DNA of 54,694 nucleotides from Pirellulales bacterium (lineage in GTDB: Bacteria; Planctomycetota; Planctomycetia; Pirellulales; JADZDJ01), in the NCBI GenBank assembly GCA_035499655.1, contig DATJYL010000191.1, forward strand, positions 1 to 54,694, written 5' to 3'. The notes beneath the pieces were generated by a model. The model was not told the origin of the DNA. It did no database searches and saw nothing but the letters and a program-made list of their open reading frames with translations. Below, piece by piece: positions 1-54,694 of this stretch; position 1 is the stretch's first letter, and each line of letters starts with the position of its first letter. A program made the position numbers and the translations under genes.

Positions 1-410
1 GGCTCCAGCGCCAGCACCACGCCAAATTCTTCCGCCACCGGAACCAGCTCTTTCAATGCGGCCGTAACCAGCCGCCGGGCATGGTTGTGCGTGTGGCCTG
101 CCCGCGCTCCGCTGTAAATGACCAGACAGTTGGCGTGCATCGCGGCGGCAAGGTTAATGGCTTCCACCGCATCATCCACGCTTTCGCGGTACGTATGCCC
201 CTCGCTGCCGGTAAATCCGCCGGCCCACAACACGTTGGAAACCGCCAGGCCCGATTGGTTGAGCAACTCAATCCCGCGCTGCTCGCCAAAATCGGAAAGT
301 TTTCGCCGCCAGACGCCGATCGCCGGAATGCCCGCGGCGCAGTAGTGCCGCACGTCCTCCTCGAACGACCAGCGATAGGTCGTCATTTCGTTGATCGAAA
401 GCCGAGGCAT
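1..410 (-). CDS. Sugar phosphate isomerase/epimerase, partial (C-terminus off the left edge)
   Basis: About 136 N-terminal codons are visible; the gene reads leftward out of the window. The start MPRLSINEMTTYRWSFEEDV is typical of xylose-isomerase-like TIM-barrel proteins (AP_endonuc_2 family). Later segments fit the same fold: GIPAIGVWRRKLSDFG on an early strand, then VLWAGGFTGSEGHTYRESVD, then LVIYSGARAGHTHNHARR, which carries several metal-ligand-type His residues. The visible part ends at VVLALEP, a characteristic strand of this fold, with the metal-binding Glu expected there. Family members isomerise or epimerise sugars or inositols in the cytoplasm; the substrate cannot be told from this fragment. 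No Shine-Dalgarno sequence is evident before the ATG at 410. The family is fairly sure, the substrate unknown. Confidence 0.8.
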   Translation of the reverse strand, partial: MPRLSINEMTTYRWSFEEDVRHYCAAGIPAIGVWRRKLSDFGEQRGIELLNQSGLAVSNVLWAGGFTGSEGHTYRESVDDAVEAINLAAAMHANCLVIYSGARAGHTHNHARRLVTAALKELVPVAEEFGVVLALE

Positions 411-548
411 AAGGCAACTCCGTGCCACACGTATCGCGCCACTCCGTCGCAGGCGGCAATGCTGGCTGAGCGAATCGTCCCGCCTGTCAATTCCAGCCTT
501 TCAGCCGCGCATAGTATGGAACATCAGGGCCAATGTGTAAAGCAAAGA

Positions 549-644
549 TGACCAGTGGTAGTGGGCCAATTTGAACATAGCCCGACTGTGTCAGTCGGGA
601 AAAACGGCTGTCGGAATTTCAAATTGTCCCACTACCTGACCAGT
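549..644. mobile_element. 80-bp MITE, copy 1, with 8-bp target duplication
   Basis: The element spans 557-636. Its ends are near-perfect inverted repeats: GGTAGTGGGCCAATTTGAA at 557-575, and the reverse complement of 618-636 reads GGTAGTGGGACAATTTGAA (18 of 19 match). The interior has a hairpin, CCCGACTG-TGT-CAGTCGGG, at 581-599. TGACCAGT occurs directly on both sides (549-556 and 637-644), as expected of an 8-bp target-site duplication. A second 80-bp copy is at 10590-10669. It codes for nothing and must be moved by a transposase encoded elsewhere. Confidence 0.9.
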
Positions 645-672
645 AGCAGGCATGCCGCAGCAGGCGATGCCG

Positions 673-1629
673 CTATTTCTTATCCCGCAAATTCCACGCT
701 TCCAGCCACTCCTGGCCCGCGCGCTTCAAATGGAATTCGGCAATGGCTCGCGGCTCCATGTCGGACATGTGTCCGCCGCCATAGAAAATGGCGATTTTTT
801 TCTTGCCCGCCGCAATTTCTTTTCCCAGCACGCTCAGGGCCGCCTTGTTACGCTCCGTGATCAGTGTCGAACCGTCCGGGCCGTTGAAGGCCGTCATCAC
901 CGTGTCCAGGTCGGCAAATTCCTCAGCCATGATGCGCTTCAGCTTAAGGGCCCGGTCGTGATCGAACAGCGCCAGCATAATGTCGATTTCACTCGATTTG
1001 CCCGGGTTGTTCGCCTGCTCCACCATGCCCGCCGCCATCAAACGCATAAAAATGGTCCAAAAACTTTCACCTTTGTCTTTCATCGATTGCGAAAACTGCT
1101 CGGGCGAAAGATCGGCATGTGTGAAGTTACTCTTGGTGTAATCGATTCCCGACAGTTGATATTCCAACTCCAGTAAATCTTTCACCGCGTTTTGCATCGA
1201 CGACAGCAAATTCCGATTCCGCTCCAGGCCCCCTTTAGGGATGACGGTCCCTTCGGGCGCCACCAATTCATACAGCACCACGTCGTAATGGTCGAATCGG
1301 TTGTTCAACTCGTCGTAGTAGCCCTTTTCCGCGATGTGTACCGCGCTGACCAAATCGACCTGCAAGCCGGGCCGATCGTTCCCGTCGGGAACCAAGTGAA
1401 CAATAGACGTTTCCAATGCCAGCGGGTTTTCGTGATCGTCGTATTTCACCCGCACGTAGCTTTTACCGTCGGCGTTCGATTTACCCGCATGGTTGTCCTG
1501 GGAAGGTTCTCCAGCGACACAGCGAGGCGCGATGGCCAGTCCACCCAGAACGCATGCCAGCAGAAAAACGACAGCCAGCGGCAACGAGGGCGCAGCGAAT
1601 CGAAAGCTGCGAGATTTGAACGGCATCAT
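673..1629 (-). CDS. Secreted TraB/PrgY/TIKI-like protein (putative)
   Basis: A 318-residue protein with an N-terminal hydrophobic stretch (about residues 13-34, LPLAVVFLLACVLGGLAIAP), a probable signal peptide. The region around residues 90-125 resembles the TraB/GumN/TIKI fold: VDLVSAVHIAEKGYYDEL parallels the family's VGTAHVS segment, and YDVVLYELV parallels its DVV.vEL strand. Near the C-terminus KKIAIFYGGGHMSDME resembles the conserved GAGH segment. TraB-like proteins include putative metalloproteases, but catalysis here is unproven. Two ATGs are adjacent (1629 and 1626) and no clear ribosome-binding site decides between them. It could also be a planctomycete-specific family with only remote similarity to TraB. 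Confidence 0.6.
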   Translation of the reverse strand: MMPFKSRSFRFAAPSLPLAVVFLLACVLGGLAIAPRCVAGEPSQDNHAGKSNADGKSYVRVKYDDHENPLALETSIVHLVPDGNDRPGLQVDLVSAVHIAEKGYYDELNNRFDHYDVVLYELVAPEGTVIPKGGLERNRNLLSSMQNAVKDLLELEYQLSGIDYTKSNFTHADLSPEQFSQSMKDKGESFWTIFMRLMAAGMVEQANNPGKSSEIDIMLALFDHDRALKLKRIMAEEFADLDTVMTAFNGPDGSTLITERNKAALSVLGKEIAAGKKKIAIFYGGGHMSDMEPRAIAEFHLKRAGQEWLEAWNLRDKK

Positions 1630-2112
1630 GGAGATTTTTCGATGGAGGCAGTCTTATGTCTGGCGGCAAATGAACCGCCGGCCCAGCCTAAAACTGAGGA
1701 GCGCTTCTGGGAATGGCCCGCGACGCTCCCGTCCGAGTATATGTCCGCAATCGAGGCCAGACAACTAACCCACGGGCCACACAAATAATGGCCCACGGGC
1801 GAGAATGAACGAATAAGAAGCGGTAAATACGGGCGAAGCGACTCCTGCTGGCGTCGTAATCTAGCCTATCCAAATCGTGCGACAGCTAGCGGCATAACAG
1901 GGCAGCAGTACAAATAGCGTCAACGCACTCCATTCAGTTTACCCATTCTATGCAGAAATTGCCCTTACAGGCGTCATTTCCGGCAAAGTTTACCGAAGTT
2001 TGTCAACTCTCCCGCACGGCACAACCGATACTACCGTCACGCTGAAAGCGCGGACCTCTTCCGAGAGCGGTTTGCGCTACCGTGGTTGTGATCTTCGAGG
2101 TGCATACCAACT
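1630..2112. other. Intergenic region, 483 bp, between divergent genes
   Basis: This region separates the divergent TraB-like gene and BBP7 porin gene and should hold promoters for both. I could not identify a convincing -35/-10 pair; a TTGTCA at 2000-2005 lacks a good -10 at normal spacing. No RNA gene or coding frame with family similarity was seen. Confidence 0.4.
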
Positions 2113-3558
2113 ATGCTGCTTGATCGTTACAAGATGTGGCTTGTGGTGCTGACCGCTTTGCTGGTCGGTGGCAGTGCTAATGCTGCGCGGGCCCAAGATT
2201 GGACCCCATTCGGACCCAGCAACATACGGTACGATTTGGACCTGTTCGCACCGCCCGACCTCAGTGCTTACGCGAATTGGCCACGGCCAAACGAAGGAAT
2301 GTTCTTTCAGTACGACCGGCTGTATTGGGCCATTTCCGGCCCGAGACGGCAAGCCATTGGTGAGCCGGGGACCACGGAAGGTTTTTTTAACGGCCCCGCG
2401 CAATTCAATCCAGATCTTCAGCCGGTCGGCTCTTCCATCCTGACGCCTTATAGCAGCAGCGCAGACAATGGTTTTATTCACGCCGATCAAACCTGGGGAA
2501 ACCGGTTTGAATTGGGGTTTGTAGAAGACGATAAAGGCTGGCTCGTCAGCATTATGAACCTGCAGAACCAAACGCAGAGTTACGTGTTCAACAGCGGCAC
2601 CAACGCCGCTGGCGTGCAAAACCCGGCCGGTTTGACCATGGTATTCCGCGATCCGCAACATCTGTTGCTGGGCTTCGTCGACACTAATAACGATACTTAT
2701 GACGACGATCTGAACGTCGGGAATCCGTTAGTGATCGGAACACCTAATGTATTTGGCAGACCGAAGAACACCTCAGGGCCAACGCCAAATGCGAATCTAG
2801 CTCCTGATGGCACCATTATCCCCACAACCTATGCCGGTTTTACCGACTTCGGCGATGAAGTGCCTTTAGTCCCCTTGTTCAATACCATCACGGCGGTTAA
2901 CCAAACCAGTATGGTGGGGACGGAAATCACTCGCACCTGGCAATATCCGACGACCCAATACGGCGTGTGGAATCTGTTATTCGGCGTCCGCTGGCTGTTG
3001 CTTCGCGATGTGTTTGGCGTGACCGCCGTCAACGACGCCAGCACAACCGCTTTAGCCGACGGCAGCGGTCCCTTGGTCCCCGAAGCATTGCCCGGAACAA
3101 GCTTCTGGGATTCAACCGTCGACAACAACATGTTTGGGCCGCAAATCGGTTTCCGTTATAGCCACGATGTGGCGCGGTTTAGCATTTTGACGGAGTTCCG
3201 TTTTATGGCCGCCGTCAACTTCCAATCTACCCATTTGAATGGTGAATTGGCTTCCGGATTGCCCCTGGCCACAGCCAATCCCACCAACGTGCCGTTACTG
3301 TTATACGGCACGGCTTTCAATAGCTGGAAGTACGACGAAACTTTCTCGCCCGTGGGCGAACTGCGCGTGGGCGTAAGCTATCAGCTTACCAAGGCCGTGG
3401 CGGTGCAAGCTGGCTACAATGCAATTTTGGGTGGCGGCATCAGCCGTGCTAGCCGCCGAATCGATTACGTCCTTCCGGCATTGCAGATCAATAACACCAA
3501 TAAGAACGATGCGTTCTTTACCGACGGCATAAATCTAGGCGTCTCGTTCAATCGCTAG
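2113..3558 (+). CDS. BBP7 family outer-membrane beta-barrel protein
   Basis: A 481-residue protein of the planctomycete BBP7 (DUF1551-type) family. The signal peptide is WLVVLTALLVGGSANAARA, followed by a mature start at about residue 28 (QDWTPFG). The MFFQYDRLYWAISGPRR segment near residue 63 and the alternating polar/aromatic strands (RFELGFVEDDKGWLVSIMNL; WNLLFGVRWLLLRDVFGV; QIGFRYSHDVARFSILTEF) are typical of the barrel. It ends with LTKAVAVQAGYNAILGGGI and a final strand GINLGVSFNR; the terminal aromatic-basic strand suits outer-membrane insertion. Function is unknown, presumably a porin or structural outer-membrane protein. Translation could also begin at the ATG at 2134 (MWLVV), which would leave a shorter signal peptide. 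Confidence 0.88.
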   Translation: MLLDRYKMWLVVLTALLVGGSANAARAQDWTPFGPSNIRYDLDLFAPPDLSAYANWPRPNEGMFFQYDRLYWAISGPRRQAIGEPGTTEGFFNGPAQFNPDLQPVGSSILTPYSSSADNGFIHADQTWGNRFELGFVEDDKGWLVSIMNLQNQTQSYVFNSGTNAAGVQNPAGLTMVFRDPQHLLLGFVDTNNDTYDDDLNVGNPLVIGTPNVFGRPKNTSGPTPNANLAPDGTIIPTTYAGFTDFGDEVPLVPLFNTITAVNQTSMVGTEITRTWQYPTTQYGVWNLLFGVRWLLLRDVFGVTAVNDASTTALADGSGPLVPEALPGTSFWDSTVDNNMFGPQIGFRYSHDVARFSILTEFRFMAAVNFQSTHLNGELASGLPLATANPTNVPLLLYGTAFNSWKYDETFSPVGELRVGVSYQLTKAVAVQAGYNAILGGGISRASRRIDYVLPALQINNTNKNDAFFTDGINLGVSFNR

Positions 3559-3699
3559 GACCAGGGCGAAAGATAGGCCAAAGAAAGTGGCCGTGGCCTA
3601 AAGGCGGTATTCTCCCCCTCGCCGGCCATTCACAATCAGCTACCGCGAATCAAACGTAGCTTCGCCGCCAAGCCCCGCCAGCGATTTTGCAGCGAACTG

Positions 3700-3882
3700 C
3701 TAGTTCTGGGCGATTTGGAGCTTTCGCAACTCTTCGAGCTCGCTCTGCAAGCGGTGCCGCAAGGGGCTTTCCGCACGCAATTCATCGAGCAATTCTTCCG
3801 CCTTGACAAACGTTTCTTCGTTGTAGGCGCCCCCTTTGAATAGGGCGTGCCAGCTCCCGGATACTTCTCTTTCGGTCAACAC
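3700..3882 (-). CDS. Small hypothetical protein, 60 residues
   Basis: A short charged protein (ETFVKAEELLDELRAESPLRHRLQSELEELRKLQ) predicted to be almost wholly helical and possibly coiled-coil, with a glutamate/leucine heptad feel. Its start is GTG (3882) or TTG (3879); an AGGAG overlaps this position, so the exact start is uncertain. It is free-standing, facing the BBP7 gene. No family was recognised. Composition is coding-like, but length and weak start keep confidence moderate. Confidence 0.5.
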   Translation of the reverse strand: MLTEREVSGSWHALFKGGAYNEETFVKAEELLDELRAESPLRHRLQSELEELRKLQIAQN

Positions 3883-4219
3883 TCCTGGAACCCTCTGGGT
3901 GAAAGGAATAGTGCTTGCCTACCCTAATCCTAAACTATTCGTAATATTCCGCAAGTGAAATTTATTTTCGGTCCTTCCCGGCTTGCTGTGCTGGCGTTGA
4001 ATGAAGTGGAATTTGAACGCCACTGCTTCAAAATGTTCAAATTTCAGCGCTCCTCATCATTGCCGCCAGGCATTCATCGGAGTCTAGCCGTTTCATACTG
4101 GTAAATCTGCAGCAGGTCCGCCTCGCGCTATGAACCGGTGCCAAAAACACCGGCATCCTCGTCAAAAGCACCCTTTCGCTGAATTGACTATTTTTACGTG
4201 ACGCGATGATAATGCCCTG
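3883..4219. other. Intergenic region, 337 bp
   Basis: Divergent intergenic region between the 60-residue protein and the SDR gene. It is locally AT-rich around 3920-3970. No repeat, RNA or additional coding frame could be supported. Confidence 0.35.
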
Positions 4220-4981
4220 ATGGCATCAAAAAAAGTCGCCCTGATTACTGGCAGCGGCAAGCGCCGATTGGGCTGGCATGTGGCCGAAGCCTTGGCGAAG
4301 CGCGGTTATGCCATCGCGGTGCATTATCGCAGTTCGGCGTCCGAAGCTGTCGAAACCGTAGAACATTTGCGCGGCCTCAACGTCGAAGCCGAGGCCTTCG
4401 CCGCCGATTTAACCAACGAGCAGGCGGTTCGCGATCTGGTGCAAAAGGCGCTCGCCAAATTCGGCCGAATCGACGTGCTGGTCAACACCGCTGCCACCTG
4501 GAAAAGCAAGCGATTGGAAGACACCACCGCCGCCGAGCTCCGCGGATTTTTGGAAACCAACACGCTGGGCACGTTTCTCTGTTGCCAGCAAGTGGGTCTG
4601 GCCATGACGAAGCAGCCGGAGGGTGGCTCATTGATTACTTTCGGCGATTGGGCCTGCATTCGGCCATACCTGAACTATGCCGCCTATTTTCCGTCCAAAG
4701 GAGCCATTCCCGCGCTCACTCGCACGTTTGCCGTGGAGTTGGGAACTCGCAATCCGCGCGTGCGGGTCAACTGCATTCTTCCCGGACCCGTGATGCTCCC
4801 CCCCGATCTCTCGGCCGCCGAGCGCGAGCAAGCCATTCAGGCGACATTGGTCAAGCGCGAGGGGAGCCCGGAAAACATCGTTCTGGCCGTGCTGCATTTC
4901 ATCGACAACGATTTTGTCACTGGCGCATGTTTGCCCGTCGACGGCGGCCGAAGTGTCTTTGCTGTTGATAGCGAAAGTTAG
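4220..4981 (+). CDS. SDR oxidoreductase of the pteridine reductase (PTR1/FolM) type
   Basis: A 253-residue short-chain dehydrogenase. The N-terminal cofactor motif is TGSGKRRLG, followed by HYRSSA at residues 36-41, which matches the HYHRSA-like segment that gives PTR1-type enzymes NADPH preference. The catalytic Ser of classical SDRs is replaced: D143, Y156 and K160 lie at spacings of 13 and 17, the same as the D181-Y194-K198 triad of Leishmania PTR1. The segment is ITFGDWACIRPYLNYAAY followed by FPSKG. NNAG is NTAA here. The likely reaction is NADPH-dependent reduction of a dihydropterin, as for FolM/PTR1. It ends five bases before the convergent GH3 gene. A generic SDR annotation would miss the triad. 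Confidence 0.75.
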   Translation: MASKKVALITGSGKRRLGWHVAEALAKRGYAIAVHYRSSASEAVETVEHLRGLNVEAEAFAADLTNEQAVRDLVQKALAKFGRIDVLVNTAATWKSKRLEDTTAAELRGFLETNTLGTFLCCQQVGLAMTKQPEGGSLITFGDWACIRPYLNYAAYFPSKGAIPALTRTFAVELGTRNPRVRVNCILPGPVMLPPDLSAAEREQAIQATLVKREGSPENIVLAVLHFIDNDFVTGACLPVDGGRSVFAVDSES

Positions 4982-4985
4982 GGCT

Positions 4986-6821
4986 CTAGTAGCTCAAGCC
5001 AAATCCATATGGAAACAGCGCTTTATCCGCGCCGGGATCGCCCGCGTGCAGCGGAACTTGATCCATGTTGCGCGGCCAGGTTTGCGGCAACCTGCCCGTC
5101 GGTTTGTAATCGCCAAACACGACATCGGCCACGCCGTCTCCCTCCGTTCCCGGCAGCCACGCGGCAACGAAGACGTCGCTGTTATCCAAGGCGGAGTCCA
5201 GAATCATCGGCAGACCCGAAAGCAACAGCGTGATCACCGGCGCGCCCGATTGCTTCGCCTTTTGCACCAAATCCAAATCATGTTGCCTGAGGCTCAAATC
5301 CTTCCGGTCTCCCATCCCTTCGGCGTATGGCTGTTCGGCGATCACCACCAACACGGCGTCGGCGCCTTTGCCATCATCGCCGCTTCCATCAGCGGAAAAA
5401 GTAACTTTAGCCCCCTGGGCCACTGCCTTACGAATCGCCGCCAAAATCGTGGTTCCCCCATGCGTAACCGGCCCCGGCTTACCCTGCCAATCAATGGTCC
5501 AGCCTCCGCACTGCAGGCCAATGTCGTCGGCTCCCTTGCCGATCACGTGCAAATGCTGAATGTCTTTCTTCAGCGGCAACGCATGCTTGTCGTTTTTGAG
5601 CAGCACCAGCGATTCCTGCACGCACTGCCGCGCCACGGCCCGATGCTCCGCCGAGCCCACTTTGTCCGTATATGCGCTGTCGGTCAGCGGATGATCGAAC
5701 AGCCGCGTTTGAAATTTCACGCGCAAAATTCGCCGCACCGCATCGTCGATCCGGCTTTGCGGCACACGCCCTTCGTCGACCAGTTCCTTCAAGTCCTTGA
5801 TGAACTCCACGTAGTTGTTCTTCTTGCCGGGCGCGTTGGGAATCATAATCATGTCCAGCCCGGCATTGATCGATTCTTCAATGTCTTTTTTATAATCGGG
5901 CGAAAGTTGATCGATGGCCGCCCAATCGGAAACTAGAAAGCCGGAAAAGCCGAGTTCTCCCTTGAGCACATCACTGAGCAAATATTTGTTGCCGCTCATT
6001 TTTTGTCCGTTCCAACTGCTGTACGACACCATGATGGTTCCGACGCCCGCTTTTACGGCCGCCTGATAACCCGGCAGAAAAATTTTCCGCAGCGTAGCTT
6101 CATCGCACTCGGTATTGCCCTGATCTTTACCGTCGGTCGTGCCGCCATCCCCCAAATAATGTTTGGCACAGGCGACCACCGACGTAGGGTCGGCCAAGTT
6201 TTTGCCCTGAAATCCGCGAACCGAAGCTGCCCCCAACGAAACGGCCAACTCCGGCGATTCGCCAAAACTTTCGTACGTGCGCCCCCAACGCGGATTGCGC
6301 GCCACGGCAATGCACGGCGCGAACGCCCAGTTGATGCCCGTGCCCGCCATTTCTTCGGCCGTTACGCGGCTGGCCCGTTCCACCAAATCCGGATCGCGCG
6401 TGGCCCCCAGTCCTATGTTGTGTGGAAAAATCACGGCGCCGTCGATGTTGCTGTGCCCATGCACGGCGTCAATGCCGTAGATGATCGGAATTTTCAGCCG
6501 CGTTTGCAGCGCTGGCGACTGAAAGCTGTCGTAAAACTTCGCCCAGGCTTGGGCCGTGTTGTCGTGGTGCGGCGGATCGGAACTGCCTCCGCTAAGAACC
6601 GAGCCGAGAAAGTACTTTTGAACGTCGCTTTTATCTTTCAAGGCCTCCGAATCGACTTGCGTCATCTGCCCGATTTTTTCCTCCAGCGTCATTTGCTTAA
6701 GCAGGGCGTCGACTTTAGCGTTGATTTTGTCGTCGGCCCATGCCGGTTTTGGCAATGCAACTTGCGAACTCAGAACCAACGCCACAACCAGGGGAACTGC
6801 TGATGAATAGAACTTAATCAC
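4986..6821 (-). CDS. Secreted glycoside hydrolase family 3 beta-glucosidase
   Basis: A GH3 enzyme of 611 residues using a GTG start at 6821, preceded by AAAGGAG at 6826-6832. The upstream in-frame ATG at 6896 would put 25 unrelated residues before a clean signal peptide ([18 protein letters not shown] ending in PAWA), so the GTG is preferred. Domain 1 (TIM barrel) shows [40 protein letters not shown] and KHYLGDGG. The nucleophile is D299 in [11 protein letters not shown]. Domain 2 (alpha/beta sandwich) follows from about residue 400 with ESLVLLKND and ends at [10 protein letters not shown], so the fibronectin-like third domain of many GH3 enzymes is absent. It should remove glucose or similar units from beta-linked glycans outside the cytoplasm. 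Confidence 0.92.
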
Positions 6822-6975
6822 GGTGCTCCTTTGCGCCCGGCAGGCTTGCATGAGATGTTCAAGGGGCCATCCGCAGCTTTCAGCCCTCTTGCGCAAATGC
6901 GCCGCTGCGCTGAAAGTGCCTACGGTTGCTTTCGCTCCCCCCGGTGCGCAAGCGGTCTGCTCAAATCGTCGAATT

Positions 6976-7290
6976 TCAAAAAATGCCCAACTGATCCCGG
7001 GCCGATTCGGTCATCAAATCGGGCGACCACGGCGGCGTCATCACCAACTTCACTTCCACTTCTCCCACGCCCGCCAGTGCCCCCAGCACTTGTTTGCTCT
7101 GACCGATAAGTTGCGGACCCGCCGGACAGGCCGGGCTGGTCATCGTCATTTCGATCTTGATGTTTTCCTTCTCGCCCGCCGGTTCCACATTGACCGCATA
7201 CACCAGCCCCAGGTCGATAATGTTGACGAACAATTCCGGGTCGATCACCTGCTTAAGCGTTTCGCGGACCGCGTCTTCGGTTATGGGCAT
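6976..7290 (-). CDS. MIP18/DUF59 family iron-sulfur assembly factor (SufT/PaaD-like)
   Basis: A 104-residue single-domain protein with the family hallmarks: [19 protein letters not shown] at residues 17-35, then [13 protein letters not shown] with the conserved reactive Cys, and [17 protein letters not shown] near the end. Relatives act late in Fe-S cluster delivery (SufT) or in phenylacetyl-CoA oxygenase assembly (PaaD). The minus-strand neighbour upstream encodes a Rieske 2Fe-2S protein, with three palindromic repeats between the two genes. The context supports a role in Fe-S maturation in the cytoplasm. Confidence 0.88.
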
Positions 7291-7307
7291 CGCAGTATCC
7301 TTCTCCC

Positions 7308-7394
7308 AGCCGACAACTTAGTCGTCGGTCTCCCCAAGCCGACAACTTAGTCGTCGGTCTACCCAAGCCGACGACTTAGTCGTCGGACTCCTGC
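7308..7394. repeat. Three tandem 29-bp palindromic repeats
   Basis: Units begin at 7308, 7337 and 7366 with an exact 29-base period. Each holds a hairpin-forming core, CCGACGACTTAGTCGTCGG in unit 3; units 1 and 2 have a single change (CCGACAACTTAGTCGTCGG). The linkers differ by one or two bases. The array fills most of the gap between the Rieske gene (stop at 7435) and the MIP18 gene (start at 7290), so it would be transcribed between them if they are co-expressed. Confidence 0.9.
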
Positions 7395-7434
7395 GGCAAA
7401 GCCGCCAACTTGGGCCAATCATAATCGCTGCTAA

Positions 7435-7755
7435 TTATTCGCGCAATTTTACAAACACCTCATCGCCTTCAACTTTCACCTCATGGGCTTCGGTTGCCTG
7501 CGTGGCCGGCATGGTTAACGCGGCGCCGTTGCGGATATCGAACTTCGCTCCATGCCGCGGACAAGCAATGGTGCACGCCGTGGCGTCCAGCGCTCCTTCG
7601 CTCAGCGGGCCGCCGTCGTGGGTACACACGTCGTCCAGGGCGTAAAACTTGCCGCCAACGCGGAACAGCACCACCAGCCGCTCTTCCACCTCCACCAACA
7701 TTTTACCTGGATCGGCCAATTCCGTCACCTTGGTGACCCGTACGAAGTCAGGCAT
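7435..7755 (-). CDS. Small Rieske-type [2Fe-2S] ferredoxin-like protein 1
   Basis: A 106-residue single-domain Rieske protein. The cluster ligands are in CTHDGG (C-x-H) and CPRHG (C-x-x-H), separated by the usual loop. MPDFVRVTKV is chosen as the start (ATG at 7755) because the second Rieske protein in this window starts the same way (MPDYVPVAKV); a longer frame to 7782 adds only nine residues. Such stand-alone proteins resemble the ferredoxin subunit of ring-hydroxylating oxygenases and the small subunit NirD, and act as cytoplasmic electron carriers. No oxygenase is adjacent. It lies upstream of the MIP18 gene on the same strand. Confidence 0.9.
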   Translation of the reverse strand: MPDFVRVTKVTELADPGKMLVEVEERLVVLFRVGGKFYALDDVCTHDGGPLSEGALDATACTIACPRHGAKFDIRNGAALTMPATQATEAHEVKVEGDEVFVKLRE

Positions 7756-7920
7756 GAGCGAATTCTCACCGTTGCAAATCATTATTCAGGCCGTATGCTG
7801 CACTTCATTGTCGTAACACAAACTTACGGGCCTGCAAGGGGAAATCGGCCCGATTTTGTCTTGAAGTGCAATTTCACTCGGCATTTGCGATCCGCCTTCC
7901 GATGGGAGAAGTGATAGTCA

Positions 7921-9030
7921 ATGTGCCCCACGCGAACCCAATCCCCGTTGCTGCCGATTGAACTAGACCTCTCGGCGGCCTTCTCGTTCGAGCAGGGTTT
8001 TGGCCGGGCCCAATGGTTGCAGCTTGGCCCGCAACTGGAGCAAGCCCGGGCTGCGGTGTTGGAAGCAGTGGCCGCTGAAGCTGAAACAGGATTGAACCAC
8101 GTGCGGCCGCAGCACATATTGGCCGATTATCACCGTCAGCGCAAAAGCAGTTTACTGGGGCAAATATTGACGCTGGCCAAACGGTTGCGCGAAACGGTCG
8201 ACAGTGTGGTGATTCTTGGACCACCACAACGAACCACTGCGGCCCATGCGCTGCTGGCCGCTTGTGCTCACCCATATCACAACAGTTTATCGCGCGGCCA
8301 GCGCGGCGGCCGGCCCCGAATTTTTTTTGCCCCGGCCGTGCCCGACAACGATGCTTTGCAAGCGCTGCTGGAAATCCTGCCGCACGGCCGGTCGTTGCAC
8401 ACCATTGACCAGCGCTGGGGATTGTTGGCCATCGACGAACACGGCGGCGCGAACGCCGACGAGACAGGCCAAAACGGTTCTCAACTGCTTGCCGGGCTAT
8501 TCAGCTTTCTGTGGGACGCACTGCAAACGACGACCACGGCGGTTGAGGAAACGCAACTGGCCGCTGTGGTAGGACCGTCACCTTCTCCACTGCTGTCGCT
8601 GGCCAAGCAAATTGGCTTGCCGACAATTGTATGGGAAGGGACAGCTTGCATCGCTCCAGGCCCGACCAACGGTCGCGGCTTTGTAATTCCCACTTCTGAT
8701 TTTTTTCATCCCGGAGTGCTGCTGGCCGGTTCGGTGATGGGCATCGACATTGTGAAATTGCTGCATGGCGCCGCGGCGATGTGGCGCCGGTTTGCCGCCG
8801 CGCCGCCAGGCGACAATCCCCCGCTCAATTTGGCCGGCCTGCGCCACTTGCTGGCAGCGCGCCGCAAAATTAGCGACGGAATCAAAAGCTGCATCATCGA
8901 CCCCAGCATCATGGCTCTCGCTCCATTGGCAGAACAAATCGAACCTTCCTCACTCCTCACCCTTCACCCCTCACCCCTCACCCCTCACTCCTCACCACTC
9001 ACTCCTCATCCAATGGCTCCCGCAATCTAG
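7921..9030 (+). CDS. Degenerate glucose-6-phosphate isomerase paralogue
   Basis: This 369-residue frame aligns, from memory, with the planctomycete form of glucose-6-phosphate isomerase: YHRQRKSSLLGQI, then AHPYHNSLSRGQRGGRPR, then DNDALQALLEIL, and later VKLLHGAAAMWRRF followed by APPGDNP. The two phosphate-binding signatures are lost: the glycine-rich GIGGS site reads LGPPQRTTA and the SKSGGT site reads DEHGGANAD. The frame then runs into nine heptamer repeats (8950-9012) that encode a low-complexity tail (HPSPLTPHSSPLTPHP) and stops. The segment that should carry the catalytic ESLGK region is missing. The isomerase C-terminus reappears downstream in another frame. Most likely an inactive remnant, though the long open frame means a non-catalytic protein cannot be excluded. 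Confidence 0.75.
   Translation: MCPTRTQSPLLPIELDLSAAFSFEQGFGRAQWLQLGPQLEQARAAVLEAVAAEAETGLNHVRPQHILADYHRQRKSSLLGQILTLAKRLRETVDSVVILGPPQRTTAAHALLAACAHPYHNSLSRGQRGGRPRIFFAPAVPDNDALQALLEILPHGRSLHTIDQRWGLLAIDEHGGANADETGQNGSQLLAGLFSFLWDALQTTTTAVEETQLAAVVGPSPSPLLSLAKQIGLPTIVWEGTACIAPGPTNGRGFVIPTSDFFHPGVLLAGSVMGIDIVKLLHGAAAMWRRFAAAPPGDNPPLNLAGLRHLLAARRKISDGIKSCIIDPSIMALAPLAEQIEPSSLLTLHPSPLTPHSSPLTPHPMAPAI
8950..9012. repeat. Heptamer tandem repeat (TCACYCC), nine units
   Basis: Nine successive 7-base units (TCACTCC, TCACCCT, TCACCCC three times, TCACTCC, TCACCAC, TCACTCC, TCATCCA) run for 63 bases inside the end of the isomerase-like gene. The same unit family recurs at 9310-9358. Confidence 0.92.
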
Positions 9031-9055
9031 CCGTAGCGACCGGCTGTGCATTAAA

Positions 9056-9304
9056 ATGGCCGACGGCGGTGACTTGGCCGATCGCAAGAAATGCAAAGCT
9101 CGCTTACTGATCGATCTGATTGCCCAGCACGCGGCTGCAGTTCGAACTGCCCGCTCGCTGGCCGGCCAATTTACCGCCGTGATTAACCTTCCCCTTGTCG
9201 ATGAAGGGACCGTCGGACAATTGATCGAACTGCATGATATCGCCTGCGCCTTGGAACATTATTTGCCCTCTCAGAACACCACGCCAAGCAAACTCAACGA
9301 CTAA
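9056..9304 (+). pseudogene. Glucose-6-phosphate isomerase C-terminal fragment, out of frame
   Basis: The 82 codons here, in a different frame from the preceding gene, match the C-terminal end of planctomycete-type glucose-6-phosphate isomerase: TAVINLPLVDEGTVGQL is the counterpart of a segment reading roughly TADLRLPALDEHSLGQL, followed by helix-forming IELHDIACALEHYL. An ATG exists at 9056 without a convincing ribosome-binding site. Together with the upstream part it indicates one ancestral gene that lost about 70 internal codons and shifted frame near the heptamer tract. Confidence 0.65.
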
Positions 9305-9309
9305 ATTTC

Positions 9310-9358
9310 TCACCCCTCACCCCTCACCACTCACCACTCACCACTCACCCCTTACTCC
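9310..9358. repeat. Heptamer tandem repeat (TCACCMC), seven units, abutting a start codon
   Basis: Seven 7-base units (TCACCCC twice, TCACCAC three times, TCACCCC, TTACTCC) end five bases before the ATG at 9364, so the tract occupies the place of the ribosome-binding site of the UPF0173 gene. Confidence 0.92.
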
Positions 9359-9363
9359 CTCCC

Positions 9364-10047
9364 ATGTCCACCGAAATCACCTGGCTCGGACATTCCTGCT
9401 TTTCCATCCATACCGGTAAACACACGCTGCTGGTCGATCCGTTTTTGAACGACAATCCACTCGCGCCGCTTAAAGCCGACGCGGCAGAGGCCGACTTCAT
9501 TCTGATTACGCACGGCCACTTCGATCATATTGCCGACGCCGTTAGTATCGCCAAACGCACCAGCGCCACCACCGTCAGCAATTTTGAAATCTCCGAGTGG
9601 CTGGGGAAACAAGGGGTCAAAGATGCCGTCGGCATGAATCACGGCGGAGCCACCTCACTCCCGTTTGGCCGCGCGAAATTGACCATTGCCCATCACAGTT
9701 CCGTGCTCCCCGACGGCACCTACGGCGGCAACCCGGCCGGCTTTTTGCTCACGCTGGACGGCGCCAAACTTTACATTGCCGGCGACACCGCCCTGTTCGG
9801 CGACATGCAGCTTTACGGTGCTGGCGGCCTCGATTTGGCCATTCTCCCCATCGGCGATACTTACACGATGGGTCCTGAAGATTCCATCGAAGCCATCAAG
9901 CTGCTCCGGCCCAAGTGCGTGCTTCCCTGCCACTACAATACTTGGCCGCCGATCGAGCAAAACGTAAAAGCTTGGGCGGAATTAGTCCGAGCGCAAACCA
10001 AAGCCAAACCCTTCGCCCTCGAACCCGGCGGAAAAATTACCGTTTGA
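9364..10047 (+). CDS. UPF0173 family metal-dependent hydrolase (metallo-beta-lactamase fold)
   Basis: A 227-residue protein, full length for the family. It starts ITWLGHSCFSIHTGKHTLLV and carries the metal motif HGHFDH (H-x-H-x-D-H) near residue 50. Later metal and fold residues are seen in NHGG, IAHHSS, YIAGDTALFGDM and VLPCHYNTWP, the last giving the final His. Members hydrolyse unknown substrates, probably in the cytoplasm; no signal peptide is present. No Shine-Dalgarno sequence is visible because the upstream 49 bases are heptamer repeats. It converges on the second Rieske gene across an imperfect inverted repeat. Confidence 0.93.
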   Translation: MSTEITWLGHSCFSIHTGKHTLLVDPFLNDNPLAPLKADAAEADFILITHGHFDHIADAVSIAKRTSATTVSNFEISEWLGKQGVKDAVGMNHGGATSLPFGRAKLTIAHHSSVLPDGTYGGNPAGFLLTLDGAKLYIAGDTALFGDMQLYGAGGLDLAILPIGDTYTMGPEDSIEAIKLLRPKCVLPCHYNTWPPIEQNVKAWAELVRAQTKAKPFALEPGGKITV

Positions 10048-10066
10048 GATCCATTTCCAAATTGTG

Positions 10067-10150
10067 TTACCGCAGAGGACACAGAGGATCGCTGAGGGAT
10101 TTTATTATAAAATTCTTTCCTCTGCGTCCCCCTGCGCACTCCGCGGTTAA
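10067..10150. repeat. Imperfect inverted repeat between convergent genes, overlapping a stop codon
   Basis: The left arm, TTACCGCAGAGGACACAGAGG at its start, pairs imperfectly with the right arm, whose reverse complement begins TTAACCGCGGAGTGCGCAGG and continues into GACGCAGAGG. An AT-rich loop (about 10096-10114) lies between. The right arm includes the TAA stop and last codons of the minus-strand Rieske gene. It may serve as a bidirectional terminator. Confidence 0.7.
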
Positions 10151-10470
10151 GTTTTTACCCGCGGCTCGCTGGACACTTGAATCTCCTCGCCGACGACGCG
10201 CACGTCGTAACTGTCGATTTTAATCCTCGGGCTGTCCGCCCAAGTCCCGTCGCTCACTTTGAATCGCCAGGCATGCCACGGGCAAGTCACCACCCCTTCG
10301 CACACTTCGCCGGCGCCCAGCGAAGCCCCCATGTGCGGGCACGTATCGTCGATGGCCATATATTCCCCGCCAGAATTGAACACCGCCACCAGCCGCTCTC
10401 CCAGGGTCACGGTAATTCCCTGTCCCTCCGGAATCGTGCCAACTTTAGCCACAGGAACGTAGTCGGGCAT
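10147..10470 (-). CDS. Small Rieske-type [2Fe-2S] ferredoxin-like protein 2
   Basis: A 107-residue Rieske protein. Ligands are in DDTCPHMGASL (C-x-H) and CPWHAWRF (C-x-x-H). Start at the ATG at 10470 (MPDYVPVAKVG): the longer open frame to 10611 would read through the mobile element at 10590-10669 and an unrelated stretch, so it is rejected. It parallels the first Rieske protein at 7435-7755 (same MPD-aromatic-V start, same size), though the sequences have diverged. A likely cytoplasmic electron-transfer component of an unidentified oxygenase or reductase. The final codons lie in a repeat arm, so the C-terminal EPRVKT may be repeat-derived. Confidence 0.9.
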   Translation of the reverse strand: MPDYVPVAKVGTIPEGQGITVTLGERLVAVFNSGGEYMAIDDTCPHMGASLGAGEVCEGVVTCPWHAWRFKVSDGTWADSPRIKIDSYDVRVVGEEIQVSSEPRVKT

Positions 10471-10581
10471 AGGAAAAAACTCAGGGACCGAACAAACAGC
10501 AATTGGGGAGTGCGCAAAAATGACGCCCGATAATCCAATCATGCATTTTACGTTATCCTTGACAGCGGAACAGCATTGGAT

Positions 10582-10677
10582 ACTGCCAAGGTAGTGGGCC
10601 AATTTGAACATAGCCCGACTGTGTCAGTCGGAAAAAGTGGCTCTCGGAATCTCAAATTGTCCCACCACCACTGCCAA
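10582..10677. mobile_element. 80-bp MITE, copy 2, with 8-bp target duplication
   Basis: The element spans 10590-10669, the same length as copy 1 and in the same orientation. The left end is GGTAGTGGGCCAATTTGAA; the right end is its inverted counterpart with two changes (GGTGGTGGGACAATTTGAG read inward). The internal hairpin CCGACTG-TGT-CAGTCGG is present. ACTGCCAA flanks it directly at 10582-10589 and 10670-10677, a different 8-mer from that flanking copy 1, which is what independent transposition events predict. Confidence 0.92.
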
Positions 10678-10847
10678 CACGCCGGCGAAAATTGAATTCA
10701 GCAGCCTGGCCTAAAAGCTATCTTGAAATGCATGCGCTGCTTTTGAGATAATGGTGCCGATTGCCAGCCGTCCCCCTGGCTGATACAACGCATCGCGTTA
10801 CTCCCCACCAAGGCGCCGCGGCAATCACCACCGTTTATTACGCTTTT

Positions 10848-10905
10848 CGACCGTTTTTTGCTCCGTTTTTCGGCCGTTTTTCTCCGTTTTTTCCGTTTTC
10901 CAAAC
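10848..10905. repeat. Pyrimidine-rich CCGTTTTT tract upstream of the radical SAM gene
   Basis: Five irregularly spaced CCGTTTT(TT) modules, separated by short GC-containing linkers, occur 44-100 bases before the ATG at 10949. The tract could be a UTR element or a degenerate repeat; no defined secondary structure was seen. Confidence 0.6.
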
Positions 10906-10948
10906 GATTCTCGTCGCACGCCTTTCCATCCTCGCCTCGCACCATCTC

Positions 10949-12784
10949 ATGCTCAACACGGAATTAAAAAATTTCGTCACCCGCTTCATTTTGCCCCGCG
11001 TCATGCAGCCGGCGCAATACGTGGGCAGCGAATTGAACATGGTCCGCAAAGATCACCGCACCGTGCGCGGCAAACTGTGCCTGGCCTTTCCCGATTTGTA
11101 CACCATCGGCATGAGCCATCACGGCATGCAGGTGTTGTACACGCTGATGAACGCCCGCGACAATTGGGCGTGCGAACGGGCCTTCACGCCGGCCTTGGAT
11201 ATGGAAACCCAGCTCCGCCAGCACGGCAAGCCGCTGTACAGCCTGGAAACCTTCACGCCGCTGTCGCAATTCGACGTGCTGGGCTTCACGCTGCAATACG
11301 AAATTTGCACCAGCAATTTGCTGACCATGCTCGACTTGGGCGGCATTCCGCTGCACAGTACGGAACGAACTTTGGAACACCCGCTGGTGATTGCCGGCGG
11401 ACCCTGCGCACAAAATCCGGAGCCGATCGCGCCGTTCATCGACCTCTTCGTCACCGGCGACGGCGAGCCAAGTTTGCCACTGATCTGCGATGAGTGGATG
11501 AATTTGAAAAGCGACGCACCATCCGCTTGCGGTTTAGCACCGAAAGAAGAATCAAAACGCCACCGCGAGCAACTCCTCGCCCACCTCGCCGCCAAATTTC
11601 CATTTGTCTACGTGCCCCGCTTTTACGAACCGGAGTATTTCGCCGACGGCCGCATCGCCGCCATCAACCGCACCCGCAGCGATGTGCCGGAAACCATCGA
11701 GCCCTCAGTCATCAGCGATTTGGACGGCGCGCCGCTCCCCACATCACCCATTTTGCCCTACGTGGAGTGCGTGCACGACCGCATCGCCATCGAAATTATG
11801 CGCGGCTGCCCCTGGCAATGCCGTTTTTGCCAAAGCACGGTCATCAAGCGGCCGCTGCGCATTCGCGAAGTGGAAACCATCGTGCAATCGGCGCTCGAAT
11901 CGTACTATCGCACCGGCCACAACGAAATTTCGCTGCTGTCGCTCTCGACCAGCGATTATCCGTACTTCGAGCCGCTCGTGCGGCGGATGAAAGAAGTGTT
12001 TGGTCCGCTCGGCGTGAGCATTGCCTTCCCCAGTTTGCGCGTGAACGAGGCGCTCAAAGTCGTCGCTTCGCTCATCGGCACCGAGCGGCATTCCGGCATG
12101 ACGCTGGCCCCGGAAGTGGCCCGCGACGACATGCGCGAGCAAATTCGCAAAAAAATCAGCAATCAAGATTTGTTCGACGGCTGCCGCGAGGCGTTCAAAA
12201 ACGGCATCGACAAAGTCAAGCTGTATTTCATGTGCGGACTGCCCGGCGAGCGCGAAGTCGACTTGAACGGCATCGTCGACATGGCGGAAACCATCGCCGA
12301 AATTGGCCGCGAAGTGCGCGGCCGTTACGCCAAAGTGACGGCCAGCGTCTCGAACTTCGTCCCCAAGCCGCACACGCCGTATCAGTGGAACGCCATGCAG
12401 CGACGGGAATATTTCCACTGGGCCCATCAATATCTCAAGCGCCGCGTGAAAATTCGGGCCGTGCAGGTGAAGTGCCATCACGTGGAAACGAGTTTGCTGG
12501 AAGGATTATTGAGCCGGGGCGATCGGCGCGTGGCGCAAGTGGTGGAGCTCGCCTGGCGCCGCGGAGCCCGCTTGGATAGCTGGAGCGAACATTTGAACCC
12601 GCAACTGTGGTGGCAAACGCTGGCCGATTGCGGATTGGATTTCGACCAAATCGTTCACCGCCCGGCCGAAATCGGCGACCGCCTGCCGTGGGACCACATC
12701 AACGTGAAAAAAGGCCGCACATACTTAGAAAAAGAACACGACCGCAGCGTGGTCCAATTAGCGGCGATGGCCAATGCGGAGTGA
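10949..12784 (+). CDS. TIGR03960-type B12-binding-domain radical SAM protein
   Basis: A 611-residue protein of the TIGR03960 family. The N-terminal region (LCLAFPDLYTIGMSHHGMQ, then VIAGGPCAQNPEP) resembles the cobalamin-binding-like domain. The radical SAM motif C-x3-C-x2-C is at C287, C291 and C294 in RGCPWQCRFCQST. Downstream core features are SLSTSDYP, GMTLAPEVA and LYFMCGLPGE, followed by SVSNFVPKPHTPYQW. In many bacteria it is next to or fused with a TIGR03936 (DUF2344) protein and linked to tRNA/ribosome modification genes; here no such partner follows. The reaction is unknown. Start is the ATG at 10949; no good ribosome-binding site is seen upstream. Confidence 0.93.
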   Translation: MLNTELKNFVTRFILPRVMQPAQYVGSELNMVRKDHRTVRGKLCLAFPDLYTIGMSHHGMQVLYTLMNARDNWACERAFTPALDMETQLRQHGKPLYSLETFTPLSQFDVLGFTLQYEICTSNLLTMLDLGGIPLHSTERTLEHPLVIAGGPCAQNPEPIAPFIDLFVTGDGEPSLPLICDEWMNLKSDAPSACGLAPKEESKRHREQLLAHLAAKFPFVYVPRFYEPEYFADGRIAAINRTRSDVPETIEPSVISDLDGAPLPTSPILPYVECVHDRIAIEIMRGCPWQCRFCQSTVIKRPLRIREVETIVQSALESYYRTGHNEISLLSLSTSDYPYFEPLVRRMKEVFGPLGVSIAFPSLRVNEALKVVASLIGTERHSGMTLAPEVARDDMREQIRKKISNQDLFDGCREAFKNGIDKVKLYFMCGLPGEREVDLNGIVDMAETIAEIGREVRGRYAKVTASVSNFVPKPHTPYQWNAMQRREYFHWAHQYLKRRVKIRAVQVKCHHVETSLLEGLLSRGDRRVAQVVELAWRRGARLDSWSEHLNPQLWWQTLADCGLDFDQIVHRPAEIGDRLPWDHINVKKGRTYLEKEHDRSVVQLAAMANAE

Positions 12785-12835
12785 GCGGTCGTGTTGATTC
12801 ACGGTCGCTGAATAAGTCGGCCAAAGGGCGTTCGA

Positions 12836-13309
12836 TTAACTGGGCTTTTTAACCAGAATACGCGTACACTTGCCATCTTTGAATTTGATTTGGGTGACGG
12901 TTTTGGTCGCACCGTTAAAATACTCCATGATTTCCGTGTTGTTGGCGTGACTGATTTGGTCGACTTTCGGGTTGCCAAGTTTTTTGACCATGTCATCGCG
13001 GGAGTCGGTCAGCATGACGCCGCAGGCCTCTGCTTTCCAATTAGGCCAGAAGAAGCAGCCCGTCACGTCCGTTTGATTCTCGATCAGCAGTGCATAAGTT
13101 CCGTAGTCGACGCAGACTTGGCCTGGATCGCCCGGATAGGCTTGGCTCGGCGGCCCTGTTTTTGAACCTGCATTAGATAAGCTTCCACCGACCAGCGCGA
13201 TAATTGCGTCGGCGGTGGGAGTCGATTGATCGGCGCATTTCGCCGCGGTGGCGAAACAGAGCGAGCAACAAATCGCCAACATCGTAAGCGGCGGCGGCGT
13301 TTTGGACAT
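12836..13309 (-). CDS. Secreted hypothetical protein, BamE/SmpA-like C-terminus (tentative)
   Basis: A 157-residue protein with a signal peptide (LTMLAICCSLCFATAAKCA). The middle has three cysteines (VCVDYG, GCFFWP, EACGVM) that could form disulfides outside the cytoplasm. The C-terminal third, DDMVKKLGNPKVDQI then EIMEYFNGATKT then IKFKDGKCTRI, resembles the helix, turn and beta-hairpin of BamE/SmpA-type domains, where a small protein monitors the outer membrane. That similarity is only a pattern impression. It lies 18 bases downstream of the MazG gene stop on the same strand. Confidence 0.6.
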   Translation of the reverse strand: MSKTPPPLTMLAICCSLCFATAAKCADQSTPTADAIIALVGGSLSNAGSKTGPPSQAYPGDPGQVCVDYGTYALLIENQTDVTGCFFWPNWKAEACGVMLTDSRDDMVKKLGNPKVDQISHANNTEIMEYFNGATKTVTQIKFKDGKCTRILVKKPS

Positions 13310-13327
13310 TGCTAGTTTCTCCAGGAA

Positions 13328-13654
13328 TTAAGGCTTTTCAGCATCGGCGCAGGTGCAGACGAATTGTCCGCAGCCGGGGCAGCCGGAGCCGTATTTGCGA
13401 GCGACGGCCTCGGTTAAATCGACGCCGGCCACATTGGCAATCGTGGCCAGCCAGGCCAGCACGTCGGCGAATTCGCCCAGCCGCTCCTCGTGCGTGCCGT
13501 TGCGCAGGGCGGATGCCAACTCGCCGACTTCTTCCATGAGCCACATGAACGTGCCATCGATGCCGCGGGCCACATCCTTCTCTAAATACATGTCACGGAT
13601 CAGTTGCTGAAACTCGGCGATTGTGACTTTCGGCGAATTTTCATTTTTTGCCAT
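13328..13654 (-). CDS. MazG-type nucleotide pyrophosphohydrolase with Cys-rich tail
   Basis: A 108-residue protein. Metal-binding acidic motifs of the MazG fold are MEEVGELASAL and EFADVLAWL, which would coordinate Mg2+ for hydrolysis of a non-canonical NTP to NMP and pyrophosphate. The C-terminus adds CPGCGQFVCTC, a probable zinc-binding knuckle seen in a subset of short MazG proteins. It lies nine bases downstream of the GNAT gene on the same strand and is probably co-transcribed. Confidence 0.88.
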   Translation of the reverse strand: MAKNENSPKVTIAEFQQLIRDMYLEKDVARGIDGTFMWLMEEVGELASALRNGTHEERLGEFADVLAWLATIANVAGVDLTEAVARKYGSGCPGCGQFVCTCADAEKP

Positions 13655-13663
13655 GTCGCCATC

Positions 13664-14182
13664 TTAGCGTTTCAGCCGGTAAAACACATGGGGCAAATCT
13701 TTCCACACCATGTCGCGCTCGAAAACGAAGCCAGCTTTTTCCATCACTCGTTGTGAGGCAAGATTCGTCGGCAGTGTAAAACAAACAAGTTCGCTTATTC
13801 CCAAATCGTTGAAAGCCGCGCTCACACTCGCCCGGGCGATTTCGGTCGCCAGCCCTTGATTCCAAAATTCCGGCAGCAGGGCATAAGCAACTTCGATTTC
13901 ATCACGGCCTTCGATGACGACCGGCCGCAATCCGCCGCGGCCTACGAATCGCCCGTCAGTTTTATAAAACCACATCCACAAGCCAAAACCATTTGTTTCC
14001 CATTGCTCGATATAAGCCGCGAGCATTTGTCGTGTTTCCTCATCGCTGCGCAGGCCACCCAGCGTGGCCATCACTTGCGGATTTTGGTGCATCCGGCAAA
14101 GTTCAGCCAAATCGTCCTCGCGGATTCGTCGGGCACACAGCCGCAGAGTTTCAAGTTCAGCGATGTCTCTACTTCTGGGCAT
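13664..14182 (-). CDS. GNAT family N-acetyltransferase (RimJ/RimL type)
   Basis: A 172-residue acetyltransferase starting MPRSRDIAELETLRL (ATG at 14182); the open frame extends further upstream but only as a shadow of the preceding gene. Family marks are TLRLCARRIREDDL, GFGLWMWFYKTDGRFVGRGG, EVAYALLPEFWNQGLATEI (with a divergent acetyl-CoA loop QGLATE) and LASQRVMEKAGFVFERD. Such enzymes acetylate protein N-termini, small amines or antibiotics; the substrate is unknown. The start overlaps the 3' end of the upstream gene by 14 bases, suggesting translational coupling. Confidence 0.9.
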   Translation of the reverse strand: MPRSRDIAELETLRLCARRIREDDLAELCRMHQNPQVMATLGGLRSDEETRQMLAAYIEQWETNGFGLWMWFYKTDGRFVGRGGLRPVVIEGRDEIEVAYALLPEFWNQGLATEIARASVSAAFNDLGISELVCFTLPTNLASQRVMEKAGFVFERDMVWKDLPHVFYRLKR

Positions 14183-15119
14183 CAGTCTGTTTGTCTGCCG
14201 CTTTTTCCGATTCTTCTTCTTGCTTGGCTTGCTCGGCGGTGATGACTGGAATTTCGACCGTGCTGGGCGCGACGTGTCCTTCCTTCCACATGCCAAAGGA
14301 AAACGTAACTTTGGCCATGCCCGGGCCAGCTTCGGGCGGCGCTTTAACGTCGCCTTTGAAGTCAATTTGACAGCAATAATTGTCAAGCAGATATCGCTGT
14401 CGGACCGGTGGATCGCCAGGAGTTTTTGAAGGAAATTGAATGTCGACCATCGGCATTACGCCGCGGAACTCGGGATTTTCGCCGTTCATTGACCGCACCA
14501 TTACCCAACAGCCATGCTTTTCGTCCAGGGTTCCCACTTGTGCAGGAAAATCAGCAGGTTGATCCCCAATTTTTAGTTTCACCCAAGGGGCAAGCTTGTA
14601 CGCAAGCAGATCCGGACCGATCGTAAGTGGCCCATTGAAATGCAAAATCGCTGCTTGCTGCGGATTACTCCAGAGTGGGGCCTCCGCCGTTTGCTTGTAC
14701 TTGGCTGGGCCATTGATTCTGGCATTCATTTCAAGTACGTGGCCAGTGGGAGCTTCTTCATCGCTGCGAACCCTCATGTTTGGAATCAAATAGGTTGTCT
14801 TGCCGTCGGGATCGGGAATTTCGACATTTGGTGTCCAATGTTGTGGGCCATCGCCGACGAACCGTTTGTCTGCGGCAGTTAAATCGCCATCGCCATTGCG
14901 GTCGATGAAGGCTGTCTCGCCATCGATTACAACCCACACGCGCTTGGCAGTGGGACCGAACAGAAGCAGCACGTATTTCGGCACACCCGATTGGTAAACC
15001 GGCTCTTTGAGAATGGTGCGGTCGATTTTGTCGTAATCGACAGCCCACAGCGGATTGGCAACCAGAAGCAACCAAATGGGCCCGAGAATTCCACACGCGC
15101 TGCTAAGAACACGACGCAT
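14169..15119 (-). CDS. Secreted hypothetical protein with an EF-hand-like loop
   Basis: A 316-residue protein starting at the ATG at 15119, preceded by GAGGG seven bases upstream; a longer frame to 15182 lacks a ribosome-binding site. The signal peptide is RVLSSACGILGPIWLLLV ending in LWA. Residues 66-80 contain DRNGDGDLTAADKRF, a calcium-binding EF-hand-type loop, between two beta-rich segments (KRVWVVIDGETAFI; VEIPDPDGKTTYLI). The tail is charged and low-complexity (EQAKQEEESEKAADKQ). It resembles uncharacterised planctomycete secreted proteins. It overlaps the GNAT start and so heads a small operon with GNAT and MazG. Confidence 0.75.
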   Translation of the reverse strand: MRRVLSSACGILGPIWLLLVANPLWAVDYDKIDRTILKEPVYQSGVPKYVLLLFGPTAKRVWVVIDGETAFIDRNGDGDLTAADKRFVGDGPQHWTPNVEIPDPDGKTTYLIPNMRVRSDEEAPTGHVLEMNARINGPAKYKQTAEAPLWSNPQQAAILHFNGPLTIGPDLLAYKLAPWVKLKIGDQPADFPAQVGTLDEKHGCWVMVRSMNGENPEFRGVMPMVDIQFPSKTPGDPPVRQRYLLDNYCCQIDFKGDVKAPPEAGPGMAKVTFSFGMWKEGHVAPSTVEIPVITAEQAKQEEESEKAADKQTDAQK

Positions 15120-15178
15120 GGCAGCACCCTCAGATTTTATGCCAGTGGATCGACCATCGAACACCAAGGCATTTTCGC

Positions 15179-15910
15179 TCAATGATGCGCCACTTGCAAT
15201 TGCGCTTGCTGAAGTTCCGCCTTCACGTCGGCGAAGTCGTGCTCGAAGGCGGGGTTGTCGTGCAGTTGATGGACAATGGCCTGGCCGAGCACACGGCCGG
15301 CGAAGACATCGGTTTCGTAGTGGCGACCCAGCATGACGCGGTCCCAGCCCACTTGGCGGCCTTCGGCGAGAATGGCATCGTGCTTGTCGGGAATGGCCTC
15401 GGCCAATAGCGCGGCCATGACCGTGGCTTGCGTGGAATGCCCGCTCGGGTAGCCGAAGCTGGGATTTTTTTCCGTGTGGTGCAAATCGGTCGGATCGACC
15501 TGGTAGGGGCGCGGCCGCTGCCAGTGATTTTTGCTGTCGTCGACAACTTGTTCCGTTTCTTTTTGCACGTGGGCGAAAAATGCGGTGGTTTTGGGAAGCT
15601 TATCGACCTGGAACGACGGACCAATGGTCGAGGCAAAACTGGCGACGGAGAATTTTTTTTCCTCGGCCTCGGCGCGGGCTTTATCTTCCGGGGTGATGGT
15701 TTTGTGGGCGGCGACAACTTCCGCCAAATCGGCGGCTTGTTCCGGCGAATCGGCAGCCGGCGGCGGCGGAAGGAGCGCCAGTGCATCGGGTTTGCCGGTC
15801 GGCAGGTAATGATCTTGGGCGGACGCCGTGACAGGAATCAGCAATAGCGCCGGCGCCGCGAGCAAAAAACAACGGGCTAACACACGTAGAGTTTGATGTT
15901 TCATTCGCAT
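15179..15910 (-). CDS. Periplasmic PAP2-type acid phosphatase (class A PhoN-like)
   Basis: A 243-residue protein with a signal peptide (LARCFLLAAPALLLIPVTASA). The three phosphatase motifs are present in order: KNHWQRPRPY (K-x6-RP), GYPSGHST (PSGH) and GRHYETDVFAGR (the R-x5-H-x3-D motif, with the Arg in DRVMLGRHYETD). It should hydrolyse phosphomonoesters, or lipid phosphates, outside the cytoplasm. Two ATGs are possible (15910, 15904). It is the next minus-strand gene after the HAD phosphatase, 125 bases away. Class A bacterial acid phosphatases have about this length. Confidence 0.92.
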   Translation of the reverse strand: MRMKHQTLRVLARCFLLAAPALLLIPVTASAQDHYLPTGKPDALALLPPPPAADSPEQAADLAEVVAAHKTITPEDKARAEAEEKKFSVASFASTIGPSFQVDKLPKTTAFFAHVQKETEQVVDDSKNHWQRPRPYQVDPTDLHHTEKNPSFGYPSGHSTQATVMAALLAEAIPDKHDAILAEGRQVGWDRVMLGRHYETDVFAGRVLGQAIVHQLHDNPAFEHDFADVKAELQQAQLQVAHH

Positions 15911-16035
15911 ACAACAAATTCCGCTCCCATAAAAACCGTGAGATTTTTTCGAAGTGAACCAGGCAAAAATATAAGCACAGTGTGTTAGAAAACGGTTAGA
16001 AATCCAACACGACAACGCTTTGCCAGCCGGCAATC

Positions 16036-16896
16036 TCACTGCAGCAGCCGGCGGACGACTTCGACGAGGCCGTCGCTGTCGTGGCAGGGGGCGACGCGGT
16101 CGGCGGCGGCTTTTAGTTCCGCCACGGCGTTGCCCATGGCAACGCCCAGGCCGGCGCCACGGACCATGGGAATATCGTTGACATCGTCGCCGACGGCACA
16201 AATTTCATCATCGCTAATGCCCCAATCGCGCGCCAAGTGCTGCACGGCGGACCATTTGCTGACGCCGCCCGGCTCGATTTCGCAAAACCAGCCGGAGTAG
16301 AACGGACTTTTGAGAATGTGAACGTAAAGCTGATTGCCGAAGCGCTGGGTGAGTGTTTGGCCCAGGGCGGTCATCGCCGGGCGCGAGGCCATGGCAAAAC
16401 CGGCAAACACTCCCGGCGGCGGCGCGGTCATCAAGTTGGGCCACAGGCGACCGCAGCCGACGTTGCGGGCAAAGTATTCGGCCAAGTCGGTTTGCTCGCC
16501 GGGCGGGAGCAGCAGGCGCTGGCAGTAAAAATCGAAGCCTTGCAAAAACGTATCGGCATACAGGACGGCATCGTGACAGGCGGCGGCGACAATGGGAAGC
16601 ACTGCTTCCAATACGCCGGGAGGAAACGCGGCACGAAACAAAGTGCGATGATCGAGGGGATCTTTAATGAGCGCGCCGCTGGCAGAAATGAGCGGCACGT
16701 CGATCTTCAGCGGCTCGACCAAATGCAGCGCCTTGGAATAGCGGCGGCCCGTGGCCAACACGACCCGAATGCCGGCCTGGCAAGCCCGATGAATGGCGGC
16801 ACACGTGGCGGGCGTTAGTTCGTCACGGCTGTTGACCAGCGTGCCGTCGATATCGAGGGCCAGTAGACGAAAGCGGGGCATGGTGGTTGGCTCCAT
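16036..16896 (-). CDS. Cof-type HAD-IIB family phosphatase
   Basis: A 286-residue cytoplasmic hydrolase. Motif I is ALDIDGTLVNS (nucleophile Asp in DIDGT), motif II is VLATGRR, motif III Lys is in VSKWSAVQ, and motif IV is AVGDDVNDIPMV. The large cap domain lies between, as in Cof/YwpJ proteins that dephosphorylate sugar phosphates or cofactors. Start is either the ATG at 16896 (GAGG nine bases upstream) or 16881 (GGAG nine bases upstream, giving MPRFRLL). It is 29 bases downstream of the thioesterase gene, suggesting one transcript. Confidence 0.93.
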   Translation of the reverse strand: MEPTTMPRFRLLALDIDGTLVNSRDELTPATCAAIHRACQAGIRVVLATGRRYSKALHLVEPLKIDVPLISASGALIKDPLDHRTLFRAAFPPGVLEAVLPIVAAACHDAVLYADTFLQGFDFYCQRLLLPPGEQTDLAEYFARNVGCGRLWPNLMTAPPPGVFAGFAMASRPAMTALGQTLTQRFGNQLYVHILKSPFYSGWFCEIEPGGVSKWSAVQHLARDWGISDDEICAVGDDVNDIPMVRGAGLGVAMGNAVAELKAAADRVAPCHDSDGLVEVVRRLLQ

Positions 16897-16925
16897 CCGT
16901 TAAGGCCTCGATGCAGATTTTTTCT

Positions 16926-17381
16926 TTAATCGCCGCCGTTGCGGCCGCGGATGCGGAGCAGTTTTTTCATGCGTTCGTGGAGTTTGCGCCATTCGGCGGC
17001 GGGTGCGGAGGCGGTTAAATCGCCCGGGAACTCCGCCACGCGACCATCGTCGTTCACTTGGGCGAATCCGAATAGAGCATCCATCCAGGGACCGGTCTGT
17101 CCAGGAAGCGGCGATGCAATGAGTCCAGTCACAAGATACGCACGAGTCACGTGCAAAATCTGGCCGCGGATTTCCACGAATGAGCCTTGCGGCACCGGTT
17201 TGTAACATTCGATGCTGAGGACGCGACGCAACAACAGGTTGGCATCGTGTCCGATGAAGCGAAAGGCGGTGGAGTAAGCCGCTTCCAACGCGATTCGCAT
17301 CAGCGACCCGGCGTACAACGTGCCGTGATGATTGGTGTCGGCCGGGAGAATTAAGCGGTGGGTTAGCGTGACGTCAGACAC
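16926..17381 (-). CDS. Hot-dog fold acyl thioesterase
   Basis: A 151-residue hot-dog protein. The N-terminal strand and helix read LTHRLILPADTNHHG, then TLYAGSLMRIALEAAYSTA, the pattern of acyl-CoA/acyl-ACP thioesterases. The usual catalytic Asp of YciA-type enzymes is not at its position (GSLMRIALE, where YciA has GWLMSQMD), so the catalytic residue may be the nearby Glu. A charged C-terminal tail (KLHERMKKLLRIRGRN) follows. It sits between the FAAL-ACP-oxoamine synthase fusion (118 bases upstream) and the HAD phosphatase, so it may release or edit acyl chains for that enzyme (inference). Confidence 0.8.
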   Translation of the reverse strand: MSDVTLTHRLILPADTNHHGTLYAGSLMRIALEAAYSTAFRFIGHDANLLLRRVLSIECYKPVPQGSFVEIRGQILHVTRAYLVTGLIASPLPGQTGPWMDALFGFAQVNDDGRVAEFPGDLTASAPAAEWRKLHERMKKLLRIRGRNGGD

Positions 17382-17499
17382 GGGTGCCGACAGAAATGAA
17401 AGATCGTGAATTGGATTTCAAGCTGAAAAAAATCACCTGGGTTTCCATTCGCCGGCGGTTCAGCAACATCATTATAATTACGGGACAGGCTGAGAGGGA

Positions 17500-20400
17500 T
17501 CAAATTTGCACATGCTGGGAATCTGCCGCGGGATTGTGCCGCAGATGGGAAGGATCGATTTTTCTCAATTCCTCGGTGACTGCATCCACCGTTGTGCGAA
17601 TTTGCTCTGCGGTGTGCTTGGCGGTGACGAAAAACCTTAGGCGGGCGGCGCTTTCCTCGACGGCCGGGTGCATAATCGGCTGGACGTTGATGCCGCGTTT
17701 GAACATGGCCTCGGAAAGCTGCAGGGCATGCAGGGAATTTCCCAAAATCACGGGGACGACGGCGGAATCTTTGCTGCGGCCGGTATTCAGGCCGCGGCTT
17801 TTGGCCAACGACAGGAAGAGCTTGCTGTTGGCCGAAAGCTGCGAAACGCGCTCGGGTTCCTCCTCCAATACTTTCAACGCAGCCAGCGCGGCAGCCGCAC
17901 TGGCGGGGGGCAACCCATTGGCAAATACGAAGCCAGGCGCCGTGTATTTCAGGTATTGGATCAACGACTTGCCGCCGGCGATGTAACCGCCACAACTGCC
18001 TAATCCCTTGCTGAGAGTGCCCATCCAAAACTCGACGTCCTGGGAGTCGACATCGAAATGCTCGCTAATGCCGCGGCCATGCGGACCCATGACGCCCAGC
18101 GAATGCGCTTCGTCAATATACAACAGCGCTTTGTGCCGCTTTTTGATTTCGATGAAGCGTGGGAGGTCGGGATAATCGCCGTCCATACTGTAGACGCCTT
18201 CGATGGCGATGAGCACGCGGCGGTATTCGTGGCGCAGCTCGCTTAAAAGCTGATCGAGCGTTTGCCAATCATTGTGCGGAAAGGGCCGGCGGCGCGCGCC
18301 GCTGAGAATACAACCCTGGATAATGCTGTTGTGGGCCAGGGCATCGTGCAGAATTAAATCGCCCGGGCCGAACATGTGGCCAATGGTGGTTTCGTTCGTG
18401 GAATGGCCGCAGACAAACGTGATGGCATCTTCCGCGCCCAGAAAATCGGCAATAGCCCGCTCCAATTGGCGATGGATGGTTTTCTCGCCCGAAACCAGCC
18501 GGCTGGCGGAAACACTAGTGCCGAATTGATCGATGGCCTGTTTGGCGGCGGCGGTGACGGCCGGATCGCCGGACATGCCCAAATAGTTGTAGCTGGACCA
18601 ACTGATCATCTCGCGACCGTTGATGACGGTGGTGTCGTCGATGACGCGTTCATGCACTTTGAAGTAGGGGTTCATGACGCCGACGCTGTCCAGCAGCTTG
18701 CCTTGCTGCTCCAGCACGACGCACTCGGGGAATTGATCGATGTTGTAATGGGCCGCGGGAATTTCCTCGGTGGGGAGGGCTAAACGTTTGCGCGGAGTTT
18801 TGCCGAGATATTTTTCCACGGCGGCGACGACATCGCGGACAGTAATCATGTCGGGGAGCACTTCTTCGGGGAAACGACCGCCGAACGTTTCTTCCAGGGC
18901 GGCGATAATTTCCATGCGCTCCAGCGAATCCATGCTCATTTCAAGAATGTTGGATTCCAACGTGAGGCCCTTGGCCCGTTCCTTTGCCACGCGCGTAATT
19001 TGTTCCATGACCACGGCGGCGGTTTCGTCCGAAACCGGCGGCAAGCGATCCGCCAGGTTGCCGTGCCGGCCATGGCCGTTGCTGGGAGTGGCGGAAAGTG
19101 CTTCCAGCGCCGTGCGCGGGGCAGGGGAGGGAAGCGGCGCCGCAGGCGTTTTCAGCGGCAAGATCACGGGGCCGGGGGCCGCCGGCGACGGAGCGGTTGG
19201 CGCTGCTTCGGCCGCCGCCGCGCTTTCCCAGCCGCGCCACTGGGCCACGATTTCTAAATCCGAGCCGCGCAAAAAGCCGTTGCGGCAAGCGTGCCGTTGA
19301 ATTTTGCCGCTGGAGGTTTTGGGAATGCTGCCCGCTTTAATCAGGACGATGGCGTCGACGGGCACTTCATGCTCGGCAGAAACGGTGCGGCGAATGGCGG
19401 CAAACACTTCCTCCAATTCTTCCGATGTACGGTTTCGGCCTCGTTCGACTTCGGCCACGACGCCCAGCCGTTCGCGCCCGCTCACTTCCACAGTAAATAC
19501 ACCGCAGGCGCCGGCCCGCAACAGCGGGTGTGCCCGTTCGACAGTTTGTTCGATATCTTGCGGGTAATGGTTGCGGCCATGGATGATGATCAAATCTTTT
19601 AACCGGCCGGTTACGAACAATTCGCCATTGTGGACAAAACCCAAATCGCCGGTGCGCAAATACGGCCCGCGGCCGCTGTCTTTCAAGTACGCGCGGAAGG
19701 TATTGGCGCTTTCTTCGGCGCGGCGCCAATAGCCTTGTGCCACACTGGGACCGGCGACCCAGATTTCGCCAATTTGCTTGTCGGGCACGCGGACCATGGC
19801 ATCGGGATCGACAATCACAATTTCCTGATCTAACAGTGCGGCGCCGCAACCGACCAAGGTGCGGGCGCCTTCTTCATCTGGCAACGCATCGACGGCCTGA
19901 TTGTTTTCCAGCGATTTGGCATCGAAGGTTCGCACCACCGGCAGCGAAGTTTTGAAACCGCCGGTCACCATCAGCGTGGCTTCGGCCAGGCCGTAGCAGG
20001 GATAAAATGCTTCGGGATGAAAGCCGCAGGGGGCAAACGTGCGCGTGAATTCGGCGAGAGTTTCGGAACGAATGGGCTCCGCGCCGTTGAATGCCAGCGA
20101 CCAAGTGCTGAGATCCAGCGTTTGGCGTTCTTCCGGAGTAATGCGGCGCAGGCACAAATCGAAAGCAAAGTTTGGCCCGCCGCTGACCGTGCCTTTGTAC
20201 TTGGTAATGGCCCGCATCCAGCGCAGCGGCTTTTGCAAGAACGACATGGGCGACATCAGCACGTTGGGCTTGCCGTAATAGATGGGCTGCAAAATGCCGC
20301 CGATCAAACCCATATCGTGGTAGCTGGGAAGCCAAAACACGCCGACGCCGCTGCGGGTATGTTCGAAGGCGTGGCAAATGAGCGCCGAGTTGTGAATTAA

Positions 20401-20982
20401 GTTGGCGTGGCTGAGCATTACGCCCTTGGGCGTGCCGGTGGAGCCGGAGGTGTATTGCAAAAAGGCCAATGTGTCGCCGTGGACATCGGGATGGCGCCAA
20501 TCGTGCTCCATGCCGGCGGGAAATTGATCGGTGGCGCCCCAATGGAGCGATTTCAAACCGGGATTTTCGTCCAGCACGCCTTGCACGCGGCCCATGACTT
20601 CGTGGGTGGTGAGAGCCACTTTGGCCTCAGCGTCGTCGGCAATGGCCTCGATGCGTTCCAGCGAGCGGTTTTTCCGCGGCGGGTAGGCCGGCACCGCAAC
20701 CACGCCGGCATAAACACAGCCGAAAAACGCGGCGATGAAATCCAACCCCGCCGGATACAGCAACAGCGCACGCTCGCCCTGCAAACCCAACGATTGCAGC
20801 CAGGCCGCAATGGCCCGGGCCCGGCGGTCCAGTTCGGCATAGGTCCAGGTGATTTCGTCCTGCTCGCCATCAACTAAATAGGTAAAGGCGGTATCGGCGG
20901 ATTGATGCGCCGAACGGTGGCGCAGCAAATCGACGAGGTTCGAAGGACCGAAAAACGATCCAGGCAAATGATCAAGATGCAC
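17500..20982 (-). CDS. Tri-domain fusion: fatty acyl-AMP ligase, acyl carrier protein, alpha-oxoamine synthase
   Basis: One 1160-residue polypeptide. Residues 1-580 are a fatty acyl-AMP ligase: TSGSTGTPKGVMLSH near 179-193, the FAAL-type WLPSYHDMGLIGGIL near 218, YGLAEATL near 330, TGDLG, and GRNHYPQDIE near 469. A Pro/Ala linker (590-640) leads to an acyl carrier domain with the phosphopantetheine Ser in MDSLERM (S686). Residues 745-1145 are a PLP-dependent oxoamine synthase (KBL/BioF/serine palmitoyltransferase type): SYNYLGM, DEAHS (957-961) and PLP Lys992 in GTLSKGLGSCGGY. Expected chemistry: activate a fatty acid as acyl-AMP, load the carrier, then decarboxylative condensation with an amino acid. 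GTG start at 20982 with GGGAG upstream. The amino-acid substrate is unknown. Confidence 0.92.
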   Translation of the reverse strand: MHLDHLPGSFFGPSNLVDLLRHRSAHQSADTAFTYLVDGEQDEITWTYAELDRRARAIAAWLQSLGLQGERALLLYPAGLDFIAAFFGCVYAGVVAVPAYPPRKNRSLERIEAIADDAEAKVALTTHEVMGRVQGVLDENPGLKSLHWGATDQFPAGMEHDWRHPDVHGDTLAFLQYTSGSTGTPKGVMLSHANLIHNSALICHAFEHTRSGVGVFWLPSYHDMGLIGGILQPIYYGKPNVLMSPMSFLQKPLRWMRAITKYKGTVSGGPNFAFDLCLRRITPEERQTLDLSTWSLAFNGAEPIRSETLAEFTRTFAPCGFHPEAFYPCYGLAEATLMVTGGFKTSLPVVRTFDAKSLENNQAVDALPDEEGARTLVGCGAALLDQEIVIVDPDAMVRVPDKQIGEIWVAGPSVAQGYWRRAEESANTFRAYLKDSGRGPYLRTGDLGFVHNGELFVTGRLKDLIIIHGRNHYPQDIEQTVERAHPLLRAGACGVFTVEVSGRERLGVVAEVERGRNRTSEELEEVFAAIRRTVSAEHEVPVDAIVLIKAGSIPKTSSGKIQRHACRNGFLRGSDLEIVAQWRGWESAAAAEAAPTAPSPAAPGPVILPLKTPAAPLPSPAPRTALEALSATPSNGHGRHGNLADRLPPVSDETAAVVMEQITRVAKERAKGLTLESNILEMSMDSLERMEIIAALEETFGGRFPEEVLPDMITVRDVVAAVEKYLGKTPRKRLALPTEEIPAAHYNIDQFPECVVLEQQGKLLDSVGVMNPYFKVHERVIDDTTVINGREMISWSSYNYLGMSGDPAVTAAAKQAIDQFGTSVSASRLVSGEKTIHRQLERAIADFLGAEDAITFVCGHSTNETTIGHMFGPGDLILHDALAHNSIIQGCILSGARRRPFPHNDWQTLDQLLSELRHEYRRVLIAIEGVYSMDGDYPDLPRFIEIKKRHKALLYIDEAHSLGVMGPHGRGISEHFDVDSQDVEFWMGTLSKGLGSCGGYIAGGKSLIQYLKYTAPGFVFANGLPPASAAAALAALKVLEEEPERVSQLSANSKLFLSLAKSRGLNTGRSKDSAVVPVILGNSLHALQLSEAMFKRGINVQPIMHPAVEESAARLRFFVTAKHTAEQIRTTVDAVTEELRKIDPSHLRHNPAADSQHVQI

Positions 20983-21404
20983 GGTGAACAGCTCTCCCGG
21001 GACCTACACTACTTGGTGACATCAAACAGTCCCAGAGGGGCTGCGACTGCCAAGTCGCCGAATCTTTCCCAATCGCGGAATCCAAAGCGGCCGTTGCAAC
21101 CGACCCCATCAGCTTTCGAGGAATCCCTAGTGCCGGCCGAACAGTAGGAAGGCAGGTGTCGTCATGACGTCTGCCGGCTAAGATTACGCGCTGCCACAGC
21201 TTACCATGCCCGGCCCGCGCGCACAAACCGGGCTGCGGCGTAATACGCGGGATTTTGCGTTTTTTTGGGGGGGCGAGGGTCGCTATTAGCGAATCCGATA
21301 CACCTTTACAAACTCGCCGGCGGATTAAGTTTGCCACTTTCACGCGCCAGCATTTGCAGAAAGCGGCGCGCAATCGTCAAGCTTTGCAATCGACGGGCGG
21401 GTTG
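20983..21404. other. Intergenic region, 422 bp
   Basis: Upstream region of the tri-domain fusion gene. A possible hairpin, GGCAGGTGTCGTCATGACGTCTGCC-like, lies near 21152-21176, and a G-run (GGGGGGGCG) at about 21266. No coding frame on either strand resembles a protein family. Promoter elements were not identified. Confidence 0.35.
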
Positions 21405-21632
21405 CTATGCCCAATCGAGTCCGGTTTCCAGCTTGATGCGATGTTCGTAATCGCCCAGCAGGCCGCCGATGACATCCCAGCGATCGCGGCGGCGGACTTC
21501 AATATCGCCCTGCAAGTTGACGCGCACCAGACATTTGTCGGTCAGTCCGGCTTTGCGCAAATCGTCCGGCTTGATTTCGTCGGGCCCCAGCAGGTGCATC
21601 AACTGGGCGCCCCGCATTTCGATAAACTTCAT
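21405..21632 (-). CDS. Small conserved hypothetical protein, 75 residues
   Basis: Starts MKFIEMRGAQLMHLLGPDEI at the ATG at 21632, preceded by AGGAG with seven bases spacing. A compact soluble protein with a central basic beta segment (LVRVNLQGDIEVRRRDRWDVIGGLLGDYEH). It resembles short uncharacterised planctomycete proteins, but I cannot name a family. It is free-standing. Clear ribosome-binding site and balanced composition support a real gene. Confidence 0.72.
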   Translation of the reverse strand: MKFIEMRGAQLMHLLGPDEIKPDDLRKAGLTDKCLVRVNLQGDIEVRRRDRWDVIGGLLGDYEHRIKLETGLDWA

Positions 21633-21816
21633 ACGCCGACTCCTGGACAAATCGAACGTGCGGCTGGAAATGGCTTGCCCGCCCAGGCCGACGTCCCCGC
21701 CAGATTACCTTCGGCGGCAGCGGGTGGCAAGTACGACCTGCGTCAAGCGTGAGCCAATCCAGCCCCTCCTGGGGCTTTGCTGCTGGAGTATTCTGGCCTC
21801 AGGTAATTCGCTTAGG

Positions 21817-21996
<180 letters not shown>

Positions 21997-22134
21997 GCGG
22001 CTATTCCTTTCAGTGTTGCAGCAATATCGTAACCGTTGCAGGAACCACACGGCCACAAGTCCGACGAGTGGGCAGCCGGTTTTGAATGACCACCCGGAGT
22101 TTCTAAAAGGGCGGATTATTGCAAGAATCGAGAA

Positions 22135-24108
22135 CTATCGAGTTGTTGGCACAGCAACAGCAGCCAAGCGTCGTTGCTTTTGGCCCAAGTAATATCTGCA
22201 GCGCCACCACCACATGCCGAATGCCACGACGGCCAGCACCAAGGTGCTGGGTTCGGGAACAGAGTCGGTTTGACCGCCGCCCAATTTGAACTTGTTGAGC
22301 AGGTACTGTAGATCGGCATTATTGAATTTAGTGTCGCCGTTGACATCTTCAATCGCCATCAAGTCGGCGTTCGATAAGCCAGTGTGGGCCGCTTGGAAGG
22401 CGGCTGGATTTGCCAGCGCCGCCATCATCGGCAATATATCGGCGGCGTCGACATGGCCATCGCGATTGAAATCGCCCGCTAAAACCGGCTCCAGGATAAC
22501 CACTTCCATCGACGACTGCGGGACCGTCACCGAAAACGTAGAACCCAAATTGGTCAGCGTCTGCAGCGACGGCGGCGTGTCAGTGGAGCCGATATTGTTG
22601 GCGCCAAAGAGATAAAGTTCACCACTGCTCAAGTATTTCGACCCGCCGGTCAGGGAGATCGTCAGATTGCGATCCTGTGAATTGTTAGTCGCCGAGCCAT
22701 CATTGATCAGCAGCAACGCCAGACTGCCATCGGCGCGTTTTTCGGCGTGAATACGGATGGACGAGTCGCTGTAAGAGGTCGCAACAAACGTGCCGCCGGC
22801 GCCCGCATAGTCGTGAACCATCTGCATCGCGTAATAAACCTCTCCCTGTTTCAGCGGTCCGTCTCCAAGATACTGCCCGGAGCTCATCTCCTGGAAATCC
22901 ATGTTGACAACGCCATTTTCAAAGCCAGTCGCATAAGCATCGGCTGCAAAAAGCGAGTTTTGGATGGGCGTGGCGTTGCTGGCCGAATACGCGAATTCCG
23001 TTACGGTGACCTGGATTCCGTTGTAACCCTTGGTGGTGTTGTTCTGAACGCTCGTTCGAAGATTGTTGATTTCTGTCGGTAGCGAACCCGAGCCGGTGGT
23101 AACGGTACCCGGCAGCGTGCCGCCCGGATACCAATGTATAATTCCGAAATCGATGTTGTTCCCCGCGGTCTGAAGGATCGCCTTGTCACCGGCATCATTC
23201 GGCGCGGCGTTAAATCCGGCTCCAATTTTGATGTTCGGATCAACTTGCTTCATCAATGTCGCGAATTGATTGAGGTTCTGCGCGTAGGCCGTCGGCGAAA
23301 GCAGAGGATTCCCTTTGCGGCCGGTATTGTCATTCGTATTTCCATTGTTATAGGGGGCATGCAGGTCGTATTCCCACTGAACGCCGCTGTATCCATTGCC
23401 GCCGATCTCGTTGCCAATCTCCCAATAGTTTATGTTTTCCGGCGCTGGATGATTGATGGCGAGAAATGAGTACGCGGGATTGTAATCCCCGGCAGCGGTG
23501 GCCCATGTTTGGTATTGGGCTGGCGTCGATGCCCGAAGTTTCGCCCAGAATCCTGCCGTCTGCCAATTCACTCCTGCTGCATCGCTACCGAGCGTTACAT
23601 CGCTGGCAGTGCCATAGATGCTGGCGCTGGAATCCGCATAGGCGACTTCAGCGGCGGCCTCCTGCGGCGGCGCGCCCATGGTGTTCGTCGTATTCGAACC
23701 ATAGTTCACTGTGATTATCCCCTGCGTTCCCGACCCGTCCAGAACTTTGAAATAATTACCGATGTTTGAATTTGAGGCCGCATAGCCACCGTCGTTGGCC
23801 GTTCCCAACGACCAATTGTAAATGTCGGAGTAGCTCCCGCCCGGATACCTCAGCATTTGCGTTCCCGATCCGGCGATCAATCCCGGCAGCGCAGAATTTC
23901 CCCATTGATTTGCATACACGGACGTACCCAGGCCAAGTCCCGTGGCCGGCATCGTCGCGGTGGCAGCATTCTGCGCGTAAAGAATTGGCGTGGCGACCTT
24001 GATGGTGACGCTCGTCGAAACCTGGCCCATTGCCGTTGGCAACCAAATCGCCCCCGCCGACATGGCAACAGCGCGTAAGATAACTGACGTCGCGGAACCT
24101 CTCTTCAC
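22135..24108 (-). CDS. Secreted alpha-L-arabinofuranosidase-like glycosidase with dockerin and PEP-CTERM
   Basis: A 657-residue protein with GTG start at 24108, chosen because GGAGGGAGGG lies just upstream; the ATG at 24207 would bury the signal peptide (SVILRAVAMSAGAIWL, TAMGQ). The catalytic region resembles clan GH-A arabinofuranosidases (GH51-like): QMLRYPGGSYSDIYNW, acid/base Glu in YWEIGNEIGG (E234), nucleophile Glu in VTVTEFAYS (E371). A beta-sandwich follows (IRIHAEKRADGSLALLLI). Then a dockerin-like pair of Ca2+ loops (DFNRDGHVDAADI; DVNGDTKFNNADL) and a PEP-CTERM anchor (VPEPSTLVLAVVAFGMWWW, RCR). It should cleave arabinose or related side chains from plant glycans at the cell surface. 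Confidence 0.85.
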   Translation of the reverse strand: MKRGSATSVILRAVAMSAGAIWLPTAMGQVSTSVTIKVATPILYAQNAATATMPATGLGLGTSVYANQWGNSALPGLIAGSGTQMLRYPGGSYSDIYNWSLGTANDGGYAASNSNIGNYFKVLDGSGTQGIITVNYGSNTTNTMGAPPQEAAAEVAYADSSASIYGTASDVTLGSDAAGVNWQTAGFWAKLRASTPAQYQTWATAAGDYNPAYSFLAINHPAPENINYWEIGNEIGGNGYSGVQWEYDLHAPYNNGNTNDNTGRKGNPLLSPTAYAQNLNQFATLMKQVDPNIKIGAGFNAAPNDAGDKAILQTAGNNIDFGIIHWYPGGTLPGTVTTGSGSLPTEINNLRTSVQNNTTKGYNGIQVTVTEFAYSASNATPIQNSLFAADAYATGFENGVVNMDFQEMSSGQYLGDGPLKQGEVYYAMQMVHDYAGAGGTFVATSYSDSSIRIHAEKRADGSLALLLINDGSATNNSQDRNLTISLTGGSKYLSSGELYLFGANNIGSTDTPPSLQTLTNLGSTFSVTVPQSSMEVVILEPVLAGDFNRDGHVDAADILPMMAALANPAAFQAAHTGLSNADLMAIEDVNGDTKFNNADLQYLLNKFKLGGGQTDSVPEPSTLVLAVVAFGMWWWRCRYYLGQKQRRLAAVAVPTTR

Positions 24109-24308
24109 TGAACCCTCCCTCCAGAAAGCGCTTGCTATCGCCAAGATCGAGTTTACGGTGTTGTGCAACGGAAAGCAACACATTTCGGTTAACTTATCAT
24201 TCCACACCTCGCAAGACTTGCAGCATTCGCAGCGCCGATAAAAACCTGTGAAAGCAACAGCCCTTCCTAGAGTAGGCAGTAGGGGTGCTTTCTCATGGCA
24301 CCTTACGC

Positions 24309-24600
24309 CAAAACACGCCGAAGGCGTTGCACATTACAGCTCAGGGTCAGCGCAGCGCCACCCTGGGTGATGAGGTGATGGTCAACGACAAACCCCTTGG
24401 AATAGTCGCGTCGGCCACAACCCTGAAGGGGTTGCACTTGCCGGAATGTTCGTCGGTTTGGTTTGCAGAAGTCGGACCGACGGTTGTAGAACCCTTTCAG
24501 GGTTCATCGGAATTGATTGGTCGGTGGGTTTCGTGGGCCGTCACGTTACCCAGGGTTGTCGGACAACTCTGGGCTTTGTTGTAAAACGCCTTCGGCGTTG
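24309..24600. repeat. Mirrored cassette of six palindromes (A-B-C / C'-B'-A')
   Basis: Palindromes occur in the order A (ACGCCGAAGGCGT, 24314-24327), B (CAGGGT...ACCCTG, 24342-24365), C (CAACCCTGAAGGGGTTG, from 24418), C' (GAACCCTTTCAGGGTTC, 24489-24505), B' (CCCAGGGTTGTC...GACAACTCTGGG, 24549-24573), A' (AACGCCTTCGGCGTT, 24585-24599). The right half repeats the left half in reverse order, so the cassette is a large nested inverted repeat with hairpins inside each arm. Confidence 0.82.
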
Positions 24601-24674
24601 TGGTGGTGTTTGTGCCAGGACGGTAGTGGCACCCGTCGCGCTATCGGATCATCCAACATCACGGTTGTTCGGTG

Positions 24675-24762
24675 TTAGCCCTGGGCTTTGCCCGGGGGTT
24701 GCAGCGCTATCCGTCAACCAATATCAACCGGCACTTCACCCCCGGGCAAAGCCCGGGGCTAA
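24675..24762. repeat. Inverted pair of 24-bp GGGCTTTGCCC palindromes
   Basis: TTAGCCCTGGGCTTTGCCC at 24675 and its inverted partner ending GGGCAAAGCCCGGGGCTAA at 24762 agree at 23 of 24 positions across the full arms (24675-24698 and 24739-24762). Each arm can also fold alone. The right arm ends 17 bases before the stop codon of the FAD-enzyme gene and could help terminate it. Confidence 0.85.
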
Positions 24763-24779
24763 TGGGGCGCGCGGACGAT

Positions 24780-26132
24780 TCACTCGGCGGTGGCCATTTC
24801 GGCTTTCATTTCGTCCATCAGGCGGAAGACTTCTTCGAATTTGCCGTCGACGAAGAGGTCGCCGATCAGCAAGTCGGTTAGATGGCCTTTGAGATGTGGA
24901 TGGCGCTTCACGAAGCGGCCGAAGCTGAAGCCATCGTAAAATTCGCACACCAGGCGGCGCATGCGGTCCATGCCGCGGTTGAAATCGGATTCCCACTTGC
25001 CAAGCTGCGCGGCGGAAGTGTCGCCTTTAGCCAGGCCTTCGGCAATGGCGTCGGCGGCCAGCGAGGCCGATTTTAGCGCCAGCAGCACGCCGGAAGAATA
25101 AAGCGGATCGAGAAATCCAAACGCATCGCCGCAGAGCACCCAGCCATCGCCGGCGGCTTGGCGGGAACGGTACGAATACTCTTTGGCAGCGCGGAATTCG
25201 TCGCAGCGGGTGGCGCCGGCCAGCAGCGGCTGCAGGCCCGGGCAACGAGAGACTTCCTCGAAATAAATTTCCTCGTGACTTTTCCCGGGCCGGTTTTTGA
25301 AGAGGTAATCGTAGGCCGCGACCACGCCGACACTGGTGATGTCGTCGTGCAGCGGAATGTACCAGAACCAACCGTGCTTGCCTTGAACTTGGATGACGAG
25401 CGTGGCGCCGGCGTCTTTGTCTGCGGCGCGTGCGGCTCCTTTCCAATAAGTCCACACGGCCCCTTTTTTGAGGACTGGATCCCACTCGCGCAAGCCCAGG
25501 CGGCTCATGATGACGGAGCTTTGACCGCTGGCATCGACGATGACGTCAGCGTGCAGTTCGCGCGTTTGGCTGATACCCCTCACCCCCGGCCCCTCTCCCG
25601 CAAGGGGCGAGGGGGGAGAAGAGACGCCGCCATTTTCTGCCTGTGCGCCATCTTCAAATTGGGCGCGGACGCCGACGGCGCGATTGTTTTCGAACACTAC
25701 TTCCAGCACGCGGACACCTTGTTGCACGTCGACGCCATGCTCGCGGGCATTTTCCAGCATGAGCTGGTCGAACTCGCTGCGGCGGACTTGCCAGGTTTGC
25801 GACGACTCGTGGGGTTTGTTGTCCCAAAAATAAAACGGCTCGGAAAGTTTGCCGTACTGTGTGATGAACTGGACGCTGTATTTTTTGGTGAAGTGGCTGG
25901 AACGCAGCTTTTCGATCATGCCCAGGCGCTTCAGCACCCAAAAAGTTTCCGGGATGAGCGATTCGCCAATGTGAAACCGCGGGAAGCGTTCGCGTTCCAA
26001 GAGAGTAACCTGGCAACCGTGTTGAGCCAGCAGCGTGGCGGCCGTCGATCCGGCCGGACCGCCGCCGATGACCACGACGTGGCCTAGCGGTTTGGGTGAG
26101 CTTCCATTGGGCCCGTGGTTCAATGGAGTCAT
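24780..26132 (-). CDS. FAD-dependent oxidoreductase, tryptophan halogenase/geranylgeranyl reductase-like
   Basis: A 450-residue flavoprotein starting MTPLNHGPNG at 26132 (a longer frame reaches 26171 without a better ribosome-binding site). The Rossmann motif is VVVIGGGPAGSTAA, followed by LLERERFPRFHIGESL, the GESL segment shared by flavin-dependent halogenases and related monooxygenases. The second FAD motif is VLCGDAFGFLDPLYSSG. The active-site Lys/WxWxIP of halogenases is only partly matched (WFWYIPLHDD). Reaction unknown: halogenation, hydroxylation or alkene reduction. Odd: residues around 185-205 (SSPPSPLAGEGPGVRG) are the translation of a GC-rich repeat at 25576-25618. Confidence 0.85.
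   Translation of the reverse strand: MTPLNHGPNGSSPKPLGHVVVIGGGPAGSTAATLLAQHGCQVTLLERERFPRFHIGESLIPETFWVLKRLGMIEKLRSSHFTKKYSVQFITQYGKLSEPFYFWDNKPHESSQTWQVRRSEFDQLMLENAREHGVDVQQGVRVLEVVFENNRAVGVRAQFEDGAQAENGGVSSPPSPLAGEGPGVRGISQTRELHADVIVDASGQSSVIMSRLGLREWDPVLKKGAVWTYWKGAARAADKDAGATLVIQVQGKHGWFWYIPLHDDITSVGVVAAYDYLFKNRPGKSHEEIYFEEVSRCPGLQPLLAGATRCDEFRAAKEYSYRSRQAAGDGWVLCGDAFGFLDPLYSSGVLLALKSASLAADAIAEGLAKGDTSAAQLGKWESDFNRGMDRMRRLVCEFYDGFSFGRFVKRHPHLKGHLTDLLIGDLFVDGKFEEVFRLMDEMKAEMATAE
25576..25618. repeat. GC-rich palindromic repeat inserted in frame within a CDS
   Basis: CCCCTCACCCCCGGCCCCTC followed by TCCCGCAAGGGGCGAGGGG is a sequence I know as a common intergenic repeat in many bacterial genomes. 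Here it lies inside the FAD-enzyme gene and is translated as a Pro/Gly-rich loop between the DGAQAENGG and TRELHADVIVDASG segments. Confidence 0.8.
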
Positions 26133-26404
26133 GGACCGAATCTCTCGGAATGAAGGGGAAGAGCTATACAAGATACTGCGCTATGCAAATCATCGTCAAG
26201 ACGAGTGTTGTTCAGACAAGTAACAGCCCGCCGAACGAGCGTGGCCCGCACACTGGGCGACCGGGTGTCGTTCAGGCCTGCCCCTAGAATCAGGATTGGC
26301 GTATATTAGGCCGCTTTCACGGCCTGCCAACATGCGGCAGCGGCCTGACAAAAACGCCCTCGCCGATCTTCACAACGCATACCACGATATTCAGGACCGC
26401 TGCC

Positions 26405-28165
26405 ATGCCGGAACCACAAGATATTTGGCGACGGGCTTGGGGAGGCGCGCGGGACATTCTGCGCGGCTCGCAGCGGTTTAGCTGGGTCGATTTGCTGGTT
26501 GTGGTCGCACTGGGCGGAGTGTTTTATGCCATTATCGACCTGGCCAGCGAATGGACCGCGCCGCACCGGGCGACTGTCCAAATCAATCTTTCACCGTGGG
26601 CGCTGCCGGGCTATACGCTGATTTCGCTGGCCCGGGGATTGCTGGCGTATGTCATTTCGCTCACGTTCACGCTGCTGTATGGGTACTGGGCGGCGAAGGA
26701 TGCCCGGGCGCGGCGAGTGTTGATTCCGCTGTTGGATATTTTGCAAAGCATTCCGGTGTTGGGATTTTTGCCGGGGCTGTTGTTAGCGCTGAATGCGGCC
26801 TTTCCCAACAACAACGTGGGGTTGGAATTGGCGGTGGTGTTGATGATTTTCACCGGCCAGGCGTGGAACATGACATTCAGTTATTACCACTCCCTGCGGA
26901 GCGTTCCGCAAGATCAGCAAGATGCGGCCACGGCGTATCGCTTCACCTGGTGGCAACGGCTGAAGTGGGTGGAGTTGCCGTTCTCGACCATGGGATTGGT
27001 GTGGAACAGCATGATGAGCATGGCGGGCGGTTGGTTTTTTTTGATGATTTGCGAAAACTTCCAATTGAAAGACGATGATTTCCGCCGGCCCGGCTTGGGC
27101 TCTTACATGCAAGCGGCAATGGACGCCAATCAGGTGGGCGCAATGCTGTGGGCTTTGCTCGCCATGCTTTTGATGATTGTGATGCTGGACCAGTTGCTGT
27201 GGCGGCCGGTCGTGGTTTGGTCGCAAAAATTTCGGGTGGAAGAAGGGGGCGAGCAGCCGATGATGACTTCCTGGTTTTTGAACTGGCTGCGGCGCTCGCA
27301 AGTAATTTCGGTTTGCAAGAAGCTGTTCGGGGGGATGTTTCGGCGCGAGCATCGGCCGCCGCAGGTCCCGGTCCACATTGAGCGGCCGCTGAAGGAATCG
27401 ACTGCGCCCCAAATTTGGGGCACGGCAATTTCGCTGTTAGCGTTGGTGTCGTTGTTGTTGCTGTTGGCATTCGGCGGATGGAAATTGATCAGCCTGTTGC
27501 GCCAAGTGCCGCTGAACCAATGGGGCGAAACGTTTTTGGCGGCGATGCTGACTTTGACCCGCGTGTTGGTTTCCACGGCGGTGGGGACGCTGTGGGCGTT
27601 GCCAGCCGGTTTGGCGATTGGCCTGTCGCCGAAATTGTCGCGGATTTTCCAGCCGATTGTGCAGGTAGCGGCTTCGTTCCCGGCGCCGATGTTGTTTCCA
27701 TTGGTGATTGCCGGACTGCAAGTGGCGCGCGTCTCGCTGAATTGGGGCTGTATTTTGCTGATGTTATTGGGCACGCAATGGTATATTCTGTTCAATGTCA
27801 TTGCCGGTGCGATGGCCGTGCCGGCCGATTTGCGAGAAGCGGCGCGCGGTTACCGATTTGACCGCTGGCAACGCTTTCGAACCCTCTACCTGCCGGCGGT
27901 GTTCCCGTACCTGGTGACAGGTTGGGTGACGGCGGCCGGCGGCGCATGGAACGCCAGCATCGTGGCGGAATTTGTAAAATTTAGGGAGCAGATTTTGGAA
28001 GCGGGCGGTTTGGGAGATCAAATTAGCCGCGTTACCACCGATCGAGATTTTCCCATGCTCGCGGCCAGCGTATTGGTAATGGCCATTGTCGTGGTGATTT
28101 TTAACCGGACGGTGTGGCGAAGGTTGTATGAATTGGCGGAGCGGCGGTACTCGTTAAGCAAATAG
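26405..28165 (+). CDS. ABC transporter permease, duplicated NitT/TauT type
   Basis: A 586-residue integral membrane protein with two binding-protein-dependent permease domains. The first half has helices such as LLVVVALGGVFYAIIDLA and LLAYVISLTFTLLYGYWAA and an EAA-type loop (QDAATAYRFTWWQRLKWVEL). After a cytoplasmic linker (about residues 275-340) the second half repeats this, with its EAA loop in DLREAARGYRFDRWQRFRTLYL. A single chain therefore supplies the whole channel. Such duplicated permeases (COG4986-like) are annotated as anion (nitrate, sulfonate, taurine) importers. AGGA lies eight bases before the ATG. The ATPase gene follows 51 bases later. No substrate-binding protein gene is in the window. 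Confidence 0.92.
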   Translation: MPEPQDIWRRAWGGARDILRGSQRFSWVDLLVVVALGGVFYAIIDLASEWTAPHRATVQINLSPWALPGYTLISLARGLLAYVISLTFTLLYGYWAAKDARARRVLIPLLDILQSIPVLGFLPGLLLALNAAFPNNNVGLELAVVLMIFTGQAWNMTFSYYHSLRSVPQDQQDAATAYRFTWWQRLKWVELPFSTMGLVWNSMMSMAGGWFFLMICENFQLKDDDFRRPGLGSYMQAAMDANQVGAMLWALLAMLLMIVMLDQLLWRPVVVWSQKFRVEEGGEQPMMTSWFLNWLRRSQVISVCKKLFGGMFRREHRPPQVPVHIERPLKESTAPQIWGTAISLLALVSLLLLLAFGGWKLISLLRQVPLNQWGETFLAAMLTLTRVLVSTAVGTLWALPAGLAIGLSPKLSRIFQPIVQVAASFPAPMLFPLVIAGLQVARVSLNWGCILLMLLGTQWYILFNVIAGAMAVPADLREAARGYRFDRWQRFRTLYLPAVFPYLVTGWVTAAGGAWNASIVAEFVKFREQILEAGGLGDQISRVTTDRDFPMLAASVLVMAIVVVIFNRTVWRRLYELAERRYSLSK

Positions 28166-28216
28166 CGACGCTAGGGTGATGGACAGGCAACGAGCATGAA
28201 GAAGTGAGCAGATAAC

Positions 28217-29530
28217 ATGAGTTCGATGGGTTCCACCACGGTTGTCGACGAAGTGGCCACCGTGCTGTGCGAGGCGCGGGGCATTTCGCACACGTTCACG
28301 CTCCCCAACGGTCAACCGCTGCTGGTGCTAGATAATATCACCCTGGCGATTCAACCCAACGAAATTGTGGCTCTTTTGGGTCCTTCGGGCTGCGGAAAAT
28401 CGACCATTTTGCGGATTTTGGCGGGATTGATTCGACCGACGCATGGTGAGGTGTTGTATCACGGTCAGCCGCTGGCCGGGCTCAATCCCGGTGCCGCAAT
28501 CGTGTTTCAAAGTTTTGCGCTGTATCCGTGGTTGACGGTGACGCAAAACATTGAAGTGGTGCTGGCCGCCGCCAATGTGCCGCCCGACGAAGCGAAAACC
28601 AAGGCCGAACGGGTAATTCGCATGGTTGGTCTGGCGGGCTTTGAGGAAGCTTACCCGCGCGAACTTTCCGGCGGCATGAAGCAGCGCGTCGGCATGGCGC
28701 GGGCGTTGTCGGTCGATCCGGAAATGTTGTTCATGGACGAGCCGTTCAGCCATGTCGATGCCCTGACGGCGGAAAGCTTGCGGGCGGAAATCGTCGACAT
28801 TTGGGCGGCGCTGGACAAAAATCCGTCCTCCATTTTAATGGTCAGCCACGACATCAAAGAGGTGGTGTACATGGCCGATCGAATCGTCGTGCTGGGAGCC
28901 AACCCGGGCCGTCTACGGACGATTGTGGAAAACCGCTTGCCCCGGCCGCGAAATTACCGCTCGTACGAATTCAACGCTTTGGTCGATCAACTGCACGAAG
29001 TGATCACAGGAAAGGAACTGCCCGACCAGCCGCCCGTGATGTCGCGCTCCGGATTGCCCCCGATGGAGCCGCTGCCGGAAACCACTTCGAGCGAAATCGT
29101 CGGGTTGTTGGAATACTTGGATGCCCGTGGCGGCAGCGAAGAATTGTTCCGGATTGCCGCGGATACGAATCGCGAATTTGGCGACATCATCAAAACCGTG
29201 CGTGCCGCCGAGATGTTGGAGTTTGTCGATACGCCCAAGCGGATGGTTGTGCTGGATGTCGTGGGGCGCAAATTCCTCAACGGAACGGCCGAACAGCGGC
29301 AAGTCCTCTGGCGCGAACAGTTGTTAAAGCTGCGACTGTTCCGGGAAATTTATGAAGCCATCGGGCGGCAGCCTGAGCACAAGGTAGATCAAGATTTCGT
29401 GGAGGAAACCATCATTCTACGGTTGCCGCAGGAAAACCACGAGAAAATGTTTCAAACCTTCGTCCGCTGGGCTCGGTTCGGCAATCTGTTGGCCTACGAC
29501 GAAAACACGCAGGAACTGTCGCTGCAGTAA
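28217..29530 (+). CDS. ABC transporter ATPase with C-terminal AAA-associated domain
   Basis: A 437-residue NitT/TauT-type ATPase. Walker A is GPSGCGKST (K61), the Q-loop FQSFALYPWL, the signature ELSGGMKQRVGMARAL, Walker B MLFMDEPF and the H-loop SHDIKE. The domain ends near residue 255. An extra C-terminal domain of about 160 residues follows (EIVGLLEYLDARGGSEELF through RWARFGNLLAYDENTQEL), corresponding to the AAA-associated domain (PF09821-type) found in ATPases paired with duplicated permeases, possibly regulatory. Forms an operon with the permease gene just upstream. Confidence 0.93.
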   Translation: MSSMGSTTVVDEVATVLCEARGISHTFTLPNGQPLLVLDNITLAIQPNEIVALLGPSGCGKSTILRILAGLIRPTHGEVLYHGQPLAGLNPGAAIVFQSFALYPWLTVTQNIEVVLAAANVPPDEAKTKAERVIRMVGLAGFEEAYPRELSGGMKQRVGMARALSVDPEMLFMDEPFSHVDALTAESLRAEIVDIWAALDKNPSSILMVSHDIKEVVYMADRIVVLGANPGRLRTIVENRLPRPRNYRSYEFNALVDQLHEVITGKELPDQPPVMSRSGLPPMEPLPETTSSEIVGLLEYLDARGGSEELFRIAADTNREFGDIIKTVRAAEMLEFVDTPKRMVVLDVVGRKFLNGTAEQRQVLWREQLLKLRLFREIYEAIGRQPEHKVDQDFVEETIILRLPQENHEKMFQTFVRWARFGNLLAYDENTQELSLQ

Positions 29531-29629
29531 GCCAGACCGCTGTTTCCGCCGCGCCGCTTTCTGAGCAAACGCGCGATTCTCGCCACGGAGCCGTTGATCC
29601 GACTCCGTGACGATGTCGCGCTACGCGTG

Positions 29630-31498
29630 TCACTGCACCAGATGGACTTCCGGATTGTCAATGATGTTGTCCAACAGGGCGGTCATCTGCGTTTCATAGT
29701 CGTTCGGATCGCCGTCGGTGCGAGGGGCCTGGCCGTTGCTGTCGGCAGTCCCGCCGATGCGGGCCATACGATCCATGAAGTCATAATCGGCGGCTAACCC
29801 CAGGGCCAGGGCATACACCAGCATGGGCGAGCTGTTGCCGGAGGTCATGCTGCTGTCGGGCACGCCCGCTTGCATGGCGGCAGCGGTCATCAAGGCGGCG
29901 TCGCTGGGGTAGTCGCTGGAGTCGCCATAATAGTTGGAAGAGCCGTTGTACGTATTTGGGTTGGCCGCTTCGTATGCGGCAACCGTTGAATTGCTGCTGT
30001 CTTTCAAGTTGGCCACACCGTCGGTCAGCAGGATGACCACTTTCTGGGTGTTTTCGCGGCCGGTGCCGCCTTGACTGGCGGGTTTGATCAGATTGTAAGC
30101 GGTGACCAAACCCTCTTCCGTATCGGTGCTAGCGCCGTTTTCGCCCACGGCTTGCATAGAAGCGGCGCTGGTCATGGCCGTGGTGTATGTACTGGTCAAC
30201 GGGACAAGCGTCCTCACACCACCGACCTTGTCGAAGGTAACAATCGAGACCCAATCCATTTGATTAGGATCGGTAATCTGGCTGTTAAATTTTTGCACCT
30301 CCTGGATACCGGCGATGACGGAGCGGCGTTCCGAATGGGTTGGATATTCGCGAGGCGGAAATGAAAAGCTGGAGCTGCCGACGGTTTCGCTGTGGTAGGG
30401 GCAATTGGGACTCTTGGTCGATAGCTCGCCGTAATCACCGTTACTATCGACGGTTTGATCACGGCCTCCTTCGTCCATCAACCACGAGACATAGGAACGA
30501 TATCCGACAACGTAGCTGCTGTTGGCGGTGATGTACGACAAATACGATTGCCAATAATTATAACTGGCGCTGTTACTGCTGAGCGGCGTCGGCTTGGCAT
30601 TGGGCATGATCGAGGCAACTTGATTGTCGATCATCCATTTGTATGCCTTGGTTTGCGCCGAACTTGTCGAGTCGCTGCTGGTAATGCGATAGGTCGTTGA
30701 AATGGAGCTCTTCGACAACGGTCCGCTCTTGGAATACAACCCGTTAGAGCCCGAACCGCTCCACGAGACGCTGGAGCCCAATGGCGACCCTGGCTTTTGT
30801 GTGGTGCCGGGATAGGTTCCAAAATTAAAGTCTGTGAACACCTGCTGCATCATCGTCTGGTAGTCGCTGGTGTATCCGGAACTGCGGTAGGAGGCGCTGC
30901 TGCCATAGCCGGTGACCGTGTCGTCATTCATGGACCCGGACAAGTCGACCACAAAGCAAATGTCGCGAGGATTGCCGATGGCGATAGCCGACACCGGAAT
31001 GTTGAACGAGGTGAGTCCAAAGATGCGGCCAAAAAACGTTCCGTTGGCGCCGGTGCTGTTATCTCGCCGGACCGTCACTTTCACGGCATTGCTGGTGGTG
31101 CCGCTGGATGTAAACGTGCGCGCGGTGCTGTTCCATGTGCCGTACAGCACGTCCGACGAAGCCAGGCTGACCGGCGCGCCCGCCGCCTTGTGATAAGCGG
31201 CGTACTGTTGGGCTGCGGCGGTCATGGTCGATTGCGTGCTCGACATATTCGCGGCCGCGGCCATGGCGGCACTATCGGCGGCGGCCTGCAATTGCGTTTG
31301 CGTGACCATCATGTAGCCCACGTCGACGGCAAAAGCCACCATGCCCAGCATCATGACCATTAAAAAGGCGGCGAGCACCGTAATGATTCCGCTCCGTGCA
31401 TGGCTGGCGGCGTCAAACGGTCGGCTCTGACTGCGAGTGCGACTTTGTGCCCGCGCATCAGCGGTGTGAAACAGATTTAAGTTGGTAAGGTGGCTCAT
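29630..31498 (-). CDS. TadG-like pilus-assembly protein with VWA domain
   Basis: A 622-residue protein. After a 36-residue Arg-rich N-terminus comes the Tad-type segment SGIITVLAAFLMVMMLGMVA then FAVDVGYMMVTQTQLQAAAD, typical of TadE/TadG proteins (single membrane helix, then a coiled region). The remainder is a von Willebrand A domain with the MIDAS DxSxS at D185-S189 in VVDLSGSMND and a later ILLTDGVANL. Ser/Thr/Tyr-rich inserts separate the strands. TadG proteins sit on the cell surface with Flp-type pili or adhesion systems. No other tad genes are in the window, so it may work with components elsewhere. No good Shine-Dalgarno sequence precedes the ATG at 31498. Confidence 0.9.
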   Translation of the reverse strand: MSHLTNLNLFHTADARAQSRTRSQSRPFDAASHARSGIITVLAAFLMVMMLGMVAFAVDVGYMMVTQTQLQAAADSAAMAAAANMSSTQSTMTAAAQQYAAYHKAAGAPVSLASSDVLYGTWNSTARTFTSSGTTSNAVKVTVRRDNSTGANGTFFGRIFGLTSFNIPVSAIAIGNPRDICFVVDLSGSMNDDTVTGYGSSASYRSSGYTSDYQTMMQQVFTDFNFGTYPGTTQKPGSPLGSSVSWSGSGSNGLYSKSGPLSKSSISTTYRITSSDSTSSAQTKAYKWMIDNQVASIMPNAKPTPLSSNSASYNYWQSYLSYITANSSYVVGYRSYVSWLMDEGGRDQTVDSNGDYGELSTKSPNCPYHSETVGSSSFSFPPREYPTHSERRSVIAGIQEVQKFNSQITDPNQMDWVSIVTFDKVGGVRTLVPLTSTYTTAMTSAASMQAVGENGASTDTEEGLVTAYNLIKPASQGGTGRENTQKVVILLTDGVANLKDSSNSTVAAYEAANPNTYNGSSNYYGDSSDYPSDAALMTAAAMQAGVPDSSMTSGNSSPMLVYALALGLAADYDFMDRMARIGGTADSNGQAPRTDGDPNDYETQMTALLDNIIDNPEVHLVQ

Positions 31499-31827
31499 AG
31501 AAGAAGGCTCTCAAGGTGTTGGCGCCGACAAGACCGGCGGCGTATCGACTGGTAAATTCAGCGAAGATTCGGAAATGGAAATTCTGACAATCGAATCGGG
31601 CCTGGATAAGAGAGGCAACCCGAGACAATTGCGGTGATAAGTAGGGACGTTTGAACTCTGCCTTATAAACAGCTTGTTGTCAAATTTTTACGCCTGTGCG
31701 GCGATGTGGTTCGACCGCAAAGTGCGGCCAAACGTGCGCAGCGCAGAGAAGTTACGCGTGTTGCCGGTAATCGCTGCATAATCCGCACAGAAGGACCCGC
31801 GGTCCCAGGCCGCGCAACCATCGTGGC
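31499..31827. other. Intergenic region, 329 bp
   Basis: Lies upstream of the TadG-like gene and downstream of the RNase HI gene, both minus-strand. A perfect short palindrome GGACCCGCGGTCC occurs at about 31794-31806, near the RNase HI stop, and may be part of a terminator. A 119-codon minus frame overlapping the RNase gene looks like a shadow. Nothing else was recognised. Confidence 0.35.
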
Positions 31828-32310
31828 CTAGCGCTGGCTCAAAAACTTTTGATAGGCGGCCACGGCCAATTCGTCGCAGCGATCGTTTTCCGGATGCCCG
31901 CTGTGACCGGCCACGCGATGAAAATTCAATTGATGTTGGCCGGTCAGTTCGTCCAATCGCTGCCACAATTCCAGATTTTTGACTTCGCCTATTTTGCCTC
32001 GGGAATCTTTCCGTTTCCAACCGTTGGCTTTCCACTTGGGCATCCACAGCGACAAGCCCTGGCGGACGTATTCGCTATCGGTAAATAACTCCACCTGGGA
32101 GCGTTTTTTCAGCGCTTCCAAGCCCCGGATCACAGCCAGCAACTCCATGCGATTGTTCGTCGTCAGCAGTTCGGCGCCGGCATGCTCCAATTCCTTGCCG
32201 GATTCAGGATGGCGCAAGACAAAGGCCCAACCACCGGGTCCGGGGTTACCGCTGCAAGCCCCATCGGTAAACAAATGCACGGTGGGCAGTGGCGGGGAGA
32301 CGCTGGGCAT
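31828..32310 (-). CDS. rnhA: Ribonuclease HI
   Basis: A 160-residue protein beginning [20 protein letters not shown] at the ATG at 32310; the open frame extends to 32409 only because it runs through heptamer repeats. Catalytic acids: Asp in [16 protein letters not shown], Glu in [10 protein letters not shown], Asp in [11 protein letters not shown], and Asp in [11 protein letters not shown], with His in the RVAGHSGH loop. It degrades RNA in RNA-DNA hybrids. Length and motifs match the Escherichia coli enzyme, including the basic-handle region [14 protein letters not shown]. Confidence 0.96.
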
Positions 32311-32331
32311 GTGCGGCAAAATTACCGTAGA

Positions 32332-32435
32332 TAAATGAAATGACGAATGACGATTGAATGACGAAGCACGAATGTCGAAAGATTTATCTCGTATATGGTG
32401 ATCGGACACTTAGACATTCGACATTCGTCATTTTC
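32332..32435. repeat. Heptamer (ATGACGA) tract with an inverted arm
   Basis: Upstream of the RNase HI start, a run of 7-base units (AAATGAA, ATGACGA, ATGACGA, TTGAATG, ACGAAGC, ACGAATG, TCGAAAG) faces a complementary run (ACATTCGACATTCGTCATT) at about 32413-32432. The two arms can pair. Confidence 0.8.
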
Positions 32436-32439
32436 CCCA

Positions 32440-34230
32440 TTATTGCTCCGCGCCTGGCGCCGCTGTGACGACTCGCTCCAGGGTACGCTGCATTTCGTGG
32501 CGTTGGGGGCGCAGCATTTCTTCCAGATTGTCTTTTACGCTGGCGTCCAACTGCGGCTGTCCGGCACAGGTGAAGGGCAAGCGCACGGTGAAGGTGCTGC
32601 CGCGGCCGATTTGGCTTTCCAGCGTCACTTCGCCCCCCAACAATTTGCAGAGCTCTTTCACAATCGACAAGCCTAAGCCCGTGCCGGAGTGTTCGCGGGT
32701 AATGGCATCTCCCTGCGCCATGACAGCGGTGCCCTGGCGGAATTTTTCGAAAATCACAACCTGGTCTTCTTCGGCAATGCCGACGCCGGTGTCGGATACA
32801 ATCAACAGCAAATCGCCGCTTTCCGGATCGTGCCTGGCGCGGACAGTAATGCGGCCCCCCTCGGGCGTGAACTTGATGGCGTTGGAGAGCAAATTACTGA
32901 GGATTTGCTGCACTTTAGCCTGGTCTTGAAACAATTCCGAAAGGCCGGGCTCGACGTCGATTTCCAAATCGATGTTTTTGCGTTCGGTTTGTGGACGGAA
33001 GAAATCGCACTGCGCCTGGACGACGTTGTCGATGCGGAAATCAGACAGGCGAATTTCCATTTTCCCGCTTTCAATTTTCGCCAAGTCCAAAATATCGTTG
33101 ATCATGTCGAGCAGGACGCGGCCCGATTTTTGAATGTTCTGCACGTAGCGCCGCTGTTTATCGTCGAGCGATTTGATGGAATCGAGCACTTCGGAAAATC
33201 CGATAATGCTGTTTAGCGGGGTCCGCAGTTCGTGGCTCATGGTTGCCAGAAAATCGCTTTTTAAGCGGTTCATTTCGTACAACCGCATGTTGGTTTGCGC
33301 CAATTCGTCGACTTTCACATCCAGGGCCGCATTGGCGTGCTTGATTTCCTCCTGGGTGCTGACCAAATGCCGCACCATTTTGTTGAAGGCCATCCCCAAC
33401 TCTTCGAATTCGTCGGCGGTGTGAATTTCCGCCCGGGCTTCCATGTTGCCGCGGGCAATTTCGTCGCTGATGTCGCGGAGGTGCTTGAGCGGCTTGACGA
33501 TGACGTAGCGGACAATGGCGTAGGCCGCACACATCGCCAGAAAGACGGTGAAAACAGCGGTCGCAAGGAAAATGGCGCGGTTTTCGTTCAGTGCCTTTTG
33601 TGTGGCATCCGGCATTTCTATTTTGGTCACCGCAATCAGATCACCCTCCCGCATCGGAGTGGCTTGCAGGCCCAAGCTAATCATTTTTGCCGATTGGTCG
33701 TGGCAATCCGTGCAGGTGCGAGCAGTCGAATAAACGGGCTGATAATACTGGTAAAGATATTCGCCTTTTTCATCAGGGAGCAGTCGTTCCAAAGGGGAAA
33801 TTTCCGCTTCCTGTAAGTCCGAATTGGAATGGCTTTTATCCGTTGTATTGGCTTCCAGCGGGATTGTGGTTGGAAACTGCTCTAGGACCGAAGCATCGTA
33901 TTCGTCACGTGGTTGCCATTTCGCTACGGTTGGGAAAGGCGAAATAAAACTATAGGAATAAGTTTGTGTTTGTGAGTTTCGGCCAATACTGGCATCCAAT
34001 TCTCTAAATTTCTCTTCATCAAAAGCTTTCCAATGTTCTTGCAAAATAGCCGCATGAACGGAGTCACGCCCCGTGTTGCGAGCTTTGCTTATTACGATGC
34101 CTTCCGTTCGGCTTCCGTACCACCAGAAGCTGCCGCCGATGAGCGTCAGAAGGCAGACCGCAAACAGCGCCAGGCATTTTAGCTCCAGCCGAGTTTCGCC
34201 CAGGACACGTTTGACGCCGCGGTAAGACAT
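32440..34230 (-). CDS. Membrane histidine kinase with haem c-type (CxxCH) sensor domain
   Basis: A 596-residue sensor kinase. A first membrane helix lies at about residues 18-40, then a periplasmic domain resembling the Tll0287/DUF3365 sensor fold with a covalent haem motif, C173-T-D-C176-H177, in ARTCTDCHDQS. The second helix is near 221-243, followed by HAMP (VKPLKHLRDISDEIARGNME). A short coiled-coil leads to the kinase core: phospho-acceptor His333 in ATMSHELRTPLNS, N-box NLLSNAIKFT, G1 DTGVGI, G2 GTGLGLS. It should sense redox state or a small gas ligand through haem. No response regulator is adjacent. The C-terminal tail past LPFT is extra. Confidence 0.9.
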   Translation of the reverse strand: MSYRGVKRVLGETRLELKCLALFAVCLLTLIGGSFWWYGSRTEGIVISKARNTGRDSVHAAILQEHWKAFDEEKFRELDASIGRNSQTQTYSYSFISPFPTVAKWQPRDEYDASVLEQFPTTIPLEANTTDKSHSNSDLQEAEISPLERLLPDEKGEYLYQYYQPVYSTARTCTDCHDQSAKMISLGLQATPMREGDLIAVTKIEMPDATQKALNENRAIFLATAVFTVFLAMCAAYAIVRYVIVKPLKHLRDISDEIARGNMEARAEIHTADEFEELGMAFNKMVRHLVSTQEEIKHANAALDVKVDELAQTNMRLYEMNRLKSDFLATMSHELRTPLNSIIGFSEVLDSIKSLDDKQRRYVQNIQKSGRVLLDMINDILDLAKIESGKMEIRLSDFRIDNVVQAQCDFFRPQTERKNIDLEIDVEPGLSELFQDQAKVQQILSNLLSNAIKFTPEGGRITVRARHDPESGDLLLIVSDTGVGIAEEDQVVIFEKFRQGTAVMAQGDAITREHSGTGLGLSIVKELCKLLGGEVTLESQIGRGSTFTVRLPFTCAGQPQLDASVKDNLEEMLRPQRHEMQRTLERVVTAAPGAEQ

Positions 34231-34385
34231 GAAAAGGGGCGAGGGATTAGGGGCGAGAGGGTTTTTAATACGACTTTTATTTTACGGCCGCGGCGAACGC
34301 AGAACTAGAGCAATCCCACGCTGCCCGGCGTGAGTTGCCCGGCATAATTACGGCGTGGCCGCTGGGGCTAAACGTTCGCCACGTA

Positions 34386-36674
34386 TTACAACATGTCGAG
34401 CGGGTCGACATCGGCGATCCATTGCATGTGCTCGGGAATTTCCAATCCGTCGGTCGCCTGACGGATGACCGCTCGCAACTTATCGCCATCGACCCCTTGC
34501 ATTTGCAAATGAAAACGATGCTGCCCGCGCAATTTGGCGAACGGGGCCGCGGCGGGGCCCAGCAATCGGATTTCCGAATCGGGGCCAATGCGGAGAATGG
34601 TCTCGCGCAAGCGTTCGCTGAAATGTTGTGCGAACGCCTTGGTTTGATCGTGCGAGGCGCCGCGGATCACCAGGCGAATCATGGTTGTCGTGGGCGGATA
34701 ACCGTGAGCGGCGCGGAGCGGCAATTCCTGGCCGGCGAAGGCGCGGAAATCGTGCATTACCGCGGCGCGAATGGCCGGATGGTCGGGACTGAAAGTTTGC
34801 ACCAGCACTCGGCCCCCTTTTTCGCCCCGGCCTGTGCGGCCGGCCACTTGCGTGACCAGTTGAAACGTGCGCTCGGCGGCGCGGAAATCGGGCAAGTGCA
34901 GCGCCGTGTCGGCATTGATCACACCGACCAGTGTGACGTTTGGAAAATCCAGCCCCTTGGCGATCATTTGTGTGCCCAGCAAAATTTTCACTTTGCCTTC
35001 GCGGAATGCCGTGAGGGCCCGGTCGTGGCTGCCCGGCGCTTTCATGGCGTCGGTATCCATCCGCAGCACGGTGGCCTCGGGAAAGCGGGCGCGAATTTCC
35101 GCTTCCAACTTTTGCGTACCGACGCCGCGGAAGTGGATGCCGTGCGCGTGGCATTCCGGGCACTCGGTCGGCACGTTTTCGTGATAATCGCAGTAATGAC
35201 ACAGGGCCATGTCTTCGCTGCGATGATGCGTCAGCGGCAAATCGCACTGGGGGCAGCGGACTACGTGGCCACAGGCCGGGCATTGAATGTGTGTGGCAAA
35301 GCCGCGGCGATTGAGCAGCAGAATGACCTGACCGCCTTCGCGCAGGGCCGCTTCGATGGCTTGGTGCATTTGCCGCGAAACGGCGCCGCGGGAGTGCCGG
35401 CTGTGAAACTCGTTGCACAAATCGATGGTGCCCACGGCCGGCAATGGGCGATTGAACACGCGGCGCGGCATTTCGACCAGCCGAAACTCCCCCTCCGCTG
35501 CTCGATGCCAACTTTCCAGCGAAGGCGTGGCGGAAGCCAACACCAGCGGCACGTGTTCTTCGCGCGCCCGCCACAAAGCCACGTCGCGCGCATGGTATCG
35601 GGGCGCGCTATCTTGCTTGAAGGTGCTTTCGTGCTCTTCGTCGAGGATGATCAATCCCAAATGCGGCACGGGGGCAAACACGGCGCTGCGGGCCCCGACA
35701 ACCACTTGCACTTCGCCCCGGGCAATGCGTTCCCAGTGCCAGTGGCGCTGGGCATCACGCAAATGGCTGTGCAACACGGCGACGCTGTCGAAGCGGGAAC
35801 GAAACCGCTGGCAGGTTTGCGGCGTGAGGCTGATTTCCGGCACCAGCACAATTGCCTGCCGACCGTAGCTGACGACTTCTTGAATGGCCTGAATGTAAAC
35901 TTCAGTCTTGCCGCTGCCGGTGACGCCGTGGATGAGGATGGTTTCGTGCTGCGGCTGGCGGAGCGGAGTCAAAATGGCTTGCAGGGCGGCTTGCTGATCG
36001 ACATTGAGTTTCAAAGGCGGCTGGCGGACGGCGGGCGGCTCGCGCTGCGATTCGGCACTGATCCGCTGCGTGGTGGCTTTCAGAATGCCTTTACGGCGGA
36101 GGGCAGTAATTGGCGCTTGGGTACATTTGAGCGTCTGTGCCAGTTGACGGGGCTCCAAGGGATGCGGGCTGGCCGCGACGTAACGGACGATTTCGAATTG
36201 CTTTTTCGAGAGCTTCGCTTCCGGGAGTTTTTCTTTAGCATCCGGCGCCAGCGACAACATCGTGATTCTGCGTGTGCCCGCCTGGCTGCGCACGCCGGCC
36301 GGCAACACCGCTTCCAGCGCTTCGGCCCAGGAACACAAATAATGCTCGGCCATCCACTGCGTGAGTCGCAGCATGGTGGCGGGCAGCAGCGTGCGCTGAT
36401 CGATCACTTCGCTCAGCGGCTTCAATCGCCGGCCGACATCGCGTTTAGTTTCCAACTGCACGCAGTAGCCGGTAAGCGTTCGATTAGCGCGGCCAAACGG
36501 TGCCCGCACTCGGCGGCCAACTTCGAGCTGGCCACGCAAAGCGTCGGGCACGGCGTAATCAAATGTCTTTTCTACACCGCCGGGAAACACCACCGTGGCC
36601 ACCAACTGCTCGTGGGCCGCATCGAGTTCCCACGGCGCAGGCTCGAGTTCGAACAGTGGCTGTTGGTGGGGCAT
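34386..36674 (-). CDS. priA: Primosomal protein N' (PriA replication-restart helicase)
   Basis: A 762-residue PriA. The N-terminal DNA-binding region includes TFDYAVPDAL and VRAPFGRANRTLTGYC. Walker A is GVTGSGKTE (K256), the DEAH-type box LIILDEEHESTFKQ, then ASATPSLESW. The zinc-binding insert has four Cys pairs (CPACGHVVRCPQC, CHYC, CPEC). The helicase C-domain has MIAKGLDFPNVTLVGVINAD and QVAGRTGRG. It reloads the replicative helicase at stalled forks. The start at 36674 has no Shine-Dalgarno sequence; heptamer repeats lie immediately upstream. Confidence 0.97.
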   Translation of the reverse strand: MPHQQPLFELEPAPWELDAAHEQLVATVVFPGGVEKTFDYAVPDALRGQLEVGRRVRAPFGRANRTLTGYCVQLETKRDVGRRLKPLSEVIDQRTLLPATMLRLTQWMAEHYLCSWAEALEAVLPAGVRSQAGTRRITMLSLAPDAKEKLPEAKLSKKQFEIVRYVAASPHPLEPRQLAQTLKCTQAPITALRRKGILKATTQRISAESQREPPAVRQPPLKLNVDQQAALQAILTPLRQPQHETILIHGVTGSGKTEVYIQAIQEVVSYGRQAIVLVPEISLTPQTCQRFRSRFDSVAVLHSHLRDAQRHWHWERIARGEVQVVVGARSAVFAPVPHLGLIILDEEHESTFKQDSAPRYHARDVALWRAREEHVPLVLASATPSLESWHRAAEGEFRLVEMPRRVFNRPLPAVGTIDLCNEFHSRHSRGAVSRQMHQAIEAALREGGQVILLLNRRGFATHIQCPACGHVVRCPQCDLPLTHHRSEDMALCHYCDYHENVPTECPECHAHGIHFRGVGTQKLEAEIRARFPEATVLRMDTDAMKAPGSHDRALTAFREGKVKILLGTQMIAKGLDFPNVTLVGVINADTALHLPDFRAAERTFQLVTQVAGRTGRGEKGGRVLVQTFSPDHPAIRAAVMHDFRAFAGQELPLRAAHGYPPTTTMIRLVIRGASHDQTKAFAQHFSERLRETILRIGPDSEIRLLGPAAAPFAKLRGQHRFHLQMQGVDGDKLRAVIRQATDGLEIPEHMQWIADVDPLDML

Positions 36675-36728
36675 AGAAGAGCAGTGGACAGTGGTCGGAG
36701 AGCAGTGGTCGGTGGTCAGTAGTCAGTT
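36675..36728. repeat. Heptamer (TGACCAC) tract abutting the priA start codon
   Basis: Read on the minus strand, units are TGACTAC, TGACCAC, CGACCAC, TGCTCTC, CGACCAC, TGTCCAC, TGCTCTT, ending two bases before the ATG of priA. The same family recurs upstream of nadD at 37303-37347. Confidence 0.88.
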
Positions 36729-36830
36729 GTAGAGAGCGGAGATTGAAGGCCAACCGCTATCGGGACGGAGCACGCTATAACTACATTAGATACGCCGGGG
36801 CGATAACTGTCCATCGGTACAGTATCGAGA

Positions 36831-36889
36831 AGGCTTTGCACAAAAGCCCAAGTTGCCACAAAAAGGTAAAGGCCTGCACAAAAAGCCTA
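36831..36889. repeat. Two GCACAAAA hairpin-like direct repeats
   Basis: AAGGCTTTGCACAAAAGCCC (from 36830) and AGGCCTGCACAAAAAGCCT (36870-36888) are imperfect direct repeats. Each could form a small stem with the GCACAAAA motif in the loop. They lie downstream of the 99-residue gene and upstream of priA, both minus-strand. Confidence 0.5.
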
Positions 36890-36899
36890 ACGAGCCGCG

Positions 36900-37199
36900 C
36901 TAAGGATCGGGAATCGGGTTTATTACCGTTTCTGGAAACAAGCTTTTTGCACGTTCCATTTGTGACTGTGGAACGCTCATCATCATCATTGGCGGTTCAC
37001 CGAATATCCTAAGTGACCAAGGAAACGGCTTAACAGGATCGGCGGGGCCTGAGAATGTAAGGCCAGGAGTGTACAGGAAAGCATGTCGCTGGCGAATCCA
37101 GCTGTGTTGGCATCGGTACCACCAAACTGCGACGACGAAGAGGACGCCGACTGCAATCTGTAGCGGCAGGCTGTATCTTGGCAGTTTCATGCACCGCAT
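36900..37199 (-). CDS. Small membrane-anchored hypothetical protein
   Basis: A 99-residue protein starting MRCMKLPRYSLPLQI (ATG at 37199; a second ATG at 37190 gives MKLPRYS). One hydrophobic helix spans about residues 12-28 (LQIAVGVLFVVAVWWY). The exported part has HSWIRQRHAFL, PFPWSLRIFGE and ERAKSLFPETVI, a pattern I associate with planctomycete proteins that begin RFSLRTLL and continue into leucine-rich repeats; here those repeats are absent, so it may be truncated. No ribosome-binding site was identified. Confidence 0.6.
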   Translation of the reverse strand: MRCMKLPRYSLPLQIAVGVLFVVAVWWYRCQHSWIRQRHAFLYTPGLTFSGPADPVKPFPWSLRIFGEPPMMMMSVPQSQMERAKSLFPETVINPIPDP

Positions 37200-37302
37200 T
37201 GTAGCAGAGGGGTAGGATAAAGACGCTCGGAATTTTTTGCGGGAGCGTCACTTGCCCGGCAAATGTCTGCTGGATAAGAATGGTCGGGAAAGGCGTCTTC
37301 AC

Positions 37303-37347
37303 TGACAACTGGCCACTGATCACTGCTCTTGGCCACTGACCACTGCT
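37303..37347. repeat. Heptamer (TGACCAC) tract upstream of nadD
   Basis: Units TGACAAC, TGGCCAC, TGATCAC, TGCTCTT, a 6-base GGCCAC, then TGACCAC and TGCTAAA end seven bases before the ATG at 37354, leaving no room for a Shine-Dalgarno sequence. It is the same unit family as the priA tract. Confidence 0.88.
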
Positions 37348-37353
37348 AAAACC

Positions 37354-37962
37354 ATGCGTTTAGGCTTATTTGGCGGGAGCTTCGATCCGGTGCATTATGG
37401 CCATTTGTTGTTGGCCGAGTGTTGCCGCGAGCAGTGCCGGCTAAATGCCGTGTGGTTTGTGCCGGCGGCGATTCCGCCGCATAAGCAAAATCATACGCTG
37501 ACGGCGGCGACGGAGCGGATTGAAATGTTGAAGCTGGGCATCGGCGGGCACGAGGCCTTCAACGTGTACACCGGCGAAATTGATCGGGGCGGAGTCAGCT
37601 ACACCGTCGACACGCTGCAGCAATTGCACGATGAGCAGCCTGAGCGCGAGTTGTTCTTTCTGATGGGGGCCGACTCGTTGGCCGATTTGCCCAACTGGCG
37701 GCAGCCGGAGCGAATTTGCACGCTGGCTGTTCCCGTCGTCGTTCGCCGGGCCGGTTCGCCGGAGCCTGACGATTCGGTCCTCTCACGCCTGATGTCGCCC
37801 GCGCGGCTGGAAATTGCCCGGCAGCACCGTGTGGAAATGCCAACGATCGATCTGAGCGGTTCCGATTTGCGGCGGCGGATGGCGGCCGGATTGAGCATTC
37901 GTTATCGCACGCCTCGGGCGGTAGAAAAGTACATTGAGACGCGGCGGCTGTATCGTACATAA
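37354..37962 (+). CDS. nadD: Nicotinate-nucleotide adenylyltransferase
   Basis: A 202-residue enzyme. The nucleotidyl-transferase motif is GLFGGSFDPVHYGHLLLAE (the GGSFDPxHxGH signature), followed by VWFVPAAIPPHKQ with substrate-binding residues, FFLMGADSLADLPNW, and the C-terminal ISGSDLRRR-type motif (IDLSGSDLRRRMAAG, then IRYRTPRAVEKYI). It transfers AMP from ATP to nicotinate mononucleotide in NAD synthesis. Length is standard. It is a single gene here, not in the usual cluster with obgE, proA or rsfS. Confidence 0.96.
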   Translation: MRLGLFGGSFDPVHYGHLLLAECCREQCRLNAVWFVPAAIPPHKQNHTLTAATERIEMLKLGIGGHEAFNVYTGEIDRGGVSYTVDTLQQLHDEQPERELFFLMGADSLADLPNWRQPERICTLAVPVVVRRAGSPEPDDSVLSRLMSPARLEIARQHRVEMPTIDLSGSDLRRRMAAGLSIRYRTPRAVEKYIETRRLYRT

Positions 37963-38041
37963 AGCCGTAACCGCCAGTCGCGCTGAATCACTTTGGATGA
38001 TTTTTTTGTGGCGCTGGCGCGACCAACGGTCGCGGCTTTAT
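37960..38041. repeat. Imperfect inverted repeat downstream of nadD
   Basis: TAAAGCCGTAACCGCCAGTC at 37960 pairs imperfectly with GACCAACGGTCGCGGCTTTA ending near 38040; a run of seven Ts lies in the loop. It separates nadD from the convergent 86-residue gene and could act as a terminator for either. Confidence 0.6.
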
Positions 38042-38057
38042 GAATCGCGCCGAGACG

Positions 38058-38318
38058 TTATGCGGCTTTGCGCTGGGGGACGATTTCGCTGAGTTCGGGT
38101 CCCAGGTCGATGGAGGCTACGTCGGGATCGGCCCACAGGGCGTTGAGCACTTCGTGCAGTTGCTCGGCGGGCGAAAGTGTGGGATCTAAAAACAGCCACT
38201 TTTGTCCACGCAGGACACACGCGCCGCCGGCGCAGCCCTCAAGCCATTCTTGCCGCACCTTGTAGCCTGCCCGACGGGCGAGTTCCAGCGCTTCTTCCAG
38301 CAGTTCGACGGTGAGCAT
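38058..38318 (-). CDS. Small conserved hypothetical protein, 86 residues
   Basis: Starts MLTVELLEEALELARRAGYK with GGAG six bases upstream of the ATG at 38318. A helix is followed by a short beta segment with two Cys (EGCAGGACVLRGQKWLFLD) and a second helix containing AEQLHEVLNALW. The layout recalls small planctomycete proteins annotated only as hypothetical. The two Cys in GCAGGAC might bind a metal. It has a solid ribosome-binding site and coding-like composition. Confidence 0.75.
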   Translation of the reverse strand: MLTVELLEEALELARRAGYKVRQEWLEGCAGGACVLRGQKWLFLDPTLSPAEQLHEVLNALWADPDVASIDLGPELSEIVPQRKAA

Positions 38319-38603
38319 GGGGGTCTCCGTGTTTTATGCTAAACCGCAAGCGGATAGAAAAATCGACGGCCGCGCGTGGTTATTCCCTTGCAGCGGGCCG
38401 CGGATTGTAGCGGCTTGCATTACAGTTGCCCAGGCGAGTCCGACGATACCATTGAATGTGTATGCCGGTCACGTCGCAACTCAATCTAAGGCAGGAAGTT
38501 GCGTCGAAAATGCGCCGGCCAGCCAGAGGGCGTAATTCAGGCGGGGCGGGCATCCCGATACGACCTTGCCGGTCGCGAAAAATGTACCTTGGCGGAGAAC
38601 GTG

Positions 38604-39479
38604 ATGACGCTATCACCTCAGGACAATCAGCCGACCCCGGAGCAACACATTGCGCTATTGAAGCAGCAGTTAGCGCAAGCGCAAAAGCTGACGGCGCTGG
38701 GCGAGTTGGTCGGCACCACCACGCACGAATTCAACAACGTGCTGATGACGATTTTGAATTACGCCAAAATGGGGCTGCGGCACAAAGATACGGCCACGCG
38801 CGACAAGGCGCTGGACAAAATTCTCGCCGCCGCCAACCGGGCGGCCAAAATTACAAACGGCATATTGAGCTTTGCCCGCAATCGCGCGAGCGGATTAGAA
38901 CCGACCGATTTAACCCGGGTGATTGCGGATTCGCTCCTGCTGCTGGAGCGAGAGATGAACAAATACCGCATTCGCGTGGAGACGCAAATTGAGCAGGCTC
39001 CCGCGGCCATGGCCAACGGCAACCAAATTCAGCAAGTGCTGTTGAATTTGCTGATCAACGCGCGGCAGGCGATGCCTAACGGGGGCGGGATTGTGATCCG
39101 CTTGAGTTACGACGCGGCGGCAAACATGGTGGAACTGGCAGTCCGCGATAGTGGTTGCGGCATGACGCCGGAAGTGTTGCGGCGGATTTTCGATCCGTTT
39201 TTTTCGACCAAAGCCGGTCCGGATGCCAGCGGCAAAGGTGGCACCGGGTTGGGGCTTTCGATGTGCCGGGACATTATTGAAGCGCATCACGGGCGGATTC
39301 GGGTGGATAGCAGCGTGGGCAAAGGAACGGCCTTCACCATCAAACTGCCGGCGGCGGTGACGACAGCGATTCCCGTGCCCGGAGCTGCAGTTGCAAATGG
39401 CACTGCCGCGGCAGCGCCCGTTGCTGCGCTGACCACCCCAAGTGCGGCAGGTATTTCGCCAAGCCGAGCCGGACATTAA
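38604..39479 (+). CDS. Soluble sensor histidine kinase (NtrB-like)
   Basis: A 291-residue kinase starting at the ATG at 38604 (GGAG at 38594-38597); the open frame reaches further upstream but without signals. A short coiled helix (HIALLKQQLAQAQKLTALGE) leads into the phospho-acceptor His in TTTHEFNNVLMTIL, the HEFNN form found in NtrB-like kinases. ATPase motifs: N-box LLNLLINARQAM, G1 RDSGCGM, F-box FDPFFSTK, G2 GGTGLGLS. No membrane helix or PAS domain, so the signal probably comes from a partner protein. The Ala/Pro-rich tail of about 45 residues is not part of the fold. No response regulator is adjacent. Confidence 0.92.
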   Translation: MTLSPQDNQPTPEQHIALLKQQLAQAQKLTALGELVGTTTHEFNNVLMTILNYAKMGLRHKDTATRDKALDKILAAANRAAKITNGILSFARNRASGLEPTDLTRVIADSLLLLEREMNKYRIRVETQIEQAPAAMANGNQIQQVLLNLLINARQAMPNGGGIVIRLSYDAAANMVELAVRDSGCGMTPEVLRRIFDPFFSTKAGPDASGKGGTGLGLSMCRDIIEAHHGRIRVDSSVGKGTAFTIKLPAAVTTAIPVPGAAVANGTAAAAPVAALTTPSAAGISPSRAGH

Positions 39480-39498
39480 GCGGTAACGGCCGGCAATG

Positions 39499-39523
39499 CC
39501 CGACTGACACAGTCGGGCTATGT
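39499..39523. repeat. Hairpin related to the MITE core, 20 bp after a kinase gene
   Basis: CCCGACTG-ACA-CAGTCGGG followed by CTATGT matches, in inverse orientation, the internal hairpin and adjacent bases of the 80-bp element at 557-636. The element's ends are not present. It starts 20 bases after the stop codon at 39479 and could work as a terminator stem. Confidence 0.75.
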
Positions 39524-39694
39524 ATGAATAGTCGCCCGGCCAATGCCTTTCGCCCGGCGCACGCCAATTTCTTCTTGCGTTTGCCGGGGTTTCGCCTATC
39601 ATGGAGCGGCATAGGCAACATGCGGCGGCGCATGTTTACGGAAACATTCGGAACAGGCTGAAATTGGACTCTTTCCAATTTCAAGGAGGCGCGG

Positions 39695-41395
39695 ATGGAG
39701 TGGAACTGGCGGCCGGTGTGTCGGCGTCAGCGAGTGATCCCATTAATGATGGGCGCTATTTGGACATACGCCGGTGTGTGTTGCAATTCTCTTTGGGCCC
39801 AGTATCCCACCGCGCCGCAAATTACCGATCGGTATGCGCCCGGTCAAATTACCGTGGGCATAGAAGATTACGCCACGGCTCCGGACACGGCCACATCGCT
39901 GACTGATCGGACCGCTGCCCAAGTGGCACGGATCAATTTTATGCGATCGGATCCGGCCGATCCCAATGAATATGTCGTGAACGATTTGAACGGGAATTTG
40001 TACACGCTCAACAAGACCACGCGGCAATTCACGACGTTTTTTAACTTCGCCAGCATTTTTCCACATTTCGATAATAATCCGGGCCTGGCCGCCGGATTGG
40101 TGACAATTCAATTCGATCCGAATTTCGACGGCGATCCATCGCAGCCGGGCTACGGCGAGTTTTACACCACGCACACGGAAACACAGGGGGGCCAAACCAG
40201 TTTTTCGCAGGGCGTGCTAGACGAATGGCAGATTACCAACCCGGCGGACTTTGGCAACCCGGCGGATGTTTCTGAACTGACCCATCGCGAAATGCTGCGG
40301 GTAACTTACAGTTCCAACATTCATCCGCTGGGCGACATTATTTTCGATCCGAATGCCAAGCCCGGCGACGCGGATTATCGGATGATGTACATCGCCAGCG
40401 GCGACGGGGCGGCGGGGGAAAGCCTGAACACAACGACACGCGCCCAGGATCAGATGTTGAACAACTATTTGGGCAAGGTGTTGCGGATTCAACCGAATGC
40501 GGTATCGGACCCCAGCGGGCCATACAGCATTCCCAGCGACAATCCGTTTAATACGCCGGCAGACATTGCCGCGGGAGCTAAGGGCGAGATTTGGGCCTAC
40601 GGATTCCGCAACCCGCATCGGCTGAGTTGGGACCCACAAAGCAACCAATTGATTGTCGACAACATTGGCTTGAATTCGTACGAAGAAGTGAATTTTGTCA
40701 CCAAGGGGCAAAATTACGGCTACTCGACCATCGAAGGCAATCAGGTACTCAGCAGCACAACCAATCAAGTCACCAACGCACCGTTGCCGGCCACGCTGCC
40801 GATTACTATTAGTCCCGGCAATGTCGTGGGCAGCATTGTTCCCACGTATCCGGTCGTGCAATACAGCCACGAAGATGGCGACGCAATTTCCAGCGGATTT
40901 GTGTATCGCGGGACGGGCATTCCGCAGCTCGACGGAAAATATGTATTTGGCGACATTACTTCGGCCCGGCTGTTTTACGTCGATTACGCCACGATGTTGG
41001 CGTACGAAAGCACCAATACGCCGGTACCGATGTCGGACATTCACGAATTGAACATCGTGCAAAACGGCGCGCCGATTCGCCTGTTCGATTTGGTACACAC
41101 CACGTTCGATTTGCGAAATGACGGTGTGCTGGACGGAGATGTGTTGCCGGGGGCCGACAGCAGCTTAGTCACGGCCGGCAACGATCCTTACGGCGTTGCA
41201 TACGGCGGCGGCCGGGCCGATATTCGCTTGATCGAAGGGGACGATGGCGAAATCTATATCATCAGCAAAAGCGACGGCATGATTCGCGAATTGGTGGCCG
41301 TGCCGGAGCCGGCAACATGGGCACTGCTAGGACTAGGAATGCTCGGCGTGGGATGGTCGCACTCTTTCGGCCGCAACAGAAAACGGAGTCCTTAA
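39695..41395 (+). CDS. PQQ-dependent sugar dehydrogenase-like beta-propeller with PEP-CTERM
   Basis: A 566-residue exported protein. AAGGAGG lies eight bases before the ATG at 39695; the signal segment is VIPLMMGAIWTYAGVCC then NSLWAQ. The propeller resembles soluble glucose/sorbosone dehydrogenases (YliI type): NYLGKVLRIQPN, EIWAYGFRNPHRLSWDP, EEVNFVTKGQNYGYSTIEG, GDAISSGFVYRG, KYVFGDITSARLF and DDGEIYIISKSDGMIREL. It would oxidise an aldose sugar with PQQ and Ca2+ at the cell surface. The C-terminus is a PEP-CTERM anchor (VPEPATWALLGLGMLGVGW followed by basic residues). Its 3' end overlaps the convergent LamG gene by 63 bases. Confidence 0.88.
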   Translation: MEWNWRPVCRRQRVIPLMMGAIWTYAGVCCNSLWAQYPTAPQITDRYAPGQITVGIEDYATAPDTATSLTDRTAAQVARINFMRSDPADPNEYVVNDLNGNLYTLNKTTRQFTTFFNFASIFPHFDNNPGLAAGLVTIQFDPNFDGDPSQPGYGEFYTTHTETQGGQTSFSQGVLDEWQITNPADFGNPADVSELTHREMLRVTYSSNIHPLGDIIFDPNAKPGDADYRMMYIASGDGAAGESLNTTTRAQDQMLNNYLGKVLRIQPNAVSDPSGPYSIPSDNPFNTPADIAAGAKGEIWAYGFRNPHRLSWDPQSNQLIVDNIGLNSYEEVNFVTKGQNYGYSTIEGNQVLSSTTNQVTNAPLPATLPITISPGNVVGSIVPTYPVVQYSHEDGDAISSGFVYRGTGIPQLDGKYVFGDITSARLFYVDYATMLAYESTNTPVPMSDIHELNIVQNGAPIRLFDLVHTTFDLRNDGVLDGDVLPGADSSLVTAGNDPYGVAYGGGRADIRLIEGDDGEIYIISKSDGMIRELVAVPEPATWALLGLGMLGVGWSHSFGRNRKRSP

Positions 41396-42382
41396 CCGGG
41401 ACGAAAACAATCTCCTGGCTTTCAGCAAGCAAATAGCGCCTCCCCACGCGGCCAGCACCAGGGTACTGGGTTCCGGCACTTGGGACAGATAAATGCTTTG
41501 AATGCTGTTTGACCCCGTGGCGGACAAGGCTTCGTTGTAAATTTGGACTTCGTCAATGAAGCCGGTAAAAGGCGTGGTGTCGTCGTTAATTTGTCCGCCA
41601 ATTTTGATGCCCAACGAGGCGGTGTTGGACGTCCGATCGGTTCCCGAGGTTAGCTGCCAGGAATCGCCGGTGGGCGCGGTGGAACTGAGCACGGCGCCGT
41701 TGCGATACAGGGTGATGGAGCCGGTATCGTAGTTGAACACGGCCGCCAAATAGGTCCACGTATTCAACGGCAGCGCGCTGGTTTGGCTATTGGAAGTGTT
41801 ATCGATGCCGAGGTTGGAGTAAGTCAGTCGCTGGCCGTCGCTGTCGAGCCGCCGCCCGATGCCTGTGATGCGGTAGGTGCCGCTGACGTTTTCAATTTCC
41901 ATGAGTGCCCGGCCATCGTGAGGCGTATCGTCCGCGCCGGAATCTCCGCGGAGCAAAGCCATGAGCGAAGTGGTTCCGGTGATGGGCTGCGTGGGCTTGA
42001 ACCAACCCATGATGGTAATGCCTGTTACTTGCTTGGTACCGATGAGTGGAGAAACACTGGAACTGGCGAACGAAACGCCAGCCTTCATGTCGTCGTTGCC
42101 GGGGGATGTTGCGTGGGGACTCAGCGGACCGGGAGGAGTCGAAACGGCGCCGGCTTGCAGGGCATTGCCGCCGCCGGGAAAGGCATCTTGGCTAACTCGT
42201 TGCAGACCACCATAGAACATCCAAATGTTGACCGCGTTGGAACCCTGATCGGTTTCGGTAAAAGGATCGCCCGGCGCGGGATCGTCGAACGTATAACTGT
42301 CGACTAAGGCAGCACGAGCCTGGAAGGCTAAAGCGGCGAGGAGCACGCAGGCCAGAATTATTCGCCGCAGCATATTTGCCAC
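41333..42382 (-). CDS. LamG-domain (concanavalin-like) PEP-CTERM protein
   Basis: A 349-residue protein with a signal peptide (RRIILACVLLAALAFQARA). The body is one LamG/laminin-G-like jelly-roll: ITIMGWFKPTQPITG, LPLNTWTYLAAVFNYD, ITLYRNGAVL and FTGFIDEVQIYNEAL, the standard signature of sugar-binding LamG-3 domains. The anchor is VPEPSTLVLAAWGGAICLLK followed by Arg-rich residues, then an unusual 20-residue extension. GTG at 42382 or ATG at 42373 may be the start. The last 63 bases overlap the convergent dehydrogenase gene, so the extension after the anchor is encoded opposite the other gene's anchor. Confidence 0.88.
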   Translation of the reverse strand: MANMLRRIILACVLLAALAFQARAALVDSYTFDDPAPGDPFTETDQGSNAVNIWMFYGGLQRVSQDAFPGGGNALQAGAVSTPPGPLSPHATSPGNDDMKAGVSFASSSVSPLIGTKQVTGITIMGWFKPTQPITGTTSLMALLRGDSGADDTPHDGRALMEIENVSGTYRITGIGRRLDSDGQRLTYSNLGIDNTSNSQTSALPLNTWTYLAAVFNYDTGSITLYRNGAVLSSTAPTGDSWQLTSGTDRTSNTASLGIKIGGQINDDTTPFTGFIDEVQIYNEALSATGSNSIQSIYLSQVPEPSTLVLAAWGGAICLLKARRLFSSRLRTPFSVAAERVRPSHAEHS

Positions 42383-42469
42383 TTTCCATCCCCCCGGCCC
42401 ATGGTAGACGACTTAATATCAGGTTGCGCTGTTATTGCTGCAATGTGCGAACTGTCTGGGTTGCCAAAA

Positions 42470-43393
42470 TCAGACCCGCCTGCGGATTATACACCATCCT
42501 GAAACGGCCAGCACGAAAAGAGTGAAACCGGCCGGCTCGGGGATGGGAGCAGCGGCGGAACCACCGCCGGTTTTGAGTATGGCCAGCAGCGCTTGCAGAT
42601 CGGCGCCGTTGAATTTGCCGTCGCCATTGACATCGCCCAAGGCAAGTAAATCGTCGCTCGTCAAATCGTTTTGGGCTTCGAAGGCCTGGGGGTTTGCCAA
42701 GGCTTGCTCCATTTCAACAACGTCGGCGGCAGAAATGACGCCGTCTGCGTTAAAATCGGGAAACGGCAGCAGATGGGCCCAAGCGTTCACTTGGTATAAA
42801 ACGGCGTTCGTCGACGGCGGATCGGTCGTGCCGCCGGTCAGGTGCAGCCAGCCGTCGCTCAGCGTGGCTTCATATCGCTCGGCCACTCCTTGGCCATCGG
42901 CGCCCAAGAAAAACAAATCGTTCGGATCGCCGGGGGTGAACGTGCCGGTGAGGCCGCTTAGGTTTAACGTTTTGTCCAAATCCCAGCCTGGCGTCGGCAG
43001 CGGCGTGGTGCTGACCGTAGTGACCGGTACCGGCGATGCGCTGATGGGGTTGACCAGAATACCATGCACATTGACGAACTTGGCAAACGGCTCCAGCCCC
43101 GATGAGCTAGTCGAGGAAGCCACCGGCGTGGGCTCGGCCAAGTATCCGGTTTCCAGACCGAAACCGCCGACGATAGTCAAGTTCAAATTGTAATTCTGCG
43201 GGCCGCCTGTGACGTGAACGGTGGTGTCGATGGGAATGAACCGGTAATCGCGCAAAAAGATTGGCGGATTCGCGACAATGCTTTGTCCGCCCGCCGACTG
43301 ATCGGATGAATCCTGCGCGGCAGCTTGATGAACAGCAACCGCACTAACCAAAGCGATCGAAGTGACGCAGCAGAGCGAAAAGATGCGGTTCAT
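42470..43393 (-). CDS. Dockerin-repeat PEP-CTERM protein of unknown function
   Basis: A 307-residue protein starting at the ATG at 43393 with GGAGG seven bases upstream; a longer frame to 43486 adds no signal. The signal peptide is IFSLCCVTSIALVSAVAVHQAAA. The first 190 residues are beta-rich without a family I know (FIPIDTTVHVTGGPQNYNL). Then two dockerin-like Ca2+ loops (DFNADGVISAADVVEMEQAL; DVNGDGKFNGADLQALLAIL) and the anchor IPEPAGFTLFVLAVSGWCII then RRRV. Same tail design as the neighbouring pectate lyase. Confidence 0.85.
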   Translation of the reverse strand: MNRIFSLCCVTSIALVSAVAVHQAAAQDSSDQSAGGQSIVANPPIFLRDYRFIPIDTTVHVTGGPQNYNLNLTIVGGFGLETGYLAEPTPVASSTSSSGLEPFAKFVNVHGILVNPISASPVPVTTVSTTPLPTPGWDLDKTLNLSGLTGTFTPGDPNDLFFLGADGQGVAERYEATLSDGWLHLTGGTTDPPSTNAVLYQVNAWAHLLPFPDFNADGVISAADVVEMEQALANPQAFEAQNDLTSDDLLALGDVNGDGKFNGADLQALLAILKTGGGSAAAPIPEPAGFTLFVLAVSGWCIIRRRV

Positions 43394-43473
43394 CGGAGCC
43401 CTCCTCTGCGATTGCGCCCCTGTCGAATAATCTACAAAAACCTCGCCGTCGATGTCAAGTTTTTGCCTCAACT

Positions 43474-43497
43474 GGTGGTGGGACAATTGAATTTTCG
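43474..43497. repeat. Solitary end resembling the MITE terminal repeat
   Basis: GGTGGTGGGACAATTGAATT matches the inward-reading right end of the 80-bp element copy 2 (GGTGGTGGGACAATTTGAG) apart from one missing T and one end base. No second end or internal hairpin is nearby, so it may be a remnant. Confidence 0.5.
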
Positions 43498-43544
43498 CGC
43501 GTAATGTACTTTCGCAGCGATTAGGAAATCTCGCACCAAACGGT

Positions 43545-46274
43545 TCAAAGTGCCCCGACAGGCGCCAAGCGGCGACATCGCGCCAGCATTACCGTGACCG
43601 CGGCCAGTGCGAGCAGCTCGAGCGAGCCTGGCTCGGGCACGATGTCGATGGAACCGCCGCCAGAGTGCAAATCGTTCTCCAGGGTTTGTAAATCGGCATT
43701 GGTGAATTTGCCGTCGCCGTTGACGTCTTCGATCGCCAGCAAATCGGCGGGAGAGAGACTGCTGTTGGCCGCTTGGAACGCAGCGGGATTGGCCAACGCC
43801 GCTTCCATCGCCAGAACATCGGAGGCGTCAACGTGATGATCGCGGCTGAAATCGCCGGGCAGCGCGTTCAGGCTGGCCACGACCAGCGCGCCGGACGTGT
43901 ATAACTGCGTCGTACTCCAGACCAGCGAGCCGCCGAGCGCCGGCAGCGAAAGGGACGCAAATTTTCCGGTGCTGCTGCCCCAATCCAAAATGTTGAACTT
44001 CGTGTCTGCCGTCGGCACGTAACCGCCCAGCAACGAAACTTGCAACGCGCCGCCGAAACTCAATAAGCCGTCCACTGCCACCTGGTCATAGCTGGAGGCG
44101 GAAGCCATTTCGATCTGAACTGATCCGCTTTGCAGTGTGAGATTGCCCATGACGTGCGTCGCGCCGATGGAACTTAATGCCACGGGCGTGGCGTTCACAA
44201 TGGTCACGGCGTTGGTGCGGTAACCCGGCGCCAGCGTGCCACCTTGATTCAACAAATTGAACGTGACGATACCTGCGTGCAGCGTGCCGCCGGTGAAGTT
44301 GAACGTGCTGGCGGCGCCTTTGCTCAAAATGGGCGCGGTCAAATCGCCGGCGCTTAAGTTCAGCGTGGCGTGCGATGTGTCGGTTCCGCCGATATTCAAT
44401 TGATTGTCCACCTGCAGCCAGCCGCCGGAAACATTCAATTGGGCGGTGTCGCTGGCGCCATTAGCAATCGTGAGCACTCCGGCGTGCATGCCCACCTGAT
44501 TCGACACCACGATTCCGCTGTTAATTTGCGCGGCATCGAGCCGCGTCGGTTGCCAGTTGACACCCGACGAATCCGTGCTGGCGACGTGCCAATTCAAGAT
44601 GCTGGCATAGTTTCCGCCGCTGGACCCGGTGAAGGTAATCACCCCTGGGGCGGCAAAAGCGCCGATTTCGTCGAGATACTGCTGCAAATTCACATAGCCT
44701 GAACCGTTGACATCCTGCGTGGCGTCGGCGGCGGAATTGGGATTCAGCCCCATCGATTTTTCCCAAATGTCGGGCATGCCGTCGCCGTCGGTATCCCAGC
44801 CAGCGGGCCGGGTAGTCGTCGGGGTGGCGAGCAAATTGCTTAACTCCGTGGGGTCCGGTGCAGCCGCGGCTACGCCTTGCGGTGGATTGGTGCCGTTAAT
44901 CACGTTGTTAATGATGCGGCTGTCGATGGGATCGCGCGACCACCAAAAGTTTCCGACATAGCCGGTGCCGTTTTTCAGGATCAGTTGGTTGTAAGCGTTC
45001 GCCGCCGTCATCGTGGCCATGCTTGGGGCAGCAACGGTGTTAGCCGGCGCACCCGTATTACTGCCTGTGCCAATCGGACTGGTCCACTGCGATGCCGCTG
45101 GAAAGGCCGTCGTTGTGGTGCCGTTGGTTTGCGCGAACATAGCCCAGCCGGTGTCGCTGCCATTGGGCACACCGCCGGGATTCGTGCCGTGGTCGCTGTC
45201 GATGGCATTGTTGCTCTGATACACGTGCAAGTTCACCGGGTCGTTACCGCTAGTGTCGAGCGTAAAGGCGGTGCTGGATGTGCTGCCCGTCGGAGTGGAA
45301 GGTCCGGCGACCAAGTAATTGCCTACATAGTTCATGTTCACGTTTTCGGTGGGGTCGCCGGAATCACTGGCGCCGCCGGTGTAGCCGGCTCGATTCGCCC
45401 AGTTATAAATCACATTGTTCCGGAAATCGAAATTCATGGTCTGATTGTTGTAGCTGCCGGGCCGAGGATTGCGGCTTAGATTATTCGCATACAAATTGTT
45501 GGAGTAGGTGACGTTGGAATTGATGCGGGCCCGAACCAACGAACCGTAAGCGTGGTCGCTGCGGAGTGAATCGGCCATGATGGAGTATTGGACCGTGACG
45601 TCGGTATTGCCGTCGTCCAGCGACAGATCTTCGTCGGTAGACCAGGAGGTCGATACGTGATCGACAATCATGTTGGTCGACACCAGGCTGGGGTCGGTCT
45701 GGGCGGAATCGCCACCGCCGGCAAAATCCAGCGAATCGTCGTTCCCGATAGTGGCCGATCCGCGGCGAAAGGTCATGTACCGCAAAATCACGTTGTTGTT
45801 CTGTTTGGTCGAGCCCGTGCTGTGCGTGATCTCTGTAGTATCGCCGTACACAATCACGGGGCTGGGCGCGGTTTGTCCGGCAATATAGATATTGTTGACT
45901 TGTTTGATGGCCAGTTCGCCGTTGGTGAGATTAAAAACACCCCCCACGTCGAACACCACGACTTCGTTCGATATTTGCTCTTTCGGCTCACCCGAACCGC
46001 TGTAATCGTAAAACGCGCCGCGCAAAGTGCCCTGCAGCGGCTTGCCACTGGCGTCGAGCGTATCGGCCGTGGTGGTCACGTGATACACGGTGGCGTTGGA
46101 TAGCCAGCCGCCAGCGGGCATCGGGTCGGCTGTGGTCGGGGCGAAAACGCCGCCGTATCCCGTGGCGCCGTTAAACGACGGCAAGTTTTGCGGCCAAGCC
46201 GAAGAGCTTGTCAACAGAATTGCCGCGATTGCCGCGGAAGGAAAACAAATCCGCAAACAGCTATCGATTTTCAC
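43545..46274 (-). CDS. Secreted pectate lyase-like enzyme with dockerin and PEP-CTERM
   Basis: A 909-residue protein. The signal peptide (FPSAAIAAILLTSSSAWPQ) is followed by a right-handed beta-helix domain similar to family 1 pectate lyases (NEVVVFDVGGVFNL, NIYIAGQTAPSPVIVYGD, VILRYMTFRRGS, MIVDHVSTSWSTDEDLS, VRARINSNVTYSNNLYAN). A short Ca2+-binding segment (DTDGDGMPDIWEKSMGLNP) comes near residue 500. Beta-helical autotransporter-like repeats (LNVSGGWLQVDNQLNIGG) follow, then dockerin loops (DFSRDHHVDASDVLAME; DVNGDGKFTNADLQTL) and the anchor VPEPGSLELLALAAVTVMLA plus basic residues. It would cleave polygalacturonate outside the cell. Confidence 0.88.
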   Translation of the reverse strand: MKIDSCLRICFPSAAIAAILLTSSSAWPQNLPSFNGATGYGGVFAPTTADPMPAGGWLSNATVYHVTTTADTLDASGKPLQGTLRGAFYDYSGSGEPKEQISNEVVVFDVGGVFNLTNGELAIKQVNNIYIAGQTAPSPVIVYGDTTEITHSTGSTKQNNNVILRYMTFRRGSATIGNDDSLDFAGGGDSAQTDPSLVSTNMIVDHVSTSWSTDEDLSLDDGNTDVTVQYSIMADSLRSDHAYGSLVRARINSNVTYSNNLYANNLSRNPRPGSYNNQTMNFDFRNNVIYNWANRAGYTGGASDSGDPTENVNMNYVGNYLVAGPSTPTGSTSSTAFTLDTSGNDPVNLHVYQSNNAIDSDHGTNPGGVPNGSDTGWAMFAQTNGTTTTAFPAASQWTSPIGTGSNTGAPANTVAAPSMATMTAANAYNQLILKNGTGYVGNFWWSRDPIDSRIINNVINGTNPPQGVAAAAPDPTELSNLLATPTTTRPAGWDTDGDGMPDIWEKSMGLNPNSAADATQDVNGSGYVNLQQYLDEIGAFAAPGVITFTGSSGGNYASILNWHVASTDSSGVNWQPTRLDAAQINSGIVVSNQVGMHAGVLTIANGASDTAQLNVSGGWLQVDNQLNIGGTDTSHATLNLSAGDLTAPILSKGAASTFNFTGGTLHAGIVTFNLLNQGGTLAPGYRTNAVTIVNATPVALSSIGATHVMGNLTLQSGSVQIEMASASSYDQVAVDGLLSFGGALQVSLLGGYVPTADTKFNILDWGSSTGKFASLSLPALGGSLVWSTTQLYTSGALVVASLNALPGDFSRDHHVDASDVLAMEAALANPAAFQAANSSLSPADLLAIEDVNGDGKFTNADLQTLENDLHSGGGSIDIVPEPGSLELLALAAVTVMLARCRRLAPVGAL

Positions 46275-46513
46275 GCCTATTCTCCTCCCAAAAATTGCCT
46301 GGAACCGCCGCCTGATTCAGCGCAACCCTCTCCCCTCGGTGGCTGATTCAAAGGCAGATAGAGAATGGGAAGAATCCCACAGAAGCCTATTCCCCCTGTA
46401 AATCCCCCCGGCATTGCGCAACCCAAACGCTGGTAACTAAGTCGCCATAATATCCGGAATATCGAACGATTTCAAGAAAATAGCGTCGACCGACAGAAAT
46501 ATCAGCCGCGCGA

Positions 46514-46789
46514 TCAATGGTCATACCACTTTGGAGGATGCCAGAGCTTCGATGACCAGAGCATTAGGAGCAGTAGCACGACTGCCGATGGCTCGGGCAC
46601 TGGATTGGCGGAGCCGCCGCCGGATTGGAGCATGGCGAGCAGCGATAGCAAATCGGCGGCAGTAAATTGGCCGTCGCCGTTAAGGTCGCCCAGCGGTCTT
46701 CCTTGGGTATGAGTTGCGGGCGCTGACGCCGTTCCCTCCGGAGCATCGCGCGCTATAATCGAGACATCGCCATCGTTTTCATTCTCTAC
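46514..46789 (-). pseudogene. Orphan dockerin/PEP-CTERM fragment
   Basis: In one minus-strand frame about 85 codons read GDLNGDGQFTAADLLSLL (one dockerin loop), a Gly/Ser linker, NPVPEPSAVVLLLLMLW (PEP-CTERM motif and helix) and end at a TGA at 46514-46516. No ATG, GTG or TTG is present in the frame after the upstream stop, and no signal peptide or second Ca2+ loop exists. A different frame of the same DNA opens 60 codons but encodes nothing recognisable. Most likely the 3' end of a lost PEP-CTERM gene. Confidence 0.75.
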
Positions 46790-46816
46790 TCTTCATCGCA
46801 ACCACGATCTACCATC

Positions 46817-48250
46817 ATGCACGTATCTACGTCATCGCCGCTATTGACCAAGCCCCGCACGCTGAAAGAACTTCGCGCCAGCGGCTGGCAATCGAAAACT
46901 GTCAAGCAGGAAATTCACGATAACTTTTTGCGGATGCTGGCCAGCGGCGACGAGTTGTTTCCGGGCATTTTGGGCTACGACAGCACCGTGATTCCGGAAA
47001 TTAACATCGCCCTATTGGCCAAGCACGACATGCTGTTTCTGGGCGAGAAGGGACAGGCCAAAAGCCGATTGATGCGGCTGTTGGTGCGGTTCCTAGACGA
47101 AGCCATTCCGTACATCGATATTCCTGAAGCCCCACTGCATGATGATCCGCTGAAACCGATCACGGTGGTGTGCCGGCGGTTTGTAGAAAGCCACTCGGAA
47201 GAAATGGTTCCCATCGGCTGGTGGCGGCGGGAAGATCGTTATGCGGAGCGATTGGCCCCGGGAACGAAATTCGCCGACATCATTGGGGAAATCGATCCGG
47301 CCAAACTCGCCGGCGGCACCAGCATGGGCGCGGAAGAAGCGCTGCACTTCGGGCTGATTCCGCGGCTGCATCGCGGCATTTTCGCCATCAACGAATTGCC
47401 GGAGCTGGACGAGTTGGTGCAGGTCGGGCTGTTCAACATTCTGGAAGAGCGCGACGTGCAAATTCGCGGCTACCCGGTGAAGTTCGACATTGATGTGCTG
47501 ATTTTATTCTCGGCCAACCCGGCCACGTACAACCGCAGCGGCAAAGTCATTCCGCAGTTGAAGGACCGCATTGGCTCGGTCATCCACACGCACTACCCCA
47601 AGGAGCGCGACTTGGGCATTGCGATTATGGAGCAGGAGGCGGCGCTGAATTTGGACGGCGATTTTCCCGTCGTGGTTCCGTACTTCATGAAGCAAATTGT
47701 GGAGCAAATTACGGTGGCCGCGCGGCGGAGCAAATACATCGACCACAATTCCGGCGTCAGCGCGCGGTTCAGCATCGCCAATTATCGCACCCTGGTGGCC
47801 AGCGCCCGGCAGCGGGCCATTCGCCTGGGCGAAAAGCCGGCGGTGCCGCGCATCAGCGATTTGGGACACATTTACGCCTCGTCGCTGGGCAAATTGGAAC
47901 TCGATTTGATGGGGAGCCATCAAATGACCGAGCGGCAAGTGCTCGACGCCGTGATCGCCGAAGCGATTAAAACCGTGTTTGAAGAATACGTCGACAAGCA
48001 CGGGCTGGACGAAGTGTCCAAGATCTTTGCCGAAGGGGTGAAGATTGAAGTCGGCGACATGCTCCCCTCGTCGCACTACGCCGAACGGTTGAAGCGCGTG
48101 CCGCCGGCCTGGGACAAAGCCTTCGAAGTCAACGCCGCCGCCGATCCCGCCGTCCGCGCAAGCTGTGTGGAATTTGTGTTAGCCGGTTTGTACGCCACCG
48201 AGCAAATCTCCCGCAGCCAACACCACGGGCGGATGGTGTACGAAGTGTGA
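46817..48250 (+). CDS. MoxR/magnesium-chelatase-like AAA+ ATPase
   Basis: A 477-residue AAA+ protein of the ChlI/MoxR group. Walker A is GEKGQAKS (K82). The Walker B strand reads [14 protein letters not shown], where the usual Asp before Glu is Asn. Helix-2-insert and sensor 1 features follow ([34 protein letters not shown]). C-terminal part: [15 protein letters not shown] and a helical lid. Such proteins act as chaperone-like ATPases together with a VWA-domain partner, which is often the next gene; here none follows. Start at 46817 has no visible Shine-Dalgarno sequence. Confidence 0.85.
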
Positions 48251-48400
48251 GGGGTTGCCTTTCGTGGCCAAACGCGAAAGATGAATGCCAGGCGGATTGA
48301 TTGGTTGGCGGAACGATGTCGATGCTTATTGGCTTCGTTCGGCAATTCGGTCAAGCGAGTTTGAGATTCTGAATCTATCACTCAAACAAGGAGCCGCGTC

Positions 48401-49150
48401 ATGGCTGGTAAGCTGGCTGGAAAAGTGGCGGTGGTTACGGGGGCATCGAAAGGCATTGGCGCGGCCATTGCCAAAAGCCTGGCGGCCGAAGGAGCCGCCG
48501 TCGTTGTCAATTACAGCTCAAGCAAGGAAGCGGCGGATAAAGTCGTCAAGGAAATCACCGGCAAAGGGGGCAAAGCCGTGGCTGTGCAGGCGAATGTCAC
48601 CAAGCCTGAAGAAATTAAGCGCCTGTTTTCGGAAACAAAGAAAGCGTTCGACAAACTCGACATTTTGGTGAATAACGCCGGCATTTACTACACGGCGCCG
48701 CTCGCCGAAATTACGCCCGAGCATTTCCACAAACAGTTCGATCTGAACGTGCTAGGCCTGATTTTGTCCACGCAGGAAGCGGCCAAAATCATGGGCGCCG
48801 GCGGTAGCATCATCAATCTTAGTTCGGTCGCCAGCACCACCGGCTTTCCTGGCTTTGCGGTTTACTGTGGTACGAAGGGCGCGGTCGACGCCGTCACCCG
48901 CGCTTTGGCCAAGGAATTAGGTCCGCGGAAAATTCGGATCAACAGCATCAACCCTGGCATGGTTGAAACCGAAGGCACACATACCGTCGGAATCACCGAG
49001 AGCGATTTCCGCAAGCAGTACGAAGCCCAAGCGCCGCTGGGCCGCATCGGTCAACCGGGCGATATCGCTGGGGCGGCTGTGTTTCTGGCCTCGGCCGATT
49101 CGAGCTGGATCACCGGCGAATCGTTCTACATTTCCGGCGGCGTGCGATAA
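48401..49150 (+). CDS. SDR oxidoreductase, FabG-like
   Basis: A 249-residue classical short-chain dehydrogenase. AAGGAG lies eight bases before the ATG. Motifs: TGASKGIGAAIA, NNAGIYYTAPL, catalytic Ser-Tyr-Lys in INLSSVASTTGFPGFAVYCG then TKGAVDAVTR, and INPGMVETEG. It should use NADP(H) on a ketone/alcohol pair; annotation as 3-oxoacyl-ACP reductase would be by similarity only, as it is not in a fatty-acid cluster. It is followed 57 bases later by the quinone oxidoreductase gene in the same direction. Confidence 0.92.
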   Translation: MAGKLAGKVAVVTGASKGIGAAIAKSLAAEGAAVVVNYSSSKEAADKVVKEITGKGGKAVAVQANVTKPEEIKRLFSETKKAFDKLDILVNNAGIYYTAPLAEITPEHFHKQFDLNVLGLILSTQEAAKIMGAGGSIINLSSVASTTGFPGFAVYCGTKGAVDAVTRALAKELGPRKIRINSINPGMVETEGTHTVGITESDFRKQYEAQAPLGRIGQPGDIAGAAVFLASADSSWITGESFYISGGVR

Positions 49151-49207
49151 ATTTCGCCGTTGCCAAATAACTGCGATCAGTCTCCGCAAAATCAAAGGAG
49201 AAATTTC

Positions 49208-50197
49208 ATGGCGCGCGTCGTGCGATTCCATCAAACAGGCGGTCCGGAAGTGTTGAAGATTGAAAATGTCGACGTGCTGCCGCCGGCCGCCGGCGAGGTG
49301 CAAATTGCCGTGAAAGCGCTGGGCTTGAACCGGGCCGAGTCGATGTTTCGCTTGGGCCAGTATTTGGAAGAGCCGAAGCTTCCGGCCCGGCTGGGTTACG
49401 AAGCGGCGGGCACCGTCACGGCCGTCGGCTCCGGCGTGACGCAGGTGAGACCGGGAGATGCGGTGAGCACGATTCCGTCGTTTTCGCTGAATCAGTACGG
49501 CCTGTATGGCGAATTGGCGAATGCGCCGGCGTCGGCTGTCGCCAAGCATCCGCCCAATTTGTCGTGGACCGAGGCCGCGGCGATTTGGATGCAGTACATG
49601 ACGGCCTACGGCGCATTGATCGACATCGGCAAATTAGCAGGCGGCGATGTGTTGCTCATCCCGGCGGCTTCCAGCAGCGTCGGTTTGGCCGCAATTCAGA
49701 TTGCGAACATGGTCGGCGCAACGCCGATTGCGCTCACCCGTAAGAGCAACAAGCGCGAGGAATTGAAAAAGCTGGGCGCCGCGCAGGTCATCGCCACGGA
49801 AGAGCAAGATTTGGTCGCGGAAGTCAAACGCTTGACCGGCGGCAAAGGTGCGCGAATGGCATTTGATCCCGTGGGCGGGCCAACGGTCGCCAAATTAGTT
49901 TCTGCCCTGTCGAAGAGCGGAATTCTGTTTGAATACGGAGCGCTAAGCACCGAGCCGACGCCGCTGCCGCTGTTCGAAGTGCTGGGCAAATGGATCACCA
50001 TTCGCGGGTACGTCATGCTGGAAATCACCAGCGATCCGGCGCGGCTGAAACGAGGCGTCGATTTTGTGGTGGGCGGCTTGGCCAGCGGCAAACTCAAGCC
50101 GGTCATTGCCAAAACTTTCACGCTCGATCAAATTGTTGAGGCGCATCGCTACTTGGAATCGAACCAGCAGATTGGGAAAATTGTGGTCACCTTGTGA
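49208..50197 (+). CDS. Zinc-independent MDR oxidoreductase (quinone oxidoreductase-like)
   Basis: A 329-residue medium-chain reductase starting at the ATG at 49208 (AAAGGAG eight bases upstream). The N-terminal catalytic fold has VVRFHQTGGPEVLKIENV and LGYEAAGTVTAVGSGV without the zinc-binding Cys/His of alcohol dehydrogenases. The NADP-binding Rossmann motif is IPAASSSVGLAAIQIA, where many homologues have AASGGVG. Ends VEAHRYLESNQQIGKIVVTL, a standard family tail. Probable role: NADPH-dependent reduction of quinones or enals under stress, consistent with neighbouring Dps and catalase. Confidence 0.92.
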   Translation: MARVVRFHQTGGPEVLKIENVDVLPPAAGEVQIAVKALGLNRAESMFRLGQYLEEPKLPARLGYEAAGTVTAVGSGVTQVRPGDAVSTIPSFSLNQYGLYGELANAPASAVAKHPPNLSWTEAAAIWMQYMTAYGALIDIGKLAGGDVLLIPAASSSVGLAAIQIANMVGATPIALTRKSNKREELKKLGAAQVIATEEQDLVAEVKRLTGGKGARMAFDPVGGPTVAKLVSALSKSGILFEYGALSTEPTPLPLFEVLGKWITIRGYVMLEITSDPARLKRGVDFVVGGLASGKLKPVIAKTFTLDQIVEAHRYLESNQQIGKIVVTL

Positions 50198-50342
50198 ACT
50201 GCGAGTTAGAAAAAAGCTTCACCCTGAATACGAAACTTTCACGGTACACCATTTGCACCAGTTGTGGACGACGACCATTCGGGTTACAACGAACTTTCCC
50301 ATTGGGAACACAATACCAAACCACAAATAGGAGATCCGAATC

Positions 50343-50867
50343 ATGGCTCCAATGACAGCGACCCAACCCAAATCGCGAAAAAATCATGCGTTGGAAACAC
50401 CGACAGATTTGAACCGTAGCGGCGTGTCGGAAATTTGCGAAGCACTGCGTTCGGTGCTGGCTGATGTGTTTGCGCTGTATGTGAAAACGAAAAACTTTCA
50501 TTGGCACATGAGCGGGCCGCACTTTCGCGATTATCACTTGCTGCTGGACGAGCATTCGGACCAAATTTTCGCCATGACCGACCCCATTGCCGAGCGCGCC
50601 CGGAAAATCGGCGGAACCACGCTGCATTCGATCAGCGATATCGCCAAGCATCAACGGTTGAAGGACAACAACGAAGAATTTGTCGCACCGCGCGAAATGC
50701 TGGCCGAGCTGTGCAACGACAATCAGCGCCTGACGCGTTCGTTGCGTGAAGCCCATGAAATTTGCGACGAGCACAAAGATGTGGCCACCGCCAGCCTGAT
50801 CGAAGTTTGGATCGACGAAACTGAACGGCGAACCTGGTTCTTATCGGAAATCATTTCCGACGACTGA
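50343..50867 (+). CDS. dps: Dps family ferritin-like DNA-protection protein
   Basis: A 174-residue four-helix protein. Ferroxidase residues are in YVKTKNFHWHMSGPHFRDYH and LLDEHSDQIFAMTDPIAERA (the H, D and E of Dps intersubunit sites). The basic N-terminus (PKSRKNHALE) suits DNA binding. It forms dodecamers that oxidise Fe(II) with hydrogen peroxide and store iron. The gene lies 119 bases before a catalase gene on the same strand, a fitting partner for peroxide defence. GGAG lies before the ATG in AGGAGATCCGAATC. Confidence 0.92.
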   Translation: MAPMTATQPKSRKNHALETPTDLNRSGVSEICEALRSVLADVFALYVKTKNFHWHMSGPHFRDYHLLLDEHSDQIFAMTDPIAERARKIGGTTLHSISDIAKHQRLKDNNEEFVAPREMLAELCNDNQRLTRSLREAHEICDEHKDVATASLIEVWIDETERRTWFLSEIISDD

Positions 50868-50986
50868 GTCCGCAAGGCTGAATTTGAGAATGAGGCGAAA
50901 GGCAAGACGGCAGGCGGCGCTCGGGCCATCACTTTGGAAAAAATGGGGCGCACTTCCAGATCGAAATCATTTCGAAGGAGGGATTG

Positions 50987-51964
50987 ATGCCAGTTGTCGT
51001 CGAAAAACAAACCATAGGCAGAAAAGCTGATCCGAGCGATCCGCTGATCAAGGATTTGCTGCAATCGTTCGACAACGTTTTCGGCCTGCATCCTGGCTTT
51101 CGGCCGGTGCATGCCAAGGGGGTAATGTGCAGCGGCACGTTCACACCCACGGCGGCTGCCAAACAGTTGACGCGGGCTCCGCATGTGGCGCGGCCGACGA
51201 CGAATGTGATTGTGCGGTTTTCGGACTTTGCCGGCGTGCCGGAAGTTCCCGATAATGATCCCCACATTGCCAGTCCGCGGGGCATGGCGATTCGGTTTTA
51301 TTTGGCCGAACACGTGCATACCGATATTGTGGCGCACTCGGCCGATGGCTTTCCGGTCCGTACCGGCGAGGAGTTTTTAGAATTGAATCGGGCAGTTGCG
51401 GCCAGCCTCTCAGCGGCCTCGCATCCCACGCCGGTCGAAGCGTTCGTGATGTCGCACCCCACTGCGCTGGCATTTGTGCAAATGCCCAAGCCCATTCCGA
51501 CCAGCTTTGCGCGTGAGTCGTTCTTTGGCGTGTCGGCGTTTAAATTCACCAATGCGGAAGGCGCCAGCCGGTTTGGCCGGTACCGCATTCTTCCCGAGGC
51601 GGGGAATGAATATCTAACGGACGAGCAAGCGGCGAAGCAATCGCCCAATTTTTTGTTTGATGAATTCACTCAGCGGATTGCCAAAGGGCCAGTGAAGTAT
51701 CGCATGATGGTACAACTGGCCGAAGCGGGCGACAAAACCGACGATGCCACCGTCCGCTGGCCGGCGAATCGGCAGGAAATTGAATTCGGCACGGTCACGC
51801 TGAGCAAGCGCGAAAACGACCAAGAGCCAGAGCTGAAGAAAATCATTTTCGACCCGCGGCCGCAGGTCGACGGCATCGAAGCCAGCGCCGATCCGCTGTT
51901 GGAAGTGCGGGCGAATTTGTATTTGCTGAGCGGCCGGCGACGCCGGTCGGCGAGTGGCCTGTAA
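50987..51964 (+). CDS. Small catalase-family haem protein
   Basis: A 325-residue protein, shorter than typical catalases (about 480 or more). AAGGAGG at 50976-50982 precedes the ATG at 50987. The distal His is in RPVHAKGVMCSGTFTPT, the conserved HAKGxxxxGTF of the catalase core; IVRFSDFAGVPEVPDNDPH and ASPRGMAIRFYL correspond to the Asn/haem-pocket strand. The proximal haem-binding Tyr is expected in the C-terminal EVRANLYLLSGRRRR segment. This small form lacks the flavodoxin-like and helical C-terminal domains, as in organic-hydroperoxide-type catalase-like peroxidases (srpA group). No signal peptide. Confidence 0.9.
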   Translation: MPVVVEKQTIGRKADPSDPLIKDLLQSFDNVFGLHPGFRPVHAKGVMCSGTFTPTAAAKQLTRAPHVARPTTNVIVRFSDFAGVPEVPDNDPHIASPRGMAIRFYLAEHVHTDIVAHSADGFPVRTGEEFLELNRAVAASLSAASHPTPVEAFVMSHPTALAFVQMPKPIPTSFARESFFGVSAFKFTNAEGASRFGRYRILPEAGNEYLTDEQAAKQSPNFLFDEFTQRIAKGPVKYRMMVQLAEAGDKTDDATVRWPANRQEIEFGTVTLSKRENDQEPELKKIIFDPRPQVDGIEASADPLLEVRANLYLLSGRRRRSASGL

Positions 51965-52162
51965 CAAGAAGTTTAAGCCCCGCAGAATTTCAAAGCGGAA
52001 TACTGGAAAAACCAGCGGCGCTCGATTAAAAAAGAAGCGTGGCGGCGGCAGATCGGCCGGCAGCAATGTCGAGAACGATCTGGCGGCTTGGGGGGGAGTG
52101 AGGGAAGCGAATTTCCTGCGGAGGAATTTTGCCGCCAACTCGGACTTTAATTTTCCCTCGCC

Positions 52163-53470
52163 ATGGTTGATGGATTGCCGCGGGTCGTAATTATTGGCGG
52201 CGGCTTTGCCGGATTGAATGCGGCACGAGCTTTGCGCCGTGCACCGGTGCAGATCACGCTGATCGACCGTCGCAACCACCATTTATTTCAGCCGCTGTTG
52301 TATCAAGTGGCGACGGCGGCGCTGAACCCGAGCGACATTGCGGTGCCGATTCGCCGCATTCTGCGCCATCAAAAAAATGTGGAAGTGCTGCTGGCCGAGG
52401 CCAAATCGGTCGACTTGAGTGACAAGATTGTCGTGCTGGCCGACGAAGAGATTTCCTACGACTATTTAATTGTCGCCACCGGAGCGCGGCATTCCTATTT
52501 CGGGCATGAAATGTGGACACCCTACGCGCCAGGCTTGAAGAGCATTGGCGACGCGTTGGAAATTCGCCGCCGCGTGCTGTCGGCGTTTGAGCTGGCGGAG
52601 CGCGAGACCGACCTCGAACTGCAGCGCTCGTGGTTGACGTTTGTGATCGTGGGGGGCGGTCCAACGGGTGTGGAACTCTCCGGCGCGATCTGCGAAATTG
52701 CTCAACACGCCTTGGCTCACGATTTTCGGCACATCGACCCCAAGCAGGCCCGCGTGATTTTGCTGGAAAGCTCAGACCGTGTCTTGAAGACCTTTGCGCC
52801 TAAGCTCTCGGATAAGGCCCGGCGGCAGTTGGAAAAACTGGGCGTCGAAGTGCGGACGAAAAAAATCGTCACATTCATCGACGACCACGGCGTGTTTGTG
52901 GGGGGCCAGCGCATTTGCGCCCGCACCGTGTTGTGGGCGGCGGGCGTCCACGGTTCGCGCCTGGGGCGCATGTTGGGCGTGCGGGTCGATCATTGTGGGC
53001 GCGTTGCCGTGGAACCGACGCTGGCGATTCCGGGCCACCCTGAGGCCTTTGTGGTGGGGGATTTAAGCAGTCTGAAGCTGCCGGATGGCTCGCAGGTTCC
53101 GGGCGTCGCTCCGGCGGCCATTCAAGAAGGCCGGCACGCCGCAAAGAATATTATGCGGGCACTACACAGCCAGCCGCCGCAACCGTTTAAGTACCGCAAC
53201 AAGGGTCAACTGGCGACGATTGGCCGATCGGCGGGGGTAGCTCAGTTTGGCAGAATTAAATTTGGCGGCGTGCTGGCTTGGGCATCTTGGCTGTTCGTTC
53301 ATGTGATGTTTTTGATCGGCTTCCGCAATCGATTCATCGTGACTTTTCAATGGATGTGGTCGTATTTATCGTACGACCGTGGAGCACGGCTGATTACGGG
53401 CCCGTTGCACCGCGATCCCGATCAATCGCGCGCCGAACGGCGGGTTACTTCGCATGTGACCACGCGGTAG
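52163..53470 (+). CDS. ndh: Type II NADH:quinone oxidoreductase (NDH-2)
   Basis: A 435-residue flavoprotein. FAD-binding motif VVIIGGGFAGLNAARAL, then HHLFQPLLYQVATAALNPSD typical of NDH-2, the quinone-site-linked ATGARHSYFGH, NADH-binding motif FVIVGGGPTGVELSGAICE, and the second FAD motif AFVVGDLSSLKLPDG, then VAPAAIQEGRHAAKNI. C-terminal amphipathic/hydrophobic helices (ASWLFVHVMFLIGFRNRF) anchor it to the inner membrane. It passes electrons from NADH to quinone without proton pumping. Start ATG at 52163, weak ribosome-binding site. Confidence 0.93.
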   Translation: MVDGLPRVVIIGGGFAGLNAARALRRAPVQITLIDRRNHHLFQPLLYQVATAALNPSDIAVPIRRILRHQKNVEVLLAEAKSVDLSDKIVVLADEEISYDYLIVATGARHSYFGHEMWTPYAPGLKSIGDALEIRRRVLSAFELAERETDLELQRSWLTFVIVGGGPTGVELSGAICEIAQHALAHDFRHIDPKQARVILLESSDRVLKTFAPKLSDKARRQLEKLGVEVRTKKIVTFIDDHGVFVGGQRICARTVLWAAGVHGSRLGRMLGVRVDHCGRVAVEPTLAIPGHPEAFVVGDLSSLKLPDGSQVPGVAPAAIQEGRHAAKNIMRALHSQPPQPFKYRNKGQLATIGRSAGVAQFGRIKFGGVLAWASWLFVHVMFLIGFRNRFIVTFQWMWSYLSYDRGARLITGPLHRDPDQSRAERRVTSHVTTR

Positions 53471-53500
53471 AAAGGCTGTAGGGCACGAGCACTTGAACAC

Positions 53501-53905
53501 CTAGCCCAATTCCAATTCTCGTAATTTCGGCTCAAGAGTATCAACCGCATCATAGGCTGTTTGTACAGAAAAACTTGAGATTCCTGATTTGGCCAGACCA
53601 TTCTTAACGAGGGTGGGAATTTCACCTGTGGTAACTAATACTACGTCGGTCTTGCCCTGCAGCTGGCAAGAATTGCGGAGTGCACGCAATTGTGATATTG
53701 CCGATATGGGTAAGTGAGTGGATTGAAAACCACTTTTGACCTCTAATGCTAACGATGTACCCGTACTGGGATTTATGACAATCAAGTCTGGCGTCGGAAC
53801 GTTTACCCCGGAGGCCGGCACTTCTATTGTTAACCCCGGATGTTTTTCTTGGAGACGTGCTCCAAGGAGCGAAATGAATTGGTTTTCAGAATCGTTCGTA
53901 ATCAT
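53501..53905 (-). CDS. PD-(D/E)XK nuclease-fold protein
   Basis: A 134-residue protein with a restriction-endonuclease-like core: P39-D40 in VPTPDLIVINPSTG, then E55-V-K57 in LALEVKSG, the PD-x14-E-x-K arrangement that binds Mg2+ for DNA cleavage. A helix with Gln/Arg follows (ISAISQLRALRNSCQL), then VVLVTTGEIPTLVKNGLAKS. Predicted to cut or bind nucleic acid, target unknown. Its ATG at 53905 lies inside the end of the upstream membrane-protein gene (20-base overlap), so the two are translated together. Base composition is lower in GC than the rest of the window. Confidence 0.8.
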   Translation of the reverse strand: MITNDSENQFISLLGARLQEKHPGLTIEVPASGVNVPTPDLIVINPSTGTSLALEVKSGFQSTHLPISAISQLRALRNSCQLQGKTDVVLVTTGEIPTLVKNGLAKSGISSFSVQTAYDAVDTLEPKLRELELG

Positions 53906-54497
53906 ATATTTCGCCCTCGACTTTTAATTCAATTACCAACCATAGCAGAATCGATAAAAATGCCGCCATTCCTGCTATGCCAGCTTCTGTCCATTGTTTC
54001 GTAAACAGCACACTTAAAACTGTCGTAGAAAGTGCTATGGCCACATCCCAATAGATTGTATCAGCAAACCGTCTCCATAGAATCAGAAAAAAACTCAATC
54101 GGAGTCCTGTCGTGATGAGATATTCATCAGAATATTCATCGGAAAAGAGACTGATTCTTACGGATTTATGGCGATAGCCGGCCCTTTTTGCCTGATCTAA
54201 AAAACGCTCAGCGACTTCCTCTGACTTCAGGACAAGTTTCTTTAAATTGCCCCTATCCCGTCGAGATTCTAGATGAACCCGAAATGAACGATCGTCGTCA
54301 ACGAATGCGAGATACAAGCAAGATGACTCAATGTGAGAATAGGCCACATTTGATAAGAGATCTGTATCTGACTTCAGATATGACTGCTTAAGCACTTCTT
54401 CAGGATCGCTTGAATCTGCCATGCCAACAAGCATCCGCGATGGGTCGACGTCATCTCTAAAACGGATTGAAATCTCAGAGTGCATATTCCTTGCCAC
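53886..54497 (-). CDS. Membrane protein of unknown function paired with the nuclease
   Basis: A 203-residue protein (GTG start at 54497, or ATG at 54485 with AAGGA just upstream). The first 125 residues are soluble and charged, with beta-strand-like segments (CLYLAFVDDDRSFRVHLES; HKSVRISLFSDEYSDEYLIT). The C-terminal part has two probable membrane helices (WDVAIALSTTVLSVLF and AGIAGMAAFLSILLWLVIEL). No family was recognised. The stop overlaps the start of the PD-(D/E)XK gene. AT-rich, and adjacent to an insertion sequence, which suggests acquisition by transfer. Confidence 0.65.
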   Translation of the reverse strand: MARNMHSEISIRFRDDVDPSRMLVGMADSSDPEEVLKQSYLKSDTDLLSNVAYSHIESSCLYLAFVDDDRSFRVHLESRRDRGNLKKLVLKSEEVAERFLDQAKRAGYRHKSVRISLFSDEYSDEYLITTGLRLSFFLILWRRFADTIYWDVAIALSTTVLSVLFTKQWTEAGIAGMAAFLSILLWLVIELKVEGEIYDYERF

Positions 54498-54570
54498 AGG
54501 CCGTTCTTATTGTGTTTGCACGACAATCTCCTCATTATAGGGGGTTCTTATTTAGAGCCACCGGACAAAA

Positions 54571-54694
54571 CTAGCTTTCATTAAGCCAAGTACGATAACA
54601 GATGATCGCTGCGGCAAGGGTGAGGAAGGCCTGATGGACGAGTGGGTTTCGGTCCCAGCGGATGCGGAGCCGTCGGAACTGATGCAACCAACTC
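54571..54694 (-). CDS. IS5-family transposase, C-terminal end (partial)
   Basis: Reading in from the right edge, about 40 codons encode LHQFRRLRIRWDRNPLVHQA then FLTLAAAIICYRTWLNES and a stop at 54571-54573, the typical C-terminal tail of IS5/IS1031-type DDE transposases (basic RRLRIRWDRN, then a hydrophobic helix ending CYR). The rest of the transposase is outside the window. The flank at about 54554-54570 (AGAGCCACCGGACAAAAC) may hold the element's end, but its partner cannot be seen. Confidence 0.75.
   Translation of the reverse strand, partial: SWLHQFRRLRIRWDRNPLVHQAFLTLAAAIICYRTWLNES

Follow-up and report, generated by a model that had tools for sequence, protein, structure and literature searches.

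Several known defence systems, among them Zorya, Kiwa and SNIPE, join a membrane protein to a part that acts on DNA, and the Shedu protein SduA senses DNA ends (PMC12904381). The nuclease families Hjc and VRR_NUC both belong to the PD-(D/E)XK superfamily, as is also general knowledge, and motif I of Hjc has the form (G/P)X4EX9-11G(F/Y) (PMC8805305).

Here we report the analysis of a pair of overlapping genes close to one end of a contig of a Pirellulales bacterium, the whole 54,694-nucleotide stretch being referred to below as the window. As both genes lie on the minus strand, the gene for a membrane protein (gene 1) is the upstream one and the gene for a probable nuclease (gene 2) the downstream one (Table 1). 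In our best reading of the sequence the two would form a horizontally acquired ORFan operon. With a probability of about 0.35, we tentatively favour the interpretation that a membrane-anchored partner and an Hjc/Mrr-like nuclease encoded in this operon act against invading DNA. At present the locus is a lead: a rare, foreign and intact gene pair with zero relatives in the collections searched.

Gene pair and base composition

Table 1. Position and basis of the features described at the gene pair (coordinates of the window).
Feature	Position	Strand	Basis
AT-rich island	53472..54554	none	44.1% G+C, NDH-2 stop (53470) to IS end (54555)
Gene 2 (downstream), probable PD-(D/E)XK nuclease	53501..53905	minus	ORF, ATG start, 134 aa
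Overlap of gene 1 and gene 2	53886..53905	minus	20 bases, from ORF coordinates
Gene 1 (upstream), membrane protein	53886..54497	minus	ORF, GTG start, 203 aa
Shine-Dalgarno-like GAGGG	53914..53918	minus	8 bases before the gene 2 ATG; sequence TCGAGGGCGAAATATATG
TTA, likely IS target-site duplication	54552..54554	none	TNA type, as at other copies
Presumed IS5-type element end (transposase C-terminus)	54555..54694	minus	repeat matches and translation; truncated where the contig stops

Neither reading frame is interrupted, and the two ORFs and their overlap agree with a preliminary description of this DNA. An in-frame TAA just before the GTG of gene 1 restricts the start to that GTG or to the ATG at codon 5. 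None of 1000 shuffled sequences reached the 203-codon open frame of gene 1, and 78 of 1000 contained an open frame of at least 134 codons, so that gene 2 is not significant by length alone; its prediction as a gene is supported by the putative ribosome-binding site, the overlap with gene 1 and the motif of its product. Translational coupling through the overlap is likely, and the arrangement suggests that the two genes work together. Simple promoter and terminator scans at the pair returned no more sites than were found in shuffled sequences.

The pair stands out from the window by its base composition. The 1084-base stretch between the NDH-2 stop codon and the IS end has a G+C content of 44.1%, against 56.9% for the whole window, and the contig's lowest 1084-base G+C windows (0.438-0.457) are all located at the gene pair. 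G+C at third codon positions (GC3) is 0.392 and 0.422 for the two genes, compared with 0.63-0.75 in eight other long ORFs. The preliminary description had proposed a foreign composition from two sample counts, 24 G+C of 60 in the nuclease gene (53521-53580) and 39 of 60 in NDH-2 (53101-53160); both counts proved exact, and the low G+C island and the low GC3 of both genes bear the proposal out. Since the degree of foreign codon composition is similar in both genes, they were probably acquired together. No convincing direct repeats long enough for attachment sites were found flanking the pair.

Predicted proteins and the search for relatives

The description of gene 1 as encoding a membrane protein agrees with the two C-terminal hydrophobic segments of its product. 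Kyte-Doolittle windows above 1.3 occur solely at residues 147-166 and 169-198, the two hydrophobic segments covering about residues 147-166 and 171-190 and being separated by a loop of a few residues; this hydrophobic hairpin follows a soluble N-terminal part of approximately residues 1-130. As the protein has no N-terminal hydrophobic stretch, the simplest topology would be a hairpin whose N- and C-termini both lie on the cytoplasmic side. A single-sequence AlphaFold2 model (mean pLDDT 45) places helices at residues 124-147, 150-165 and 171-197, and a fold search with this model was uninformative. Queried whole or in halves, the protein matched no recognised Pfam family. Within gene 1, positions 54120-54143 hold a tandem 12-base unit (ATATTCATCAGA / ATATTCATCGGA), which encodes SDEYSDEY right before the hydrophobic part.

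The gene 2 product carries the motif residues E7, P39-D40 and E55-V56-K57, that is, a PD-X14-EVK arrangement surrounded by strand-forming residues, in which PD and EVK lie between the hydrophobic stretches LIVI and SLALEV. A motif of this type appeared in 29 of 200000 shuffles, for a pattern that was defined after the sequence had been seen. At full length the protein matched neither Hjc nor VRR_NUC in Pfam. When it was trimmed to its core (residues 1-95, or the first helix through EVK) and scanned against all 24736 Pfam models, Hjc (E 0.035) and VRR_NUC (E 0.2) were the sole matches, the former at 14.5 bits against a PF01870 cut-off of 21.1 and the latter likewise under its cut-off. In direct comparisons, which were not blind because Hjc had been suspected from the sequence before the Pfam scan, when the protein was scored pairwise with three solved Hjc sequences, 4, 10 and 3 of 2000 shuffles scored as high; with a profile built from these three sequences the protein outscored all of 5000 shuffles. 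As a control, a YraN/UPF0102-type protein of the host, which is related to the PD-(D/E)XK fold, obtained 14.3 bits with the Pfam Hjc model, close to the 14.5 bits of the gene 2 product; a score of this size is therefore attainable by a remote member of the fold. A search of the genome for a second Hjc-like gene returned the YraN-type protein and parts of unrelated proteins only. The usual spacing of Hjc motif I is not present in the gene 2 product, where E7 is followed by G24 with 16 residues between them, and because its motif I glutamate is off this spacing we do not assign the protein as an Hjc. A single-sequence AlphaFold2 model (mean pLDDT 41) predicts helices (H) and strands (E) as H5-21, E41-45, E50-54, H67-82 and E89-92, an order that would be consistent with the PD-(D/E)XK fold, in which PD and (D/E)XK sit on two neighbouring strands behind an N-terminal helix and are followed by a helix and a strand.

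The preliminary description had called this protein a PD-(D/E)XK nuclease. The motif, the matches of the trimmed core and the Hjc profile scores against shuffles argue for that assignment; both Pfam matches are below cut-off. We consider the gene 2 product a probable PD-(D/E)XK nuclease with an Hjc/Mrr-like core, its fold and activity being deduced from these resemblances. A PDB sequence search with the nuclease gave a single match, a protease, which was judged to be due to chance. The restriction enzyme SgrAI headed its fold-search list (E 3.1); with mean pLDDT values of 41 and 45 both models are poor, and the PDB fold searches were consequently left out of the evidence.

That neither full-length protein belongs to a recognised family, as had been noted from the sequence, was corroborated by searches of Pfam, PADLOC, PHROGs and NCBIfam, in which matches were to unrelated families only, all with E >0.05. 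PADLOC gave no match to the gene 1 product and a sole match to the gene 2 product, Cas4 (E 0.057), which did not include the catalytic region and was of chance level. Plasmids, phages, viral contigs and species-genome contigs yielded no relative of either protein, the searches of viral contigs and species genomes (genome_contigs) being of a kind that reaches close relatives only. In partly overlapping genome samples, no relative of the nuclease was detected among 97 relatives, 397 genomes of the class and 392 of the phylum, the last of these searched with the nuclease alone; none of the membrane protein among the 397 genomes of the class; and none of either protein among 396 genomes of the order. 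The pair is absent from the examined genomes of the same genus and family, and neither gene turned up a second time in the collections searched. All genome-search matches outside the window had E values of 1e-5 or weaker. The two that were inspected (in genomes G336 and G576) lacked a gene of matching frame, one being broken by three stops over other ORFs and one running antisense inside a 703-aa ORF, and they were judged to be chance matches.

The insertion sequence and the surroundings of the pair

The window ends within an insertion sequence, presumably of IS5 type according to the preliminary description and general knowledge, whose end lies 57 bases upstream of the GTG of gene 1. The 19-base terminus of the element, GAGCCACCGGACAAAACTA, begins at position 54555; 14 further sites of the genome carry it, one of them with a mismatch, and most of these sites are close to contig ends. 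With 15 places sharing this terminus, the adjacent insertion sequence that had been described is real. The window stops where the contig does, inside a repeated element, and what borders the pair on that side is thus a break in the assembly. Because the genome contains many copies of this element, finding one beside the two genes is hardly informative about them. The IS breaks the assembly at many places. A diverged copy, 89% identical at its end, was seen inside a contig rather than at its edge (L036, G000:C207:9800-12000) and appears to stop after ~0.5 kb, before a different gene.

Where they border the shared terminal sequence, the outer flanks of the 15 copies end in TTA, TAA or ATA, which fits a TNA duplication. 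Such a target duplication marks the IS1031-like group of IS5-type elements. The outer flanks are often CTTA or CTAA, and the element seems to prefer CTNAG targets, duplicating TNA.

On the readable side the pair is flanked by genes for a Dps, a catalase-like protein and NDH-2. These Dps-like, catalase-like and NDH-2 genes follow one another on the plus strand at 50343-53470 in an arrangement suggestive of an oxidative-stress cluster; another NDH-2, with 54% identity to that of the window, is located at G000:C33. The matching TAA is present at two of the IS copies in which the other end of the element can be seen, one at the start of contig C54 and one at the end of contig C56, next to genes whose products were named from reading the sequences as a prepilin-type protein (C54) and a YggS-type protein (C56). 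One of these two contigs is probably the DNA beyond the IS, in an assembly that may miss further IS copies. In both, the DNA beyond the IS is of ordinary composition (48-61% G+C in 500-base blocks) and no AT-rich genes lie next to the junction. No defence genes were found on the readable side and none were recognisable near the junction in C54 or C56. The link to defence that had been suggested for this locus was thus not borne out by its surroundings, both candidate continuations carrying ordinary genes and showing no sign of a defence island.

Possible functions and comparison with known systems

In the reading that we favour, the gene 1 product would be anchored in the membrane with its soluble part most likely directed toward the cytoplasm, and the gene 2 product would be a small nuclease whose PD-(D/E)XK core is of the Hjc/Mrr-like kind. 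Both proteins would probably be produced together and act together, the membrane protein holding or licensing its partner at the membrane and the nuclease cutting the DNA of incoming phages or plasmids, along the general lines of Zorya, Kiwa and SNIPE. The physical partnership and the defence role are both inferred, the latter by analogy with those systems, which likewise unite a membrane protein and a DNA-acting part. The more specific proposal of a hitherto undescribed two-gene anti-phage or anti-plasmid system, in which the C-terminal-hairpin protein places a stand-alone Hjc-like nuclease at the membrane to cut incoming DNA, we hold to be rather unlikely. Should the pair function in defence, it would form a membrane and nuclease system of very small size, with 337 residues in total.

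Three other explanations must be weighed. The pair may be what is left of a prophage, plasmid or integrative element, with a junction- or repair-type nuclease that would have served the element's replication and a membrane protein that would be a passenger. Its foreign composition and IS neighbour agree with such an origin. So does the closest profile resemblance of the nuclease, which is to the junction resolvase Hjc, and phages are known to carry archaeal-like Hjc proteins (PMC8805305). However, phage and plasmid records contain no detectable relative, the readable flanks carry no other element genes, no direct repeats of attachment-site length flank the pair, and the overlap speaks for joint working of the two genes rather than for a passenger; we regard a mobile-element remnant as possible, if doubtful.

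It is unlikely, in our view, that the pair consists of orphan or decaying accessory genes devoid of present function, what remains of a longer operon after the IS insertion had split off its upstream part: the intact frames, the ribosome-binding site kept by the second gene and the lack of AT-rich genes at the junction of either likely continuation all count against decay, even though the IS end is so close to the GTG, no conserved relatives were found and the simple scan reveals no promoter of its own beyond chance. A nuclease toxin restrained at the membrane by a neutralising partner, serving element stabilisation or cell competition, would suit a small overlapping two-gene operon of foreign composition. 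Nevertheless, no toxin-antitoxin family in Pfam or NCBIfam was matched, no secretion features were seen and, to our knowledge, membrane antitoxins are unusual, all of which renders this last explanation improbable.

Among described families and systems, the gene 2 product most resembles the Hjc/Mrr-like group (PF01870), with which it shares a PAS-G loop, PD and EVK in the same order and at nearly the same spacing. It is also of similar size, having 134 residues where solved Hjc proteins have 123-147; it differs in scoring below the Pfam cut-off, in the spacing of its motif I glutamate and in being paired with a membrane protein. VRR_NUC (PF08774), the second and last weak Pfam match, spans the region from PD to EVK, although the match is short and under the cut-off. 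Shedu (SduA) resembles the pair in being a defence based on a PD-(D/E)XK nuclease and differs from it as a single larger protein without a membrane partner. Apart from the chance-level Cas4 match, neither Shedu nor any other catalogued defence system had a PADLOC model that matched the pair, and this sets it apart from Zorya, Kiwa and SNIPE as well. Zorya has the motor ZorAB and further proteins and SNIPE is a single membrane-bound nuclease, yet both join a membrane part to a nuclease directed at injected DNA (PMC12904381), as is proposed for the pair. The KwaB protein of Kiwa binds DNA without cutting it, but Kiwa too is composed of two genes, encoding a small membrane protein (KwaA) and a DNA-acting partner (PMC12904381). 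If the favoured reading is true, an Hjc-like nuclease would be added to the DNA-acting components that operate at the membrane.
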